A DNA stretch of 64,000 nt from Moraxella canis. Its GTDB lineage: Bacteria; Pseudomonadota; Gammaproteobacteria; Pseudomonadales; Moraxellaceae. The notes below the pieces were generated by a model. That model did not search any database, had not been told where the DNA came from, and was given only the letters and a program-made list of their open reading frames with translations. Below are positions 1-64,000 of this stretch, one piece after another (positions within the stretch are counted from its first letter, which is position 1; every line of letters starts with the position of its first letter). The stretch spans positions 124,001 through 188,000 of the forward strand of contig NZ_MUXT01000009.1 in the NCBI RefSeq assembly GCF_002014965.1, read 5' to 3'. A program made the position numbers and the translations under genes.

Positions 1-212
1 CAAAGCTGGCTAATATTAGCCGCTTTCCCAACTGCAGATAGACGCAGTGGTATCAAGCATTCTTTAGGCAAGACCAGTAAGTTTCTTATTTGGAAGATTG
101 AATGAAGATGGGGCAACCCGCCTGTTATCCCGATCGTTTTTGTATGTTTTATTGCATGAATAGCATAAGTTGCGTTTTTACGCTTTTCATTCATCCAAAT
201 TAGGAAATTGTT
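1..212. other. Non-coding leader region upstream of the cold-shock gene
   Basis: No credible gene is seen here. A perfect 14-nt palindrome (GGCTAATATTAGCC) lies at 8-21 and may be the end of an upstream transcript's hairpin. The remaining ~190 nt probably hold the promoter and a long 5' leader for the cold-shock gene; long structured leaders are usual for cspA-type mRNAs. I could not place a convincing -35/-10 pair. The ribosome binding site is AGGAAA just before 213. Confidence 0.4.
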
Positions 213-425
213 ATGTCACAGAAAGTTCTTGGCACTGTAAAATGGTTCAACGAATCAAAAGGTTTTGGTTTTATCGCTCAAGATAATGGCGGTCAAGATG
301 TATTTGCCCATTATAGCGCGATCACTGGCTCAGGTTTCAAAACCCTGGCAGAAGGTCAAAAAGTTGCTTTCATCTTAGGCGAAGGCAAAAAAGGCCCACA
401 AGCTGAAGAAATCGAAAAAGTTTAA
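213..425 (+). CDS. cspA: Cold-shock domain protein (CspA family)
   Basis: This 70-residue protein is a single cold-shock domain: a five-stranded OB fold that binds single-stranded RNA or DNA and melts mRNA secondary structure in the cytoplasm. RNP1 is visible as KGFGFI (residues 16-21) and RNP2 as VFAHY (30-34), where most family members have VFVHF. The N-terminus [15 protein letters not shown] is standard. Length matches the family (66-73 aa). It is monocistronic: an AGGAAA ribosome binding site precedes the ATG and a strong terminator follows 18 bp after the stop. Bacteria often carry several csp paralogues, so the cspA symbol denotes the family rather than a proven cold-induced copy. Confidence 0.93.
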
Positions 426-442
426 TCGATCGATTTTATCAA

Positions 443-481
443 AATACCGCTACTCATACAGTTGAGAGCGGTATTTTTTTT
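443..481 (+). terminator. Rho-independent terminator of cspA
   Basis: The stem AATACCGCT (443-451) pairs with AGCGGTATT (467-475) and is followed by a T-run. It closes the cspA transcript. Confidence 0.88.
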
Positions 482-496
482 ATGCTTGTTAGTTTT

Positions 497-505
497 TGCT
501 ATAAT
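497..505 (+). promoter_or_regulatory. Extended -10 promoter for the DUF2157 gene
   Basis: TGC followed by a perfect TATAAT (500-505) lies 33 bp upstream of the ATG at 538. No good -35 box is visible at the usual distance, which is typical of extended -10 promoters. Confidence 0.55.
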
Positions 506-537
506 AAATCTTGATCAATTGATTTTGGGGATGGGGT

Positions 538-2322
538 ATGGCGCAGCTCAATTCATGGCGACACTCTCAAAGACCGTCTCAGTCCTCCTTTGATAGCTTA
601 TCGCAAGCACTGGTATCGGCTCAGATGCTTGGTGCCTTTAAGCTCTTTGGTGCGGCTTTGGTGGTGGCATCAGTGGTGTATTTGTTTGGGGCGAATTGGT
701 TATTATTGCCAAATATCATTAAGCTTGCCATGGCGCCAGTGTTGATGCTGCTATTGGCGCTGATCAGCTTGCGCACAAGCGGCTTATGGATGAGTGTGCT
801 GCATACTGCTACAGGCGTGATGAGCGGCTTATCACTTGCTGCAGTGGGTCAAGTCTATCAGACAGGCGCTGACAGCTTTTGGTTATTTGTGATTTGGTCT
901 ATCCTACTTGTGCCTTGGCTGTACCGTAAAAACTTGGGCGTCTATTTGCTATTATCAGCCGTATCACAGATAGCACTTTGGTTATATTTTGATCAAAGTA
1001 ACCATCAAGTTCATACTTTAGCGCTGTCATCGGCAGCACTTTTTATCATTCAATATGTGCTTTTCGGTCGTGATAAGGCGTCATTATGGGTGATGAGCAT
1101 TGGACTGGTTGGCTTGTCCTTATTTGCTGCACTAAACTTTCATCATCAAGACACATGGGGGCTGCAGCTGCTTTGGCTTTTCATTGCCATGGCGCCTTTG
1201 GGTGTGTTCGTGCTCTCAAAGCGGCAGGTGCTATTGATGGCAACTGTTTTGACGGGCGTTACAACCAGCCTGTTTATATTGGTTTTGGCGTATTTTAATG
1301 TGCGCAGCTTTTGGGTGTATGCATTGGCTGCACAGCTGTGGTTTGGGCTATGTGCTTGGGGGCTGTATCGCTATGTTGGGACGCATAAGAATAAGTACGC
1401 AATGCACATACCACTGCTTGCCATTGGGGGCTGGTTATCGTGTTTGTTTGTCATTTTTGGATTAGTAACTTGGGTTGATGATACCTATGCTCTATGGGGC
1501 GCTTTGGCGACCATCGTGGGCTTGGGGGTGTTATGGCGTGGCACGGTGGCTTATTTTCGTCATTTGGGCTACTCGTCCGTGATGATTGGGATGGGTCTGA
1601 TTGCGCTTGGATTATCTGAATCCTTTGAATTGAGCGCCTTAGGAATATTAAGCTTGGTTTGGCTACCCATCCTAGGCGTGTTGTATCGCTTGCGTGTGCA
1701 TTGGCTGTATTTGCTGCTGCATATCTTGGGGTGGTATGGCGCACTCATGGGCTATGCGCTGTATCTGGATACGATGAGATCCAGTGATCTATACGGGTCT
1801 TGGGGTGTTTGGTCGGCAATGGTGTACGGCTTGGGATTAATGGGATGCGTCTTATTGATGCGTGAAGGCGTGTATTGGCGCACGGTGAGCGGCTTTATCT
1901 TGTCGATCGCGGTGGGGTTTGGTGTGATGACCACATTACCCATTGGCATACCACCGTTTTGGTCGGCGCTGGGTCTGTTAGCGATCTTGGGTGCTTTATT
2001 GATGCGACTGCCGCCATCACAGAGCCTAAAATTAAGCGTGCTTGGACTTTTGGCTGGCATTGGCTTTGCGCCCATTTTGGCGGTCATCTTGGTGTTTGCT
2101 AGTGCGCTTAGCAGGCAAGATCGCTTAATGACGATCTTATCCATCCTTGTGGGGATTGGGCTGTTATGGCTGATGTATTACCAGCTTTCTGTGCCATTTT
2201 TGGTGAAATTTATCATCATTTTGAGCAGTGGTCTATTGATGACGATCGTGGCAACTGTGTTAGATGAACGATCACAACATGGTGAGCTTGAACAAGCGGG
2301 GGTAAAAGATGCAAAAGCTTAA
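538..2322 (+). CDS. DUF2157 family polytopic membrane protein
   Basis: This 594-residue protein is almost entirely hydrophobic after residue ~45, with well over ten predicted membrane segments separated by very short loops. The N-terminal part (SLSQALVSAQMLGAFKLFG...) resembles DUF2157, a family of integral membrane proteins of unknown function. The start follows a G-rich ribosome binding site (GGGGATGGGG). The gene overlaps the next one by 14 bp, so the two are translated together. That partner is a GDYXXLXY protein, and this pairing is a recurrent one. The biochemical role is unknown; an inner-membrane complex of the two proteins is an inference. Confidence 0.8.
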   Translation: MAQLNSWRHSQRPSQSSFDSLSQALVSAQMLGAFKLFGAALVVASVVYLFGANWLLLPNIIKLAMAPVLMLLLALISLRTSGLWMSVLHTATGVMSGLSLAAVGQVYQTGADSFWLFVIWSILLVPWLYRKNLGVYLLLSAVSQIALWLYFDQSNHQVHTLALSSAALFIIQYVLFGRDKASLWVMSIGLVGLSLFAALNFHHQDTWGLQLLWLFIAMAPLGVFVLSKRQVLLMATVLTGVTTSLFILVLAYFNVRSFWVYALAAQLWFGLCAWGLYRYVGTHKNKYAMHIPLLAIGGWLSCLFVIFGLVTWVDDTYALWGALATIVGLGVLWRGTVAYFRHLGYSSVMIGMGLIALGLSESFELSALGILSLVWLPILGVLYRLRVHWLYLLLHILGWYGALMGYALYLDTMRSSDLYGSWGVWSAMVYGLGLMGCVLLMREGVYWRTVSGFILSIAVGFGVMTTLPIGIPPFWSALGLLAILGALLMRLPPSQSLKLSVLGLLAGIGFAPILAVILVFASALSRQDRLMTILSILVGIGLLWLMYYQLSVPFLVKFIIILSSGLLMTIVATVLDERSQHGELEQAGVKDAKA

Positions 2323-2827
2323 GTGGATGCCGATCGCCATCGCAGGGCTGACCTTAGTTGTGGTGATGGTGATGGTGCTGGGTTATGAAAAGCGGCTTGA
2401 TCAGGGGCGGATTATTTATGCTAAGCTTGCACCGCTTGATCCGCGCTCATTGATTCAGGGGGATTATATGAATCTGGCGTATGAGCTGAATGCTAAGGAA
2501 GGCGATGCCTATTATGGCGAAAGAAAGCTTGGCTATGCGTCTTTGTCGCCACAAAATGTGATTACAAGTATTCAGTGGACGCCTAGCGCTGATCAAAAAA
2601 TATGGCTAAAAAATCACTGGGGACGCTGGCAGCTGCCCATTGATAGCTTTATGTTTGCAGAAGGGCTGGCGGAGTGCTATGACAGTGCCCAGTTTGCCAA
2701 AATCTCTGTCACAGATGACGGTAAAATGATGCTGATTGATTTGGTGGGCGACTCATTACAGGATTTGGATTGCCAAAGTCAAGCGTCATGGTGGCAGGGC
2801 GGATTGGTTAGGGTGCATCCAAATTAA
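2309..2827 (+). CDS. GDYXXLXY domain protein
   Basis: The protein has 172 residues with one N-terminal membrane anchor (residues ~7-26, IAIAGLTLVVVMVMVLG) and an otherwise soluble, probably periplasmic body. The family signature is intact: GDYMNLAYEL at about residues 51-60, preceded by LDPRSLIQ, which is also typical. The function of the family is not established. The gene overlaps the upstream DUF2157 gene by 14 bp, and its stop codon overlaps the stop of the convergent ruvC gene within a shared TTAA. Confidence 0.85.
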   Translation: MQKLKWMPIAIAGLTLVVVMVMVLGYEKRLDQGRIIYAKLAPLDPRSLIQGDYMNLAYELNAKEGDAYYGERKLGYASLSPQNVITSIQWTPSADQKIWLKNHWGRWQLPIDSFMFAEGLAECYDSAQFAKISVTDDGKMMLIDLVGDSLQDLDCQSQASWWQGGLVRVHPN

Positions 2828-3414
2828 CGATTTTTGAGCTTAAGCAGTGATTCTTCATCTAAGCGCCAACGACCTTTTTTCTTACTGCCAGTACGGCTGC
2901 TTAGAGTGCTTGCGCCAAATAACTTATGCATCGAGTGTGATGAGTGGGCATGGCAGATCGCACACGCCAGACCATCGGCGGCATCAGCTTGGGGAATGAC
3001 ATCCAAAGATAAGATGCGGCAGACCATGGCGGTTACTTGGTCTTTATCGGCAGCACCATAGCCACAAACGGCTTGCTTAATTTGACGGGCGGTGTATTCG
3101 CTGACTTGTAAGTCTTGAGCTGTCAATGCAGCGATGGCGGCGCCGCGAGCTTGTCCAAGCTTGAGGGCGGAGTCGGGATTGGACGCCATAAACACTTGCT
3201 CAATGGCAGCCTGAATCGGCTGTTCGCTGTACTTTTGATAATGACCGACAATCCGAGATACCCCAGCAAAAATCTGAGCAATTCTTTCGGTGATCTCGCT
3301 GCTATTGGTTCGGATGGTGCCAGCATCCAAAAAAGTCAATTTGTCATTATCTGTACTGATAATGCCGTAGCCAGTCATGCGCGAGCCAGGATCGATGCCA
3401 ATAATTAAAGTCAT
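2824..3414 (-). CDS. ruvC: Crossover junction endodeoxyribonuclease RuvC
   Basis: RuvC is the dimeric resolvase that nicks Holliday junctions made by RuvAB during recombination repair. The RNase H-like fold is recognisable from IGIDPGSRMTGYG, with catalytic Asp8, Glu72 (AAIEQVF) and the pair Asp144/Asp147 (DAADGLA). At 196 residues it is ~20 longer than usual because of a basic C-terminal tail rich in Lys and Arg (SKKKGRWRL). The ruvA and ruvB genes are not next to it. It is transcribed towards the GDYXXLXY gene, and the two stop codons overlap. The start codon ATG at 3414 gives the canonical N-terminus. Confidence 0.95.
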   Translation of the reverse strand: MTLIIGIDPGSRMTGYGIISTDNDKLTFLDAGTIRTNSSEITERIAQIFAGVSRIVGHYQKYSEQPIQAAIEQVFMASNPDSALKLGQARGAAIAALTAQDLQVSEYTARQIKQAVCGYGAADKDQVTAMVCRILSLDVIPQADAADGLACAICHAHSSHSMHKLFGASTLSSRTGSKKKGRWRLDEESLLKLKNR

Positions 3415-3533
3415 AAAATATTACAAAAAGCCAAGTAGATGACAAAAGACGCTTGAAAACTTGCCAAGCGTCCTAATTTATTGGTAGTATAGCGTATTTT
3501 ATCTATTTATTAAATCTTTTGAAGGAGATGGGC

Positions 3534-4115
3534 ATGGGTGCATTGGTGGGCATTGCCTTGATTTGGTTCATCATTGAAATGCTGATTTGGTATCTTGCCG
3601 CTCAGTTTATCAGTGGTTGGTATGTGTTTTTTTGGTTTATCATCGCAGCGATTATTGGAATTTCATTATTAAGAAAAGCTGCAGGCACCCTAAACCCGAT
3701 GGCACAGCAAATGAAAGCCATGCAAAATGGTGTGATCCCCAACCCTGCCAATCAGCCTGCCGAATCTAAGATCACCAAGTCCATCGCTTTGGGTATTGCA
3801 GGGATTTTATTTTTATTGCCAGGTCTTTTGACGGATGTGGTTGCAGCAGTACTGCTTTTGCCAGTTGTTCAAAATAAACTCACCGCCGCCGCCAAAAATT
3901 ATGCCGCCAAAAATCAGGATAAAATGATGCAAATGATGGCGCGCCAAATGGGCGGTCAAAATCCTTTTGGGGGCATGGGTCAAAATCCATTTGGTCAAGG
4001 CGGGATGAAATCAAACCCTTTTGGCAAAAATAGCGGCTTTGGAACCACTGTGGACGGCGAAGCGAAGACAATTAATAAAGATGTCAAACGCATCAATTCT
4101 GCTAATGATGAATAA
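3534..4115 (+). CDS. fxsA: FxsA family membrane protein
   Basis: FxsA is a cytoplasmic membrane protein; in E. coli its overproduction relieves F-exclusion of phage T7. The ATG at 3534 is preferred because GAAGGAG sits 6 nt before it; an upstream TTG and an ATG at 3528 would overlap or abut that site. The product is 193 residues. Hydrophobic segments lie near residues 1-20, 25-45 and 75-110, in the family arrangement. The C-terminal ~60 residues are low in complexity and carry four NPFG repeats in a Gly/Met/Gln-rich stretch, presumably a flexible cytosolic tail. A bidirectional terminator follows immediately. Confidence 0.88.
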   Translation: MGALVGIALIWFIIEMLIWYLAAQFISGWYVFFWFIIAAIIGISLLRKAAGTLNPMAQQMKAMQNGVIPNPANQPAESKITKSIALGIAGILFLLPGLLTDVVAAVLLLPVVQNKLTAAAKNYAAKNQDKMMQMMARQMGGQNPFGGMGQNPFGQGGMKSNPFGKNSGFGTTVDGEAKTINKDVKRINSANDE

Positions 4116-4140
4116 AAAATAGCCCTAAGTGGGCTATTTT
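4116..4140. terminator. Bidirectional terminator between fxsA and the MATE gene
   Basis: The perfect stem AAAATAGCCC (4116-4125) / GGGCTATTTT (4131-4140) has a 5-nt loop. The A- and T-tracts allow termination from both sides. It overlaps the stop codon of the MATE gene on the minus strand. Confidence 0.85.
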
Positions 4141-5533
4141 ATATGGTGCGAATGCGTGCTTGCGCGATGACTTTTTTACTGTGAATTTCAAGATACCAAA
4201 GCAGTAACGCTGCCGCCACCCCAAGTGAAATCACCAATGCCGCCCAAAAGCCATGGATTCCCATACCGCCTTGAAACGCCATAAAATAGCCAGGAATCAA
4301 GCCGCAGCCCCAAAAAGCAATGATATGAATTACCATCGGAATGGTGGTGACCTTATATCCGCGCAGCGCATAACTTGCCACGCATTGGACTGCATCGACC
4401 AGCTGAAAAGCCGCGGCATACAAAATAATACCGCCTGCTAAGGCAATGACTGCCATGTCATCGGTGTACATGCTCGCCAAAGGATAACGAAAAACCACCA
4501 AAAAAATCGCCGTGCCTACTGAAGCGACCATGGCAGTGACGATTGAGACGCCTGAAATATAGCGAGCACGGCTAAACTCTTCGCGCCCAAGGCTGTATCC
4601 AACGCGCACAGTCGCAGCACTGCCTAGGCTTTGGGGAATCATGAAAATCAAGCTTGTCAGGCTAATGACCACCTGCTGAGCGGCGACATAATCTTCGGTA
4701 TTGCCATCAAGTTTTGCAACCAAAAACATGATGCAGGTGAATAAACTGACTTCAATAAAAAATGATAAACCAATGGGAATCCCTAAGCGTGTCATCTCAA
4801 TCAAGGCTTTGGGGTTGGGTAAGCTGAATTTATCCATCAGACCAAAGCGTTTAAGCTGTTTGTCCTTGATGATCAAAATCCATAAAATGAACGCATTAAT
4901 CCAAAATACAATCGCTGTCGCCAGTCCGCAGCCTGCGCCGCCAAGTGCAGGCATGCCAAACTTACCGTACACAAAAATCCAGTTCAAGGGGATATTGATA
5001 AAAAAACACAGCCAACTGACCCACATGATGACTTTTGGCTTATTAAGGCTGGAAGCATAGGCATGCAAAGCACGATGTATCATTGCCGCAGGCATGGCAA
5101 GTCCGATGAACCATAAGTAGCGCTCAGTAATGATAAACGTGCTCTCACTGACATCAAGCCACAGCCGAAACGGTGTGATAGCAAGCCACATGAGCACCAT
5201 CCCAAGTATGCCCATGATCAAACCATACCAAAGCCCTTGCCGTCCCATTTCACCGACTTCATGCGAGCCTTTGGCGCCAAAGAGTTGGGCAATCATGGGG
5301 TTAAGTGAAGTCATCACACCCATCAAAGTCACATAAACAGTAATAAACACACTGCTACCAAGCGCCACTGCCGCCAAATCGCCTTTACCGGCGCCGCCTG
5401 CCATGACGGTGTCAATAAAACTGGTACCTACCTGTGCCACCTGCGCAAGCAAAATCGGCATCCCGAGGTGTATCAGGGCAGACAGCTCTTTTTTGTAGGT
5501 GGTGTACTGAAAACGGTTGATGTCTAATAACAT
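4139..5533 (-). CDS. norM: MATE family multidrug efflux transporter (NorM-like)
   Basis: This is an integral membrane antiporter expected to export cationic drugs and dyes in exchange for Na+ or H+. About twelve membrane segments are visible, and the start of the first MatE repeat (LIHLGMPILLAQVAQVGTSFIDTVMAG) is diagnostic. A reading frame continues upstream to a GTG at 5641, but those 36 residues are unlike the family. The ATG at 5533 (MLLDINRF...) places the first helix at the usual distance, although no strong ribosome binding site is visible at either start. The gene lies downstream of ftsW with a 126-bp gap and may have its own promoter. Substrates cannot be read from the sequence. Confidence 0.88.
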   Translation of the reverse strand: MLLDINRFQYTTYKKELSALIHLGMPILLAQVAQVGTSFIDTVMAGGAGKGDLAAVALGSSVFITVYVTLMGVMTSLNPMIAQLFGAKGSHEVGEMGRQGLWYGLIMGILGMVLMWLAITPFRLWLDVSESTFIITERYLWFIGLAMPAAMIHRALHAYASSLNKPKVIMWVSWLCFFINIPLNWIFVYGKFGMPALGGAGCGLATAIVFWINAFILWILIIKDKQLKRFGLMDKFSLPNPKALIEMTRLGIPIGLSFFIEVSLFTCIMFLVAKLDGNTEDYVAAQQVVISLTSLIFMIPQSLGSAATVRVGYSLGREEFSRARYISGVSIVTAMVASVGTAIFLVVFRYPLASMYTDDMAVIALAGGIILYAAAFQLVDAVQCVASYALRGYKVTTIPMVIHIIAFWGCGLIPGYFMAFQGGMGIHGFWAALVISLGVAAALLLWYLEIHSKKVIAQARIRTI

Positions 5534-5659
5534 ATTGACACATCGATAAAAAATAAAAATATCGTCAGATAAGATGAATGATGCTAACAAATCGTGATGA
5601 CAAATTGATAACATGCCAAGCAAAGGCAGCGAATCGCTCACGCTTGGCAGGGTATATGG

Positions 5660-6835
5660 TCAATATTTGTCGTTAAGGCGCTGATTGTGGATCTCAAGGC
5701 TTTCTTTATCCACCCGAAGCACAAAGCCAATCATAATCAAAAGCACCACCATAGAAGAGCCACCAAAGCTAAAAAACGGCATGGTTAAACCTTTGGTAGG
5801 TGCAAGTCCCATAGTCATACCAGCATTGATGATGACCTGCCCAAATATCACCACCGCAAAACCAAAAACGGTATAACTTAAGCGAAGCTGACGACGTTTT
5901 AATGCTCTTAGGCTAATGACCATGATGCTAAGAATGATCAGCGCCTCCAACAACAAAACCACCGCCACGCCCAAAAAGCCCAATTCCTCGCCTGTGATGG
6001 CAAGCAAAAAATCAGTGTGCGCCTCGGGTAGGTGTGATAATTTTTGGACGCTGTCCCCATACCCGACACCGCTTAATTGTCCACGACCGTAAGCGATCAA
6101 GCTGCGTGCCAGCTGAAAATCCGACCCTTGGATATCATCAAAGGCATCAGTAAAAGACAAAATACGCTCACGGCGATAAGGCTCAAGCCAAGCCGCCACG
6201 ATGCCCAAAACAATCGCCATGAATAAAATCCAGGCATACTGTAATGCCGGTGCACCGCTCACGAAGATGATCACGATCAAAGTGGCAAATAGCACCAATA
6301 CAGTACCAAAGTCTGGCTGAAATAGCAGTAATCCACCTACCGGTAAATACCACACCAATAAGCGTACCCCGGTGAAAACATTGTCGCGAATCTCAGCAGA
6401 TCGGCGCACGACATAATCTGCAGTCACAAACACCATCACAGCTTTGGCAATTTCACCGGCTTGTAGGTTAAACACTCCAAGGTCAAGCCATCGCCGTGAT
6501 CCATTAATCACTTCACCGAAGAATGCCGTAAGTATTAGCAGTCCCAAAGCTGCCACCCACATCAAAAATACCACATTCATATGCGTTCTGTGATAATAAA
6601 ATCTCAAAGGAATGCGATAAACAGCCATCGCAAAGATACCGCCGATGACAACATATGCCAACTGATACCAAAAAAATCTCAGCGGTGCAAGATCACGCGC
6701 GGCAGAAAAAGGAATGGATGCCGATGCAATCATCAAAAGACTGATACAAATGATTAGGCTCAAACTGGTAAGTAATACCGTTCGTGGATTGAGCCTATCA
6801 AAAAAACCAAGAAATTTATCGGAAAATTGAGACAT
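5660..6835 (-). CDS. ftsW: Probable peptidoglycan glycosyltransferase FtsW
   Basis: FtsW is the SEDS-family polymerase that makes septal peptidoglycan from lipid II together with FtsI at the division ring. The 391-residue protein has about ten membrane segments. Family signatures are visible: GVGYGDSVQKLSHLPEAHTD in the large periplasmic loop and FFSFGGSSMV near the C-terminus. The pattern fits FtsW rather than RodA. It lies 171 bp downstream of murD on the same strand, as in the dcw cluster, but mraY and murG are not adjacent, so the cluster is dispersed here. Confidence 0.94.
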   Translation of the reverse strand: MSQFSDKFLGFFDRLNPRTVLLTSLSLIICISLLMIASASIPFSAARDLAPLRFFWYQLAYVVIGGIFAMAVYRIPLRFYYHRTHMNVVFLMWVAALGLLILTAFFGEVINGSRRWLDLGVFNLQAGEIAKAVMVFVTADYVVRRSAEIRDNVFTGVRLLVWYLPVGGLLLFQPDFGTVLVLFATLIVIIFVSGAPALQYAWILFMAIVLGIVAAWLEPYRRERILSFTDAFDDIQGSDFQLARSLIAYGRGQLSGVGYGDSVQKLSHLPEAHTDFLLAITGEELGFLGVAVVLLLEALIILSIMVISLRALKRRQLRLSYTVFGFAVVIFGQVIINAGMTMGLAPTKGLTMPFFSFGGSSMVVLLIMIGFVLRVDKESLEIHNQRLNDKY

Positions 6836-6974
6836 GAGCGCTGCTGTGAGTTGGTTTTGTATAAACTGACTATTATAACGGATTTTTGAATTGAAAATGC
6901 AGAAATTTCAAGCGATTTGGTCAAGCTGATCTGTAGTGGCACTCTGTGTGACAAAAGCCATGCCTAAATTAATG

Positions 6975-7000
6975 CACATAAAAGGCACAGCTTTTGTGTG
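6975..7000 (-). other. Stem-loop between murD and ftsW
   Basis: CACATAAAAG (6975-6984) pairs fully, with one G-U pair, with CTTTTGTGTG (6991-7000). It lies 6 bp beyond the murD stop on the minus strand. There is no clear U-run after it, so it may be a weak attenuator or an RNA-stability element rather than a full terminator. Confidence 0.4.
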
Positions 7001-7006
7001 GATGGA

Positions 7007-8407
7007 TTAAATGGATGCGTGGGGTAAAGCATGAACCATCTCAACGAACTTATCACCGCGCTCATTATAATTTTTAAATTGATCCATACTGGCGCAAGCA
7101 GGCGACAAAAGCACAGCCTTGGCACCGCTTTGACTGGCTGCTAATACCGCCCGATCAAGTGTGCCAACATGATGGATTTTGGTCGCAAGATGTGCGTCAC
7201 CTTTGAGCAGATCTTGCTCGATCACAGGGGCGTCTTGACCGATCAAGTACACGCCATCCACCCACTGTGCGACATATGCTGATAGCTCACTAAAATCTTG
7301 ACCTTTGCCAAGCCCGCCCAAAATCAGCGCCAGTGACGATGCGCCATAAACAGTGCCCAATCCATCAATCGCTGCCATGGTTGAGCCGATGTTTGTACCT
7401 TTGGAATCATTAAAATACGCCTTGCCATCGATATCATCAATATATTCACAGCGGTGCGGTAGACCTTTAAAAGTCTTAAGAGTCTCAAGCATGGCATCCA
7501 TTGGAAGATTGGCAGCCATGCCCAAAGCAAGCGCAGATAAGGCGTTGAGTAGGTTATGCTTGCCTTTGATTTTTAATTGATCAATGGGCAAAAGCTTATG
7601 ATCTTGATGATATAGCGCCATGCCATCGCCATCGTCAAACAAATAAAAATCTGCTGCTTGGTTCTTAAGTGAGCTGTCTGTCATGATGATGGTATGATTT
7701 GGGGCGCTGTTTTCAAGTGTGCTTATGCATTGCTTTGCCAAATCGGCATCGTCTTGGCAGATGATGGCTGTTTGGCATTGATCAAAGATGCGCAGTTTTT
7801 GTGCCAAATAATCTGCCATGCCATCATGTCGATCAAGATGATCGGCTGAGATATTTAAAATGGTTGCTGCTTGGGCGGATAAATTTGAGATATGCTCAAG
7901 CTGAAAACTTGACAGCTCAAGCACCACCAAAGCCATGTTTTGGATGTTTAATAACTCAAGCGCAGGCGTGCCAATATTACCACCGACGCCGACGATGACG
8001 CCTGCGCGTTTTGCCATCTCGCCGACAAGCGTGGTGACGGTGCTTTTGGCATTTGAGCCTGTGATGGCGATAATTGGGGTGCTTGTGGCTTTGGCTAAAT
8101 CTTGTGCTTTGAGCGCATCAATGAACAACTGAACATCGCTGACCACAGGGATGCCTTGGGCTTTGGCGGCGGCGATGCTTGGAGTTCTTGGGTCGATGCC
8201 AGGACTGATGACGATCTGATCGGCTGAGCTTAATAGCTCACTGTCCAAGCTACCAAAGTGACAATGAACCGCTGTGGGCAGCTGATCTGCCAAGGCAGGG
8301 CTGGGATTGCCATCGATGACGCTGACTTGGTGACCGTGATTGATCAAAAAATTCACAGCTGACAGCCCTGAGCTGCCCAAACCGACTACAGCATATTTTT
8401 TTGACAT
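7007..8407 (-). CDS. murD: UDP-N-acetylmuramoylalanine--D-glutamate ligase MurD
   Basis: MurD is a cytoplasmic ATP-dependent ligase that adds D-glutamate to UDP-MurNAc-L-Ala in peptidoglycan precursor synthesis. The order is an N-terminal Rossmann-like UDP-binding domain (VVGLGSSGLSAVNFL), then the ATP-binding loop ITGSNAKST at residues 115-123, then the C-terminal ligase domain. The ATG at 8407 is chosen (466 aa) because GTGGGAAA precedes it; an alternative start five codons upstream adds nothing family-like. It shares a strand with ftsW downstream, suggesting co-transcription. It is divergent from glnK. Confidence 0.95.
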   Translation of the reverse strand: MSKKYAVVGLGSSGLSAVNFLINHGHQVSVIDGNPSPALADQLPTAVHCHFGSLDSELLSSADQIVISPGIDPRTPSIAAAKAQGIPVVSDVQLFIDALKAQDLAKATSTPIIAITGSNAKSTVTTLVGEMAKRAGVIVGVGGNIGTPALELLNIQNMALVVLELSSFQLEHISNLSAQAATILNISADHLDRHDGMADYLAQKLRIFDQCQTAIICQDDADLAKQCISTLENSAPNHTIIMTDSSLKNQAADFYLFDDGDGMALYHQDHKLLPIDQLKIKGKHNLLNALSALALGMAANLPMDAMLETLKTFKGLPHRCEYIDDIDGKAYFNDSKGTNIGSTMAAIDGLGTVYGASSLALILGGLGKGQDFSELSAYVAQWVDGVYLIGQDAPVIEQDLLKGDAHLATKIHHVGTLDRAVLAASQSGAKAVLLSPACASMDQFKNYNERGDKFVEMVHALPHASI

Positions 8408-8534
8408 AATAGTTTCCCACAATGATAATCACGATCTGTGGACTATTTTAACAGGTATTGACACTAAGTGGTAGCAGGCGGCGTACTGTGATGAACATCC
8501 AGATATCGAAGCGGTGAATTTTTACAAAATGATG

Positions 8535-8563
8535 TTGTGAATTATCGTCTTGCCCTATATAAT
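8535..8563 (+). promoter_or_regulatory. Sigma-70 type promoter of glnK
   Basis: TTGTGA (8535-8540), a 17-bp spacer and a perfect TATAAT (8558-8563) lie 46 bp upstream of the glnK start. I found no sigma-54 GG/GC element in this gap, so expression does not look NtrC/sigma-54 dependent. Confidence 0.7.
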
Positions 8564-8576
8564 AATTTTGTCATGA

Positions 8577-8948
<372 letters not shown>

Positions 8949-8992
8949 AGTCATCCATCAGAGTTAATGACAGACAAATAATAGACCCAAAC

Positions 8993-9027
8993 AAAAATGG
9001 CACTTAAGATGATTAAGTGCCATTTTT
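8993..9027. terminator. Bidirectional terminator between glnK and the DUF2147-like gene
   Basis: A perfect 15-bp stem, AAAAATGGCACTTAA / TTAAGTGCCATTTTT, has a 5-nt loop. It serves both convergent genes. Confidence 0.92.
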
Positions 9028-9046
9028 GGTGAATAAGCTAAAATCG

Positions 9047-9412
9047 TTATTGCTTGACGCCTGTTTGGGTGCCAGCGATGCTCTTGATGGTGATGTTATT
9101 ACCATTCACTGTGATAGTAACATTTCCTTTGATAGGCAGGGTCGGATGAGCGCCTTTACCTTTATACTTGCCACCACCTTGGCTGGAGATGTCGGTCAAA
9201 ACTGTCGCACCTTCACGCTTTTTGGCTTTGTCAGTCAAGCCTTGTGTCATCACGCCTTGATAGCCGTTGCCAGCTTTACTGATTGTGATGATGGCTTTTT
9301 CTTCGCCTTTTTCGCTCATTTTCCACTTACCGACGATGGCATCATTGGCATATGCCGACACAGATAATAAAGCACCTGCGCCTAGGGTAAGTAGTTTGGT
9401 AGATAATTTCAT
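9047..9412 (-). CDS. Small exported DUF2147-like protein
   Basis: The 121-residue product has a clear signal peptide: MKLSTKLLTLGAGALLSVSAYA, with predicted cleavage after SAYA at about residue 22. The mature ~100 residues begin NDAIVGKWKMSEKGEEKAI, which resembles the DUF2147 family of periplasmic proteins of unknown function. It is Lys- and Gly-rich. The ATG at 9412 is chosen because AAAGGAG lies 7 nt upstream; a longer frame to 9454 would hide the signal peptide. It ends at a terminator shared with glnK. No enzymatic residues can be assigned. Confidence 0.75.
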   Translation of the reverse strand: MKLSTKLLTLGAGALLSVSAYANDAIVGKWKMSEKGEEKAIITISKAGNGYQGVMTQGLTDKAKKREGATVLTDISSQGGGKYKGKGAHPTLPIKGNVTITVNGNNITIKSIAGTQTGVKQ

Positions 9413-9611
9413 ATAAGCTCCTTTTATGTATTGATCCGTATTGCAAAACTCCAAAGAATGGTCGATCGACTTTGACTATACAAATTTGAATTGACCACTA
9501 ATTTGCATTATAGCGAAGCTTAAGACCATTTGTAAACACTTAATGTGAAATTTTTGTCATAAGTTGGCAGAGTGATTATCTGCCGCAATCATTTAAGTGA
9601 CAATCCCTATG

Positions 9612-9860
9612 CTAAGCAAAAGGATTATCAACTTGTTCAGGCGGCAGCGTATCATGAGCTTGTATCTGATCTAAGGGCTCGTTTTCAAGTGCTGCCACCA
9701 GCCGATTGGCAAAATCTTGTAAAGCGACCGCTTGAGCCAGACCATCTTGGCATTTGGTGATACAAAGCTCGCCAAAGATTTGCACAGCATCAAAGTGATT
9801 TTCGATGGTCAAATCTCCAATGGTCAGCACTTGGTCATCATTTTTAAAAGGATGTATCAT
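9612..9860 (-). CDS. Hypothetical small acidic protein downstream of an exported nuclease
   Basis: I do not recognise this 82-residue protein. It is strongly acidic (about 14 Asp/Glu against 3 Lys/Arg) and has no signal peptide or membrane segment, so it should be cytoplasmic. Its core (LTIGDLTIENHFDAVQIFGE) reads like a compact alpha/beta fold. An AAGGAA ribosome binding site precedes the ATG, and it begins 26 bp after the stop of the exported DNA/RNA endonuclease, so the two are probably co-transcribed. An overlapping frame on the other strand is weaker. A nuclease-inhibitor role is only a guess from the gene order and charge. Confidence 0.6.
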   Translation of the reverse strand: MIHPFKNDDQVLTIGDLTIENHFDAVQIFGELCITKCQDGLAQAVALQDFANRLVAALENEPLDQIQAHDTLPPEQVDNPFA

Positions 9861-9886
9861 GGGTATTCCTTGGGGCGTTTGTTTTA

Positions 9887-10939
9887 TTAGGCACGGTTTA
9901 GCACTTCAAAGACATAGCGCATGGCGCTGATGGCTAACTCAAACCAACTGCTTGGCTGATCATCAATTACCTTTTGCTCTGATTTTTGATTGTTGCTGGG
10001 TTTGGGTAAATCATAGGCGCTCTGGCGAATCTTGGCGGGCAGCGATGGCATGGCGCTGATGCCTGTCAGGCGCGTGAGCTCATCTAGACTGATGATTTGA
10101 TAATTTTCGGTGTTGTCATTGGAAGAAAAATAGACACCAGCAGCCGATAAGCTTGGAATATATACCGCCTTAAAAAAATGGCTGGGCACCAGTACTCGCC
10201 CGCCAATGCGTTCAGAAGTCTTACCCAAAAAAGCAACACCCGTCACGACATACACCTCTCCATGCTTGATTGCCAGTTGGCGAGTCTCTGTTTCGATATG
10301 GCGCCACAGATGGCGGTTGTGTTCGCCATTTTGGGGTGCGATATTGGCTAGGCTAAAGCTGTCATATTGTGATTCAGTGGTCGCCATGTCGCCATTTGGG
10401 GCGATATGCCCACGATCATAACCTGAGCGTCGATAGTCAGACAGCTCAGCGCGTTCGTCGGCAGGCAGCCTAGGTTCTGCCCGAAAGCTATCAACACGCG
10501 CTAAGGTTCTGGCTTGATTGATGCGCGACTTGGTCAGATGAGATGCTGACCATAGCGGCGTGCGTGCGATGCCAGAATGTAGGGTGGCGAATCCTTCAAA
10601 GCATAAAGCACGTGCCATGGCGGACAATCGTTCGCCTTGCTTACCGATCAGGGTTGGTGCTTGTCGATTGGCAAACTGATCCTGACAGTCGCTAAAGCTT
10701 GTATCAAATGAACGCACGCTGACGATCTTATCGTCATGAGCTTGCTGATTGGGATCTTGATATAAGCGGTCGCTCTCCGTGCTTTTGACGATCGTTTGCT
10801 TAATGGTCGTGGTAATGTGATTTGTCAGCTGTTCTGCTGAACTGATGGCGCTGTCGTTGGCATGAGCAGAACTTGTCGCACTGATCATGGTAATCAGTAG
10901 CCAGGCTGACAGACGCTTTGGGCGTTTAAAATGGATCAT
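9887..10939 (-). CDS. Exported DNA/RNA non-specific endonuclease
   Basis: This 350-residue protein belongs to the Serratia nuclease/NucA family of Mg-dependent enzymes that cleave DNA and RNA. A signal peptide is visible (residues 1-27, basic start, hydrophobic core, cleavage near SSAHA), so it acts in the periplasm or outside. The catalytic motif is DRGH at residues 175-178 with the general-base His178. The metal-binding Asn lies in SLANIAPQNGEHN about 20-30 residues later. Residues 28-85 are a polar linker. It may supply nucleotides or degrade incoming DNA in an apparently competent lineage; that is inference. The small acidic protein gene follows by 26 bp. Confidence 0.88.
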   Translation of the reverse strand: MIHFKRPKRLSAWLLITMISATSSAHANDSAISSAEQLTNHITTTIKQTIVKSTESDRLYQDPNQQAHDDKIVSVRSFDTSFSDCQDQFANRQAPTLIGKQGERLSAMARALCFEGFATLHSGIARTPLWSASHLTKSRINQARTLARVDSFRAEPRLPADERAELSDYRRSGYDRGHIAPNGDMATTESQYDSFSLANIAPQNGEHNRHLWRHIETETRQLAIKHGEVYVVTGVAFLGKTSERIGGRVLVPSHFFKAVYIPSLSAAGVYFSSNDNTENYQIISLDELTRLTGISAMPSLPAKIRQSAYDLPKPSNNQKSEQKVIDDQPSSWFELAISAMRYVFEVLNRA

Positions 10940-11036
10940 AGCAGTGATGTGTCATGACTTTTGGGTAGATATAGTCATTGTAATTCATTGATAAGGTTTT
11001 TATAATGGCGTTTTTAGATTTTAACAGCTTTTTGAT

Positions 11037-12269
11037 ATGACAACAACCAAAACCCCAGGCACTTGCGCGGCAGCTCAGATGAGTGAGCAGGGCGTTTATC
11101 CATCTGATGAGCAGCAGCATCACTTTGCTAAGCGGCTACTGGCATGGTTTGAGCGGCATGGTCGCCATGGACTGCCTTGGCAATACCATCATCAGTCATC
11201 GGCGGATATTTATGCCGTTTGGTTGTCTGAGATCATGCTGCAGCAGACACAAGTGGTTACGGTACTGAAATTTTTTGAGCCGTTTTTGGCGCGCTTTGGG
11301 ACGGTGCAAGCGCTTGCTGCGGCAGAGTGGCAAGATGTGGCGCCTTTTTGGGCAGGACTTGGCTATTATGCTCGGGCAAGGAACCTGCACGCAGGCGCGC
11401 GGCAGGTGGCTGATTTCATTGGGACTCACGGCAGATTTCCTGAAACGGTCGATGAGTGGCAAGCAATCAAAGGGGTGGGGCGATCGACAGCTGGGGCGAT
11501 CGTTGCGATGGGTGTCAAGAAGTTTGGCGTCATCTGTGATGGTAATGTCAAGCGTGTTTTGACACGCCATCGTGGGATTTTGGGTGATATTACAAAAAGT
11601 GCGACTGACAAGCGCCTTTGGGAGATTGCCACTGCTCTCACCCCAAAAGAGCGCAGCGGGCACTATGCCCAAGCGATGATGGATTTGGGTGCAACGATTT
11701 GTACGCGCACCCAGCCCAAATGCGATCTGTGCCCTGTGGCGGGCGACTGTATCGCTTATGCGCTGGACGCACAAAGCCAAATGCCTGTCAAGAAAAAAGC
11801 ACCACCCAAGCCGCATCGGCACAGTATCGCCCTATCCATCACGCATCGCGGACGCACTTTATGGCTGCATCGCCAAAACGGCGGCGGCATCTGGGATGGG
11901 CTTTGGAGTCTGCCGATGTTTATGTTGCCTTTGGATGATGATAAACAGCTTAACAACAACACCTTAAGCGACGCCATTGTAAAGGCGTGGCAAAGCGATG
12001 ATAAGGCGCATGATTTGGCGCACAGCCAGCTCATTGAGATCTTGCCTATGCCCACACAAGGCTCAAAAGTCCATTTGCGCCATACACTCACGCATTTTCA
12101 TTGGCATCTATATGCAAGGTTGATTGATATTAATGACGGTCAATTTCAGCAGATCGATCAAGCACTTACTGCTGTTGGTATCGACTATCTGTGGACAGAT
12201 ACACCCCATGATTTAGCGCTGCCTGTCGCCATGCAAAAGCTGCTGACGCTCAGTGACGACCCTGCCTAA
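11037..12269 (+). CDS. mutY: A/G-specific adenine glycosylase MutY
   Basis: MutY removes adenine mispaired with 8-oxoguanine or guanine, preventing G:C to T:A mutations. The HhH-GPD glycosylase domain has catalytic Glu65 (LSEIMLQQTQ), the hairpin GVGRSTAGAI (147-154 region) and catalytic Asp168 (CDGNVKRVL). A complete [4Fe-4S] cluster ligand set follows: Cys222, Cys229, Cys232 and Cys238 (C-X6-C-X2-C-X5-C). The C-terminal half is the NUDIX-like 8-oxoG recognition domain. At 410 residues it is longer than E. coli MutY (350), partly through a ~25-residue N-terminal extension. The start is uncertain because no good ribosome binding site precedes 11037 or the in-frame ATG at 11079. Confidence 0.94.
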   Translation: MTTTKTPGTCAAAQMSEQGVYPSDEQQHHFAKRLLAWFERHGRHGLPWQYHHQSSADIYAVWLSEIMLQQTQVVTVLKFFEPFLARFGTVQALAAAEWQDVAPFWAGLGYYARARNLHAGARQVADFIGTHGRFPETVDEWQAIKGVGRSTAGAIVAMGVKKFGVICDGNVKRVLTRHRGILGDITKSATDKRLWEIATALTPKERSGHYAQAMMDLGATICTRTQPKCDLCPVAGDCIAYALDAQSQMPVKKKAPPKPHRHSIALSITHRGRTLWLHRQNGGGIWDGLWSLPMFMLPLDDDKQLNNNTLSDAIVKAWQSDDKAHDLAHSQLIEILPMPTQGSKVHLRHTLTHFHWHLYARLIDINDGQFQQIDQALTAVGIDYLWTDTPHDLALPVAMQKLLTLSDDPA

Positions 12270-12304
12270 GCAGCCGATCTAGCCTTGCCATCATAGTCTA
12301 GGTA

Positions 12305-13285
12305 TCAAAATTTTCTTTTTTGGAGCCAGTCTGTGATTTGAAGTAGTAAATTGTCACTACCCCAATGTTTAACCTCTGCTCTGGCTTCTTCAAACAGCTC
12401 ATTGGCGTAATCTTGAGCGCCGTCTACACCCAGTAATTTGACATAAGTGGATTTTTCAAGTTTTTCGTCACTGCCAGATGGCTTGCCCAAAGTTGTGGTA
12501 TCGGCGGTGACATCCAGCACATCATCTTGCACCTGAAACGCCAGCCCAATCGCGCGAGCATAGCGCTTAAGATGACCTAAAGCTTCGGTTTGTGCGCCTG
12601 CACATACAGCGCCCATCATCACCGATGCTTCAATGAGCGCGCCAGTTTTATCACGGTGAATGGCTTCTAGCTCATCTTGGGTGAGCGTTTGGTTTTCGCC
12701 TTTGATGTCTAGCATTTGCCCCGATACCATGCGCCGCGCGCGAGTGCTTAAGATTTGAGTGAGTCTGTATGCCACAGCTTCATCAGCGGGCGCCTCTTCA
12801 TAATATTCAGACAGCACCTCAAAAGCGATGGACTGAAGCGCATCCCCTGCAAGCAGCGCAACATCTTCGCCATACACAATATGACAAGTCGGCTGCCCGC
12901 GGCGCAGCGCATCATCATCCATACAAGGCAAATCATCATGAATCAAAGAATAGGTATGAATCAGCTCAACCGCCATCATGGCGCGACATACCATTTGTAA
13001 TTTTTTGGTCAAATTATTTTTATGATTGTTATGATCGCCTGTTTGAATAAGCATCAAAAAGGTCGATAATACTAAGAGCGGACGCACACGCTTGCCACCA
13101 TTACTCATCGCATAGCGGCAGGCTGCGTTCAGTGGCTCAGGTAGGCTCGCCTGCGTTAAAATCAAGTCTAATAGCTTGGGCAGGTGTTCGGATTGCCACT
13201 GACGCACCTGATCAAGATGCTTGGCATTTTGGACGAAGGCAGTAGTGTGAGGCGTGCTAAAATCGAATATGAAATCGTTAGACAT
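12305..13285 (-). CDS. ispA: Farnesyl diphosphate synthase (IspA-type polyprenyl synthetase)
   Basis: The enzyme condenses DMAPP/GPP with IPP to farnesyl diphosphate, the precursor of undecaprenyl and ubiquinone side chains. Both aspartate-rich motifs are intact: the first is DDLPCMDDD (residues 117-125) and the second DDVLD (254-258). GGKRVRP, the early substrate-binding motif, lies at 63-69. The 326-residue length is slightly above E. coli IspA (299), with a short N-terminal extension. It stands alone, convergent with mutY and separated from it by only 35 bp. The short residue spacing before the first motif supports a short-chain (C15) product, though geranylgeranyl products are possible. 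Confidence 0.92.
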   Translation of the reverse strand: MSNDFIFDFSTPHTTAFVQNAKHLDQVRQWQSEHLPKLLDLILTQASLPEPLNAACRYAMSNGGKRVRPLLVLSTFLMLIQTGDHNNHKNNLTKKLQMVCRAMMAVELIHTYSLIHDDLPCMDDDALRRGQPTCHIVYGEDVALLAGDALQSIAFEVLSEYYEEAPADEAVAYRLTQILSTRARRMVSGQMLDIKGENQTLTQDELEAIHRDKTGALIEASVMMGAVCAGAQTEALGHLKRYARAIGLAFQVQDDVLDVTADTTTLGKPSGSDEKLEKSTYVKLLGVDGAQDYANELFEEARAEVKHWGSDNLLLQITDWLQKRKF

Positions 13286-13452
13286 GATAAATTTAGATAT
13301 TTTATGATAAATGGGCGACCGATAAGTGCTTTATCATACCTTAAATTGTTAAATTTTGGCATGATTTTGGTGGAGAAATTGCCTAAAAAATCTGAAAATT
13401 TGATAAAAATTCCCTATTTTTAAGAAAAATCTGTCATTTTAATGAAAAACAC

Positions 13453-13481
13453 TTGACCGCTACCGCTTTTTTTGGTTTAAT
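13453..13481 (+). promoter_or_regulatory. Promoter of the tRNA-Phe gene
   Basis: TTGACC (13453-13458), a 17-bp spacer and TTTAAT (13476-13481) are followed by a G/C-rich discriminator (ACGCGCAC). Such discriminators are typical of stringently controlled stable-RNA promoters. Confidence 0.78.
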
Positions 13482-13492
13482 ACGCGCACTTT

Positions 13493-13568
13493 GGCGTGAT
13501 AGCTCAGTTGGTAGAGCAACGGATTGAAAATCCGTGTGTCGGCAGTTCGATCCTGCCTCTCGCCACCA
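13493..13568 (+). tRNA. tRNA-Phe (anticodon GAA)
   Basis: This is a 76-nt cloverleaf with CCA encoded. The D arm is AGCTCAGTTGGTAGAGC, the anticodon loop TGAAAAT carries GAA at 13526-13528, and the T arm is GGCAG-TTCGATC-CTGCC. In the 7-bp acceptor stem (GGCGTGA with TCTCGCC) the fifth pair is a U-U mismatch and the other six are canonical. The gene stands alone with its own promoter and a strong terminator 5 bp downstream. Confidence 0.96.
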
Positions 13569-13573
13569 TCTTT

Positions 13574-13608
13574 AAAAAAGCCTTTTGAATATTCAAAAGG
13601 CTTTTTTT
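13574..13608. terminator. Terminator of tRNA-Phe
   Basis: AAAAAAGCCTTTTGAAT meets its exact reverse complement with no spacer (13574-13590 and 13591-13607), giving a long near-perfect hairpin flanked by A- and T-tracts. It can also stop minus-strand transcripts of the dehydrogenase gene, whose stop lies at 13623. Confidence 0.92.
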
Positions 13609-13622
13609 CGTGATCAGATGCG

Positions 13623-14579
13623 TTAGGGATGATCGGTTTGAGGGTTATTGATAAAATCGGTGACTTGATTGGCTAAAATTCCCCAAAGTTTTTCTTGAGC
13701 AGCAAGACTACCCCAGGCATTATGCGGCGTAAACAGTACGCGCGGATGATCGGCGATGTCAAGCAGCGGATCATTGTCGCTAAAGGGTTCAGACTCAAAT
13801 ACATCCGAGGCATAGCCTAAGATCTGATCGTTGCCAAGCGCATGAACGATGTCTGCGCCACACACCACGCCGCCGCGAGCAACATTGATGATCAGTGGTT
13901 TTTTGTGCATTTTGGCGAGCGTATCGGCATTGATCAGGTGCTTGGTGTCATCCGTTAAGGGGCAGTGCAAACTGATCACATCACTGCTATTTAGCACAGT
14001 TTCAAACTCGGTGTATTCTGCACTGCGTGGCGCTTTGCCTTGATGTTCGGCGTATAAGACCGTCATGCCAAATACTTTTGCCAATTCACCCACGCGTCGC
14101 CCAATCGCGCCTGCACCGATAATGCCAAGCGTTCGACCATGTAAATCAAATAGCGGCTCATTTAATAGACAAAACCGTCCATCTGCTTGCCAAGTGCCAT
14201 CGGTGGCGCGCTGATGATAGTATTTGGCGCCGCGCATGACTGAAAGCATCATCATCAAAGTATGCTCAGGCACGCTATTTACCGAATACCCTGCGACATT
14301 TTTAAGCGCGACACCTAAGTCTTGACAGGCTTGTTTATCGACATTATCCATACCAGTGGCGGTCAGTTGGATGAGCTTAAGCTTTGGTAGAGCGTTTAAA
14401 ATATCGCGCGTCATCATCACTTTATTAGTAATCACAATCTGAGCGTTGCTGCACCGCGCGATGATGATCTCATCATCCTGTGGGGTTTGGTCGTAGATTT
14501 GATAGTCTGTCACACCGTCGGGGGTGGGCAGGCGCGCCTGCGCAGAGAATGTACCTGCATCCAAAAAAACAGCTTTCAT
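13623..14579 (-). CDS. D-isomer specific 2-hydroxyacid dehydrogenase (HprA-like)
   Basis: This cytoplasmic NAD(P)H-dependent oxidoreductase is most like glycerate dehydrogenase/hydroxypyruvate reductase. The 318 residues contain the Rossmann motif LGIIGAGAIGRRVGELAKVFG (~150-170), the catalytic Arg in VARGG (~235), the Glu about 30 residues later (FESEPF) and the His in TPHNAWGS (~288). AAGGA lies 9 nt upstream of the ATG. It is a single gene between the tRNA-Phe terminator and the divergent rapA. The exact substrate (hydroxypyruvate, glyoxylate or another 2-keto acid) cannot be decided from sequence. Confidence 0.88.
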   Translation of the reverse strand: MKAVFLDAGTFSAQARLPTPDGVTDYQIYDQTPQDDEIIIARCSNAQIVITNKVMMTRDILNALPKLKLIQLTATGMDNVDKQACQDLGVALKNVAGYSVNSVPEHTLMMMLSVMRGAKYYHQRATDGTWQADGRFCLLNEPLFDLHGRTLGIIGAGAIGRRVGELAKVFGMTVLYAEHQGKAPRSAEYTEFETVLNSSDVISLHCPLTDDTKHLINADTLAKMHKKPLIINVARGGVVCGADIVHALGNDQILGYASDVFESEPFSDNDPLLDIADHPRVLFTPHNAWGSLAAQEKLWGILANQVTDFINNPQTDHP

Positions 14580-14766
14580 TGGTCTTGATCCTTTCCATAA
14601 ATGCGTTCGTTTTTCATTATATCATGAGCCATGACTTTTCAAATCTTGAAAATATTGCCCTGAATAGCCATAAAGAAAATTAATGTAAATTCTACTTATT
14701 TTTAGTAAAATAGTAAGTTTGCCAAAAGCAAGCAATTTTGAAAATAACACACGAACTGAGTATTTT

Positions 14767-17631
14767 ATGAGCGATAATTTTGCCATTGGTCAGCGTTACT
14801 TATCCGACAGCGAATCAAGCCTAGGGCTTGGCGTGGTGATTGATGTTGATGACCGCTGTGTCCATATCTTATTTCCCCAAAGTGAAGAAACGCGCGTCTA
14901 TGCCAAGGCGTCTGCGCTGCTGTCACGGGTGGTGTTTTCAGCGGGCGACGACATCACCGATCAAGAGGGTAATTTGTATCAAGTGGCCAGCTGCGAAAAT
15001 ATCGCAGGCGTGATGCGCTATCATTTGACGTGCGGCAAAAGCTTGATGGAGACGCGGCTTGCGGCAAATATCACTTTATCAAAACCGCTTGAGCGTCTGC
15101 TGGCGGGACGTATCGAAGGGGCGGATTGGTATGAGCTGCGCCAAGATGCACTGCGCATTCAGGCGATGCTTGCGCGCCATCCGCTGCGTGGGCTGATTGG
15201 AGCGCGCGTTGATATCATTGCTCATCAGTTGTACATCGCGCATGAGGTAGGTAAGCGGCTTGCACCCCGCGTACTACTGGCAGATGAGGTGGGGCTGGGT
15301 AAGACCATCGAAGCTGGTCTGATCATGCATCAGCAAATCCTGACAGGCAAGGTGAATCGTGTGCTTGTGCTTGTGCCTGACAGCTTGCAATATCAATGGA
15401 TGATTGAGCTTAAGCGCCGCTTTAATTTAGATTTTGCGCTGTTTGATTTGGTGCGCACCGCTGCCATCAAGGAGCACAATCCCGATCAAAATGTCTTTTT
15501 GACCGAGCAATTCATCATCGCAGGTATGGATTTGTTACTTGATCATCGGGATTTGTATGAGCAGGCGTATGCAGCAGGTTTTGATTTATTGGTTGTTGAT
15601 GAGGCGCATCATCTGCATTGGGACCCTGAACAAGGCGGTAATGATAAGTATGACTTGGTCGCTGATTTTGCTGCCAGTATCGCAGGTGTGCTGCTATTGA
15701 CCGCGACACCTGAGCAGTTGGGCGTAGAGAGTCATTTTGCGCGTCTGCGCCTGCTTGATCCGCACCGTTTTGATGATTTGGATGATTTTATTGCCGCTCA
15801 AGATGCCTTTGAGGATGTAGCGATGGTGGCATCTTTGTTGATTGATGGTCAGGATTTGAGTGCCAAGCAAATCCGTGCAGTGGCAGGACTTTTGGGCTTT
15901 GAAGAAGTGGAGTTGGCGGATATTAATGCCAATGAACGCTTGCGCACGCATGTGATTAATGAGCTTTTGGATCGTCATGGCACAGGGCGCATTTTATTCC
16001 GTAATACGCGTGATAGCGTCCAAGGGTTTTTTGGGCGTACCAGCATTCCTTATCCACTGCTTTTGCCAACGGCATGGCAAAACACGCACTACACCCAAGG
16101 TAAATTGCGTGAGCAGCTGTGGGGTGAGGAGCAATATCCAGATGGTGCATGGCTTGAGCATGATCCCAAAGTTGCTTGGCTAATTGGGCTATTGCGTCAA
16201 GAGCTTAAGCACAAAAAAGTGCTGCTCATCGCTCGCAGCGGCGCTACCATCGAAAGCTTAGAGGCGGTGCTTCGGCTGCATGCAGGCATCAAGACTGCGA
16301 TCTTTACTGAGCAGATGAGCTTGCTTGAGCGCGACCAAGCGGCGGCATATTTTGCGGATGACGCTGGCGCACAGATTTTATTATGTTCTGAGATTGGCTC
16401 GGAGGGGCGTAATTTTCAGTTTGCCCAAGACTTGGTATTATTTGATTTGCCTGCCAATCCTGATACGCTTGAGCAGCGCATCGGTCGCCTTGACCGTATC
16501 GGTCAAATTGCGCAGATTCAGCTTCATGTGCCTTTCGTGATGGGCACTGCCCAAGAGCGTCTGTATAATTGGTATGATGGTGCGCTTAATATCTTTAATC
16601 AAATCAGCCCCACGGCGCAATCCGTTCAAGAGGCTTTTATCGCAGAGCTAAAGCCGCTGCTTGAAGGTGCTGACACGCCCCAAAATCGTGAAAATTTAGC
16701 CATGCTCATCGCTCAAGCGTCTGTCTATCGCCAAGAGCTAGAAGAAGCACTACAAGCAGGTCGTGACAGACTGCTTGAGTACAATTCATGCCGCCCGAAT
16801 GTCGCAGCGCGCATTGAGGTCGCCATGCGTGAGCTTGATGATAACAAATTGCTACCGCTGTTTTTGGATCGCTATTTGACGGCGGTGGGCATGGATTATA
16901 GTGTGCAGCGTGATGGTTCATGGATTATCCATCCGATTGATGCCTCTGAAGTTGATGTGGAAGGCATCGAAAGCCTGCCTTTGGATGAAGATGGCATGAC
17001 TTTGACCTTCAGCCGACAGCAGGCGCTTGCTCGTGAGGACATGCATTATATGACCTATGAGCATCCGCTGATCCAAGCCATCCTTGAGATGATTTTGACA
17101 GGTACTTTTGGTAATACGCAAGTTGGACTGCTCAAATCAGCGGCGCTACCAAAAGGGATGCTGATGATCGAAAATCAGTTTCGTATTGAGGCGATCGCCG
17201 CCAAGTCGTTGAATTTATCGGCTTATTTGCCCAAGCAAAGCTTGCGCGTATTTTTGAGTGAGCGTGGAGATGATCTAAGTCAAGTCGCCACCAGTGAAAA
17301 AATTCTACCGCTCATTGACCGCTTGGATAAAGGGCGGGCTCGCCAAGTTGCCAAGGCGCGTGCAGCCGTCATTGACGCCAGAACCCAAGATGCCAAACGC
17401 ATTGCAGGTGCGCAGCTTGATCAAATCAGCGCCCAAGCCAAAACTGCTTTTGGCGATTATATGAATAAAGAAATTGGGCGACTGGTTCGCCTGCAGGCGA
17501 TCAATCCTAATGTCCGCGACGATGAGATTTTAGCACTTGAAAAGCTCAAAGCTCAAGGTTTGCAGGCGCTTGATAATTTATCGCTTGTGCCCGACAGTAT
17601 TCGAGTGTTGGTGACGGTTGCGCCTGACTGA
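14767..17631 (+). CDS. rapA: RNA polymerase-associated ATPase RapA
   Basis: RapA (HepA) is a Swi2/Snf2-family ATPase that binds RNA polymerase and promotes its recycling after transcription. The ATG at 14767 (954 aa) matches the family N-terminus MSDNFAIGQRYLSDSE; a frame from TTG at 14719 is not supported. The order is two Tudor-like N-terminal folds, helicase motif I LADEVGLGKTIEAG (Walker A at 172-181), DEAH box (278-281, VVDEAHHL), motif VI region RIGRLDRIGQ, then the RapA-specific C-terminal half. Length agrees with E. coli (968). It is transcribed alone, with a strong terminator afterwards. Confidence 0.95.
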   Translation: MSDNFAIGQRYLSDSESSLGLGVVIDVDDRCVHILFPQSEETRVYAKASALLSRVVFSAGDDITDQEGNLYQVASCENIAGVMRYHLTCGKSLMETRLAANITLSKPLERLLAGRIEGADWYELRQDALRIQAMLARHPLRGLIGARVDIIAHQLYIAHEVGKRLAPRVLLADEVGLGKTIEAGLIMHQQILTGKVNRVLVLVPDSLQYQWMIELKRRFNLDFALFDLVRTAAIKEHNPDQNVFLTEQFIIAGMDLLLDHRDLYEQAYAAGFDLLVVDEAHHLHWDPEQGGNDKYDLVADFAASIAGVLLLTATPEQLGVESHFARLRLLDPHRFDDLDDFIAAQDAFEDVAMVASLLIDGQDLSAKQIRAVAGLLGFEEVELADINANERLRTHVINELLDRHGTGRILFRNTRDSVQGFFGRTSIPYPLLLPTAWQNTHYTQGKLREQLWGEEQYPDGAWLEHDPKVAWLIGLLRQELKHKKVLLIARSGATIESLEAVLRLHAGIKTAIFTEQMSLLERDQAAAYFADDAGAQILLCSEIGSEGRNFQFAQDLVLFDLPANPDTLEQRIGRLDRIGQIAQIQLHVPFVMGTAQERLYNWYDGALNIFNQISPTAQSVQEAFIAELKPLLEGADTPQNRENLAMLIAQASVYRQELEEALQAGRDRLLEYNSCRPNVAARIEVAMRELDDNKLLPLFLDRYLTAVGMDYSVQRDGSWIIHPIDASEVDVEGIESLPLDEDGMTLTFSRQQALAREDMHYMTYEHPLIQAILEMILTGTFGNTQVGLLKSAALPKGMLMIENQFRIEAIAAKSLNLSAYLPKQSLRVFLSERGDDLSQVATSEKILPLIDRLDKGRARQVAKARAAVIDARTQDAKRIAGAQLDQISAQAKTAFGDYMNKEIGRLVRLQAINPNVRDDEILALEKLKAQGLQALDNLSLVPDSIRVLVTVAPD

Positions 17632-17654
17632 GTTTGGCGGTATGCATTTTTCTT

Positions 17655-17697
17655 CCCAAAAGCCGCACTGATCGGCGGCTTTTGGGCTTATTTTTTT
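17655..17697 (+). terminator. Terminator of rapA
   Basis: CCCAAAAGCCGC (17655-17666) pairs with GCGGCTTTTGGG (17675-17686). A T7 run follows after a short gap. Confidence 0.85.
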
Positions 17698-17717
17698 ATT
17701 ATTAAGCGCTTATTTTT

Positions 17718-19232
17718 ATGTCATTTGCCAAAGTTTTTACGCGTTCGGTTGTTGGATTACAGGCGCCGCAAGTATTTGTTGAAGTTCATCTCTCCCAAGG
17801 GCTGCCAGCCTTAACCATCGTCGGGCTGCCCGAAGCTTCGGTGCGCGAGAGTAAAGATCGGGTGCGATCGGCGCTGATTAATTCAGGATATGAATTTCCC
17901 AATCGCCGCTTGACGATCAATCTTGCGCCTGCCGATCTGCCAAAAGATGGGGCGAGACTGGATCTACCGATTGCGATGGGTATTTTGGCGGCCAGTGGTC
18001 AGATTGATGATAAGGTCTTGGCAGATTTTGAATTTGTAGGAGAACTTGCGCTCAATGGCGAGCTTAGACCTGTTTCTGGTGCACTTGCTATTGCTCGCGC
18101 CATTAAGTCTGCCCGTCATGATGACAAGCCTCGCACGCTGATTATGCCAAGTATGAACGCCTGTGAAGCGGTGAAGGTGGGTGATATGACGGTGCTTGCT
18201 GCTGATCATTTGTCAGCGGTTTGTCGTCATTTGGATGTGGTGAGCGGCATCAGCCAAAATCAAGCGGATATCTTGCCGTCAGCGACTTTGCCACATCAGC
18301 CCCAAGTGACGCAGTACGCGTATGATTTGGCAGATGTCAAAGGACAGCATCACGCACGCCGAGCGCTTGAGATTGCAGCGGCTGGCGGTCACTCGATACT
18401 ATTTACAGGGTCACCTGGATCAGGCAAGACTTTGATGGCATCGCGCCTGCCCAGTATTTTGCCGCCCCTGACCGAGGCAGAAGCCTTGGAGGTGGCGAGT
18501 ATCTACTCGATTGCAGGCGCGGAGTATGCCTTTGGCGAGCGACCTTTTCGTGCCATCCACCACACCATCTCTGCCACCGCTTTGGTTGGCGGCGGCTCAA
18601 AACCCAAACCTGGTGAGATAAGCCTAGCTCACAAAGGCGCAATTTTCCTTGATGAGATTCCAGAATTTGATCGTAAAACACTCGAAACCTTGCGCCAGCC
18701 CATCGAGTCCAAGCAGATAACCATCTCTCGCGCTAATGCTCAGGTATCATTTCCTGCTGACTTTCAGCTGATCGCTGCCATGAATCCTTGCCCTTGTGGG
18801 TATCACGGCGACACTACGAACCGCTGCCGCTGTCGACCTGAGCAAATTAAAAAATATCAAGATAAACTATCAGGACCTCTGCTAGATCGCATCGATTTAC
18901 ACATTACCGTACCTGCATTGCCTATCGAAGATTTACAAAGCGCGCCAAAGGGTGAGTCATCAGATGAGGTCCGTCAAAGAGTCATGGCAGCACGCGATAT
19001 GGCAGTGACCCGTCAAGGCAAAGCCAATTATGAGCTGACAGCCAGTGAACTTGATCAAGTCGCCATATTGGGTCATCAAGAACAGCAAATGCTCAAGATG
19101 GCTCAATCCAAGCTCAACTTATCTGCTCGCAGCTATCACCGCACCTTACGCGTGGCGCGCACCATCGCGGATTTGGCTGCCAGCGAGCACATCAAAACAG
19201 CGCATGTGGCAGAAGCTTTAAGCTATCGATGA
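17718..19232 (+). CDS. comM: ComM / YifB family Mg-chelatase-like AAA+ ATPase
   Basis: ComM is a hexameric branch-migration helicase that helps integrate DNA taken up by natural transformation. The N-terminal ChlI-like domain (residues ~1-180; GLPEASVRESKDRVRSAL is typical) is followed by the AAA+ core with Walker A GSPGSGKT (231-238), Walker B IFLDEIPEF (309-317) and a Cys-rich loop (CPCGYHGDTTNRCRC) before the C-terminal Mg_chelatase_C domain. The 504 residues match the family. No clear ribosome binding site is seen before 17718. It is monocistronic. Its presence agrees with natural competence in the family but is not proof, since comM is found widely. Confidence 0.94.
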   Translation: MSFAKVFTRSVVGLQAPQVFVEVHLSQGLPALTIVGLPEASVRESKDRVRSALINSGYEFPNRRLTINLAPADLPKDGARLDLPIAMGILAASGQIDDKVLADFEFVGELALNGELRPVSGALAIARAIKSARHDDKPRTLIMPSMNACEAVKVGDMTVLAADHLSAVCRHLDVVSGISQNQADILPSATLPHQPQVTQYAYDLADVKGQHHARRALEIAAAGGHSILFTGSPGSGKTLMASRLPSILPPLTEAEALEVASIYSIAGAEYAFGERPFRAIHHTISATALVGGGSKPKPGEISLAHKGAIFLDEIPEFDRKTLETLRQPIESKQITISRANAQVSFPADFQLIAAMNPCPCGYHGDTTNRCRCRPEQIKKYQDKLSGPLLDRIDLHITVPALPIEDLQSAPKGESSDEVRQRVMAARDMAVTRQGKANYELTASELDQVAILGHQEQQMLKMAQSKLNLSARSYHRTLRVARTIADLAASEHIKTAHVAEALSYR

Positions 19233-19265
19233 TTGAATTCAAATAATCACGCTGACATGCTGCCT

Positions 19266-19306
19266 GATAAAATCTCCCAAGCCATAAAGCTTTGGGAGAT
19301 TTTATC
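19266..19306. terminator. Bidirectional terminator between comM and fadH
   Basis: A perfect 15-bp stem, GATAAAATCTCCCAA / TTGGGAGATTTTATC, has an inner AAGC/GCTT pairing. It lies between two convergent genes. Confidence 0.9.
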
Positions 19307-19333
19307 ATGTTAACTAATTGAAAGATAAGGATT

Positions 19334-21493
<2,160 letters not shown>

Positions 21494-21741
21494 CTATCCT
21501 GTGGCTTGTCATCACGCTGACGGATGGGCGAGCGATGACTTGCTGAAGCTATAAAAAGTGATGAATAATATCCCCCAAATTTTAGCATATTTTTAAGACA
21601 ATCAAACAGGATTTTTGGCATTTGACTCATGGGTCATTCGCACCTGCTCGATCCTATGGCGTAAGCGGTGAAATGATTTGCCAAATCATCCAAATCGGAG
21701 TAAGCTAATATCAAATTTGGTTAAAATTTTAAGGAAAAATT

Positions 21742-22071
21742 ATGAGCGAGCTGATCACCATTTCAGGTCAAATCACCCCCGATGATGTCAAAGCGCTGGC
21801 AGATCAGGGCTATAAAACACTGGTAAACAACCGCCCAGATAACGAAGAACCCAATCAGCCCTTATCAGACGAAATCGCCAAGGCTGCCAAAGAGCATGGC
21901 ATTGAGTATCGCCAGATTCCATTCTCAGGCGGGATGCTCGAGATGCATCATGTGCAAGAGTTTGCAGATTTTTATAATCAAAGTCAGCGTCCGCTTCACA
22001 TCTTTTGCCGTACGGGCAACCGCTCAAGTGTGATTTTGCAAGCAGCGCGCGAGCATGATTTGCTTGACTGA
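21742..22071 (+). CDS. TIGR01244 / DUF442 family phosphatase-like protein
   Basis: This 109-residue protein matches the small Blh-type phosphatase fold (TIGR01244 family). The active-site loop is HIFCRTGNRSS, with Cys89 and Arg94 in a C-X4-R arrangement as in this family, and the conserved N-terminal ISGQITPDDVKALADQGYKT is present. Larger relatives are fused to a metallo-beta-lactamase domain or a persulfide dioxygenase, linking the family to sulfide metabolism; here it is stand-alone. AAGGAAAAATT precedes the ATG and a terminator follows, so it is monocistronic. The substrate is unknown. Confidence 0.86.
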   Translation: MSELITISGQITPDDVKALADQGYKTLVNNRPDNEEPNQPLSDEIAKAAKEHGIEYRQIPFSGGMLEMHHVQEFADFYNQSQRPLHIFCRTGNRSSVILQAAREHDLLD

Positions 22072-22088
22072 TCCTGACATCTGATTTT

Positions 22089-22119
22089 AAGCCCAGTCTG
22101 ATTGTGCGACTGGGTTTTT
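22089..22119 (+). terminator. Terminator after the TIGR01244 gene
   Basis: CCCAGTC (22092-22098) pairs with GACTGGG (22108-22114), followed by TTTTT. Confidence 0.75.
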
Positions 22120-22215
22120 CATTGGCGCAGCCATAGCTGATCATACCAAAGATGGCATCCAAATGACTTTTGCGGTAAAATAGCTGGCGAACTCATTAAG
22201 ATACTAAAGCTGACT

Positions 22216-23007
22216 ATGATGAATAAAAATATCCCGATTTTAGATGATGCCGCCATTGAGAAAATGAAAATTGCCGGCAAACTGGCTGCTGATGTCTTGG
22301 TGATGCTAGATGAGCACGTCAAAGTTGGCGTCAGCACTGGCGCTCTTGATGACATCGCGCATCAGTACATTCTTGACCACGGCGCCATCCCTGCACCGCT
22401 GAACTATAATGGGTTCCCCAAGTCGATCTGCACCTCAATCAATCATGTGGTCTGCCACGGTATCCCTGATCACGAGCGTTTGTTAAAAGAAGGTGATATC
22501 ATTAATATTGATATTACGGTCATCAAAGATGGCTACTATGGCGATACTTCTAAGATGTGGATCGTCGGTCAAGGTTCGGTCATGGCTGAGCGCATTTGCC
22601 GAGTGGCACAAGACGCGTTGTATGCAGGCATGAAAGTGGTCAAAAATGGCGCGCATTTGGGCGACATCGGCGCTGCCATCCAAGCGGTGGTTGAGCCTGA
22701 GCGATTTAGCATTGTGCGCGAGTTTTGTGGTCATGGCATCGGTCAGACTTTCCATGCCGAGCCCCAAGTTCTGCACTATGGTAAAGCAGGTACAGGCGTT
22801 GAGCTAAAAACAGGCATGGCATTTACCATTGAACCGATGATCAATCAAGGCGTGTGGCAAACCAAAGTCATGAAAGATGGCTGGACTGCCATCACCAAAG
22901 ACCGTAAACTGTCCGCCCAATGGGAGCATACCTTAATCGTCACCGATAACGGCTGCATCGTAACGACAGTGCGCCCCGAAGAAGATTTAAGCTTTTTAAC
23001 AAGCTAA
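22216..23007 (+). CDS. map: Type I methionine aminopeptidase
   Basis: Map removes the initiator methionine from nascent proteins in the cytoplasm using two metal ions. The 263-residue length matches the family. Visible features are the substrate-pocket SICTSINHVVCHGIP, the first Asp ligands in IDITVIKDGYYGDTSKMW, the His in FCGHGIGQTFHAEP, the Glu in FTIEPM and the last Glu in QWEHTLIV. The gene is not linked to rpsB here. It lies between two terminators and is probably monocistronic. An ATG immediately after the first ATG is an equally possible start. Confidence 0.95.
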   Translation: MMNKNIPILDDAAIEKMKIAGKLAADVLVMLDEHVKVGVSTGALDDIAHQYILDHGAIPAPLNYNGFPKSICTSINHVVCHGIPDHERLLKEGDIINIDITVIKDGYYGDTSKMWIVGQGSVMAERICRVAQDALYAGMKVVKNGAHLGDIGAAIQAVVEPERFSIVREFCGHGIGQTFHAEPQVLHYGKAGTGVELKTGMAFTIEPMINQGVWQTKVMKDGWTAITKDRKLSAQWEHTLIVTDNGCIVTTVRPEEDLSFLTS

Positions 23008-23031
23008 TGGCTAATTGACTAATTTATCTGG

Positions 23032-23061
23032 ATCAGGGCAGCTTAGGCTGCCTTGATTTTT
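23032..23061 (+). terminator. Terminator of map
   Basis: ATCAGGGCAGC (23032-23042) pairs, with one G-U, with GCTGCCTTGAT (23047-23057). TTTTT follows. Confidence 0.85.
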
Positions 23062-23120
23062 CTTGTTGCTGATGATGAATTTGTGCTAGGATGAAGCGTA
23101 TTTTATATGATGGATTGATC

Positions 23121-25871
23121 ATGCCAAATTCTACCGCCCAAAACTTTTCGCACTTAGCCAAGTCTTGCCATCTTGATATCACGCTGCCCCCGCCCATTCA
23201 AGACTCATCGCCAGACAGCGCCGTGATTCACGCTTATCTAAATCAGCTTAATGAAGCCATCGACGCCCAAGTCGTCGCTCATGGCATTGATGCGCCTCAT
23301 CATATCGCTGATCTGATCAAAGTGCGCACGCTTGCGATCGATATGATCTTGGTGCAGTTGTTTGATTGTTATCAATTTCCCAAGGATTTTGCGTTATTTG
23401 CGGTGGGCGGGTATGGTCGCGGCGAGCTTTTGCCGGCTTCGGATGTGGATATCTTGCTGATCGGCGATAAAATCAACCAAGCTGCCAAGCTGATCGAGTC
23501 TTTTGTGGCGATGCTTTGGGATATTGGTATTACGCCGGCTTTTTCGGTGCGAAGTGTCGATGAGATGCGCACTGCTGTCAGTGATCAGACCATTGCTTCT
23601 GCCATGCTTGAGGCAAGGATTTTGGTGGGTAATGAGGCTTTATCTAAGCTGCCTAGCCAGGTCGTCAAAGCGGTTTGGGATGCCAAATCATTTTATGATG
23701 CTAAAATGGCAGAATCCAAAGCCCGCTATTTGGCGCACAATGCCACAGAATATAATCTTGAGCCAAATATCAAAAACGCACCTGGCGGTCTTCGGGATAT
23801 CCACATCATTGGATGGTTTGGGCGATTTTATTTTGGCAGCTCGGATATCGCATCCCTTGCGACCACTGACTTTATCAACGAAAACGAGTGCGCCATCTTG
23901 CAGGCAGGTCAGCACTATTTATGGTGCATTCGCCATCATTTGCATACATTGGCAGGTCGTGGTGAGGATCGGCTGTTATTTGACTACCAAAAAGCGATCG
24001 CCGAGCGGTTTGGCTATTATACGCGGACTTCAGATACCACTCACCGAGAGGTGACTCAGGCTCTAGAGGCGATGATGCGTGTGTATTATCAACACGCCAT
24101 GAAAATTGCGGCTTTTTCAGAAGTGCTGTGCGAATATTTTTATGAAAACTATTTGGCAACCACGGCGCGTCTGATTGATATTGACGAGACATTTTATCTG
24201 ATGCAGTCTGATTGTGATCATCAGTCAAGACCTGCCAAAATTGCCATTCGCTGCTCAGATGCGTTTTTGGTAGATCCTGCCAATTTATTAAAAATTTTTT
24301 TGGTGATGGGTCAAAAGGGCATTCGTCAGATCGCAGCAAGCACGCTTCGGGCGATTTATGCGGCTAGCGATGTGATTGATGAAGACTACCGAAATAACCC
24401 CATGCATCGCCAATTATTTTTAGCCAATTTACAAGAATTAAATTACCTATTTCATCGCTTGCGTCTGATGAAGCGCTTTGGGGTGCTTGGGAATTATCTA
24501 CCTGCTTTTGGCAAAATCATGGGGCTTATGCAGTATGATTTGTTCCATCGCTATACGGTGGATGCGCACACTTTATTATTGGTGCGCATACTGCATCGCT
24601 TCGGTGATGATCGCGTTGACAATCAAGATAAATATGGACTGGTGACCGAGGTTTATCAAAGAATTGCGCGTAAAGACATTTTGGTGATCGCTGCGATTTT
24701 TCATGATATCGCCAAAGGTCGTGGGGGTGATCATTCTAAGCTTGGGGCGGCTGATGCTTATGAGTTTTGTGTGTCGCATGGCATGAGCGAGACAGACAGC
24801 GAGCTTGTGCGATGGTTGGTATTAGAGCACTTGACGATGTCGCTGATTGCCCAAAAACAAGACATCAGCGACCCTGAGGTGATTGCCAAATTTGCTGAAT
24901 TTACCAGATCCATTACTCGGCTAAATCATTTGTATGTCTTGACTGTGGCGGATATGAATGCGACGAATAGTCAGCTTTGGAATACTTGGCGCGCCACGCT
25001 GCTCAAGCAGCTGTATGTCAGCGTCCATCAAGTTCACAGCTTGGGCAGCCACATTGTCGATAAAGACATCGTCATCACCAATCGCAAAAATAAAGCGCAG
25101 AATCTCTTGCCTATGGTAGAGAATCATCGACTAAAGGCGCTTTGGGATGGCTTTGGGGAGGAGTATTTTTTAAAACAAAAGCACATGGATATCGCTTGGC
25201 AGTCAGCCGAGATCTTAGCGGCAGAACATAAGCTCAAACAAGGCGAGCCAATCATCGCCATCCGAGAGCATGGCGATGTGTCCTTACGAGGGATGCAGCT
25301 GCTGATTTGTGCGCCCGATCAGGATAATTTATTTGCCACGACGGTTTGTATTTTGGATCAGTTGGGGCTATCGGTGCTTGATGCGACGATTTTATCGGCA
25401 AGTATAGATGGCATCAGTACGGCGGTGGATTCTTATGTGATCATAGATCGATTATTGCCGACGGACAGTAGCATGCCGCTGCTGATGAGTCCTGAGCGTA
25501 CCAGTCAGATGATATCAGGACTTAAGCAGGGTCTAAAAGCTGGCGGTGTGCATGCGCCTTCGAGAGTCTTTGAGATGGATGGTAAACTTAAACATTTTAC
25601 CGTGCCCACCCAAGTTCACTTTTCTGAAGCAACATCATTGGCGCACCAAGGGCATCACAAAATGCACCTGATCACCAAAGATCGACCGTCACTCCTTGCC
25701 AAAGTCGGTGCGGTATTTAGCGAGCTAAACATCCAAGTGCATGGCGCGCGTATCACGACGCTCGGCGAGCGTGCGGAGGACGTGTTTTATTTGAGTGGAT
25801 TGCAGGGCGCGTCTTTGGACGATGAGACTTTGGCTCAATTAAAAGATGCCATCATTCAGGCGCTTGGCTAA
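23121..25871 (+). CDS. glnD: Bifunctional uridylyltransferase/uridylyl-removing enzyme GlnD
   Basis: GlnD senses glutamine and attaches or removes UMP on P-II proteins. The order is the nucleotidyltransferase domain (GGYGRGELLPASDVDILL with the catalytic Asp pair), the PII-uridylyltransferase middle region, the HD hydrolase domain (FHDIAKGRGGDHS) and two C-terminal ACT domains, the last beginning near LITKDRPSLLAKVG. The total of ~916 residues agrees with the family. Two starts are possible: ATG 23091 and ATG 23121. I prefer 23121 because a GGA lies 6 nt before it, while the site before 23091 abuts the ATG. Its target P-II gene is at 8.6 kb in this window. Confidence 0.95.
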   Translation: MPNSTAQNFSHLAKSCHLDITLPPPIQDSSPDSAVIHAYLNQLNEAIDAQVVAHGIDAPHHIADLIKVRTLAIDMILVQLFDCYQFPKDFALFAVGGYGRGELLPASDVDILLIGDKINQAAKLIESFVAMLWDIGITPAFSVRSVDEMRTAVSDQTIASAMLEARILVGNEALSKLPSQVVKAVWDAKSFYDAKMAESKARYLAHNATEYNLEPNIKNAPGGLRDIHIIGWFGRFYFGSSDIASLATTDFINENECAILQAGQHYLWCIRHHLHTLAGRGEDRLLFDYQKAIAERFGYYTRTSDTTHREVTQALEAMMRVYYQHAMKIAAFSEVLCEYFYENYLATTARLIDIDETFYLMQSDCDHQSRPAKIAIRCSDAFLVDPANLLKIFLVMGQKGIRQIAASTLRAIYAASDVIDEDYRNNPMHRQLFLANLQELNYLFHRLRLMKRFGVLGNYLPAFGKIMGLMQYDLFHRYTVDAHTLLLVRILHRFGDDRVDNQDKYGLVTEVYQRIARKDILVIAAIFHDIAKGRGGDHSKLGAADAYEFCVSHGMSETDSELVRWLVLEHLTMSLIAQKQDISDPEVIAKFAEFTRSITRLNHLYVLTVADMNATNSQLWNTWRATLLKQLYVSVHQVHSLGSHIVDKDIVITNRKNKAQNLLPMVENHRLKALWDGFGEEYFLKQKHMDIAWQSAEILAAEHKLKQGEPIIAIREHGDVSLRGMQLLICAPDQDNLFATTVCILDQLGLSVLDATILSASIDGISTAVDSYVIIDRLLPTDSSMPLLMSPERTSQMISGLKQGLKAGGVHAPSRVFEMDGKLKHFTVPTQVHFSEATSLAHQGHHKMHLITKDRPSLLAKVGAVFSELNIQVHGARITTLGERAEDVFYLSGLQGASLDDETLAQLKDAIIQALG

Positions 25872-25988
25872 AGCAAGATGATGCCTTGTATTTTCATATC
25901 ATCAAACTCAATCATGGTGATGGTAATTTGATGGTTTTTATGCCAAAATAGCTGCTTAAAAATTTGCGCTCAGATTGAGATTATAGTC

Positions 25989-26831
25989 ATGAATATCAAA
26001 CCTACCATAACCATACTACCGATCATCGCTTTGATGATGGCTGTGCCTACTTTGGCAAATACCATCAGCACGCACAGCTTTGATGACGATGATTTGCCGG
26101 CTTGTGCTGCCACGCCGCTGCCAGAAGATGCTGAATTTGCTACCATTGATTCTGATTGTGGCTATTCTGAAGGGCTTGCACCCATCGTCAAGGCGGGTAA
26201 ATATGGCTATGTCGATTCAATAGGTAAGGTCGTGATTCCTGTGATCTATCAAGAGGCTTATCCTTTTAGTGATGGTTTGGCGCTGTACCGTCACCATGAT
26301 AAATATGGCTACCTAAATAAATTTGGCAAAGTCGCCATCCACCCGCGGTTTACCGACGCTTGGGGATTTTGGGAAGGGCGTGCTAAGATCGAGCAGGACG
26401 GGAAATACGGCTTCATTGATACTTCTGGTAACATCGTGATACGCCCAAAATATGAGGTCGTTGGCGATTGGTTTGAAGAAGGTTTGGTGCTATTTAAACA
26501 AAAAGACAAATACGGATTTTTAGACAAATCTGGCAAAGTCGCCATCCGTCCACAGTTTGATTCTGCCAAAGACTTTTCAGAAGGTCTGGCAGCGGTGACG
26601 ATGAAGTCTGGTCAAACTGATGAATATGGCGAGCCGCTGCATAAGTACGGCTTTATTGATAAGACGGGTAAGGTGGTGATTGATATTAAATACGATTTAG
26701 CCTACGATTTTTTGTCAGGTGCCGCTTATGTGGTTGATGGAGATGAGGCGTATTATATTGATAAATCTGGCAATAAAACTGTCATACCACGGTATATTGA
26801 TCCTAAGATAGACAGCTTTCTTGACAAATAA
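25989..26831 (+). CDS. Exported WG-repeat protein
   Basis: The 280-residue protein starts with a signal peptide (residues 1-24, cleavage near TLANT) and then consists of about six WG beta-repeats. Each carries KYGYVD/KYGFID followed by GKVVI-P-Y, for example KAGKYGYVDSIGKVVIP, QDGKYGFIDTSGNIVI and QKDKYGFLDKSGKVAI. WG repeats form beta-propeller-like or solenoid surfaces, usually for binding. No catalytic residues are seen. Cysteines occur only near the mature N-terminus. The last codons (FLDK-stop) contain the TTGACA box of the tmRNA promoter. Function unknown. Confidence 0.85.
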   Translation: MNIKPTITILPIIALMMAVPTLANTISTHSFDDDDLPACAATPLPEDAEFATIDSDCGYSEGLAPIVKAGKYGYVDSIGKVVIPVIYQEAYPFSDGLALYRHHDKYGYLNKFGKVAIHPRFTDAWGFWEGRAKIEQDGKYGFIDTSGNIVIRPKYEVVGDWFEEGLVLFKQKDKYGFLDKSGKVAIRPQFDSAKDFSEGLAAVTMKSGQTDEYGEPLHKYGFIDKTGKVVIDIKYDLAYDFLSGAAYVVDGDEAYYIDKSGNKTVIPRYIDPKIDSFLDK

Positions 26832-26849
26832 GTCCTTGTCTGATATAGT
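26821..26849 (+). promoter_or_regulatory. Promoter of ssrA
   Basis: TTGACA (26821-26826), a 17-bp spacer and TATAGT (26844-26849) are nearly consensus. They lie 11 bp before the mature tmRNA 5' end, and the -35 box is inside the final codons of the WG-repeat gene. Confidence 0.85.
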
Positions 26850-26859
26850 GAAGAATCTG

Positions 26860-27218
26860 GGGGATGTTCTGGCTTCGACGCTGGTAGCGAAACCTAATGA
26901 TGCATGTCAAGAGCGTGTGACTCTTGTAAATCAACATACATTTAAAATAGTCGCAAACGACGAAACTTACGCACTAGCAGCCTAAGGGCTGTTTGGGACG
27001 GCACAGATTGCCTTTGGTCTGGTTGCTCTCCCCGATGCGAACGCACAGAGGCTAGCCAAGATCAGCGTTGCGATGATATTGGCGAATCTTTTAGCAAATC
27101 GTCCAATCCATCCTGACTGTCGGTTCGGTGCGGATTAAAGCCATAGACAGAATCTAAGCATGTAGACTCATAGATGTAGTGCTGGCGGACGCGGGTTCAA
27201 CTCCCGCCATCTCCACCA
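26860..27218 (+). ncRNA. ssrA: Transfer-messenger RNA (tmRNA)
   Basis: tmRNA rescues stalled ribosomes and tags the incomplete protein for proteolysis. The 5' end GGGGATGTTCTGGCTTCGACG and the 3' end GGGTTCAACTCCCGCC...ACCA form the tRNA-like domain; GGGGATG pairs with CATCTCC with one G-U. The tag frame starts at GCA 26953 after the conserved AATAGTC and encodes ANDETYALAA, ending at TAA 26983-26985. The E. coli tag ends in ENYALAA, so only the fifth residue of the shared core differs (Thr for Asn). The total of 359 nt matches gammaproteobacterial tmRNAs. SmpB is not encoded in this window. Confidence 0.96.
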
Positions 27219-27225
27219 ATCATTA

Positions 27226-27262
27226 AAAAAATCCTAAGTTAATCAATGACTTAGGATTTTTT
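27226..27262 (+). terminator. Terminator of ssrA
   Basis: AAAAAATCCTAAGT (27226-27239) pairs perfectly with ACTTAGGATTTTTT (27249-27262). Confidence 0.9.
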
Positions 27263-27315
27263 ATTGCCTAATTTATTCACACACAAGGTGGATGATGGTC
27301 ATTTTTGAATCTCTA

Positions 27316-27353
27316 TTTGTATCTTTTACGGTTTAAAAAACTAAAGATACAAA
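27316..27353. repeat. 11-bp inverted repeat overlapping a terminator
   Basis: TTTGTATCTTT (27316-27326) and AAAGATACAAA (27343-27353) are exact inverted copies separated by 16 bp. The right arm overlaps the first bases of the YihY gene terminator, so the two structures compete. Confidence 0.6.
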
Positions 27354-27382
27354 ATCACCCCAGTTATCGCTGGGGTGATTTT
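27351..27382 (-). terminator. Terminator of the YihY-family gene
   Basis: AAAATCACCCCAG (27351-27363) pairs with CTGGGGTGATTTT (27370-27382). On the minus strand it ends in TTTT, 22 bp past the stop of the YihY gene. Confidence 0.85.
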
Positions 27383-27404
27383 AAGTAATTAAATCAATGA
27401 ATGA

Positions 27405-28907
27405 TCATTTGTCAATGATGCGTTTGATTTCATTAATATGCTGCTTATTTTTACCAAAGATATGACGCGCTTTTTTGAAGATGCGCAAGGCTTTGGTAAA
27501 TTTGCTTTCTGTAAATGAGGCTTCGCCATCAGGAATGACGACCAGATTGCCCGACTCATCAATAGTACGGCGCGCGTTATTATCAAAGCCTTGGGTTTCG
27601 CCAATCTCGTCAGTATCTTCAGAAACGATACGGACAATCTCTTGTTTTTCACGCAGGGGCGCTGTTTCAAACAGTTTTGCTAAAGGCATGTCCAGCTCTT
27701 TGATGGCAGCGCTTTCAATTTGATCCAAGTGATGATACAGCTCAATGAACCAAGGATCGTAGTCTGCAGATTCCAACTGATCAAGCTCGCTACGAATGGG
27801 CAGCGGATACGGTAAGCTTTTATAAAATTGCCAAAAATTCACTGTGCTAAGATCGGTCTTTAGGATGTACTCATTATTCTTGGTTTCGGTAATAAAATCA
27901 TTACTCACCAACTGATCTAAATAAATGCTCCATTTAGGCAGCTCTTTACGACCCAGCATACCACGCAGCTCATTTTCACTCACCACGTCACCATTTTGAT
28001 AGCGTTTATAAGCCAAGTTCAGCATGTCCAAAATGCTCAGCAGCGGATGGCGGACAGGGACTTCTTTGGTATCAAAAATCGTCAAAGTATAGCTGATTTG
28101 CACACCCAAAAGAATGATATTCCAAGAAATATAAATCCATAATAAGAAAATCGGCAGAGCAGCAAAGGCGCCATAAATGGCTTCGTAGCTGGTGAAATTG
28201 TTCATTACTGTGCCGAAAATGTGCTTCACACTCTCAAAAAGTACCGCAGTGACAATACCTGCAATCGCAGCATTTTTAAATGGCACTTGAGCTTTGGGAA
28301 TGAACCAATACAGTAAAATGAATCCAGAAGTCATTAGCGCAACTGAAATCAAATATGCCCAAATGCCCCAATCGATACCATAACCTGCGATTTGACGATT
28401 TAAAAAATCCACGCTTTGAATGGCACTAGATGCACCAAATGCCACCCCCAAAATCACAGGACCCAAAGTAATAATTGTCCAATAGCGAATGATGCTAGCA
28501 GCACCCCCTGAGCGCTCTTGGACGCGCCAGATTTTATTGAATGCGTGTTCAATGGTATTTAAGGTCATAATGGCGGTAACAAACAAACCTGCCACACCCA
28601 CAAGCCCCAAATTGCTCGAATTTTCTGCAAAAGACTGAATATAACCTGCCACTTGATCACCAGCGGCAGGAAAAAGATTGTCAGAAATCATTTGCTGAAC
28701 TTGTCCGCGTAACCCTTCTAAAGCAGGTACGCTTGAAAAAATCACCAAAATAACCGTCAGCATCGGCACAAGTGCAAGCAAGGTGGTATAAGTGAGACTG
28801 GCTGCTTTTTGCTGCGTATCGTCGTCAATGAAGTGGCGCACAAGCAAGCGTAAATACATAAACCAAGCGTGGTGCGCAAAAGGAAGTTTGTTTAAAAAAT
28901 TTGCCAT
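27405..28907 (-). CDS. YihY/UPF0761 (BrkB-like) membrane protein
   Basis: The product is 500 residues: an N-terminal half with about six membrane segments and a soluble, charged C-terminal half (from about residue 300). The signature QQKAASLTYTTLLALVPMLTVIL near the N-terminus and GAFAALPIFLLWIYISW are typical of the YihY/virulence factor BrkB family, once misannotated as RNase BN. Function is unresolved. The ATG at 28907 is taken (MANFLNKL...), with TTGGAT upstream; a TTG at 28916 would add three residues. Residues ~300-390 read like a winged-helix segment, also found in longer relatives. Confidence 0.88.
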   Translation of the reverse strand: MANFLNKLPFAHHAWFMYLRLLVRHFIDDDTQQKAASLTYTTLLALVPMLTVILVIFSSVPALEGLRGQVQQMISDNLFPAAGDQVAGYIQSFAENSSNLGLVGVAGLFVTAIMTLNTIEHAFNKIWRVQERSGGAASIIRYWTIITLGPVILGVAFGASSAIQSVDFLNRQIAGYGIDWGIWAYLISVALMTSGFILLYWFIPKAQVPFKNAAIAGIVTAVLFESVKHIFGTVMNNFTSYEAIYGAFAALPIFLLWIYISWNIILLGVQISYTLTIFDTKEVPVRHPLLSILDMLNLAYKRYQNGDVVSENELRGMLGRKELPKWSIYLDQLVSNDFITETKNNEYILKTDLSTVNFWQFYKSLPYPLPIRSELDQLESADYDPWFIELYHHLDQIESAAIKELDMPLAKLFETAPLREKQEIVRIVSEDTDEIGETQGFDNNARRTIDESGNLVVIPDGEASFTESKFTKALRIFKKARHIFGKNKQHINEIKRIIDK

Positions 28908-29130
28908 AATATCCAATTAAATGTTTATCACCCAATATCGCACTAGTGTAACAAATATTACGGCATATTACAGGCGAAGTTTTGTACAATTATGTATCAA
29001 AGTTTTAGAGTGTGTAAGTAGTTTTCATGGGATCACCAATAAATGTAGATGGATTTTAGGTAGTCAAGTTTGTTTATTTAAGATAAATCTTGTTATAATG
29101 CCAAACGATGCCAACTAAGATGATAAATTT

Positions 29131-29736
29131 ATGACCATGCCTTATATACTTGTTTTATATGATACCAATAAACACGCTACCAAGCAGCTGGCTTATTTGA
29201 TCGCCCAAGGGGTGACCGATACAGGTTTAAAAGCTGTCATTCGCCGAGTGCCTAAAGTCTCTTTGGTTACCGAACAGACGCAGCCTACCATTCCTGATGA
29301 GGGTGATTTGTATTGCACGGCAGATGAGCTGATCGGCTGTTCAGGTTTGGCGATGGGCAGTCCGACGCATTTTGGTAATATGTCGGCAAGTCTTAAGTAT
29401 TTTTGGGATAATACCGTTTCAGCATGGCTGTCAGGTGAGCTACAAGGCAAGCCTGCTTGCGTTTTTACCACATCAGGCTCAATGCACGGCGGTCAAGAAA
29501 GTACGCTTTTGACGATGATGATCCCACTATTACATCATGGCATGCTGTTGATGGGACTGCCTTATGCGCATCCTGAGTTGTCCATGACGGCGCGCGGCGG
29601 CACGCCCTATGGTGCAAGCCATGTCTCGGGCGCGGAGCATCAGCATGTCATTACTCAAGACGAGCAGGCGCTAGCTATCGCTCAAGGTGTGCGTTTGGCG
29701 ACGCTGGTCAAGCAGCTTCAAGCAGGCAGTCTATGA
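29131..29736 (+). CDS. wrbA: WrbA-like NAD(P)H:quinone oxidoreductase (flavodoxin fold)
   Basis: The 201-residue cytoplasmic flavoprotein probably reduces quinones by two electrons. The flavodoxin fold is visible from ILVLYDTNKHATKQLA at the N-terminus (FMN phosphate loop, less canonical than in E. coli WrbA), GSPTHFGNMSASLKYFWD in the middle and GTGG-like SGSMHGGQESTL plus ARGGTPYGASHVSG, which is strongly WrbA-like. Its stop overlaps the DUF2069 start by 4 bp, a pairing I recall from other gammaproteobacteria. An ATG two codons downstream (29137) is another possible start. Confidence 0.85.
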   Translation: MTMPYILVLYDTNKHATKQLAYLIAQGVTDTGLKAVIRRVPKVSLVTEQTQPTIPDEGDLYCTADELIGCSGLAMGSPTHFGNMSASLKYFWDNTVSAWLSGELQGKPACVFTTSGSMHGGQESTLLTMMIPLLHHGMLLMGLPYAHPELSMTARGGTPYGASHVSGAEHQHVITQDEQALAIAQGVRLATLVKQLQAGSL

Positions 29737-30155
29737 GAATCTCTAAACCCGCCAAACCTGCCGAACCGATACGCCAAGCGCTACGCCTGAGTTGGTATGC
29801 TTGGATATTGATTGCTTTGATTGTTTATCCTTTGACCGTCAGTTTAACTACAGGTGCTTCTGTGTGGGCAGGCGTCGGTGTGCAGCTTTTGGCATTGATC
29901 CCAGCTTTGATTTTTACGCCTTGGGTGCATCGAGGCACTTCTGCCTATGCGCTGATGTGGGCAAGTATGGTTTTATTGGTTTATTTGGGTGTGGGCGGCG
30001 TTTTGGCTTTGCTTCGAATTTATGAACAAGCACCAACAGCGGTCGGCATAATAAAGATAATTGAGTTTTTAATTTTACTGATGATTAATTATCAGTTATT
30101 TGTCTTACTCAAGCGTCTACCCGCGATGCACAAACAAATCAATCAAACCAAATAA
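29733..30155 (+). CDS. DUF2069 family membrane protein
   Basis: A 140-residue integral membrane protein with four predicted helices (about 22-40, 45-65, 72-95 and 107-127) and short polar ends. It matches DUF2069, whose function is unknown. The ATGA overlap with the wrbA-like gene shows translational coupling, so a shared redox- or membrane-related job is possible but unproven. A bidirectional terminator follows. Confidence 0.82.
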   Translation: MRISKPAKPAEPIRQALRLSWYAWILIALIVYPLTVSLTTGASVWAGVGVQLLALIPALIFTPWVHRGTSAYALMWASMVLLVYLGVGGVLALLRIYEQAPTAVGIIKIIEFLILLMINYQLFVLLKRLPAMHKQINQTK

Positions 30156-30186
30156 AACAAGCCCTGTGAGTACAGGGCTTATTTTA
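30153..30186. terminator. Bidirectional terminator between DUF2069 and DUF3108 genes
   Basis: AAGCCCTGT (30159-30167) pairs with ACAGGGCTT (30172-30180). Flanking AAAA and TTTT tracts extend the stem with one mismatch. Confidence 0.85.
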
Positions 30187-30199
30187 TAGATGTATTGGA

Positions 30200-30883
30200 T
30201 TAATTGACCTTGGTCAGCTCCATAGAGATAATTTTGCCGTCCGTAGTTTGACTGACGCGCACTGGCAAGTAGTTTAAGCTTGGCGCAAGCCAAAAGCTGG
30301 TCGCGCGGTCGCGATCGTCATGGATGCGATCGATGCGCACAGTATCATAAGTACCCGCAGGCACGGTGATTTTGGTATTGCCCGCGCGGCGGAATTTGGT
30401 GGTTTCGATTTCGGTTTTTTTGACCAATTGATACGATCCACTGAATTTACCATTAATCAGATCTTGGCGAATCTGCGCCTCTAAACTTAGATCATCATAG
30501 GCTTGCCGCGGCATATTTAAAGTAGTGGCTTTGCCTTTATAGGTGCTGACCACCGATTTACCGGTATTATTAAAGCGGATACTGTGAGTATTGCCAATGC
30601 CCAAAATGCGTGCAGACATCGTTGATGAGCTTGGCAGGATGCGACCGTTAGATAGGCTAAAAGTCGCTTCTTGATTTAAGGTGGCAACGCCAGCGGCGCG
30701 AGCATTGACGGTATATTTATAGTTATTACCAGTCTTAGTCAGTGTGCGCGTCGCTGTGCCCGTTTTGCCATCAGCACTCACTCGATAGGTCGCTGAATAA
30801 CCAGGCAAATCAGCCGCCACAGCTGCCACAGGCAGACCCACAAATGTAGAAGCGGCTAACAAAGTAATCAATGATTTTTTCAA
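30200..30883 (-). CDS. DUF3108 exported protein
   Basis: The product is 227 residues with a signal peptide (MKKSLITLLAASTFVGLPVAAVAA, cleavage near AVAAD). The mature part is a beta-rich DUF3108 domain: SATYRVSADGKTGTATRTL at the start, YDDLSLEAQIRQDL in the middle, and GTYDTVRIDRI...FWLAPSLNYLPVRV near the end. The family is periplasmic and of unknown function. I choose a TTG start at 30883 because GGAGAGAG lies 5 nt before it and the signal peptide then begins canonically; the TTG at 30895 overlaps that site. A TTG start implies modest expression. Confidence 0.85.
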   Translation of the reverse strand: MKKSLITLLAASTFVGLPVAAVAADLPGYSATYRVSADGKTGTATRTLTKTGNNYKYTVNARAAGVATLNQEATFSLSNGRILPSSSTMSARILGIGNTHSIRFNNTGKSVVSTYKGKATTLNMPRQAYDDLSLEAQIRQDLINGKFSGSYQLVKKTEIETTKFRRAGNTKITVPAGTYDTVRIDRIHDDRDRATSFWLAPSLNYLPVRVSQTTDGKIISMELTKVN

Positions 30884-31086
30884 AACTCTCTCCAAATATT
30901 AAGTCAATTCTTTTAGGTATGCTCATATAATGGACGTTTTTGTGATAATCTCAAGCCAAAATCTCGATCGCTTTGTCGTGTTTATGTCATCAATAATGCT
31001 TTGGCAGTAACAATTTGATACATTTATAAAGTGACAGCATTAAATCAATACCAGTCAATCAAATACAAAAAATTTTTGGAAAATGG

Positions 31087-31114
31087 CTTGAAATTTAGCA
31101 GCGCGACTCCAAAA
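31087..31114 (+). promoter_or_regulatory. Putative sigma-32 heat-shock promoter of groES-groEL
   Basis: CTTGAAA (31087-31093), a 13-bp spacer and CTCCAAAA (31107-31114) match the sigma-32 pattern (CTTGAAA, 13-15 bp, CCCCATNT) with a weaker -10. It is 57 bp upstream of groES. No CIRCE inverted repeat (HrcA site) is visible. Confidence 0.6.
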
Positions 31115-31170
31115 AGCACACACAACTATTTTAATTTTTCCCTTGTAAAATCTTAGTTAACGGAGTGATT

Positions 31171-31482
31171 ATGAAAATTCGTCCACTACATGACCGCATT
31201 GTTGTTCGTCGTACCGAAGAAGAGCAAAAAACCGCAGGCGGTATCCTGCTGCCAGGCTCAGCTGCCGAAAAACCACAACAAGGCGAGGTCATCGCTGTGG
31301 GCAAGGGTCAGCTTGTGGATAATTCCATAAACAGTATGTTTACAAATGGCTTGCGTCCTTTAGATGTCAAAGTCGGCGACAAGGTACTGTTTGGTCAGTA
31401 CGCAGGTCAGACTGTCAAGATTGATGGCGAAGAGCTGCTAATCATGAAAGAAAGCGATGTATTGGGCGTATTGGAAGCCTAA
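31171..31482 (+). CDS. groES: Co-chaperonin GroES (Hsp10)
   Basis: GroES forms the heptameric lid on GroEL. The ATG at 31171 is preceded by CGGAG at a 5-nt distance; a GTG two codons upstream overlaps that site. The 103-residue product has the canonical N-terminus ([14 protein letters not shown]), mobile loop ([18 protein letters not shown]) and C-terminus ([19 protein letters not shown]). Compared with the usual 94-97 residues, it carries about seven extra residues, SINSMFT (52-58; nt 31324-31344), at the tip of the beta-hairpin that forms the dome roof. It is followed 54 bp later by groEL in the same operon. Confidence 0.96.
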
Positions 31483-31533
31483 TATCACTATTTTAACAGT
31501 TAATATTTTAATTAAAATCAAAACTCGGAGTAA

Positions 31534-33165
<1,632 letters not shown>

Positions 33166-33198
33166 TTCACGCTTAGGCTTTTAAGTCTTAACCGTATC

Positions 33199-33233
33199 AA
33201 ATCCCCAAAGGCAAACTGTCTTTGGGGATTTTT
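33199..33233 (+). terminator. Terminator of groES-groEL
   Basis: AAATCCCCAAAG (33199-33210) pairs with CTTTGGGGATTT (33220-33231), followed by more T. Confidence 0.9.
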
Positions 33234-33331
33234 GATGGATATTAGGATAAATTATCCTTTTTGGTGAAGAATTTGTTATGATGAGCGTTTATTAGATGAT
33301 TTATTTTGGATAATGACATATTAAGGATAAT

Positions 33332-33829
33332 ATGATGAAACATCGCTTGATTACGGTTGGCATAATCTGTCTTAGTGTGGTCAGCATGGGTATGAATGCT
33401 CATGCCAAGAGCATGCCTACGCTCAGCGCCCAAGAAAAGCTCATAGTGGGTACTTGGTTTTGTCAGTCAGATTATAAAGCTTCTGAATTTCATTTTAACT
33501 GGTATGGTTGGATTGAATATTTTGCTGATAAGACTTATACCACGCATCAGGTAGGTAGAGAGGCTTATTATGGAGGGATTACTGGTGTCGTGCGCTATAG
33601 CGATACTGGCACTTGGTCTGCCGATCGTGATAGATATACCTATATGGCTACCGAAGTCACCAAGCTTGATTACTCGCCCATTTTATCCATCATCCCTTAT
33701 TGGCTTGAGTCTACTGAGTCTACAGGTGAGCGTTATACCATGCGCATTGAGAAGCTTGATAACGATGCCTTTATTTCTGTGGATGATGAGACAGCGCCGC
33801 CTCATCGAGTCGTTTGTCAGCGGATTTGA
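33332..33829 (+). CDS. Exported hypothetical protein
   Basis: I do not recognise a named family. The 165-residue product has a signal peptide (residues 1-26, cleavage near NAHAK). The mature part starts with ...EKLIVGTWFCQSDYKASEFHF, followed by many aromatic residues and alternating polar/apolar strands (YADKTYTTHQVG, GTWSADRDRYTYMA, RYTMRIEKLD). The GTW motif and this pattern suggest a lipocalin-like beta-barrel. Two cysteines, one near the mature N-terminus (FCQ) and one three residues from the end (VCQRI), could form a disulfide. AAGGA precedes two consecutive ATGs, so the start may be 33332 or 33335. Confidence 0.7.
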   Translation: MMKHRLITVGIICLSVVSMGMNAHAKSMPTLSAQEKLIVGTWFCQSDYKASEFHFNWYGWIEYFADKTYTTHQVGREAYYGGITGVVRYSDTGTWSADRDRYTYMATEVTKLDYSPILSIIPYWLESTESTGERYTMRIEKLDNDAFISVDDETAPPHRVVCQRI

Positions 33830-33900
33830 CCAAAATGCGCTGTTTGGTGCGATAAATATAATTTCAAAAGTGCCACTTAGCAAAATCACCCAAAATCCGC

Positions 33901-33906
33901 TATAAT
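33901..33906 (+). promoter_or_regulatory. -10 box of the lgt operon
   Basis: A perfect TATAAT lies 32 bp before the lgt start. A weak TTAGCA (33877-33882) is 18 bp upstream. Confidence 0.42.
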
Positions 33907-33937
33907 AAGCGCAGTTTATTATGAGTATGGATAATAT

Positions 33938-34816
33938 ATGGCAATCGTTCATCCGCAGATTGATCCTGTCGCCTTAGATTTGGGCGTTGTTGAGCTGCAT
34001 TGGTATGGCTTGATGTATTTGCTTGCCTTTGCGGCGGCTTATTTTTTGGCATGGGTGCGCACCAAATCACGAGCCGATTTTACCACTGAGATGGTGTCGG
34101 ATTTGGTGTTTTTTGGTTCGGTGGGCGTCATTTTGGGCGGTCGCATCGGCTATGTGATTTTATATAATTTTAGTGAATTGATTGCCAATCCTTTGTACTT
34201 ATTTCGAGTATGGGAAGGGGGCATGAGCTTTCATGGCGGCTTTGTGGGCGTACTGCTTGCCATGTGGTATTTTGCACACAAATATAAAAAAGCGCCTTTT
34301 ACGGTACTTGATTTTATTGCCCCTTGTGTGCCGACAGGCTTATTCTTTGGCAGGATTGGTAATTTTATCAATGGCGAGCTTTGGGGCAGGGTATCTCATT
34401 CAGATGCGTCGCATTTGATGTATTTTCCGCAGGCTGCCAATGCAGATTTTGAGATGATTCAAGCCAATCCTGCCTTGCAGCAGATTGCTGCTGATATTGG
34501 TGGATATCTGCTTTTACCGCGCCATCCTTCTCAGTTGTATCAAGCAGCGACCGAAGGTATTTTATTATTCATTGTGCTTTGGTGGTTCAGCGCCAAGCCA
34601 AGACCGCGCTATGCGGTGTCGGCGATGTTTTTGCTGATCTATGGCTTGAGCCGTTTTACGACAGAGTTTTTCCGCCAGCCAGATGTGGGTTATGAGCTGA
34701 TTTTTGGATGGATGAGTAAAGGTCAGCTGTACAGCCTGCCCATGATCGTCATCGGAGTGATTTTGATGGTGATGGCATATCAAAAACAGATTTATGATTG
34801 GAATAAAGCCAAATGA
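33938..34816 (+). CDS. lgt: Prolipoprotein diacylglyceryl transferase Lgt
   Basis: Lgt transfers diacylglycerol from phosphatidylglycerol to the lipobox Cys of prolipoproteins in the inner membrane, the first step of lipoprotein maturation. The 292-residue protein has seven membrane segments and the Lgt signature [24 protein letters not shown] contains the essential His region. It starts the lgt-thyA-folA operon with 4-bp ATGA overlaps. Lgt-thyA coupling is common in proteobacteria. Two candidate substrates are encoded nearby: ApbE and LptM. Confidence 0.96.
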
Positions 34817-35652
34817 AGCAATATCTTGAATTATTACAGCATATTTTGGATCAAGGCGCGGACAAAGGCGACCGTACAGGCACAGGCACGCGTTCGGTCT
34901 TTGGCTATCAGATGCGCTTTGATTTGGCAAAAGGCTTTCCGCTGCTCACCACCAAAAAAGTGCACATGAAATCCATCACTCATGAGCTTTTATGGTTTTT
35001 AAAGGGTGAAACTAATACCGACTATCTGAGCGCCAATCAGGTGACGATCTGGGATGAATGGGCGACGCCAGAGCAGACGGCGCGATTTGGTAGGCAGGCG
35101 GGTGACTTAGGTCCAGTATATGGTCATCAGTGGCGAAATTTTGGCGCAACCAAAGATCATGATGGCTATAATGATGATGGATTTGATCAGATTTCGTGGC
35201 TTATCAATGAAATTAAGACCAATCCCAATTCGCGCCGTTTGATCGTATCAGGATGGAATCCGAGCGAAGCTGCCCAAGTGGCGTTGCCACCTTGCCATAC
35301 TTTGTTTCAGTTTTTTGTGGTCGATGGTAAATTGTCTTGTCAGCTGTATCAGCGCAGCGCGGATGTGTTTTTGGGCGTGCCTTTTAATATCGCAAGTTAT
35401 GCGTTATTAACGCATATGATCGCACAGGTATGCGATTTGCAGGTGGGCGAATTTGTGTGGACAGGCGGTGATACGCATCTTTACCAAAACCACTTTGAAC
35501 AAGCCAAGCTTCAGCTAAACCGTGAGCCATTGGCGCTTTGCACGCTCAAGCTCAATCCAGCCGTCAAAGATATTTTTGAATTCACCTTTGACGATATTCA
35601 GATTGTCAATTATCACGCCCATCCAGCCATCAAAGCGGAAGTGGCAGTATGA
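34813..35652 (+). CDS. thyA: Thymidylate synthase ThyA
   Basis: ThyA methylates dUMP to dTMP using 5,10-methylene-tetrahydrofolate and releases dihydrofolate. The catalytic cysteine is Cys161 in [24 protein letters not shown] (phosphate-binding Arg) and the C-terminal [10 protein letters not shown] are conserved. The 279 residues include a small insert (~110-125, [13 protein letters not shown]) common in related species. It overlaps lgt and folA by 4 bp each, so its dihydrofolate product is handed to the next gene's enzyme. Confidence 0.97.
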
Positions 35653-36170
35653 GCGACGATATCAAAATTGTGCATGTTGTTGCGATGAGTCAAAATCGCG
35701 CCATTGGTAAGGACAATCAGCTGCTTTGGCACATCCCTGCTGATCTGCAGCATTTTAAGCGCATGACTGATGGTGGGGCGATCATCATGGGGCGTAAGAC
35801 GTTTGAGTCGCTGCCCCGATTATTGCCAAATCGGGCACACTATGTCATCACGCGCCAGCCGATTCATTATGACGGCGCCATCACGGCTCAGTCACTTCAA
35901 GATGCCATCATGCTTGCCAAAGCTTATGCCCAGACTAAAGACCAAGATAAAATCTTTATCATCGGTGGCGGCGAGATATATGCCCAAAGCTTAGATATGG
36001 CAGATACACTCGAGATCACCGAAGTTGATACGGTCATTGAAGGGGATGCCTTTTATCCTGAGATTGATGAGAAATTCATAAAAACAGACGAAACGAAGGT
36101 TTTTGATTGTGATAAAAGTGGGCTTAGATTTCGCTTCACCACATGGCAAAAAAATATCACAGTAACCTAA
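35649..36170 (+). CDS. folA: Dihydrofolate reductase
   Basis: DHFR reduces dihydrofolate to tetrahydrofolate with NADPH. The 173 residues contain the active-site Asp32 (equivalent to E. coli Asp27) in [14 protein letters not shown], the NADPH motif GRKTFESL and [10 protein letters not shown]. The residue equivalent to E. coli Pro21 is Leu26 (QLLWH instead of the usual PWN/PWH). In E. coli a P21L change is a known trimethoprim-resistance mutation. The gene overlaps thyA by 4 bp and ends the lgt-thyA-folA unit. Confidence 0.95.
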
Positions 36171-36218
36171 AACCCATCCATTTAATTTTTGCTTAACTCA
36201 TTTCAAAAGAGGCACACA

Positions 36219-37262
36219 ATGCGCCACGCCCCCATAGCCATCATGACGGCTGTCATGCTGACGGCTTGTAGCCAGCAATCAACTTATCAGACCATCAGCG
36301 GCGAAACCATGGGCACAAGCTATCATATCCGTTTTGAACATGCGGATAATGCCAGTGATGCCGTAAAGATTCAAGCCACCATTGATGAGCGTCTCAAAGC
36401 CATCAATGACAGCATGTCCACTTACCAAGAAAATAGCACCATCAGCCGATTTAATCGCCTGCCTGCTGGCGAAAGCTTGATGATTGATGATGATTTTGTG
36501 CAGGTGCTTAGCGACAGCCTGACTGTCTATGAAGCATCGCACCATGCATTTGACCCAACGGTGTACCCTTTGGTTGAGCTGTGGGGATTTGGCAGTCGGA
36601 TGAGCATTGAGCGCTTGCAATCACCGCCTAAGGCAGATGAGCTTGCCGATGCCAAGCGCTTGGTGGGGCTTGAAAAAGTGATGCTAAACGGGCATGAGCT
36701 GAGCAAAACAGTGGACGGTGTTGGGCTTGATTTTTCTGCCATCGCCAAAGGCTATGCGGTAGATGTGATCGCTGATACTTTGCATGATCATTATGGCGTT
36801 GTCAATTATATGGTAGAGATTGGTGGCGAGGTGGCGACTTTGGGCGTCAATGACAAAGGCAAGCCTTGGATGCTTGGCATTGATGCACCTGTTATTGATA
36901 GTAGCGTTGCCAGTAGATCTGTTTTGACCACTTTGACGCAGCCTGTCGGTGAGCCCATGCGTTTGGCGACATCGGGCGGCTATCGTAACTCAGTGGAGTA
37001 TGATGGCGTGCGTTTTAGCCATACCATCCACCCTGTGTCAGGCGAACCTGTGGCAAATAATGCGCCCAGTGTGACCGTGCTGCATCAGACAGTGGCATTG
37101 GCAGACGCTTGGGCGACGGCTTTGACAGCATTGCCATACCCTGAGGCTTTGGCGCTTGCTGATGCTCAAGGTCTGATGGCGATGTTCGTGATTGAAAATT
37201 CAACCAAAACAGGCTTTGAAATCGTGCAAACAGCTTCAATGAAACAAAAATTTGCCAAATAG
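36219..37262 (+). CDS. apbE: FAD:protein FMN transferase ApbE (lipoprotein)
   Basis: ApbE attaches FMN to threonine residues of exported or membrane proteins such as NqrB and NqrC of the Na+-NQR. The ATG at 36219 is chosen because AAGAGG precedes it by 6 nt and it yields a lipoprotein signal with lipobox LTAC (Cys17). The family signature GETMGTSYHIRF follows, then DFSAIAKGYAVD and the metal-binding region (ATSGGYRNSVE...THPVSGEP). The 347 residues fit the family. An upstream TTG at 36189 is less likely. It lies 48 bp after folA. The nqrE-nqrF genes at the right edge are the obvious clients. Confidence 0.93.
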   Translation: MRHAPIAIMTAVMLTACSQQSTYQTISGETMGTSYHIRFEHADNASDAVKIQATIDERLKAINDSMSTYQENSTISRFNRLPAGESLMIDDDFVQVLSDSLTVYEASHHAFDPTVYPLVELWGFGSRMSIERLQSPPKADELADAKRLVGLEKVMLNGHELSKTVDGVGLDFSAIAKGYAVDVIADTLHDHYGVVNYMVEIGGEVATLGVNDKGKPWMLGIDAPVIDSSVASRSVLTTLTQPVGEPMRLATSGGYRNSVEYDGVRFSHTIHPVSGEPVANNAPSVTVLHQTVALADAWATALTALPYPEALALADAQGLMAMFVIENSTKTGFEIVQTASMKQKFAK

Positions 37263-37335
37263 ATCCTCGTCATTGCACGGATGGCACTTTTGAATTACAA
37301 TAATGATCACGATTAAAAAAAACTGAAGGTTTGAT

Positions 37336-37782
37336 ATGGCTAATTTTTCACCCAGTATCAATTTTGCCAAGCGCTGGCTTGCCACACCGTCCGAAGCGCG
37401 CACTGCCATTTACCAAGAGCTTGATGATATTATTGATCTGCTTGACAGTGAGCTTTTGGTGAAGGATTTTCGTTTTCAGCACGAAGATTTTGATGCTGCT
37501 GTCGCCCAAGGTATGCAAAAAAACAGCGATTCTGCATCAGCCAACCGATTGATTCATACCATTGAGACCACTTCTTTGAAAGATGATGACGCCAAAGTGC
37601 TTGAGTCACCGAATGTCGATGAGCTAGAAGCTCGCTTGATTCAGAGCATGTCTGGGCAGATCGATGAATTTTTGGGTGAGCACATGGCTCAGCTTTCTGA
37701 AGATTTACGCGCTTGGGTAAAAGTGGCGGTGCGTCATGAACTGGCGAATTATCAGTCTGAAGAGCCGACTTCCCAAGAATAA
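37336..37782 (+). CDS. Hypothetical acidic cytoplasmic protein
   Basis: I do not recognise this 148-residue protein. It has no signal peptide or membrane segment and is acidic and rich in Glu, Asp and Ala. It looks mainly alpha-helical, with likely amphipathic helices near the N-terminus (ARTAIYQELDDIIDLLDSELL) and C-terminus (ELEARLIQSMSGQIDEFLGEH...). AACTGAAGGTTTG precedes the ATG. It lies between apbE (73 bp) and the ubiquinone-type hydroxylase (65 bp) on the same strand and may be co-transcribed with them. Confidence 0.75.
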   Translation: MANFSPSINFAKRWLATPSEARTAIYQELDDIIDLLDSELLVKDFRFQHEDFDAAVAQGMQKNSDSASANRLIHTIETTSLKDDDAKVLESPNVDELEARLIQSMSGQIDEFLGEHMAQLSEDLRAWVKVAVRHELANYQSEEPTSQE

Positions 37783-37847
37783 ATGATTAAAATAAAAACG
37801 ACTTGCTTTGGCGATCTTGCTAAAGCCAATCTATGATAGAGAGATTT

Positions 37848-39044
37848 ATGAGCGACAGTGCCCATCACAGTGACATTATTATCGTGGGAGCAGGTCCAGC
37901 AGGTCTTGCGTTTTGTCGATTTTTTAAGGGCAGCGATCTGCGTTTGACCCTGATCGAAAAAGCGCCATTGACAGCCTTACAAAACCCTGCTTACGATGGT
38001 CGCGAGATTGCTCTGACCAACACCTCCAAAGAAATTCTACAAAATTTGGGTGCTTGGCAAAGATTTAACCCTGATGAGATTTACCCCCTAAAAGATGCCA
38101 AGGTGTATAGTGGTCATCTAAACTATGCCCTGCATTTTCAAGTACCCAAATTGATGCACTTACAGCGTTCGCTGGATCGGCTTGGAAATTTAATTTCTAA
38201 TCATAATATCAAAAAAGCACTGTACGATGAAGTGGCAACGATGGATAATGTCACGCTCATTACCGATGCGACCGTAACGGATGTCAATACAGATGATAAT
38301 AAAGCCTGTGTGACCTTGATGGATGGCAGACAGCTACAGGCAGATCTTGTGATCGCTGCAGACAGCCGCCTATCTGGTGTGCGGCGTATGCTCGGCATTG
38401 GGGCGCAGATGCATGACTTTGGGCGTACCGTCATTGTCTTTCGTGTCACCCATCCGCTGTCAAACCATGCCACTGCCCAAGAGTGCTTTTTATATGGTCG
38501 TACTTTGGCGCTGCTGCCACTGAATGATACGATGACCAACTGTGTCATCACCCTCGATAATACGCAAGCAGATGAGCTATTAAAACTTAGCCCTGAGCAG
38601 CTGGCTCACGAAGCCCAAAGAATGTTTGGTGATCGATTTGGTGCATTTACCATCGCTGGTAGTGTGCACCATTACCCACTGATGGGCGTGCATGCACATA
38701 GGTTCAATGCCAATCGGGCAGCGCTTATAGGTGACGCAGCGGTAGGCATGCATCCTGTGACTGCGCACGGCTATAACCTGGGTCTGCTCAGCGCCAACAC
38801 TTTGGCGCCGCTGATTTTGCAGGCGCACCGCCGTGGCTTGGATATTGGCTCAAATCAGCTGCTATCTACCTATAATTGTCGCCATCAGGCGCACACCAGA
38901 CCCTTATATCATGGCACCAATGCGATGGTAACCTTGTTTACAACCGATACGCCGCCCATGCGTGCGGTGCGTGATTTGGCTTTGCGCGTCAGTAATAACC
39001 TTCCCCCAGTCAAGCACTGGATCGCCAAACAACTCGTGGGTTAA
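37848..39044 (+). CDS. ubiM: UbiH/UbiF/UbiM-family FAD-dependent ubiquinone hydroxylase
   Basis: This is a flavin monooxygenase that probably hydroxylates the ubiquinone ring. FAD-binding motifs are intact: IIIVGAGPAGLAFCRF at the N-terminus, the DG motif around RLSGVRRM and GDAAVGMHPVTAHGYNLGL near residues 285-305. The stretch YDGREIALTNTSKEIL and PLKDAKVYSG resemble UbiM, the unusual 5-demethoxyubiquinol hydroxylase, more than UbiH or UbiF, but I cannot be sure without an alignment. The ATG at 37848 is chosen with GAGAG upstream (398 aa); ATG 37833 is also possible. Confidence 0.82.
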   Translation: MSDSAHHSDIIIVGAGPAGLAFCRFFKGSDLRLTLIEKAPLTALQNPAYDGREIALTNTSKEILQNLGAWQRFNPDEIYPLKDAKVYSGHLNYALHFQVPKLMHLQRSLDRLGNLISNHNIKKALYDEVATMDNVTLITDATVTDVNTDDNKACVTLMDGRQLQADLVIAADSRLSGVRRMLGIGAQMHDFGRTVIVFRVTHPLSNHATAQECFLYGRTLALLPLNDTMTNCVITLDNTQADELLKLSPEQLAHEAQRMFGDRFGAFTIAGSVHHYPLMGVHAHRFNANRAALIGDAAVGMHPVTAHGYNLGLLSANTLAPLILQAHRRGLDIGSNQLLSTYNCRHQAHTRPLYHGTNAMVTLFTTDTPPMRAVRDLALRVSNNLPPVKHWIAKQLVG

Positions 39045-39133
39045 ACTGCCCAGTTCTGACACTGCCATAGCTACTAAAAAGGTCAAAATGATTAGATTTT
39101 GACCTTTTTGCTTCAATATCGACCTAGATATGC

Positions 39134-39165
39134 TGTGGATAAGCCTGTGGATAGTTTGTGTATAA
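39134..39165 (-). promoter_or_regulatory. Three helically phased DnaA boxes
   Basis: TTATCCACA, CTATCCACA and TTATACACA (minus-strand reading) lie at 39134-39142, 39146-39154 and 39157-39165. Starts are 12 and 11 bp apart, compatible with cooperative DnaA binding on one helix face. Confidence 0.65.
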
Positions 39166-39572
39166 AGTATCTTTATAATAATATCCAAATCTATATTATG
39201 ACAATCGCGTGAAACAAGGCGTTCTATATTATCGTTATTTTATCATTTTAACTAATAAAAAATTTAATATAACTATATCATTTAAACTGATGAATAGGCT
39301 TATCCTTGGGTTTATAAGGCTTAGCAGGGTTTTCCCCATAAACTGTGGATAACTTAAGATACTGAGCTGATTTATGATAAGTAAAGCAAGTCGTATCAAG
39401 CGATGACATAGAATTGAACAAAATTTAATCAAATTGTAATTTTAAAAATAATATGATAAAAATCAATAATTTATAAAATTTTTGTTTGACAGTTTGATGA
39501 AATATTGACAAAATTTTCAAAATATTATCCGAAATTTTTTGATAAAAAGGTTTCACGATATCAATAAAATTT

Positions 39573-39593
39573 TGTGGAAAAAATTGTGGATAA
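39573..39593 (-). promoter_or_regulatory. Two adjacent DnaA boxes next to xerC
   Basis: TTTTCCACA (39573-39581) and TTATCCACA (39585-39593), minus-strand reading, are 12 bp apart, with the latter 32 bp from the xerC stop codon. Confidence 0.6.
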
Positions 39594-39624
39594 CTTTGAA
39601 AATTAGACTGTTAAGCCATGATGA

Positions 39625-40605
39625 TTACTTTGAGCGATGCGCACGGGGATGGGCATGATCATAGACTCTCGTGAGTGCGCCAAAGTCAACATGCGTGTAG
39701 ATTTGAGTGGTGCTGATATTTTGGTGACCAAGCATCTCTTGAATGGCGCGTAGATCGCCGCTGGATGACAGCACATGAGAAGCGAAGCAGTGACGCAGCA
39801 TGTGCGGGTACATATTCAGCTCAATACCTGCCATGGCGGCGCACGCTTTTAGGCGAAGCTGTATCGCGCGCGTACTCAGGCGAGTGCCGTGGCGTTCACT
39901 GATAAACAGCGCATCCGAATTTTGTTCTTGCCATAAGTCGCGATGGGGCAGGTAGTCTTGAAGGGCGATGAGGGCCTTTTTGCCGACAGGGACTTGGCGA
40001 GTTTTGTTGCCTTTACCTAATACGCGTACGATGCCGGTGTCAAAATTAACATCACCCACATTTAAGCCTGCAAGCTCAGACAGACGAAGTCCGCTACTAT
40101 ACATCAGCTCAAACATTGCCTTATCGCGTACCCACAAGCGCGCCTTGGCTGCATCTTCGGGCATTTTTTGGTCAAGTAGCTGCTGTATGAGCATCTCGTC
40201 AGCGACAGTGGGCAGTTTTCGAGGTGCGGATTTGATTTTATAGCCGGTGGCGGGGTTGGATGCAAGAGCGCCTTGCTTGATCAAAAATTGATAAAAAATC
40301 CGAATGGCAGATAGGCTAAGCTTGGCACTGATTGGTTTTATTTGTGCTTCTTCTAAACGGGTGCCAAAAAATCGGATCAGGTCTTGGCGGCGGCAAGCCA
40401 ATGGATCACCGTTAAGATATTTGTCAGACGCCACAAAATTTAAAAACTGTATCAAGGCTGTTTGATAAGTTTTGATGGTGCGCTCAGAGTAATTTTGTAG
40501 TCTTAGCTCATCACACCAAGATGATAAATAACCCCAAGCAGCTGAGTTTGGGTCTGCTTGGGGACTAGGATGGGTGGGCGCGACGAGATGCGACAGCCTG
40601 CTCAT
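39625..40605 (-). CDS. xerC: Site-specific tyrosine recombinase XerC
   Basis: XerC acts with XerD at dif to resolve chromosome dimers at division. The 326 residues hold a SAM-like N-terminal DNA-binding domain and the catalytic domain with all active-site residues: Arg174 (SGLRLSE), Lys198 (GKGNKTRQVP), His268 and Arg271 (HMLRH), His294 (LGHQNIS) and the nucleophile Tyr303 (TQIYTH). It overlaps the dapF stop by 1 bp (TGATG), so it is translated with dapF. The DUF484 gene that usually lies between dapF and xerC in pseudomonads is absent. The N-terminus is ~15 residues longer than in E. coli. Confidence 0.95.
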   Translation of the reverse strand: MSRLSHLVAPTHPSPQADPNSAAWGYLSSWCDELRLQNYSERTIKTYQTALIQFLNFVASDKYLNGDPLACRRQDLIRFFGTRLEEAQIKPISAKLSLSAIRIFYQFLIKQGALASNPATGYKIKSAPRKLPTVADEMLIQQLLDQKMPEDAAKARLWVRDKAMFELMYSSGLRLSELAGLNVGDVNFDTGIVRVLGKGNKTRQVPVGKKALIALQDYLPHRDLWQEQNSDALFISERHGTRLSTRAIQLRLKACAAMAGIELNMYPHMLRHCFASHVLSSSGDLRAIQEMLGHQNISTTQIYTHVDFGALTRVYDHAHPRAHRSK

Positions 40606-41504
40606 CAGTAAACATCATCCGCATTTGGATCAAGCTTGATGCCGGCAGATGCCGCCAAACCATCTGGGCTAAATACACCTTCATATACAAAGGCAGTCGG
40701 TCCAGTCATAATCAAAGAGTAGCCATCTTGCCAACGAATCGCCAAGCTACCGCCGTATAACTGAGCGCGAATATCCACCCCTTCATCCAGCCAGCCTTCA
40801 CGAATACCTGTCGCAACAGAAGCACAAGCGCCCGTACCACAGGCTTGGGTTTCGCCGACACCGCGCTCATAGACGCGAATTCGCACATGACGCTGATTGA
40901 TCACTTGGACGAAGTTGACATTGACTCTTTCGGGAAATGCTTCGTGCGACTCGATGAGCTTACCCAATCTTTCTACATCGGCAGTCAAGACATCATCGAC
41001 CTTGATGATCGCGTGCGGATTGCCCATGTTGGCGACATACAGCTGAACTGGTGTGCCATCGACATCCAAGCGATAAGCGCGACCGACTTTTGTGATGGTT
41101 TTTGGGGTGAAGGGAATTTGGTCAGGCTCAAATTTGGGCTTACCCATGTCTACTTGTACCCAGCCATAGCGATCGGTGCTTAAGACGATGACGCCGCTTG
41201 AAGTTTCGACGCGTAAGCGCTGCTTAAAAGACAGTTTTCTGGCTTGTACAAATGAAGCAAAACACCGAGCGCCGTTTCCGCATTGGGAGACTTCAGAACC
41301 ATCTGCATTGAAAATCCGATATTTAAAATCAATATCTGGACGACTTGGTGGCTCAACAATTAATAATTGATCAAATCCCACTCCAATCCGTCGATCGGCA
41401 AGTAGGCGAATTAGTTCGGGAGTCAGTGTCATGCGCTGGGTAACCAGATCAATCACCATGAAATCGTTGCCCAGTCCATGCATTTTTGTAAATTCTATGA
41501 GCAT
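40605..41504 (-). CDS. dapF: Diaminopimelate epimerase DapF
   Basis: DapF converts LL- to meso-diaminopimelate, the precursor of lysine and of peptidoglycan cross-links. The two catalytic cysteines are present: Cys75 (SQCGNGARCF) and Cys222 (TQACGTGACAS). At 299 residues it is longer than the E. coli enzyme (274), the extra being in loops and at the C-terminus (GVFSPDGLAAS...). It is downstream of lysA with a 267-bp gap containing hairpins, and upstream of xerC with a 1-bp overlap. Confidence 0.96.
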   Translation of the reverse strand: MLIEFTKMHGLGNDFMVIDLVTQRMTLTPELIRLLADRRIGVGFDQLLIVEPPSRPDIDFKYRIFNADGSEVSQCGNGARCFASFVQARKLSFKQRLRVETSSGVIVLSTDRYGWVQVDMGKPKFEPDQIPFTPKTITKVGRAYRLDVDGTPVQLYVANMGNPHAIIKVDDVLTADVERLGKLIESHEAFPERVNVNFVQVINQRHVRIRVYERGVGETQACGTGACASVATGIREGWLDEGVDIRAQLYGGSLAIRWQDGYSLIMTGPTAFVYEGVFSPDGLAASAGIKLDPNADDVY

Positions 41505-41600
41505 TGGTCTGTCCTTATTTTTATTTATACCACTTGTATCTTAACATGAAAACAGCGTGGTGGCTAATGATTTTATGGGGATGATTGATGAAAAATAAAT

Positions 41601-41634
41601 GACAATATTGGACAGTATTAGTTTAATATTGTCC
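41601..41634. repeat. Repeat cluster in the lysA-dapF gap
   Basis: GACAATATT (41601-41609) and GACAGTATT (41611-41619) are near-direct repeats. GGACAGTATTA (41610-41620) also forms an 11-bp hairpin (one G-U) with TAATATTGTCC (41624-41634). It lies about 100 bp upstream of the dapF start and resembles an operator or RNA hairpin; no regulator can be named. Confidence 0.5.
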
Positions 41635-41728
41635 ATAAAATTTAATAAAATTATTAAAAAATTAATATCAATAACTTGCATTGAATCAGTCATTAAAAGC
41701 TTGGGATATCAGCCTTGATTGGGGAATC

Positions 41729-41757
41729 AAAAAATGCCCTGAAAATTCAGAGCATTT
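41729..41757 (-). terminator. Terminator of lysA
   Basis: AAATGCCCTGAA and TTCAGAGCATTT form a 12-bp stem with one mismatch. On the minus strand it is followed by TTTTTT, 15-43 bp past the lysA stop. Confidence 0.7.
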
Positions 41758-41771
41758 GTCATGGGTGTGAT

Positions 41772-43079
41772 TTAGATGAGTTCATCTTTCCACAGATCAT
41801 CGAGCACTTCACGCTTACGAATCAGGCGATGATCGCCACGATTCACCATGACCTCGCAGGGTCTTGGGCGAGTGTTGTAGTTACACGCCATACTAAACCC
41901 ATACGCGCCCGCACCCGTCACTGCCAAGACATCACCAACTTGTAAAGACAAAGCCCGATCTTTGCCCAAAAAGTCGCTAGATTCACAGACTGTACCAACG
42001 ACATCCCAAGTTTTGACAGCGTCTTCATTCAGCTTGGCGGGAATGATCGCCATCTGTGATTCATACAGCGCGGGGCGAATCAGCTCACTCATCGAAGCAT
42101 CAACGATGGCAAAGTTTTTAAATTCGGTGGGCTTAAGTACATCTACAGTTGTCAAAAGTACGCCCGCATTTGCGACCAAACTGCGACCTGGCTCTAAATA
42201 CAGCTTTAAGCCAAGCTGCTTTAAGCGCGGTAGTAGCACCTTTGCAACCTGCTCAACACTCACAGGATTTTCATCAATGTAGCGTACGCCCAAGCCGCCG
42301 CCAAGATCAATGTGCTGAAGCGTAATGCCATTGTCGGTTAGGGTGTCGATCAGCTCAATCAATTTATCCAACGCATCAGAAAATCCATCAGCGTCCAGTA
42401 GCTGTGAGCCAATATGGCAATCGATCCCAACGATCTTAAGATGTGACAAACCATGCGCGTATAAATAGGCATCCACCGCTTGTTCATGACTGATGCCAAA
42501 TTTATTATCTTTCATGCCAGTTGAGATATAAGGGTGAGTTTTGGCATCAACATCTGGATTGATACGAAGCGAAATGCGCGCCGTTTGGTTGAGTCGACTT
42601 GCTACCTCATTAATGGTATCAAGCTCGCTTAAAGCTTCTACATTGAAGCAATGAATGTCTGCCTTGAGCGCATATTCAATGTCATCTGCCGTCTTGCCGA
42701 CGCCAGAATACACGACCTTTTTGGCATCGGTTACCTGAAGCACGCGAGCCAGTTCACCTTTTGAGACGATGTCAAACCCTGCACCTGCTTCAGCCAGTGT
42801 TTTTAGGATGGCAAGATTTGAGTTGGCTTTGACGGCATAGCAAATCTGATGATCAATGTCCTCAAAAGCATCAATGTAGCTTTGATAATTGTCCAAAAGC
42901 GAGCGCTGTGAATACACATACAAAGGCGTGCCATAGACTTCTTTGAGTGTGTGAACACTGACACCATCAAAATGCAAAGTATCGTCACTGTACTCAAAAT
43001 ACGGCAAAGCGTTTGCCAAGCCTCGGGCGTCAATGTGCAGTGCGCCATCTTGATGATGGCTGACAGGGCTAAAAGTCAT
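41772..43079 (-). CDS. lysA: Diaminopimelate decarboxylase LysA
   Basis: LysA is the PLP enzyme that decarboxylates meso-diaminopimelate to L-lysine. The PLP-binding lysine is Lys84 in ICYAVKANSN. The glycine-rich phosphate loop DLGGGLGVRY (~255), EPGRSLVANAG and the dimer-interface CESSDFLGKDR are present. The 435 residues match the family. Its ATG is 41 bp after the stop of the small lipoprotein gene lptM, so lptM-lysA form a unit, and dapF and xerC follow on the same strand. Confidence 0.96.
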   Translation of the reverse strand: MTFSPVSHHQDGALHIDARGLANALPYFEYSDDTLHFDGVSVHTLKEVYGTPLYVYSQRSLLDNYQSYIDAFEDIDHQICYAVKANSNLAILKTLAEAGAGFDIVSKGELARVLQVTDAKKVVYSGVGKTADDIEYALKADIHCFNVEALSELDTINEVASRLNQTARISLRINPDVDAKTHPYISTGMKDNKFGISHEQAVDAYLYAHGLSHLKIVGIDCHIGSQLLDADGFSDALDKLIELIDTLTDNGITLQHIDLGGGLGVRYIDENPVSVEQVAKVLLPRLKQLGLKLYLEPGRSLVANAGVLLTTVDVLKPTEFKNFAIVDASMSELIRPALYESQMAIIPAKLNEDAVKTWDVVGTVCESSDFLGKDRALSLQVGDVLAVTGAGAYGFSMACNYNTRPRPCEVMVNRGDHRLIRKREVLDDLWKDELI

Positions 43080-43120
43080 AATAGTATCCTAAAATTTTAA
43101 ATAAAAATATCCAATACTTT

Positions 43121-43267
43121 TTAGTAGTCATTGATATCGTCGCTGACGGGTGCGGGCTCAATCACTGGCGTGCTGTCATCTGGCAGGTACAATGGACCTT
43201 TTTGACCACAAGCCGAAAGCAAAATCATCATTAAAGATAAGCTAAATACATTTTTCATCATGTTCAT
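43121..43267 (-). CDS. lptM: LPS translocon maturation chaperone LptM (small lipoprotein)
   Basis: This 48-residue lipoprotein is below the size of many gene-calling cutoffs. Its signal peptide (MNMMKNVFSLSLMMILLSAC) ends in the lipobox LSAC, and the mature start CGQKGPLYLPDDS matches the LptM/YifL signature CG-KGPLY-P. LptM assists LptD disulfide maturation and LPS translocon assembly at the outer membrane. It lies just upstream of lysA on the same strand, the classic location (yifL upstream of dapF in E. coli). The start could be at 43267, 43261 or 43258. It would be modified by Lgt, encoded at 34 kb. Confidence 0.9.
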   Translation of the reverse strand: MNMMKNVFSLSLMMILLSACGQKGPLYLPDDSTPVIEPAPVSDDINDY

Positions 43268-43515
43268 AAATCATCAAGTCCATTAGTGCGCTTGGTCATA
43301 CAAGCCAAATCTTAACTCAAACAAAGTCGCTCATTCGCCGAACATTTTAGCACAACAGCAAAGCCTTGGGCGATCAATTCAGCTTAATATGACAAAAATC
43401 GGTGCCTGCTTTGGTGTGAGCGGTCGGCAGATGTGGGTTTGGATCACTAAGCAGATTGTGTGATTCATACATGATTATGAGCATAGATTTAATTTCAAAA
43501 AATTGTATTTACTAC

Positions 43516-43544
43516 TTGACAATAGGGGTGGTCACAGGTTAATT
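43516..43544 (+). promoter_or_regulatory. Promoter of ackA-pta
   Basis: TTGACA (43516-43521), a 17-bp spacer and TTAATT (43539-43544) lie 71 bp upstream of ackA. The rest of the 348-bp gap (43268-43615) shows no gene or other clear signal. Confidence 0.68.
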
Positions 43545-43615
43545 TAGTGGGAATTTTGAGATAAAATTTTTTGTTGGCAATCAACACAATAGACGCAGTA
43601 TATCAAGGAGCGTAC

Positions 43616-44800
43616 ATGAGCTTAGCAAATCCCACTTTGGTTCTAAATTGTGGTTCTTCATCAATCAAATATGCACTTATCAGTGAAGATGGCGAGAGCC
43701 GCATTGAGGGCTTAGCGGAAGGTTTGGGCAATCCTGAAGCTCGCATTAAGCATAAAAACCTAGAGGGTGAAGCGACAGTGATTGAAATCCCAAACGGTGT
43801 TCATGCTGACGCGCTCAAAGTCATCTTAGAAGATCTGATCAAAGAGCATCAGCCTGTGGCTGTGGGTCATCGTGTGGTGCATGGTGGCGACAAATTTAAA
43901 TCTGCCACTGTGATTGATGAAGAAGTGCTATCGACCATTGAGGCATTGACAAGCCTAGCACCGCTACACAATCCTGCAAACGCCGCAGGCATCCAAGCGA
44001 TCAACGCCATTTACCCTGATTTGCCGCAGGTGGCAATTTTTGATACCGCCTTTCATCAAACCATGCCTGAACATGCTTATCGCTATGCAGTGCCAAAAAA
44101 TCTGTACACAGAGCATCAAATCCGCCGTTATGGCTTTCATGGCACTTCGCATGCGTTTGTCTCAAATCGCGCCAGCCAAATCACAGAGACTGATGGCGTG
44201 CATGGTTGGATCGTTGCTCATTTGGGTAATGGCTGCTCTGCGACTGCCGTTTACGATGGTAAAAGCTTAGATACTTCAATGGGCATCACGCCGCTAGAAG
44301 GGCTGATGATGGGCACGCGCTCAGGGGATGTTGACCCAAGCTTGCACATTCATTTAAATCGTACATTGGGCTTATCATTAGAAGAAGTTGATACCTTGCT
44401 TAATAAAAAATCAGGTCTACTGGGCGTGTCGGGCATCTCTAATGACATGAGAAATTTGGAGGCTGCCGATAAAGAAGGCAATGCAGATGCACGCTTGGCG
44501 CTTGATATGTTTGCTTATCGTACAGCCAAATATATCCTAAGCCTGACCGCAGCACTGCCTGAGTTTACAGGGATTGCATTTACTGGTGGTGTGGGCGAAA
44601 ATGCTACCGAGATGCGCGCGAATATTGTTAAGCACTTAAAGCATTTGGGTGCAAAAATTGACACCGCCAAGAATGATGAACTAAAGCGCGGCGCTGAAGG
44701 CAGCTTCCACGCTGAAGATTCATCCATTGAACTTTGGGTGATTCCAACTGATGAAGAATACCAAATCGCCAGCGAAAGCCGCGCGGTCTTGGGACTATAA
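43616..44800 (+). CDS. ackA: Acetate kinase AckA
   Basis: AckA interconverts acetyl phosphate and ADP with acetate and ATP. The ATG at 43616 has AAGGAG at 5 nt; a longer frame to 43571 is not supported. The 394 residues carry both acetate kinase signatures: VLNCGSSSIKYAL at the N-terminus and GFHGTSHAFVS in the centre, with the ATPase-fold motifs HLGNGCS and GGVGENA. It is followed by pta 88 bp later, with a terminator-like hairpin between them, so pta is expected at lower or separately controlled levels. Confidence 0.97.
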   Translation: MSLANPTLVLNCGSSSIKYALISEDGESRIEGLAEGLGNPEARIKHKNLEGEATVIEIPNGVHADALKVILEDLIKEHQPVAVGHRVVHGGDKFKSATVIDEEVLSTIEALTSLAPLHNPANAAGIQAINAIYPDLPQVAIFDTAFHQTMPEHAYRYAVPKNLYTEHQIRRYGFHGTSHAFVSNRASQITETDGVHGWIVAHLGNGCSATAVYDGKSLDTSMGITPLEGLMMGTRSGDVDPSLHIHLNRTLGLSLEEVDTLLNKKSGLLGVSGISNDMRNLEAADKEGNADARLALDMFAYRTAKYILSLTAALPEFTGIAFTGGVGENATEMRANIVKHLKHLGAKIDTAKNDELKRGAEGSFHAEDSSIELWVIPTDEEYQIASESRAVLGL

Positions 44801-44820
44801 TGAGTTATGAATACTTCAAT

Positions 44821-44846
44821 AACCGTTCAAGCAGTTGAGCGGTTTT
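44821..44846 (+). terminator. Terminator-like hairpin between ackA and pta
   Basis: AACCGTTCAA (44821-44830) pairs with TTGAGCGGTT (44835-44844) with one G-U, followed by T. It may partly uncouple pta from ackA. Confidence 0.75.
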
Positions 44847-44888
44847 TGTGTTAATATCAATCAATCAGATAATTTATTAAGGGTACAT

Positions 44889-46358
44889 ATGAAAGCACTG
44901 TTATTGGTTCCGACATTTGACACAGCAAATTTTTCATCCATCGCAGAAAATTTTGCCAAAAGCGTGGGTGCAGCTTACCTTGCGCCATTTGATGGCGAGG
45001 GCGAAGGTCAGCTAAGAGCGGCAATCAGCGAAGGTCAGCTTGATGAGCTGCTTGAAAAAGTGGTTGCTAGCCAAAGTGCTGAGCTGACGGTCGTTAAGGG
45101 TCTGGCTGCTGGGTCAAACGCACCGTATGCCAGCTTGGTCAATCGCGATTTGGCAAATGGTTTGGATGCTGACGTCGTATTTGTTAGCCAAAATGCTGAA
45201 GAGCTTGCGGTATTTGCTGCTGGCTTTGGCGGTCTTAAGTCTGAGCGTGTGCTCGGTGTGATTTCAGCAGGCTTGGGCGAATTTGAGGTGCCTGTTTGGG
45301 CAACCGCTGAGGGTGCAGAGCTTACGATCAATGAAGAGATTGTCAAAAACTATCAAGCAGCACCACGAGTCAAAAAACTCTCGCCATACGCGTTTCGTAA
45401 CCAAGTCGTCCAAAAAGCCCAATCAGCCAAAAAACGCATCGTTTTGCCAGAAGGTGATGAGCCTAGAACCATCGAGGCTGCAGCGATTTGCCAAAGCCGC
45501 GGCATTGCCCAGTGTGTGCTTTTGGGTGAGCGAGACAAGATCGAAGCTGTTGCGGCAGAGCGCGGCGTAGGCTTACCAAGCGATATTGAAATCATTGAGC
45601 CTGCCAGTGTTGCAGATCAATATGTGGCACCAATGGTTGAGCGCCGCAAGGGCAAAGTGGATGAAGCAGGCGCGCGTACGGCACTGCAAGATACGGTAGT
45701 TTTGGGTACCATGATGCTACACATGGGTGATGTTGATGGCTTGGTTTCAGGTGCTGTCCATACGACGGCTGACACCATTCGCCCTGCGTTTCAGCTGATC
45801 AAAACGGCGCCGCAATATAGCCTGGTCTCCAGTGTTTTCTTTATGCTGCTACCAGAGCAAGTCGTGGTGTATGGCGACTGCGCGGTTAATCCAAACCCAA
45901 CTGCCGAGCAGCTTGCTGAGATCGCCATTCAGTCTGCCGAATCAGCCAAAGCCTTTGGCATTGATCCAAAAGTTGCCATGATCAGTTACTCTACCATGAA
46001 CTCAGGTTCGGGCGAAGATGTTGATACGGTCAAAGCAGCAGTACAAATTATCCGCGAAAGAGCACCGCAGCTAAAAGTGGATGGACCGCTACAATTTGAC
46101 GCCGCGACTGTCAAAAATGTCGGTAAACAAAAGGCGCCGAATTCAGAAGTCGCAGGCGAAGCAAATGTACTGATTTTCCCTGATCTCAATACAGGAAACA
46201 CGACTTATAAAGCCGTTCAGCGCACCGCTGATGTCATCAGTGTTGGTCCGATGCTTCAGGGTTTGAATAAACCTGTGAATGATTTGTCGCGTGGCGCTTT
46301 GGTGGATGACATTGTTTATACGATTGCTCTGACCGCCATCCAAGCCATTGGCGAATAA
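44889..46358 (+). CDS. pta: Phosphate acetyltransferase Pta (short form with reduced N-terminal domain)
   Basis: Pta interconverts acetyl-CoA and acetyl phosphate. The ATG at 44889 follows AAGGGTACAT. The catalytic PTA_PTB domain occupies about 164-489 and is complete ([60 protein letters not shown]). The N-terminal ~160 residues are a shrunken relative of the E. coli regulatory domain: [13 protein letters not shown] replaces the P-loop-like LIPTGTSVGLTS, and the DRTGG domain is missing. Total 489 residues against 714 in E. coli. Loss of allosteric control by NADH or pyruvate is a reasonable inference. Confidence 0.95.
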
Positions 46359-46385
46359 ACGCTTAATATGGTGATCAATCAACCT

Positions 46386-46415
46386 AAAATCCCCAAGATG
46401 ATACTTGGGGATTTT
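46386..46415. terminator. Bidirectional terminator between pta and the pirin gene
   Basis: A perfect 12-bp stem AAAATCCCCAAG / CTTGGGGATTTT has a 6-nt loop. It closes both convergent transcripts. Confidence 0.9.
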
Positions 46416-46424
46416 AAGTCTTTG

Positions 46425-47300
46425 TTATGAGCGTACAGGAATTTGACCAAATTTGCCACTTTGAACATCATGCATGGCTTGTAAGATTTCTTCTCGAGAA
46501 TTCATCACAAAAGGTCCATAGCCCACGATTGGTTCATTCAGCGGCTCACCGCTTAAGATCAGAATTTTTGCGTCATTATTGGCGACAATTTTAACATCAC
46601 TGCCACCTCGATGAAACGTAACCAATTCAGCCGATCGAGCGATGTGATCTTCATTAATTTGAATCGTGCCCTCTAAGACTAGCACCAACAAATTATGGCT
46701 CTCAGGAATGGTAAAAGTGTGCTGATGACCCGCTTTTAGGCGCACATCCCATAAATTGACTGGGCTAAATGTGCTCGCCGCCCCTTGAGTGCCATCCAGC
46801 TCTCCTGCGATGAGGCGAGCGATGCCAGCACCCTGTAGGTCGACTTCTGGGATTTGGGCTTTGGTAATGGCTTGATATCTTGGCGCGGTCATTTTATCTT
46901 TGGCAGGTAGATTGACCCACAGCTGCACCATCTCAAAGATGCCGCCTGCCTTTGAAAATGCTTCAGAATGAAATTCCTCGTGCATCAAACCTGCGCCTGC
47001 GGTCATCCACTGCACATCACCCGTGCCAATCACACCGCCGCCGCCAGCAGAATCGCGATGCTCAACTTCGCCTTGATAAGCGATGGTGACCGTCTCAAAC
47101 CCGCGATGGGGGTGCTCTCCCACACCGCGATGGGTAGTGCTGGCATTTGCAGGAAAGCTTTGAGGGGCGGCATAATCCATCATCAAAAACGGATCCAAAT
47201 TCTTATGCGTTTCTTGATAATTGAACATGCTATGTACGTGAAAGCCATCACCGACCCAATGCTTATTAGGTGCTGAATAAACTTTGGAGACTTGTTTCAT
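46425..47300 (-). CDS. Pirin family protein
   Basis: The 291-residue bicupin is like YhhW/pirin, some members of which have quercetin 2,3-dioxygenase activity. The metal ligands are present: His63 and His65 (EHPHRGFET), His107 and Glu109 (GLMHEEFHS). Both the pirin N-terminal cupin (VHSMFNYQE...) and the pirin C-terminal domain (~175-290) are visible. The natural substrate in bacteria is unknown. It is a single gene and AAGTATT precedes the ATG weakly. Expected to be cytoplasmic. Confidence 0.9.
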   Translation of the reverse strand: MKQVSKVYSAPNKHWVGDGFHVHSMFNYQETHKNLDPFLMMDYAAPQSFPANASTTHRGVGEHPHRGFETVTIAYQGEVEHRDSAGGGGVIGTGDVQWMTAGAGLMHEEFHSEAFSKAGGIFEMVQLWVNLPAKDKMTAPRYQAITKAQIPEVDLQGAGIARLIAGELDGTQGAASTFSPVNLWDVRLKAGHQHTFTIPESHNLLVLVLEGTIQINEDHIARSAELVTFHRGGSDVKIVANNDAKILILSGEPLNEPIVGYGPFVMNSREEILQAMHDVQSGKFGQIPVRS

Positions 47301-47460
47301 GAGTATTCCTAATATAATAATGAGATTATTGTTAATATATGGGCTTTCATCATAAAATAAACCTCAAGTTTGGCAAGTTTATGTTCTAAAAATGCAAAGA
47401 TAAATAGGCAAAATCACAAAGGCGCTATGACGGTCGGTAGGTCGTTGCCTTGACTATCAA

Positions 47461-48237
47461 CTACACCTCATCACGCCGAAATACCCAGTTGTCCTCATCG
47501 CTGAGTTCGGGGACAAAATAATACCCCTCAGAATCAAAGTTTTTTAGATCTTCAGCGTTGGTTAATTGATGCTTAGCCGCATAGTTCACCATGAGTCCAC
47601 GTGCTTTTTTGGCATAAAAACTGACCACTTTATACTTGCCGTTTTTTTGATCTTCAAAGCGAGGTGTGATAATGCGCCCCTCGATCTTGCTTGGATTAAC
47701 TGCGCTGAAATATTCATTTGACGCCAAATTGACCAAGACTTGATCTGACTGCTTTAGGTGCTGATTGATTTGATCGGTAATTTTATCGCCCCAAAATTGA
47801 TATAAATTATCCGCCTTGGCTGTCTTAAACTTAGTGCCCATCTCAAGGCGATAAGGCAGCATCAAGTCCAGCGGTCTAAGCAAGCCATAAAGCCCTGATA
47901 AAATACCCAATCTGTCATTAAGGTAGCCGATCTCATTTTTATCAAGATGATAGGCGTCCAAGCCTGTATAAACATCGCCTGCAAATAAATAAATCGCAGG
48001 CTTGGCATCTTCGCCAAAGGGATAAGCCCAGCGCTGATTACGATCGACATTAAGCTCGGCGATTTTGGCGGATACACCCATCAATTCTTGAAAGTCAATG
48101 ACATCGCAATCTTTGAGTGACTGCATTAAGGTGATAGCGTCATCAATGAGCGCAGGCTCGCTGTATTGATCAGCAAGGGATAGCGGAACGGGAGTTTTTT
48201 CGTCAAGATTTTTGGCAGGGGATAATAAAAAAAACAT
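47461..48237 (-). CDS. yaaA: Peroxide stress protein YaaA (UPF0246)
   Basis: YaaA lowers intracellular free iron under peroxide stress and has a fold reminiscent of DNA-binding proteins. The ATG at 48237 gives MFFLLSPAKNLDEKTP, which matches the family start; a longer frame to 48273 is not supported. Diagnostic motifs are GLYGLLRPLDLMLPYRLEMGT and VNLASNEYFSAV. Total 258 residues, as expected. It is divergent from the enoyl-CoA hydratase-like gene. Its location near no OxyR-type gene gives no hint about regulation. Confidence 0.94.
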   Translation of the reverse strand: MFFLLSPAKNLDEKTPVPLSLADQYSEPALIDDAITLMQSLKDCDVIDFQELMGVSAKIAELNVDRNQRWAYPFGEDAKPAIYLFAGDVYTGLDAYHLDKNEIGYLNDRLGILSGLYGLLRPLDLMLPYRLEMGTKFKTAKADNLYQFWGDKITDQINQHLKQSDQVLVNLASNEYFSAVNPSKIEGRIITPRFEDQKNGKYKVVSFYAKKARGLMVNYAAKHQLTNAEDLKNFDSEGYYFVPELSDEDNWVFRRDEV

Positions 48238-48444
48238 AATTGGCTCTTTTTCATGATCAGTGTATCTATACACAAACTATCAAACCTATGCCAAAAATGC
48301 AAATTTAAAAAACAAGACGCTAAATTTGGGTATCCAAAAGTGTGCAAATCCGATGAAATTTTATTTGGCAATTTCAAAAATTTTAGTATAATCAAAAACA
48401 GTGTGGTTTTTGTCTTTGAATTTTATGATGAAAAAGGAATGATG

Positions 48445-49509
48445 ATGACAATTGTGACGGATTTTTTGGCGATCAATGACAGGCAGCGCATCGGAACGAT
48501 CTTATTAAATCGCCCTGAGGCGTTGAATGCTCAAAACTTACAGATGGTGACCACCACAAAATCACTGCTTGATGAGTGGGCGGAAGATGACAGCGTGGTC
48601 GGTGTGCTGATCCGAGGCGCAGGCGATAAGGCGTTTTGTGCAGGTGGTGATATTCGTGGCTTATATCATAGCCATGATCCTGAAGTTTTCCCCAATCCAA
48701 CGGCTCAAGCGTTTTTTACCACCGAATATGGTCTATGTAAACAAATAAAAAGTTATAAAAAACCCATCATTGTTTGGGCAAGTGGCATTGTTATGGGCGG
48801 TGGTATGGGTCTGGCAGTGCCTTCAAGTCATCGCATCGTCACAGAAACGACGATGATGGCGATGCCAGAAGTTAGCATTGGGCTTTTTCCTGATGCAGGT
48901 GGGTCGTATTTTTTAAAGCACATGCCTAATAAGATCGGTTTGTTTTTGGGGCTGACGGGCGCGCGATTTAATGCAGCGGATGCCTTGGCGCTGGGTGTGG
49001 CTGATTTTAGTATGGCAAGCGGCGACTTTGATCTGTTAATTCAAGCGCTGACCACTGCCGAGTGGACGGATGATGCCGCCAAAAACCACGACATGCTTAA
49101 CTCATTACTTGCAGACCTTGAAAATACGGATGTCCTGCCAGAAGGATGGCTGCTGCCACATCGTGATGAGATAGAAAAGATCAGTCAAGTGGACAGCTTG
49201 CTTGAATTTGATGCGCTTGCTAAAGCAGGTTCTGATATTGATTACATTCAAAAGGCATTTGATACTTATACTGCTGGCTCACCGACATCGGCAGCCATTG
49301 CTTGGCACATGGCAAATCAGGTGACAGGCATGAGCTTTGATGATGTCATGGATTTAGAATACATTGTTGCGATTCATTGCTCACATAATGGCGAATTTGC
49401 CGAAGGGGTGCGTGCACTTTTGATTGATAAAGACAAAAATCCAAAATGGCGATATACGCTTGAAAGCCTACCCGATGGCTATATCGAAAGTCATTTTAAA
49501 GCTTGGTGA
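48445..49509 (+). CDS. Enoyl-CoA hydratase/isomerase family; 3-hydroxyisobutyryl-CoA hydrolase-like
   Basis: This 354-residue crotonase-fold enzyme matches the ECH_2/HIBCH branch, which hydrolyses 3-hydroxyisobutyryl-CoA in valine degradation. Motifs include LNRPEALNAQNLQMV, FCAGGDIRGLYH (oxyanion region) and MGGGMGLAVPSSHRIVTE...MPEVSIGLFPDAGGSYFL, typical of this branch. The start is one of three consecutive ATGs at 48439, 48442 and 48445; 48445 is favoured by the 6-nt distance to AAAGGA. A reading frame open further upstream overlaps yaaA and is not coding. It is monocistronic with a terminator after it. Confidence 0.87.
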   Translation: MTIVTDFLAINDRQRIGTILLNRPEALNAQNLQMVTTTKSLLDEWAEDDSVVGVLIRGAGDKAFCAGGDIRGLYHSHDPEVFPNPTAQAFFTTEYGLCKQIKSYKKPIIVWASGIVMGGGMGLAVPSSHRIVTETTMMAMPEVSIGLFPDAGGSYFLKHMPNKIGLFLGLTGARFNAADALALGVADFSMASGDFDLLIQALTTAEWTDDAAKNHDMLNSLLADLENTDVLPEGWLLPHRDEIEKISQVDSLLEFDALAKAGSDIDYIQKAFDTYTAGSPTSAAIAWHMANQVTGMSFDDVMDLEYIVAIHCSHNGEFAEGVRALLIDKDKNPKWRYTLESLPDGYIESHFKAW

Positions 49510-49516
49510 TTCAAAT

Positions 49517-49546
49517 AAAAAACGTGGTTATAGCCACGTTTTTTTT
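49517..49546. terminator. Bidirectional terminator between the ECH-like and rhomboid genes
   Basis: AAAAAACGTGG (49517-49527) pairs perfectly with CCACGTTTTTT (49534-49544). Confidence 0.9.
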
Positions 49547-49553
49547 GATTCGC

Positions 49554-50159
49554 TTAAAATGAGGGGTTTAGCAGACGATTTAGAAAGTGAAAAATAATGC
49601 TTGGCTCAATGGCAATGGTGGCGACCACGCCAAATACCGCACCAAACAGATGGGCTGAGTGGTTGATATTTCCACCGCCTCGGCGGTCAGCCCAGATGCT
49701 ATAAGCCACATAAGCAATCGCAAACACAATCGCAGGAATGGGCAGTACGGCAAATAGATATAGCGTGTTCCAAGGTGCAAATAAAATATACGCAAACAAA
49801 ACAGCACTTACCGCGCCTGATGCACCTAGGCTTGAGTAGCGGGGATTATTTTTATTACGCGCGTAAGTGGGCAAAATCGCAACAATAATCGCCAAAACAT
49901 AAAATGCCACAAAACCCAAATGACCAAATTTATTGATATAAAACCGTTCAATCACGCTGCCAAAAAAATACAGCGTAAACATATTAAACAGCAAATGCAT
50001 CCCATCGGCATGGATAAATCCATGTGTCAGTAGCCGATCGTATTGACCTTTATTGACCGCAGGCGGATAAAAAATCAGTCGCTCAAGCAAGGGTCTAGAT
50101 TGCCATGCAGCGATGCTGATGATGACAGTGATGATAATAATGACAGTTGTATGATTCAT
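49554..50159 (-). CDS. Rhomboid family intramembrane serine protease
   Basis: The 201-residue polytopic protein has six predicted membrane segments. The catalytic dyad of rhomboids is visible: Ser114 in GASGAVSAV and His170 in HSAHLFGAVFG, with the supporting His55 and Asn59 in HLLFNMF. It cleaves transmembrane substrates within the inner membrane; substrates are unknown. It resembles short prokaryotic rhomboids rather than GlpG, which has a cytosolic N-terminal domain. Single gene. Confidence 0.92.
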   Translation of the reverse strand: MNHTTVIIIITVIISIAAWQSRPLLERLIFYPPAVNKGQYDRLLTHGFIHADGMHLLFNMFTLYFFGSVIERFYINKFGHLGFVAFYVLAIIVAILPTYARNKNNPRYSSLGASGAVSAVLFAYILFAPWNTLYLFAVLPIPAIVFAIAYVAYSIWADRRGGGNINHSAHLFGAVFGVVATIAIEPSIIFHFLNRLLNPSF

Positions 50160-50421
50160 GAAACGCTTTAGAAATGTTTTGTAAATACTGCCTTAGTCTA
50201 GCAGATTTTTGATGAAAAGTTTTGATTTATGTGTAAATTATGGTTAATCCATTTTTGAGATATTTAATCATGATTCAAATCATAAGACACACAATCTAAA
50301 ACTGAGAAGAATTTAATTACCATAGTATTACACTCATGTAAATAATGAATAACTCGTCAGTCTTTTTTGTAATTTCTTGACTTTTTAGGAGCATAAAAGC
50401 AGAGGTTTTGTTTATCAATTG

Positions 50422-50450
50422 TTGTCAGCTCTTTTAAGTCGCCTTAAAAT
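50422..50450 (+). promoter_or_regulatory. Promoter of the OmpA-family gene
   Basis: TTGTCA (50422-50427), a 17-bp spacer and TAAAAT (50445-50450) lie 103 bp before the start. The rest of the 394-bp gap (50160-50553) shows no gene. Confidence 0.6.
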
Positions 50451-50553
50451 CAGTCACAATAGAGCCATAAGAACAAGCAATCCGTTGTTTTTCTTAAGGA
50501 TAACATTGGCATTTTGCTGATGGACAACGAAATTTTTACCCATGGAGCGACTT

Positions 50554-52206
50554 ATGAGCTTAATCAATAAATTAAATGAACACATTACCCCGCATGTTTT
50601 GGCATCAATTAAAAATCAAGATGGCGATAACGCCAACAAATCAAATTTGCTAAATGCTTTTTATGCAATCTTTGCGGGTCGATTGAGCAATGAGGATGTC
50701 TATCAGCGCGCCAATGCCTTGCCTGATAATGAGCTTGAGCATGGTCATCATCTTCTAAATGTGGCTTTTAGTGATGCTTCAACAGGCGAAGATCAGATCG
50801 CTTCTTTGAGCAATCACTTAGCTGATGAATATCACGTCTCACCAGTGACCGCACGCACCGCGATCGCCACGGCAGCACCTTTGGCTTTGGCGCGTATTAA
50901 GGAGCAAGCAGGCGCTTTGTCTGTCCCTTCTTTTATTCGTAACCAATTGGCTAAAGAAGATGAAACCCGCTTACCAGGTTGGGCGCACGCTTTATTGCCA
51001 GCAGGGCTATTTGCAGGCACGGCTGCCGCTGCCAGCACGCCAGTAACGCCAGCTTCTACAGTTGTGACAGAACCAGTGGCGACTCAGGTGGTCACAGAGC
51101 CAGTTCAGCCTGTATCTAAGCCTGCTCATGTCAATACTGCCGCTACTGACAGACATTATGAAAATAAAGAAAAAAGCCCTTTTTTAAAAACACTGCTACC
51201 GATTATTGGCTTAATCATTTTTGCAGGCTTGGCATGGCTACTATTGAGAGCTTGTCAAGATAATCCAGCGCCAGTGGCAGCACCAGTCGCCACAAACGAT
51301 AGCGCCGCTCAAGCTGAGCCTATGGTGACAGATGTGGCTCAGGCGCCTGCGACATTAAGCCTAGCTTTGGATGAAACTGGTCAGGCGCTATATTCACACC
51401 GCGCTCAGGTGGGTAGTGAAGAATTGGCTGGTAATATCCGTGCAGCAGTCGCTCAGGTATTCGGTGCTCAGGATCTAGCAATTCAGCCGAACAATACGCA
51501 TGCAGCGACCATGCCTGTAGCCGAGCATCTTCCTGCCATCTTGGAGCTGATGAGAGGCGTGCCAAATGCCAGCGTGGTGATCAATGATCGCACAGTACGC
51601 TTTAATGCTACGACTGCAGAAGATGTTGCCAAACTTGTTGACGGTGCACGCGCCATTTTACCATCAGACTTCACTGTGGAAGCTGAGCCTGAATTGGATG
51701 TGAATACTGCGGTTGCCACCAGTATTGAATCTGCGCGTAACGCAATCACGCAGCTTGGCGATACAGTAGAAGCCAATGAGCTAGACGCTTTGGTCAATGC
51801 TCTGAACACTCAGATCATTAACTTTGCTACTGACTCAACCCAAATCCCAATGGAGAATCAAGAAATTCTTGATCTGGCAGCTGAAAAATTCAAGGCAATT
51901 CCAGATGCTGCGCTGCGCATCATCGGGCATACCGATACCCAAGGTACTCATGAATATAATCAAGGCTTGTCAGAGTCTAGAGCTGCTGCTGTTAAGGATT
52001 ATTTGGTTTCAAAAGGTGTTTCTGCGGATCGTCTGACTGTTCAAGGTGCAAGCTTTGATTATCCAGTTGCATCTAACGCCACTGAGCAAGGTCGTTTCCA
52101 AAATCGACGCATTGAGTTTGCACTTTTCCAAGAGGGTGAAACCGTGACCCAAGTTGGTCATGCAGAAGATGCGCCAGCAGTTAAGGCACCGACTGAGCAA
52201 AAATAA
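50554..52206 (+). CDS. OmpA-family protein with DUF937-like N-terminus and internal membrane anchor
   Basis: The ATG at 50554 is chosen because GGAG lies 6 nt upstream (550 aa). Residues ~1-140 (INKLNEHITPHVLASIK...) look like the helical DUF937-type region. A Pro/Thr/Val linker follows, then one membrane segment (~210-232, LLPIIGLIIFAGLAWLLLR), a periplasmic part with two BON-like stretches (~265-400) and a C-terminal OmpA/MotB domain that binds peptidoglycan (IINFATDSTQIP, IIGHTDTQGTHEYNQGLSESRA, NRRIEF). It probably tethers the inner membrane to the cell wall. The modular order recalls ArfA-type proteins. No signal peptide, as the single helix acts as the anchor. Confidence 0.85.
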   Translation: MSLINKLNEHITPHVLASIKNQDGDNANKSNLLNAFYAIFAGRLSNEDVYQRANALPDNELEHGHHLLNVAFSDASTGEDQIASLSNHLADEYHVSPVTARTAIATAAPLALARIKEQAGALSVPSFIRNQLAKEDETRLPGWAHALLPAGLFAGTAAAASTPVTPASTVVTEPVATQVVTEPVQPVSKPAHVNTAATDRHYENKEKSPFLKTLLPIIGLIIFAGLAWLLLRACQDNPAPVAAPVATNDSAAQAEPMVTDVAQAPATLSLALDETGQALYSHRAQVGSEELAGNIRAAVAQVFGAQDLAIQPNNTHAATMPVAEHLPAILELMRGVPNASVVINDRTVRFNATTAEDVAKLVDGARAILPSDFTVEAEPELDVNTAVATSIESARNAITQLGDTVEANELDALVNALNTQIINFATDSTQIPMENQEILDLAAEKFKAIPDAALRIIGHTDTQGTHEYNQGLSESRAAAVKDYLVSKGVSADRLTVQGASFDYPVASNATEQGRFQNRRIEFALFQEGETVTQVGHAEDAPAVKAPTEQK

Positions 52207-52245
52207 TGTTCAAGTCCCCTTAATGCTTTATAATTAAAATAATCA

Positions 52246-52277
52246 AAAACCAAACAGCCAGGGTTGTTTGGTTTTTT
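52246..52277 (+). terminator. Terminator of the OmpA-family gene
   Basis: AAAACCAAACA (52246-52256) pairs with TGTTTGGTTTT (52265-52275). Confidence 0.85.
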
Positions 52278-52321
52278 GTGTTATAGTGGTTGCATGAATG
52301 TGAGTAAAATGACAGGCAAAT

Positions 52322-53056
52322 ATGGCAAAACTTATCTTATTTAATAAGCCTTACGGCGTGCACAGCCAATTTAAAAAAGATCATGACGATATGGCGACTT
52401 TGGCAGAGTTTGTTGATGATAAAACGATGCGTGTGGCAGGGCGACTTGATAAAGACTCAGAAGGTTTATTGTTATTGACCGATCATGGTGAACTCAATCA
52501 TGCCATCACCACGCCACCAACCGCTCATAACGCCAAATATACACACGCCAAGTACGCCAAAACTTATCTGGTGCAAGTAGAAAATATACCAACCGAAGCA
52601 CAGATCAAGGCGCTAGAACAAGGAGTGGTGCTAAAAGATGGCAAAACCTTGCCTGCTAAGGTGCGGCAGCTTGACGAAAATGCACTGCCCATTCACTTAT
52701 GGCCGCGAAACCCGCCGATCCGCCAGCGGGCAAACATTCCTACTGCATGGCTTGAAATGACGATCACTGAGGGCAAAAACCGTCAAGTGCGGCGTATGGT
52801 CGCCCATGTGGGCTTGCCATGCCTTAGACTGATTCGCCATCAGATCGGTAGCTGGCAATTAGACGGCTTGGCGGTCGGTGAAAGTCGTACAGTGCATTTG
52901 GATGATCAGATGTTGGCAGATATGGGCATTTTTAATCATTCTGCCAGTAGATCGCCTGCTAATAAAGCACATTCAAGCGCTTATCATGCCCCAAAGAATC
53001 AATCCAAGCCGAACCTAAAACGCACCCGACCACCTAAATTTGGTGGCAGGGGATAG
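52322..53056 (+). CDS. rluE: 23S rRNA pseudouridine2457 synthase RluE
   Basis: RluE isomerises a single uridine (U2457 in E. coli) of 23S rRNA. It lacks the S4 domain found in RluB and RsuA. The catalytic Asp43 is in AGRLDKDSEGLLLLT, and WPRNPPIRQRANIPTAWLEMTI and EGKNRQVRRMVAHVGLPCLRL closely resemble RluE. The last ~45 residues (from ~200) are a Lys/Pro/Ser-rich basic tail absent from E. coli RluE, perhaps for RNA binding. Single gene with a terminator upstream. Confidence 0.92.
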   Translation: MAKLILFNKPYGVHSQFKKDHDDMATLAEFVDDKTMRVAGRLDKDSEGLLLLTDHGELNHAITTPPTAHNAKYTHAKYAKTYLVQVENIPTEAQIKALEQGVVLKDGKTLPAKVRQLDENALPIHLWPRNPPIRQRANIPTAWLEMTITEGKNRQVRRMVAHVGLPCLRLIRHQIGSWQLDGLAVGESRTVHLDDQMLADMGIFNHSASRSPANKAHSSAYHAPKNQSKPNLKRTRPPKFGGRG

Positions 53057-53137
53057 GTTTAGGTGCAATGGCTTGATCAAGCGGGATTGGCTTGGCTTCT
53101 ACGCGGCGCTTCGCAGCTAAAACAATGCTGATAATGT

Positions 53138-54913
53138 TCATGGTTTTGGGGTAAAGTCAAGCCATTGACCGCCATCCCCCTTAAGCTGAACGGTTTGATG
53201 CGTGGTTTTTTGAGGCTTGATGCTGACACTAAACAGCTCATCGCGCCGAAAAGCGTGTATAGTCAGCGCTAAGCTTGTGGCATCTTGGTGTTTGATCAGC
53301 TGAGTGAGTAGGGCTGAAGTAGCTTTCAATCCATCGATGGCGATGATAATGTCGCCAAATGCCAGCCCAGCATCACTGGCTGCAGACTGGCGGCTGATAT
53401 GCTTGATCGTCAGCCCAGCTGCGCTTTCATCAAAGCTGATGCCCCAAGGTTTATCTTTGTCTTGGGACTCTGTGCTGATGGCAAATTTTTCAAAGTAGCG
53501 CTCAAGCGGCAGATCGTCCACACCGATGACATAGCGATCATAAAAGTCATCCCATACCTTTTGTCCCATCATCTCAGCGATGATCTCGCCTAAGATTTGG
53601 GTTGTCAGACCAAAAGGCTGATTGGCTGATTTTTGATAGCAGGCTTTGATGACGTCAAACAGGCGATACTTACCGTCTGTTTGATCCATTAGCATCATAT
53701 CAAGCAGCAGTGCAACCAGTGCACCCTTATTATAATAGCTGATGCCTTGATTGGCGGTGTTTTCGTCCGCGCGATACAGTTTGATCCAAGTATCAAAACT
53801 TGACTGCGCCACACTTTGGTGCGCACGACCCTCGGTTTGATAGTAGCGGTTGATTTGTGCAGCAATGAGCTTAAGATAGCTGTCTTTATCAATCACCCCT
53901 GACACAAGTAGCATTAAGTCATCAATATAAGAAGTAAAGCCTTCAAACACCCACAAAAGCGGCGTATAAGCTTCATCGGTGAGCGGATTGTTCATCATCA
54001 CATCAGGTTTGACCGTTTTTACCCACCATGCATGAAAATACTCATGGCTGCACAGCCCAAGAAACCGCTGATAATCACCACTTGGCACGGCACTTTCACC
54101 AAAGCTTGGCATATCAGCGCGCGGACTGATTAAGGCGGTGGAGTTGATGTGCTCAAGACCGCCGTAATCCTTATCGGTCACCATGGTCATAAAGGTATAC
54201 TCTGTAAATGGCGTCTCACCAAGCCAATCGACATAGCTTTGGCAGATTTTGGTTAAGTCAGTTTTTAGGCGCTGCAAATCGCCATGATGCCGACCCGCCA
54301 AAAAAAACCTATGTGGCACGCTGATTTGGTCATGTTTTGTGATTTGAAAATCAAAGGTGTCTTGTGTACCGATCTCAAACGGAAAATCCAAATACTCAAA
54401 TGCCGCCAAAGCATCAAGATGATATTCAAGTCCTGATTGTGTTTGGGTGCATTCAAAATCCAAACCGCAAGCGATCGTACACTCAGGATGATGCACCAAA
54501 AACGCAGTCGGCACTACGAGCGTCAAGCTTGCCTGCGCGTGCTTGTCAGCATCTGGTAATAGCAGCAGCGAAGTAAAATTCCCAAAAATACGCGTGGCAT
54601 CAATGAACGCTGTGCGTACTGATAAGTCGCGGCAATACACTTCATAACAGATGGTAAGCCGATCACCTTGACGAGCTTTTGAAAAAACGAACGTTTTTTT
54701 ATCGATCTTTTCAGCGCGATGCTGTTTTTTCTCATCGCCGATTTGATAATATACTGCAGTGATATTTTTACTAAATTCACGAATCAAATAGCTGCCTGCA
54801 ATCCATGTCACCATCGAAAAAGTCGGTGCGTCGCTCACCGCCGTATGCGTGATTTGCACATCCGCCAAATGTTCTGTAAATCGATCAAAACTGATTTGAT
54901 AAGCTAAGTTCAT
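53138..54913 (-). CDS. M61 family metallopeptidase with PDZ domain
   Basis: A 591-residue zinc aminopeptidase of the glycyl aminopeptidase (M61) family. The zinc motif HEYFH spans residues 290-294, and the third ligand Glu lies in WVFEGFTSYIDDLML about 20 residues later. A PDZ domain occupies roughly 495-575 (GLTIKHISRQSAASDAGLAFGDIIIAIDGL). The N-terminal beta-rich domain of the family covers ~1-170. No signal peptide is evident, so it is probably cytoplasmic. It lies alone, convergent with rluE. Substrates are unknown. Confidence 0.92.
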   Translation of the reverse strand: MNLAYQISFDRFTEHLADVQITHTAVSDAPTFSMVTWIAGSYLIREFSKNITAVYYQIGDEKKQHRAEKIDKKTFVFSKARQGDRLTICYEVYCRDLSVRTAFIDATRIFGNFTSLLLLPDADKHAQASLTLVVPTAFLVHHPECTIACGLDFECTQTQSGLEYHLDALAAFEYLDFPFEIGTQDTFDFQITKHDQISVPHRFFLAGRHHGDLQRLKTDLTKICQSYVDWLGETPFTEYTFMTMVTDKDYGGLEHINSTALISPRADMPSFGESAVPSGDYQRFLGLCSHEYFHAWWVKTVKPDVMMNNPLTDEAYTPLLWVFEGFTSYIDDLMLLVSGVIDKDSYLKLIAAQINRYYQTEGRAHQSVAQSSFDTWIKLYRADENTANQGISYYNKGALVALLLDMMLMDQTDGKYRLFDVIKACYQKSANQPFGLTTQILGEIIAEMMGQKVWDDFYDRYVIGVDDLPLERYFEKFAISTESQDKDKPWGISFDESAAGLTIKHISRQSAASDAGLAFGDIIIAIDGLKATSALLTQLIKHQDATSLALTIHAFRRDELFSVSIKPQKTTHQTVQLKGDGGQWLDFTPKP

Positions 54914-55090
54914 TTTGATACCTTAAAATAATAATGCCAGATTGGCTAATTTGGAGTGATATAATTATTGATTAAAATATCAATTATATCAAAACCCATT
55001 GATTTTTTAAATGAGTGATGAGCTTTTACACAATGTAACGACTTTTTTGTAAAGCATTAGGCAATGGATTGATTTTTTGGTATACTAATA

Positions 55091-55103
55091 GACAAAATTT
55101 GTC
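55091..55103. promoter_or_regulatory. Palindrome at the slyD promoter
   Basis: GACAAA-A-TTTGTC is a perfect 13-nt palindrome located 4 bp downstream of a TATACT -10 box (55081-55086), where it could act as an operator over the transcription start. No regulator can be assigned. Confidence 0.42.
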
Positions 55104-55160
55104 ATTTGACAGCTTGGGCAGTCGCCTGGGCGATGGCATTTTATTTATAAGGAATTTCTT

Positions 55161-55646
55161 ATGACAACCATTAGTAATGATACCGTTGTACAGTTCAACT
55201 ATACACTCACTAACGCTGAAGGCGATGTGCTTGATCAATCTCGTGGCGAGCCATTGGCATACTTGCATGGTCATCACAACATCATCCCAGGTCTTGAAAA
55301 CCAAATGACTGGCAAATCAGCTGGCGACAAATTCAAAGTGACTGTTGCGCCTGAAGAAGCGTATGGCGAATATGTTCAAGAGGCGGTACAAGAAGTGCCA
55401 CGCGCTAACTTCCAAGGTGTGGATAACATCGAAGTGGGCATGCAGTTTCAATCGCAGACCGATGACGGTCAAGTCATGCTTGTGACTGTCAAAGATGTCA
55501 ATGATGACGTGGTAGTGGTTGATGGCAACCATCCTTTGGCAGGTGTTGAGCTGACTTTTGATGTTGAGATTGTTGAAGTGCGCGCTGCAACAGCTGACGA
55601 AATCGCTCATGGTCACGCACACGGTGTTGGCGGTCATCAGCACTAA
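55161..55646 (+). CDS. slyD: FKBP-type peptidyl-prolyl isomerase (SlyD-like)
   Basis: The 161-residue protein combines an FKBP prolyl isomerase domain (VQFNYTLTNAEGDVLDQS, IIPGLENQMTG) with the inserted IF chaperone domain (GAYGEYVQEAVQEVPR region, residues ~65-130). The C-terminal tail HGHAHGVGGHQH is a short His-rich metal-binding stretch, much shorter than in E. coli SlyD, so nickel storage is probably reduced. AAGGAATTTCTT precedes the ATG and a strong terminator follows. Cytoplasmic. Confidence 0.94.
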   Translation: MTTISNDTVVQFNYTLTNAEGDVLDQSRGEPLAYLHGHHNIIPGLENQMTGKSAGDKFKVTVAPEEAYGEYVQEAVQEVPRANFQGVDNIEVGMQFQSQTDDGQVMLVTVKDVNDDVVVVDGNHPLAGVELTFDVEIVEVRAATADEIAHGHAHGVGGHQH

Positions 55647-55660
55647 TCACTGATCATCCC

Positions 55661-55692
55661 AAAAGCCCAAGATAAGCATCTTGGGCTTTTTT
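55661..55692 (+). terminator. Terminator of slyD
   Basis: AAAAGCCCAAGAT (55661-55673) pairs perfectly with ATCTTGGGCTTTT (55678-55690), followed by T. Confidence 0.92.
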
Positions 55693-55748
55693 GTTTTATT
55701 GATTGTCTTTGGAGAGTTATCCAATGTATTAGATGAACTATCTTTAAA

Positions 55749-55761
55749 TGAATTTTATTCA
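55749..55761. promoter_or_regulatory. MetR-like operator upstream of mesX
   Basis: TGAA-TTTTA-TTCA matches the MetR consensus TGAA-N5-TTCA exactly and extends to ATGAATTTTATTCAT. It lies 86 bp before the mesX start. MetR activates methionine synthase genes with homocysteine as co-inducer in enterobacteria. Its presence here is seen; MetR control is inferred. Confidence 0.6.
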
Positions 55762-55846
55762 TCTTTTTTGAAAAATATTTCGCTTTTATTCATGTTAAAA
55801 ATGCGGTTTAATATCTCAACTTTAAATTTTGATGACAAGGTGCGAT

Positions 55847-56827
55847 ATGACCACACAATTTAATAGCCGAATTAAAAGCGTTGCTTTTGATGAAAATTAT
55901 GAGCCTGCCCAAAGCACGCGTCTGACGACGAACTTTGCTAACTTAGCGCGCGGCGAAAATCGCAAACAAAATCTACAAAATGCCATCCGTATGATCAATA
56001 ACCGTTTTAATGATTTGGCGAATTGGGACAATCCTAACGCCGATCGTTATTCGGTCGCGCTTGATATTATTTCTATGGATATCGATGTATTGGGCGATGG
56101 CGAATTTTTCCCTGCCATTGAGATGCTCAAAACCAGCATCATCGACCACCACACCCATCAAACTCTTGACGGTATCGTGGGTAACAGTTTTTCGTCTTAT
56201 GTGCGTGATTATGATTTTAGCGTTTTGTTAGCTGATTATAACAAAGATAAGCCGTCGTTCAGCGTACCCCAAAATTATGGCGATTTGCATGGCAAACTGT
56301 TTCAGCATTTGCTCAATTCTGATGCTTTCACCCAGCAGTTTAAGAAAGCGCCAGTGATTTGTTTGAGTGTCTCGACCACCAAAACCTATTACAAAACCAC
56401 CAATGTGCATCCGATTTTGGGGACAGAATACCGCCAAGAGGCATATTCGCTGACTGATGAATATTTTGCCAAGATGGGCTTAAAAGTGCGCTATTTTATG
56501 CCGCCAAAATCGGTCGCACCATATGCGTTTTATTTTTCGGGAGATTTGTTGAATGATTATACCAATCTTGAGCTGATTAGTACGATTGCGACAATGGAAG
56601 CATTCCAAAAAATCTATCGTCCTGAGATTTATAATGCCAATTCGGTCGCAGGGCAGGTGTATCAGCCAAGCTTGACTTATGAAGATTATTCGCTGACACA
56701 AGTAGATTATGACCGTGTGGAGCGCACCGAGCTTGCTATCAAGCAAGGCAAATATACCCAAACACATTTCATCCAAAAATATCATGCAGCGCTAGATGCG
56801 TGGATGGCACAATCATTGGATAAATAA
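55847..56827 (+). CDS. mesX: MesX (DUF1852), partner of the MesD methionine synthase
   Basis: The 326-residue cytoplasmic protein belongs to DUF1852, known as MesX: it is required for the activity of the MesD-type methionine synthase encoded next to it. The ATG at 55847 is chosen because AAGGTGCG precedes it; a start 18 bp upstream is less likely. No known catalytic motif is visible. The protein has a mixed alpha/beta pattern with conserved-looking SLTDEYFAKMGLKVRYFMPPK and SLTQVDYDRVERTELAIKQG near the C-terminus. It ends 9 bp before mesD, so they are one operon, with a flavin reductase gene downstream. Confidence 0.82.
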   Translation: MTTQFNSRIKSVAFDENYEPAQSTRLTTNFANLARGENRKQNLQNAIRMINNRFNDLANWDNPNADRYSVALDIISMDIDVLGDGEFFPAIEMLKTSIIDHHTHQTLDGIVGNSFSSYVRDYDFSVLLADYNKDKPSFSVPQNYGDLHGKLFQHLLNSDAFTQQFKKAPVICLSVSTTKTYYKTTNVHPILGTEYRQEAYSLTDEYFAKMGLKVRYFMPPKSVAPYAFYFSGDLLNDYTNLELISTIATMEAFQKIYRPEIYNANSVAGQVYQPSLTYEDYSLTQVDYDRVERTELAIKQGKYTQTHFIQKYHAALDAWMAQSLDK

Positions 56828-56836
56828 GGAATAAAA

Positions 56837-57871
56837 ATGTCTAAACTATTATTACCAACATCGACGGCAGGCAGCCTGCCAAAACCCAGCTGGCTTGCTG
56901 AGCCTGAAAAATTATGGTCGCCTTGGAAGCTAGAAGGCGATGCGCTGACCGAAGCCAAGCAAGATGCTTTGTTGGTGTCACTCCAAGAGCAGCTGGCAGC
57001 AAACCTAGACATCGTCAGTGATGGCGAGCAGACGCGTCAGCATTTTGTGACGACATTCATCGAGCACTTGCAGGGCGTGGATTTTAATCAGCGCGAAACG
57101 GTGCGTATCCGCAACCGCTATGATGCCAGTGTGCCAAGCGTGGTTGGTGCGGTGTCTCGCCCCAACTCTGTCTTTGTTGAAGATGCCAAATTTTTGCGCG
57201 CGCATACCGATAAACCCATCAAATGGGCACTGCCTGGTCCGATGACGATGATTGATACGCTGTATGACGGCTATTATAAAAGTCGTGAAAAATTGGCGTG
57301 GGAATTTGCCAAAATCTTAAATGAAGAAGCCAAAGAGCTTGAGGCGGCAGGGGTTGATATTATCCAGTTTGACGAGCCGGCATTTAATGTGTTTTTTGAT
57401 GAAGTCAATGACTGGGGCGTGGCGACCCTTGAACGTGCCATCGAAGGTCTGAGCTGTCAGACGGCAGTGCATATTTGCTATGGCTATGGCATCAAGGCAA
57501 ATACTGATTGGAAAAAAACTTTGGGCTCAGAATGGCGCCAATACGAAGAAAGTTTTCCTAAGCTTCAACAATCAAAAATTGACATTGTGTCGCTAGAATG
57601 TCAAAATTCACATGTACCGATGGAGCTCATCGAACTGATTCGTGGCAAAACGGTCATGGTAGGCGCCATCGATGTCGCAACCAACACCATTGAGACGCCC
57701 GAAGAGGTTGCGCAGACGCTGCGCCGAGCGCTTGATTTCGTGGATGCAGACAAACTGTATCCATCGACAAACTGTGGCATGGCGCCGCTGCCACGACAAG
57801 TGGCAAGGGGTAAGTTGCACGCTTTGAGTGCAGGCGCTAAGATTGTGCGCGATGAGCTGCTTGGCAAATAA
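56837..57871 (+). CDS. mesD: MesD-type core methionine synthase (MetE C-terminal domain homologue)
   Basis: The 344-residue protein equals the C-terminal catalytic barrel of cobalamin-independent methionine synthase MetE, without the N-terminal folate-binding half. The zinc site is intact: His and Cys in HICYGYG (~212-218), Glu in SLECQNS (~255) and Cys in STNCGMAPL (~317). GRLPKP-type GSLPKPSW appears at the N-terminus. Core-only MesD proteins have been shown to function as methionine synthases in an oxygen-dependent, folate-independent way together with MesX. The methyl donor is unknown. It is 9 bp after mesX and 71 bp before a flavin reductase. Confidence 0.88.
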   Translation: MSKLLLPTSTAGSLPKPSWLAEPEKLWSPWKLEGDALTEAKQDALLVSLQEQLAANLDIVSDGEQTRQHFVTTFIEHLQGVDFNQRETVRIRNRYDASVPSVVGAVSRPNSVFVEDAKFLRAHTDKPIKWALPGPMTMIDTLYDGYYKSREKLAWEFAKILNEEAKELEAAGVDIIQFDEPAFNVFFDEVNDWGVATLERAIEGLSCQTAVHICYGYGIKANTDWKKTLGSEWRQYEESFPKLQQSKIDIVSLECQNSHVPMELIELIRGKTVMVGAIDVATNTIETPEEVAQTLRRALDFVDADKLYPSTNCGMAPLPRQVARGKLHALSAGAKIVRDELLGK

Positions 57872-57894
57872 GCCATTCATCCCAAAAAATACCT

Positions 57895-57921
57895 AAGGAT
57901 GTACTTAAAGGCATCCTTTTT
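57895..57921 (+). terminator. Attenuator-like hairpin between mesD and the flavin reductase
   Basis: AAGGATG (57895-57901) pairs with CATCCTT (57912-57918), followed by TTTT. The stem is only 7 bp, so it may terminate partially. Confidence 0.5.
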
Positions 57922-57942
57922 AATTTTAAAGAGTAATCAAAC

Positions 57943-58464
57943 ATGGTAGAAAAACTCATCTTTAAAGATGCCATGGCGCGCCTAGCAACGGCTGTCCATG
58001 TTGTCACCACTGATGGCGATAGCGGACGCCATGGGTTTACGGCATCGGCGGTGTGCAGCGTCACCGACTCGCCGCCATCTTTGTTGGTGTGCATGAATGC
58101 GCAGGCGCGCTCTTATGAGCATTTTGTCGCTAATCGTGTGCTTGCAGTTAATACTTTGACGCCTGAGCAGGCGCATTTATCAGGCATTTTTTCCTCGCCC
58201 TTGGAGTCGGATGAGCGGTTTGAATATGGCGAGTGGGAGATGTTAAATACGGGCGCCCCCATTTTAAAAGAGGCATTGGCAACTTTTGATTGTCATATCG
58301 AAGACATCAAGGATGTCGGCACACACAGTATTTTTATTTGTAAAATTGTGGGCATTCGTCATGCCGACCTAAGCCAGCAAGGTTTGGTGTATTTTGACCG
58401 AGCTTATCATAAGGCAGGACAGCAGACGGCATTTGAGCCTGAGCTGACCAAGCCAAAGCGTTAG
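57943..58464 (+). CDS. Flavin reductase domain protein (HpaC/RutF-like)
   Basis: The 173-residue protein has the flavin-reductase-like domain: ATAVHVVTTDG...RHGFTASAVCSVTDSPPSLLVCMN (FMN/FAD-binding), RSYEHFVANRVLAVNTL and the C-terminal GLVYFDRAYHK. It would use NAD(P)H to produce reduced FMN or FAD for a partner oxygenase. It follows mesD on the same strand by 71 bp. Because MesD/MesX activity is oxygen-dependent, a supply of reduced flavin to MesX is an attractive inference. A terminator closes the unit. Confidence 0.88.
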   Translation: MVEKLIFKDAMARLATAVHVVTTDGDSGRHGFTASAVCSVTDSPPSLLVCMNAQARSYEHFVANRVLAVNTLTPEQAHLSGIFSSPLESDERFEYGEWEMLNTGAPILKEALATFDCHIEDIKDVGTHSIFICKIVGIRHADLSQQGLVYFDRAYHKAGQQTAFEPELTKPKR

Positions 58465-58495
58465 AGCTCGATTTAAATCGTCAAGCACACTCAAG

Positions 58496-58523
58496 GTCTT
58501 AGCTTATTGGCTAAGACTTTTTT
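58496..58523 (+). terminator. Terminator after mesX-mesD-flavin reductase
   Basis: GTCTTAGC (58496-58503) pairs with GCTAAGAC (58510-58517), followed by TTTTTT. Confidence 0.85.
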
Positions 58524-58573
58524 AAGTATAGACAATAAGATTGGATAAATGTATAGGATTGTGTCAAGTTTAT

Positions 58574-58582
58574 TGCTATAAT
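58574..58582 (+). promoter_or_regulatory. Extended -10 promoter of the AbgT gene
   Basis: TGC directly precedes a perfect TATAAT (58577-58582), 51 bp before the start codon. No good -35 box is visible. Confidence 0.5.
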
Positions 58583-58633
58583 ATATCCCTTTGGATTCAA
58601 AATATTAATTAATAGGCGGAGAGGGAGAGAGGT

Positions 58634-60232
58634 ATGAGCTCACAATCATCCAATGATTTCGATCAAGCCGGCTCAAGTTCGCGCATGCAGCGATTTTTAA
58701 AAGGTGTGGAATGGCTGGGTAATTTGCTGCCACATCCTGTGATTTTATTTGTGTGGATGTCGGTGATCTTGCTTGGGCTGTCAGCCATCTTATCGGCGAT
58801 GGATGTCGCGGTGATGGATCCGCGTCCAGAAGGTGCCAAAGGTCGCGCCGAAGATGGCATGATTTATGTGGTCAATCTGCTTAATGGCGAGGGTTTGGCA
58901 AGGATTGTTGAAAATCTTGTCAAAAATTTCACAGGCTTTGTGCCCTTGGGTACGGTGTTAGTGGCGCTACTTGGTGTGGGTATTGCTGAATATTCTGGTA
59001 TGATTTCAGCAGCACTGCGCGGTATGGTGATGAACGCACCTAAAAAGATGGTGACTTTGGTTGTTGTCTTTGCTGGTATCATGTCAAATACTGCCTCTGA
59101 GCTTGGCTATGTGGTCTTAATTCCACTGGCAGCCATGATTTTCCACTCTTTGGGTCGCCATCCATTGGCAGGCTTGGCGGCAGCTTTTGCTGGGGTGTCT
59201 GGCGGCTACAGTGCCAATTTATTGCTTGGTACTGTTGATCCATTATTGTCCGGCATTAGCCAAGAAGCTGCTCGCATCATTGACCCTGATTATGTGGTCG
59301 GCGCAGAAGCCAACTGGTATTTTATGGCGGTCAGTACCTTTTTGGTGAGTGCTTTGGGTTTTTTTGTCACCGAAAAAATCGTTGAGCCAAACCTAGGAAA
59401 ATATAACCCTCACGACGCCGATGATCCCACCGTGCTTGATAATAAAATTGAGCGGCTAAGCAGCCTTGAGAAAAAGGGCTTGGTCTGGGCAGGGGTGAGC
59501 ATGGTGATTTTTTGCTTGCTTTTGGCATGGACGATCGTCCCAGAAAATGGCATTTTAAGAAATCCAGAAACAGGCTTAGTGGCAGGCTCGCCATTTTTAA
59601 ATGGCATCGTGGTATTTATTTTTGTGTTCTTTGCGATTCCTGGCTATATCTATGGCAAGGTTACTGGCAGCATCAAAAATAACCAAGATGTTGTTGATGC
59701 GATGAGTCAAGCCATGAGCTCATTGAGTATGTATATCGTACTTGTGTTTTTTGCAGCGCAGTTCACCGCTTTCTTTAACTGGTCAAACCTAGGCTCTGTC
59801 ATGGCGGTCTCTGGCGCCACCTTCCTAAATGACATTGGGCTGACAGGACCGCTGCTACTGATTGGTTTTATCTTGATTTGTGCGCTTGTGAATCTGATGC
59901 TCGGTTCCGCTTCGGCACAGTGGGCAATCACTGCACCGATCTTTATTCCGATGCTGATGCTCACAGGCTATGCGCCAGAGATGATTCAGGCAGCTTATCG
60001 TATCGGTGATAGCACCACGAATATCATCACGCCGATGATGAGCTATTTTGGATTGATTATGGCGGTTGCGATTCGCTATAAACGAGATACAGGGGTCGGT
60101 ACCCTGATGGCGATGATGTTGCCTTATTCGATGGTATTTTTATTCGGTTGGATGCTGCTATTTTATCTGTGGGTATTTGTGTTTGGTCTGCCAGTCGGTC
60201 CAGGCGCAGCGACTTACTATCAAGTGGGCTAA
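58634..60232 (+). CDS. AbgT family transporter (p-aminobenzoyl-glutamate / MtrF type)
   Basis: The 532-residue inner-membrane protein has about eleven to twelve membrane segments. Family motifs are present: ASELGYVVLIPLAA, AGVSGGYSANLLLG, SASAQWAITAPIFIPM and DSTTNIITPMMSYFGL. Characterised members import p-aminobenzoyl-glutamate (AbgT) or export sulfonamides and hydrophobic agents (MtrF, YdaH) driven by H+. GGAGAGAGG precedes the ATG. No abgA/abgB hydrolase genes are adjacent, which favours an export or stand-alone role, but the substrate cannot be read from sequence. Confidence 0.9.
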   Translation: MSSQSSNDFDQAGSSSRMQRFLKGVEWLGNLLPHPVILFVWMSVILLGLSAILSAMDVAVMDPRPEGAKGRAEDGMIYVVNLLNGEGLARIVENLVKNFTGFVPLGTVLVALLGVGIAEYSGMISAALRGMVMNAPKKMVTLVVVFAGIMSNTASELGYVVLIPLAAMIFHSLGRHPLAGLAAAFAGVSGGYSANLLLGTVDPLLSGISQEAARIIDPDYVVGAEANWYFMAVSTFLVSALGFFVTEKIVEPNLGKYNPHDADDPTVLDNKIERLSSLEKKGLVWAGVSMVIFCLLLAWTIVPENGILRNPETGLVAGSPFLNGIVVFIFVFFAIPGYIYGKVTGSIKNNQDVVDAMSQAMSSLSMYIVLVFFAAQFTAFFNWSNLGSVMAVSGATFLNDIGLTGPLLLIGFILICALVNLMLGSASAQWAITAPIFIPMLMLTGYAPEMIQAAYRIGDSTTNIITPMMSYFGLIMAVAIRYKRDTGVGTLMAMMLPYSMVFLFGWMLLFYLWVFVFGLPVGPGAATYYQVG

Positions 60233-60270
60233 TAGCGTCTAATAAACTGAATGATTACTACCGTATTAAA

Positions 60271-60304
60271 AAATCACCTAAATGTATATTTGGGTGGTTT
60301 TTTT
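60271..60304 (+). terminator. Terminator of the AbgT gene
   Basis: AAATCACCTAAAT (60271-60283) pairs with ATTTGGGTGGTTT (60288-60300) with two G-U pairs, followed by T. Confidence 0.82.
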
Positions 60305-60430
60305 GTTTTTGAAGCGTTTGAATAGCTTTTGTTTTCTTTTCATCATGGGTGATTTGTGTTATATTGAAATAAATTTATGTATTTAAAAATTATTAATTTT
60401 TGTATTTTTAATTTTATAAATTAAATCAAT

Positions 60431-60477
60431 ATTATTGAAAATTATCAGTGTTCTGATTATTGAAATATTGCGATAAT
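60431..60477 (+). promoter_or_regulatory. Putative catalase promoter with inverted and direct repeats
   Basis: An extended -10 box (TGC + GATAAT, 60469-60477) lies ~75 bp before the catalase start. Over its -35 position sits the near-palindrome ATTATCAG-TGTT-CTGATTAT (60441-60460), flanked by two exact ATTATTGAAA repeats (60431-60440, 60456-60465). This is the right place for an activator such as OxyR, but the sequence does not match the OxyR consensus clearly. The remaining gap (60305-60430) is A/T-rich with no gene. Confidence 0.5.
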
Positions 60478-60551
60478 AACTTTGCATTAGCAAATCGATT
60501 TGGCGATATGAGTCGCTGAATTTATCAAGCCACCTGTAAGGAAGGAAAACT

Positions 60552-62072
60552 ATGAGTGAAAAAAAATGCCCTTATGATCATACTTATTTGACCATGAGTA
60601 ATGGCGCTCCTGTACCAAGCAACCAAGACTCAATGAGCGCAGGACCGCGTGGTCCATTATTGATGCAAGATCTTTGGTTGAACGAAAAATTGGGTGATTT
60701 TGCGCGTGAAGTCATCCCTGAGCGCCGTATGCATGCTAAAGGTTCTGGCGCTTTTGGTACGTTTACAGTGACTAACGATATCACCCAATATACCAAAGCC
60801 AAAATGTTTAGTGAAGTTGGCAAAAAAACAGAAATGTTTGCCCGTTTTACTACCGTCGCAGGTGAGCGCGGTGCTGCTGACGCTGAGCGTGATATTCGTG
60901 GTTTTGCGCTTAAGTTTTATACCGAAGAGGGTAACTGGGATATGGTCGGAAATAACACGCCAGTGTTTTTTATCCGCGATCCTAAGAAGTTCCCTGATCT
61001 GAATAAAGCAGTTAAGCGTGATCCTAAAACCAACCTACGTAGCCCAACCAATAACTGGGATTGGTGGACACTATTACCTGAAGCATTCCATCAGGTGACC
61101 ATCGTCATGAGTGATCGCGGTATTCCTAAGTCTTACCGTCACATGCATGGCTTTAGTTCGCACACTTACAGCTTCATTAATGCTGAAAATGAGCGTTTTT
61201 GGGTGAAAATGCATTTCCGTACCCAACAGGGTATCGAGAACTTAACCGATGCTGAAGCTGAAGCAGTTATTGCTAAAGATCGTGAAAGCAACCAACGTGA
61301 TTTGTTCAATGCCATCGAAGAAGGTAATTTCCCAAAATGGAAGATGTACGTACAAATCATGCCTGAGACTGAAGCAGAAACTGTGCCTTATCATCCTTTT
61401 GATTTGACCAAAGTTTGGCCAAAAGGGGATTATCCACTGATCGAAGTGGGTGAATTTGAGCTCAATAAAAACCCTGAAAACTTCTTTTTGGATGTTGAGC
61501 AATCGGCATTTGCACCAAGTAATTTGGTACCTGGCATCAGCGTGTCGCCTGACCGCATGTTGCAGGCGCGTTTGGTCAATTATGCGGATGCGCAGCGCTA
61601 TCGCTTGGGTGTGAACCGTAACCAAATTCCAGTCAATGCGCCTCGCTGCCCTGTCTATAGCAACCACCGCGATGGTTTGGGGCGTGTGGGCGATAACTAT
61701 GGTGGGCGTCCGCATTATGAGCCAAATAGCTTTGGTCAATGGCAAGATCAGCCACATTTGGCTGAACCACCACTAAAAATCAGCGGTGATGCCAAGATTT
61801 GGGATTTCCGTCAAGATGATGAAGATTATTTCAGCCAGCCTCGTGCGCTATTTAACCTGATGAATGACGAGCAAAAGCAAGCTTTATTTGGTAATACTGC
61901 TCGCAATATGGACGATGCGCCTGATTTTATCAAGTATCGCCACATTCGCAACTGTAATAAGTGCCATCCAGAGTATGCTGCTGGTGTCGCTAAAGCACTT
62001 GGCTTGACTGTTGAAGACGCTGAAAAAGCTCGCGAGAGTGATCCAGCAAGACATTTGCCAAGCTTACTATAA
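60552..62072 (+). CDS. katA: Heme catalase (KatA-type, clade 3)
   Basis: The 506-residue small-subunit monofunctional catalase breaks down H2O2 in the cytoplasm. The active-site His61 is in [11 protein letters not shown], the distal Asn in the [11 protein letters not shown] block, and the proximal heme Tyr in the [17 protein letters not shown] signature. The length (480-510) indicates a small-subunit enzyme without the C-terminal flavodoxin-like domain. GGAAGGAAAA precedes the ATG. No katG is in the window. Confidence 0.96.
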
Positions 62073-62086
62073 TTAAGTCATAGCCA

Positions 62087-62118
62087 TAAAAAACCGCTCA
62101 TATTCTGGGCGGTTTTTT
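62087..62118 (+). terminator. Terminator of katA
   Basis: AAAAAACCGC and GCGGTTTTTT pair around TCATATTCTGG, with flanking A/T tracts. Confidence 0.85.
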
Positions 62119-62132
62119 ATAGTATTCAATAT

Positions 62133-62163
62133 AAAAAATCCGTCAACTGATTGACGGATTTTT
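62133..62163 (-). terminator. Terminator of nqrF (nqr operon)
   Basis: AAAAATCCGTCAA (62134-62146) pairs perfectly with TTGACGGATTTTT (62151-62163). It stops minus-strand transcripts just past nqrF and can also back up the katA terminator. Confidence 0.9.
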
Positions 62164-62167
62164 AGGT

Positions 62168-63403
62168 TTAGCCACCGAAGTCATCAAGTAAGATGTTTTC
62201 ATCTTCAACGCCCAATGATTTGAGCATATTGATAACGGCTGCGTTCATGACCGGAGGTCCACACATATAGAACTCGCAGTCTTCTGGCGCAGGATGATCC
62301 TTAAGATACTCTTCATACAAGACGTTGTGAATAAAGCCTGTGTAGCCTTCCCAGTTGTCTTCAGGTTGGGGATCTGAGAGTGCAACATGCCATTCAAAGT
62401 TGTCAAATTCTTCTGCCAAGCCATCATAATCTTCGACATAGAACATCTCACGCTTCGAGCGAGCACCATACCAAAACGAGATCTTACGAGTAGATTTCAG
62501 ACGTTTTAGCTGATCGAAAATGTGTGAGCGCATTGGTGCCATACCAGCACCACCACCGATAAAGACCATTTCAGCGTCGGTATCTTTGGCGAAGAATTCA
62601 CCATAAGGACCTGAAACGGTAATCTTATCACCTGGCTTTAGGCTGAACACATAAGAAGACATCTTGCCTGGCGGAATGCCTTCAGGACCACGTGGCGGTG
62701 GTGAAGCGATACGGATGTTAAATTTAATGATGCCTTTTTCTTCAGGGTAGTTTGCCATCGAATAAGCACGAATTACAGGCTCATCTACTTTGGATGTGTA
62801 ACGCCATAAGTTAAAGGCATCCCAATCTTCATGATATTCTGGAGCGATGTCAAAATCTTTATAATGCACCGTGTGTGGCGGCGCTTCTAACTGCACATAA
62901 CCCCCTGCGCGGAAAGGCACGACTTCACCTTCAGGAATCTTCAAGGTCAGCTCTTTGATGAAAGTTGCAACGTTATCATTTGAAATAACTTCACATTCCC
63001 ACTTTTTGACATCAAAAAATTCTGGATCGACTTCGATCTTCATGTCTTGCTTGACAGCAACCTGACACGCCAGACGCATCCCTTCGCGGATTTCACCTTG
63101 GGTAAAGTGACCTTCTTCGGTAGGCAAAATTGAACCGCCACCATCTAAGACTTTACAGCGGCACTGACCGCAAGTACCACCGCCACCACATGCTGACGAC
63201 AGAAAAATACCTTCGTTCGCCAAAGTTTGTAGCAGCTTACCACCTGCTGCGGTGCTGATGCTGTTATCGGGATTATCATTAATATTAATTGTGACGTTAC
63301 CTGTGCTTACCAGTTTTGAGCGAGCCGCTAAAATGATAGCAACCAAGCTCATGATAACAATGGTAAACATGATAACACCGCCTATTGCGGTACCAAATTC
63401 CAT
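62168..63403 (-). CDS. nqrF: Na+-translocating NADH:quinone reductase subunit F
   Basis: NqrF is the NADH-oxidising entry subunit of the sodium pump. The ATG at 63403 (411 aa) follows AGGAGA and gives the usual N-terminal membrane helix. The order is that helix (residues ~6-27), a [2Fe-2S] domain with Cys72, Cys78, Cys81 and Cys113 ([13 protein letters not shown]...LACQ), the FAD domain (RAYSMANYP) and the NADH-binding domain ([12 protein letters not shown]...YMCGPP). It is the last gene of the nqr operon, 19 bp after nqrE, and ends in a terminator. Confidence 0.96.
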
Positions 63404-63422
63404 GATACTTTCTCCTATCTGT

Positions 63423-64000
63423 TTATAGCGACATACCACCAAATGACATGAAGCCTAATGACATCAAGCCAACGGTAACAAAGGTAATGCCAAGACCGCG
63501 AAGTGGTGCGGGTACATCTGAGTATTTGAGCTTCTCACGGATGCCTGCCAAAGCGGCAATCGCCAATGCCCAGCCAAAGCCTGAGCCGATACCATAAACG
63601 ATGGATTCACCAAAGTTGTAGTCACGCTCAACCATGAACAATACGCCACCCATGATGGCACAGTTTACGGTAATCAGTGGCAAGAAAACACCCAAAGCGT
63701 TATATAGAGCAGGTACAAATTTATCTAAGAACATCTCCAAAATCTGTACTGTCGCTGCAATCAAAGCGATGTAGCTTAATAAGCCTAAGAAGCTTAGGTC
63801 TACATTTGGATAGCCTGCCCAAGCCAATGCGCCGTCTTTTAATAAGAATTGGTACAATAAATTATTTAATGGTACACAAATTGCCATCACGGCAATGACC
63901 GCAATCCCAAGACCAATGGCGGTTGAGACCTTTTTAGAGACCGCAAGAAACGTACACATGCCCAAGAAGAAGGCAAGCGCCATATTCTCAATAAAGACAG
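63423..64000 (-). CDS. nqrE: Na+-translocating NADH:quinone reductase subunit E (5' end outside window)
   Basis: The gene runs past the right edge: the frame stays open to 64000 and reads ...[23 protein letters not shown], so about 10-15 N-terminal residues are missing. The visible part has six membrane helices with the conserved Cys residues in [10 protein letters not shown] and [10 protein letters not shown] that ligate the [2Fe-2S] centre shared with NqrD. The C-terminus ([19 protein letters not shown]) matches the family. It belongs to the nqrABCDEF operon; ApbE, encoded at 36 kb, would flavinylate NqrB and NqrC. Confidence 0.95.

What the first reader, a model, noticed from the sequence alone, without database searches (positions are those of the whole stretch)
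39134..39593. Cluster of six DnaA boxes in a 580-bp A/T-rich gap beside xerC: candidate oriC or DnaA-titration locus
Seen in sequence: four TGTGGATAA-type boxes (three perfect copies, one with a single change), plus TGTGTATAA and TGTGGAAAA, all in one orientation within 460 bp. The left trio is phased at 11-12 bp and the right pair sits directly before xerC; long A/T blocks separate the groups. Known: TTATCCACA is the high-affinity DnaA site, and origins combine such clusters with an A/T-rich unwinding element. A single 9-mer is expected far less than once in this length. Inference: this is the chromosomal origin or a secondary DnaA-binding site. No dnaA, rpmH or gidA is nearby and flanking genes do not point away from it, so the origin reading is not secure; a datA- or DARS-like site is the alternative.
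Basis: partly seen in the sequence, partly recalled or inferred. Interest (0 to 1): 0.78.

Follow-up and report, generated by a model that had tools for sequence, protein, structure and literature searches.

The report
Split DnaA-recycling site beside xerC
A stretch of non-coding DNA in a Moraxella chromosome carries binding sites for the replication starter DnaA around a DNA-bending site, laid out like the sites that recharge DnaA in E. coli but with one part moved; it is probably a replication-timing switch and not the replication origin.

The parts
39330..39338 (+). box I: TTTTCCCCA, degenerate DnaA box opposed to box II across 5 bp
   Evidence: the same TTTTCCCCA-N5-TGTGGATAA is at xerC in M. 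cuniculi; one mismatch from TTWTNCACA, as are box I of E. coli DARS1 and DARS2
39344..39352 (-). box II: exact TTATCCACA, head-to-head with box I
39461..39473 (+). IHF site AATCAATAATTTA, exact match to WATCAANNNNTTR, offset 131 from box I
   Evidence: at the same offset +-1 in M. cuniculi xerC and M. catarrhalis recA copies; still an exact match in G001 (one change, in the unspecified part)
39573..39581 (-). far tandem pair, first box TTTTCCACA
39585..39593 (-). far tandem pair, second box TTATCCACA (exact), 3 bp from the first
   Evidence: no opposed box at 5 bp before this pair (5 mismatches at 39559)
39134..39165 (-). left trio TTATCCACA (39134), CTATCCACA (39146), TTATACACA (39157), 11-12 bp apart; an extra beyond the I-II-IHF-pair unit; role unknown
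   Evidence: M. cuniculi xerC has boxes at -217, -206, -185, -174 against -196, -184, -173 here; not seen in the M. catarrhalis recA copy
39076..39109 (.). perfect 14-bp inverted repeat (loop GATTAG), possible terminator behind ubiM
   Evidence: read, checked; the terminator scan did not list it
37833..39044 (+). ubiM (left neighbour, converging)
   Evidence: NCBIfam NF006593 over cut-off
39625..40605 (-). xerC (right neighbour, converging)
   Evidence: best NCBIfam match TIGR02224, 300 bits, just under the cut-off of 335

Best explanation
[not shown]
For: I-N5-II geometry equal to E. coli DARS1 and DARS2 read from NC_000913. Three-box pattern (up to 2 mismatches) in 47 of 57 genomes of the order, 18 of 22 Moraxella, reversed-pattern control 0 in all 57. 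IHF site at offset 131 in the window, 131 in the M. catarrhalis recA copy, 130 in M. cuniculi xerC. Core-anchored searches: 106 IHF matches in 101 of 199 Moraxellaceae genomes, all at 118-122 although 92-122 was allowed; 18 in 11 of 199, all at 129-132 although 123-152 was allowed; controls 0. E. coli DARS2 has one-mismatch IHF sites at 93 and 109, 3 bp apart as reported for footprinted IBS1-IBS2. Head-to-head I-II essential, box III stimulatory in E. coli (PMC10380432, passages). Nine elements of five one-contig relatives lie at 0.37-0.62 of the replichore; E. coli DARS2 0.41, DARS1 0.66, datA 0.20. Boxes and IHF site changed at 1 of 76 positions against G001, the rest at 30 substitutions and 8 gap columns in 504 (Fisher p 0.047).
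Against: Box III is absent beside box II (7 mismatches there) and box I is absent beside the far pair (5 mismatches), so the defining three-box core is incomplete; box I has one mismatch. All boxes but box I point one way and flank an IHF site in datA's relative orientation. The window's own genome is not held, so its place on the replichore is unknown. 98 of 199 Moraxellaceae and 176 of 239 gammaproteobacterial genomes do not match the strict core-plus-IHF patterns. In G008 the xerC-side core has no IHF site. The M. catarrhalis recA copy lies in a divergent gap. Fis sites, needed in E. coli DARS2, were not looked for. No activity was measured.
Confidence: 0.6

Rival explanations
1. A datA-like element: ATP-DnaA binds the same-direction boxes on both sides of the IHF bend, a head-to-tail oligomer forms and bound ATP is hydrolysed, damping re-initiation.
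For: Box II, the far pair and the trio share one direction, and the IHF site between II and the pair has the same orientation relative to the boxes as in E. coli datA. PMC5742627 (passages): essential datA boxes share one direction, with an IBS between boxes 2 and 3.
Against: The opposed box at 5 bp is kept in M. cuniculi (same degenerate letters) and in the M. catarrhalis recA copy (TTTTCCACA, no mismatch to TTWTNCACA). Arms are 99 and 108 bp against 56 and 84 bp in datA. Related elements carry full DARS cores. Elements in relatives lie mid-replichore, datA at 0.20.
Confidence: 0.17
2. A passive DnaA-titration cluster, or a decaying DARS copy kept by chance, with no catalytic role.
For: Box III is missing and box I is degenerate; the genome type has a second, better element upstream of recA; the xerC-side copy is absent in 14 of 20 genomes examined.
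Against: Layout and distances kept in M. cuniculi although element identity is only 0.57; one change in 76 site positions against G001; both M. catarrhalis copies have the same split form, as does M. cuniculi xerC.
Confidence: 0.15
3. The chromosomal origin or a second origin.
For: Box cluster with A/T-rich DNA.
Against: Box arrays upstream of dnaA in relatives, including G001 (5 boxes). Sampled skew of G006 and G008 flips at dnaA. No skew minimum at the array in the window.
Confidence: 0.02
4. DnaA boxes acting as transcription-control sites for a neighbouring gene.
For: DnaA can regulate promoters (recalled; also stated in PMC5742627, passages); in other loci the element lies upstream of recA.
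Against: Here both neighbours end at the gap; the promoter scan found 8 sites against a shuffled mean of 4.2, sd 2.4, in A/T-rich DNA; the spacing is the same beside unrelated genes.
Confidence: 0.04

Closest known systems
E. coli DARS2 (rppH-mutH region)
   Same: Box I opposed to box II across 5 bp; IHF site on the far side of box II, same strand as here, at 109 bp against 131 bp from box I (about two helical turns apart); further boxes beyond.
   Different: DARS2 has box III 3 bp from II; here it is missing and a tandem pair lies beyond the IHF site. DARS2 has a second IHF site at 93 and needs Fis sites (PMC4245941, passages); Fis sites were not looked for here.
E. coli DARS1 (bioD-uvrB region)
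   Same: Box I - 5 bp - box II; box I has one mismatch in both.
   Different: DARS1 has box III; its best IHF-like match near this offset has two mismatches.
E. coli datA
   Same: Same-direction boxes on both sides of an IHF site of the same relative orientation.
   Different: Arms 56 and 84 bp against 99 and 108 bp; no TTWTNCACA-like opposed box at 5 bp from box 2 or box 3 in the scan; lies at 0.20 of the replichore.
DARS-like elements of other Moraxellaceae (this work)
   Same: Core box pair and phased IHF site.
   Different: Nineteen of 27 tabulated elements carry I-II-III at the near end and 5 at the far end; only 3 (this one among them) are split.

Membership tests
DARS | Three boxes I, II, III: I opposed to II and III, gaps of 5 and 3 bp | tested here: not met
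   I-N5-II present with one mismatch in box I; no box III beside II (7 mismatches). Hence filed as a variant, not a member.
DARS | Head-to-head boxes I-II | tested here: met
   39330 (+) and 39344 (-), 5 bp apart
DARS (DARS2 type) | IHF site at a set distance beyond box II | tested here: met
   exact consensus at offset 131; relatives 129-132 or 118-122; E. coli DARS2 109
DARS (DARS2 type) | Fis sites required for activity | not tested
   a Fis-like protein is found in G001 at 87 bits, under the cut-off of 99; sites not searched
DARS | Mid-replichore place | tested here: inconclusive
   own assembly not held; nine elements in five one-contig relatives at 0.37-0.62, assuming ter opposite dnaA
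DARS | Stimulates release of ADP from DnaA | not testable with these tools
   needs purified proteins
datA | Same-direction boxes flanking an IHF site | tested here: met
datA | Spacing of boxes 2 and 3 to the IHF site (56 and 84 bp) | tested here: not met
   99 and 108 bp
[quoted passage not shown]
   needs purified proteins
oriC | Skew minimum at the site | tested here: not met
   window; in G006 and G008 the flip is at dnaA
oriC | Box cluster beside an A/T-rich stretch | tested here: met
   not specific
oriC | Replication starts there | not testable with these tools
   needs marker-frequency data

The most novel reading that the evidence does not exclude
DARS with helically phased IHF control is an old device of Gammaproteobacteria, and M. 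catarrhalis has evolved a split version in which the catalytic box pair and the box III substitute lie on opposite arms of an IHF hairpin, so that IHF binding itself assembles the reactivation site: a conditional switch that may need no Fis.
Probability: 0.35. Interest if true: 0.72.

Novelty: new variant of a known kind. Interest (0 to 1): 0.6.

Why it matters
Papers whose passages were read here describe DARS-like sites in gammaproteobacteria related to E. coli (PMC4245941; PMC5010248). A DARS-type core followed by a phased IHF site in 101 of 199 Moraxellaceae genomes and 63 of 239 gammaproteobacterial genomes would make DNA-catalysed recharging of DnaA much more general. Offsets of 109, about 120 and about 131 bp differ by about a helical turn, which is natural evidence that the direction of the IHF bend matters. 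The split element poses a clean, testable question: can the box III function act from the other arm of an IHF hairpin?

Tried and rejected
oriC: rejected on box arrays upstream of dnaA and on the skew of two relatives. Promoter-site reading: weak, because both neighbours end at the gap. One shared origin of all xerC-side elements: not supported; on a tree of 27 elements the window joins M. cuniculi xerC (support 92/84), while four bovoculi-like xerC copies fall with six recA copies (99/99), and the two kinds face opposite ways relative to xerC. Elements are short and spacers near saturation, so this is a lead only. A tandem box pair on G001 contig C23 was set aside: no opposed box at 5 bp (6 mismatches), and it lies at a gene end. 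Half-site-like GTTTCACG at 39550 suggested a parS reading while I read the sequence; not pursued. Literature: the searches listed no paper whose title or abstract start concerns DARS in Moraxellaceae; the library holds open-licence papers only. The original DARS paper was not looked up and not read, and the 2019 head-to-head paper is not held.

Limits of the counts: in the table the IHF site is the best match between offsets 90 and 174 with ties going to the one nearest 131; searches have no such bias. Three of the 27 tabulated elements (window, G001 recA, G005 xerC) entered by their boxes, the others by the three-box pattern. The looser box-II-to-IHF pattern matched 104 of 199 genomes with 3 control matches. 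One of the 18 matches (G008, 2220233) lies about 7 kb from dnaA and may not be an element. Genomes of one genus are not independent, so the binomial values are only indicative.

Full report

PLACE. The gap 39045-39624 is 580 bp and 27% GC. ubiM runs into it from the left and xerC from the right. A perfect 14-bp inverted repeat at 39076-39109 may end ubiM transcription; the scan did not list it. In E. coli, transcription through datA, DARS1 or DARS2 harms their function (PMC5010248, passages), so a convergent gap suits such a site (inference). The M. catarrhalis recA copy, however, lies in a divergent gap.

NOT THE ORIGIN. TIGR00362 finds dnaA in 19 of 20 relatives. Of the 19 dnaA loci, 14 hold 489-900 bases of upstream flank (cut at 900) and carry 4 to 10 boxes with at most one mismatch there; L129 holds 225 bases with 2 boxes; L112, L114, L115 and L118 start within 72 bases of dnaA and cannot tell. 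Twenty samples of 20 kb from each of G008 and G006 show positive skew from dnaA to about 1.0-1.1 Mb and negative skew beyond, with one negative sample (232 kb) inside the positive half of G008. The xerC-side elements lie at 0.46 and 0.41 of the way from ori to ter there. The window shows no skew minimum at the array.

THE MISSED PARTS. Scanning for TTWTNCACA with one mismatch adds TTTTCCCCA at 39330 (+), five bases from the 39344 box. An exact IHF consensus lies at 39461-39473.

THE MATCH TO DARS. E. coli sites were read from NC_000913. DARS1: TTATCCACT-N5-TGTGGATAA-N3-TGTGTATTA. DARS2: TTATTCACC-N5-TGTGGATAG-N3-TGTGAAGAA. Box I is opposed to II and III, with the same spacing in both (PMC5742627, passages); the head-to-head pair is essential and box III stimulates (PMC10380432, passages). 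A pattern with this geometry, up to two mismatches, matches 47 of 57 genomes of the order, and its reversed control none. Of 22 Moraxella genomes 18 have at least one match and 11 have two; at least one of these (G016, C55) lies in the dnaA-linked array. G001, G012, G015 and G020 have none.

THE IHF SITE IS PHASED. Of the 27 non-E. coli elements tabulated (26 Moraxella, one of another genus), 19 have an exact IHF consensus at offset 129-132, 4 a one-mismatch site at 131-132, 2 an exact site at 120-121, 1 a one-mismatch site at 120, and 1 (G008 xerC) none. The fair test is core-anchored. Allowing 92-122, 106 matches in 101 of 199 Moraxellaceae genomes fall at 118 (1), 119 (5), 120 (74), 121 (25), 122 (1). 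Allowing 123-152, 18 matches in 11 of 199, all Moraxella, fall at 129 (5), 130 (4), 131 (8), 132 (1). Controls were 0 in both. Across Gammaproteobacteria, allowing 94-124, 75 matches in 63 of 239 genomes fall 71 times at 117-122, twice at 109 and once each at 106 and 123; controls 0. E. coli DARS2 has one-mismatch IHF sites at 93 and 109, 3 bp apart; the paper reports its footprinted IBS1 and IBS2 as 3 bp apart (PMC4245941, passages), so they are probably the same (inference). Offsets 109, about 120 and about 131 thus differ by about one helical turn. In E. coli, moving the IHF sites away from the core left partial activity at 5 bp and moderate activity at 10 bp; moving them towards the core left partial activity at both.

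THE SPLIT FORM. Three arrangements occur among the 27. Near-core (19): I-II-III first; 14 of these also have a box of box-II direction at 211-247. Far-core (5: G005 recA, G007 a and b, G009 a and b): I-II, then the IHF site (one mismatch in G005), then I-II-III. Split (3: the window, M. catarrhalis recA, M. cuniculi xerC): I-II, IHF, tandem pair, with no box III near and no box I far. In the window the two empty places have 7 and 5 mismatches. Pairs of elements are mostly 0.45-0.6 identical, yet distances hold. Against G001 the boxes and IHF site changed at 1 of 76 positions, the rest of the gap at 30 substitutions and 8 gap columns in 504 (Fisher p 0.047). A looser pattern finds exactly two box-II-plus-IHF places in G001: this one and the recA one.

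NEIGHBOURS AND COPIES. The second M. catarrhalis element lies upstream of recA-recX (RecX below its cut-offs). Of the 20 other loci fetched, 10 border recA and 6 groEL, and trmB is among the neighbours in 7, of both kinds (one or two members of each family checked by profile). G007 and G009 have one element on each side of recA-recX. In M. cuniculi the xerC-side element kept its place although the gene on its other side is lysA. In G006, G010 and G017 the xerC-side element is inverted relative to xerC and groups with recA copies of that clade: the place was probably filled twice, or the element was replaced.

PROTEINS. An IHF-alpha-like protein is found in 15 of 15 Moraxella genomes, best scores 111-119 bits, none over the cut-off of 120. 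A Fis-like match is found in 12 of 15, 4 over the cut-off (99 bits); none in G008, G014 and G021, a short or weak one in G006 and G017, yet these carry elements. That hints that Fis is not always needed (inference).

VERDICT. A DARS-like element in split form is the best reading (0.6). It fails the strict definition because box III is not next to II, so it is called a variant, not a member. datA-like action (0.17), passive titration or decay (0.15) and transcription control (0.04) stay open, because only biochemistry can tell what the bound DnaA does.

Noticed in passing
[not shown]
   Followed up: yes
L233 and L235 (G007, G009): Two far-core elements bracket recA-recX about 2.8 kb apart; the two copies of G009 are 0.89 identical, which looks like a recent duplication.
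   Followed up: partly
G020 (2.0 Mb, one contig, listed 100% complete): No match for XerC, DnaA or any box pattern although listed as the same genus. Masking or a truly odd genome; not resolved.
   Followed up: no
e.g. G095:C13:1752-1877, G167:C2:603228-603353, G147:C3:121787-121912: In several genomes of one genus (g9) a DnaA box TGTGTATAA or TGTGCATAA sits between two GTTTCACATGAAAC-like palindromes (parS-like, recalled motif).
   Followed up: no
L226 4966-5076 (G001 contig C23): Two exact tandem boxes (3 bp apart) and a third exact box 90 bp on, at the junction of two same-strand genes; no opposed box at 5 bp.
   Followed up: partly
window 26860-27218 (+) and 13493-13565 (+): tmRNA gene and a tRNA gene, the only Rfam matches of the window at gathering scores.
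   Followed up: no
window 31314 and 55418 (-): Two further exact TTATCCACA sites in the window, single.
   Followed up: no
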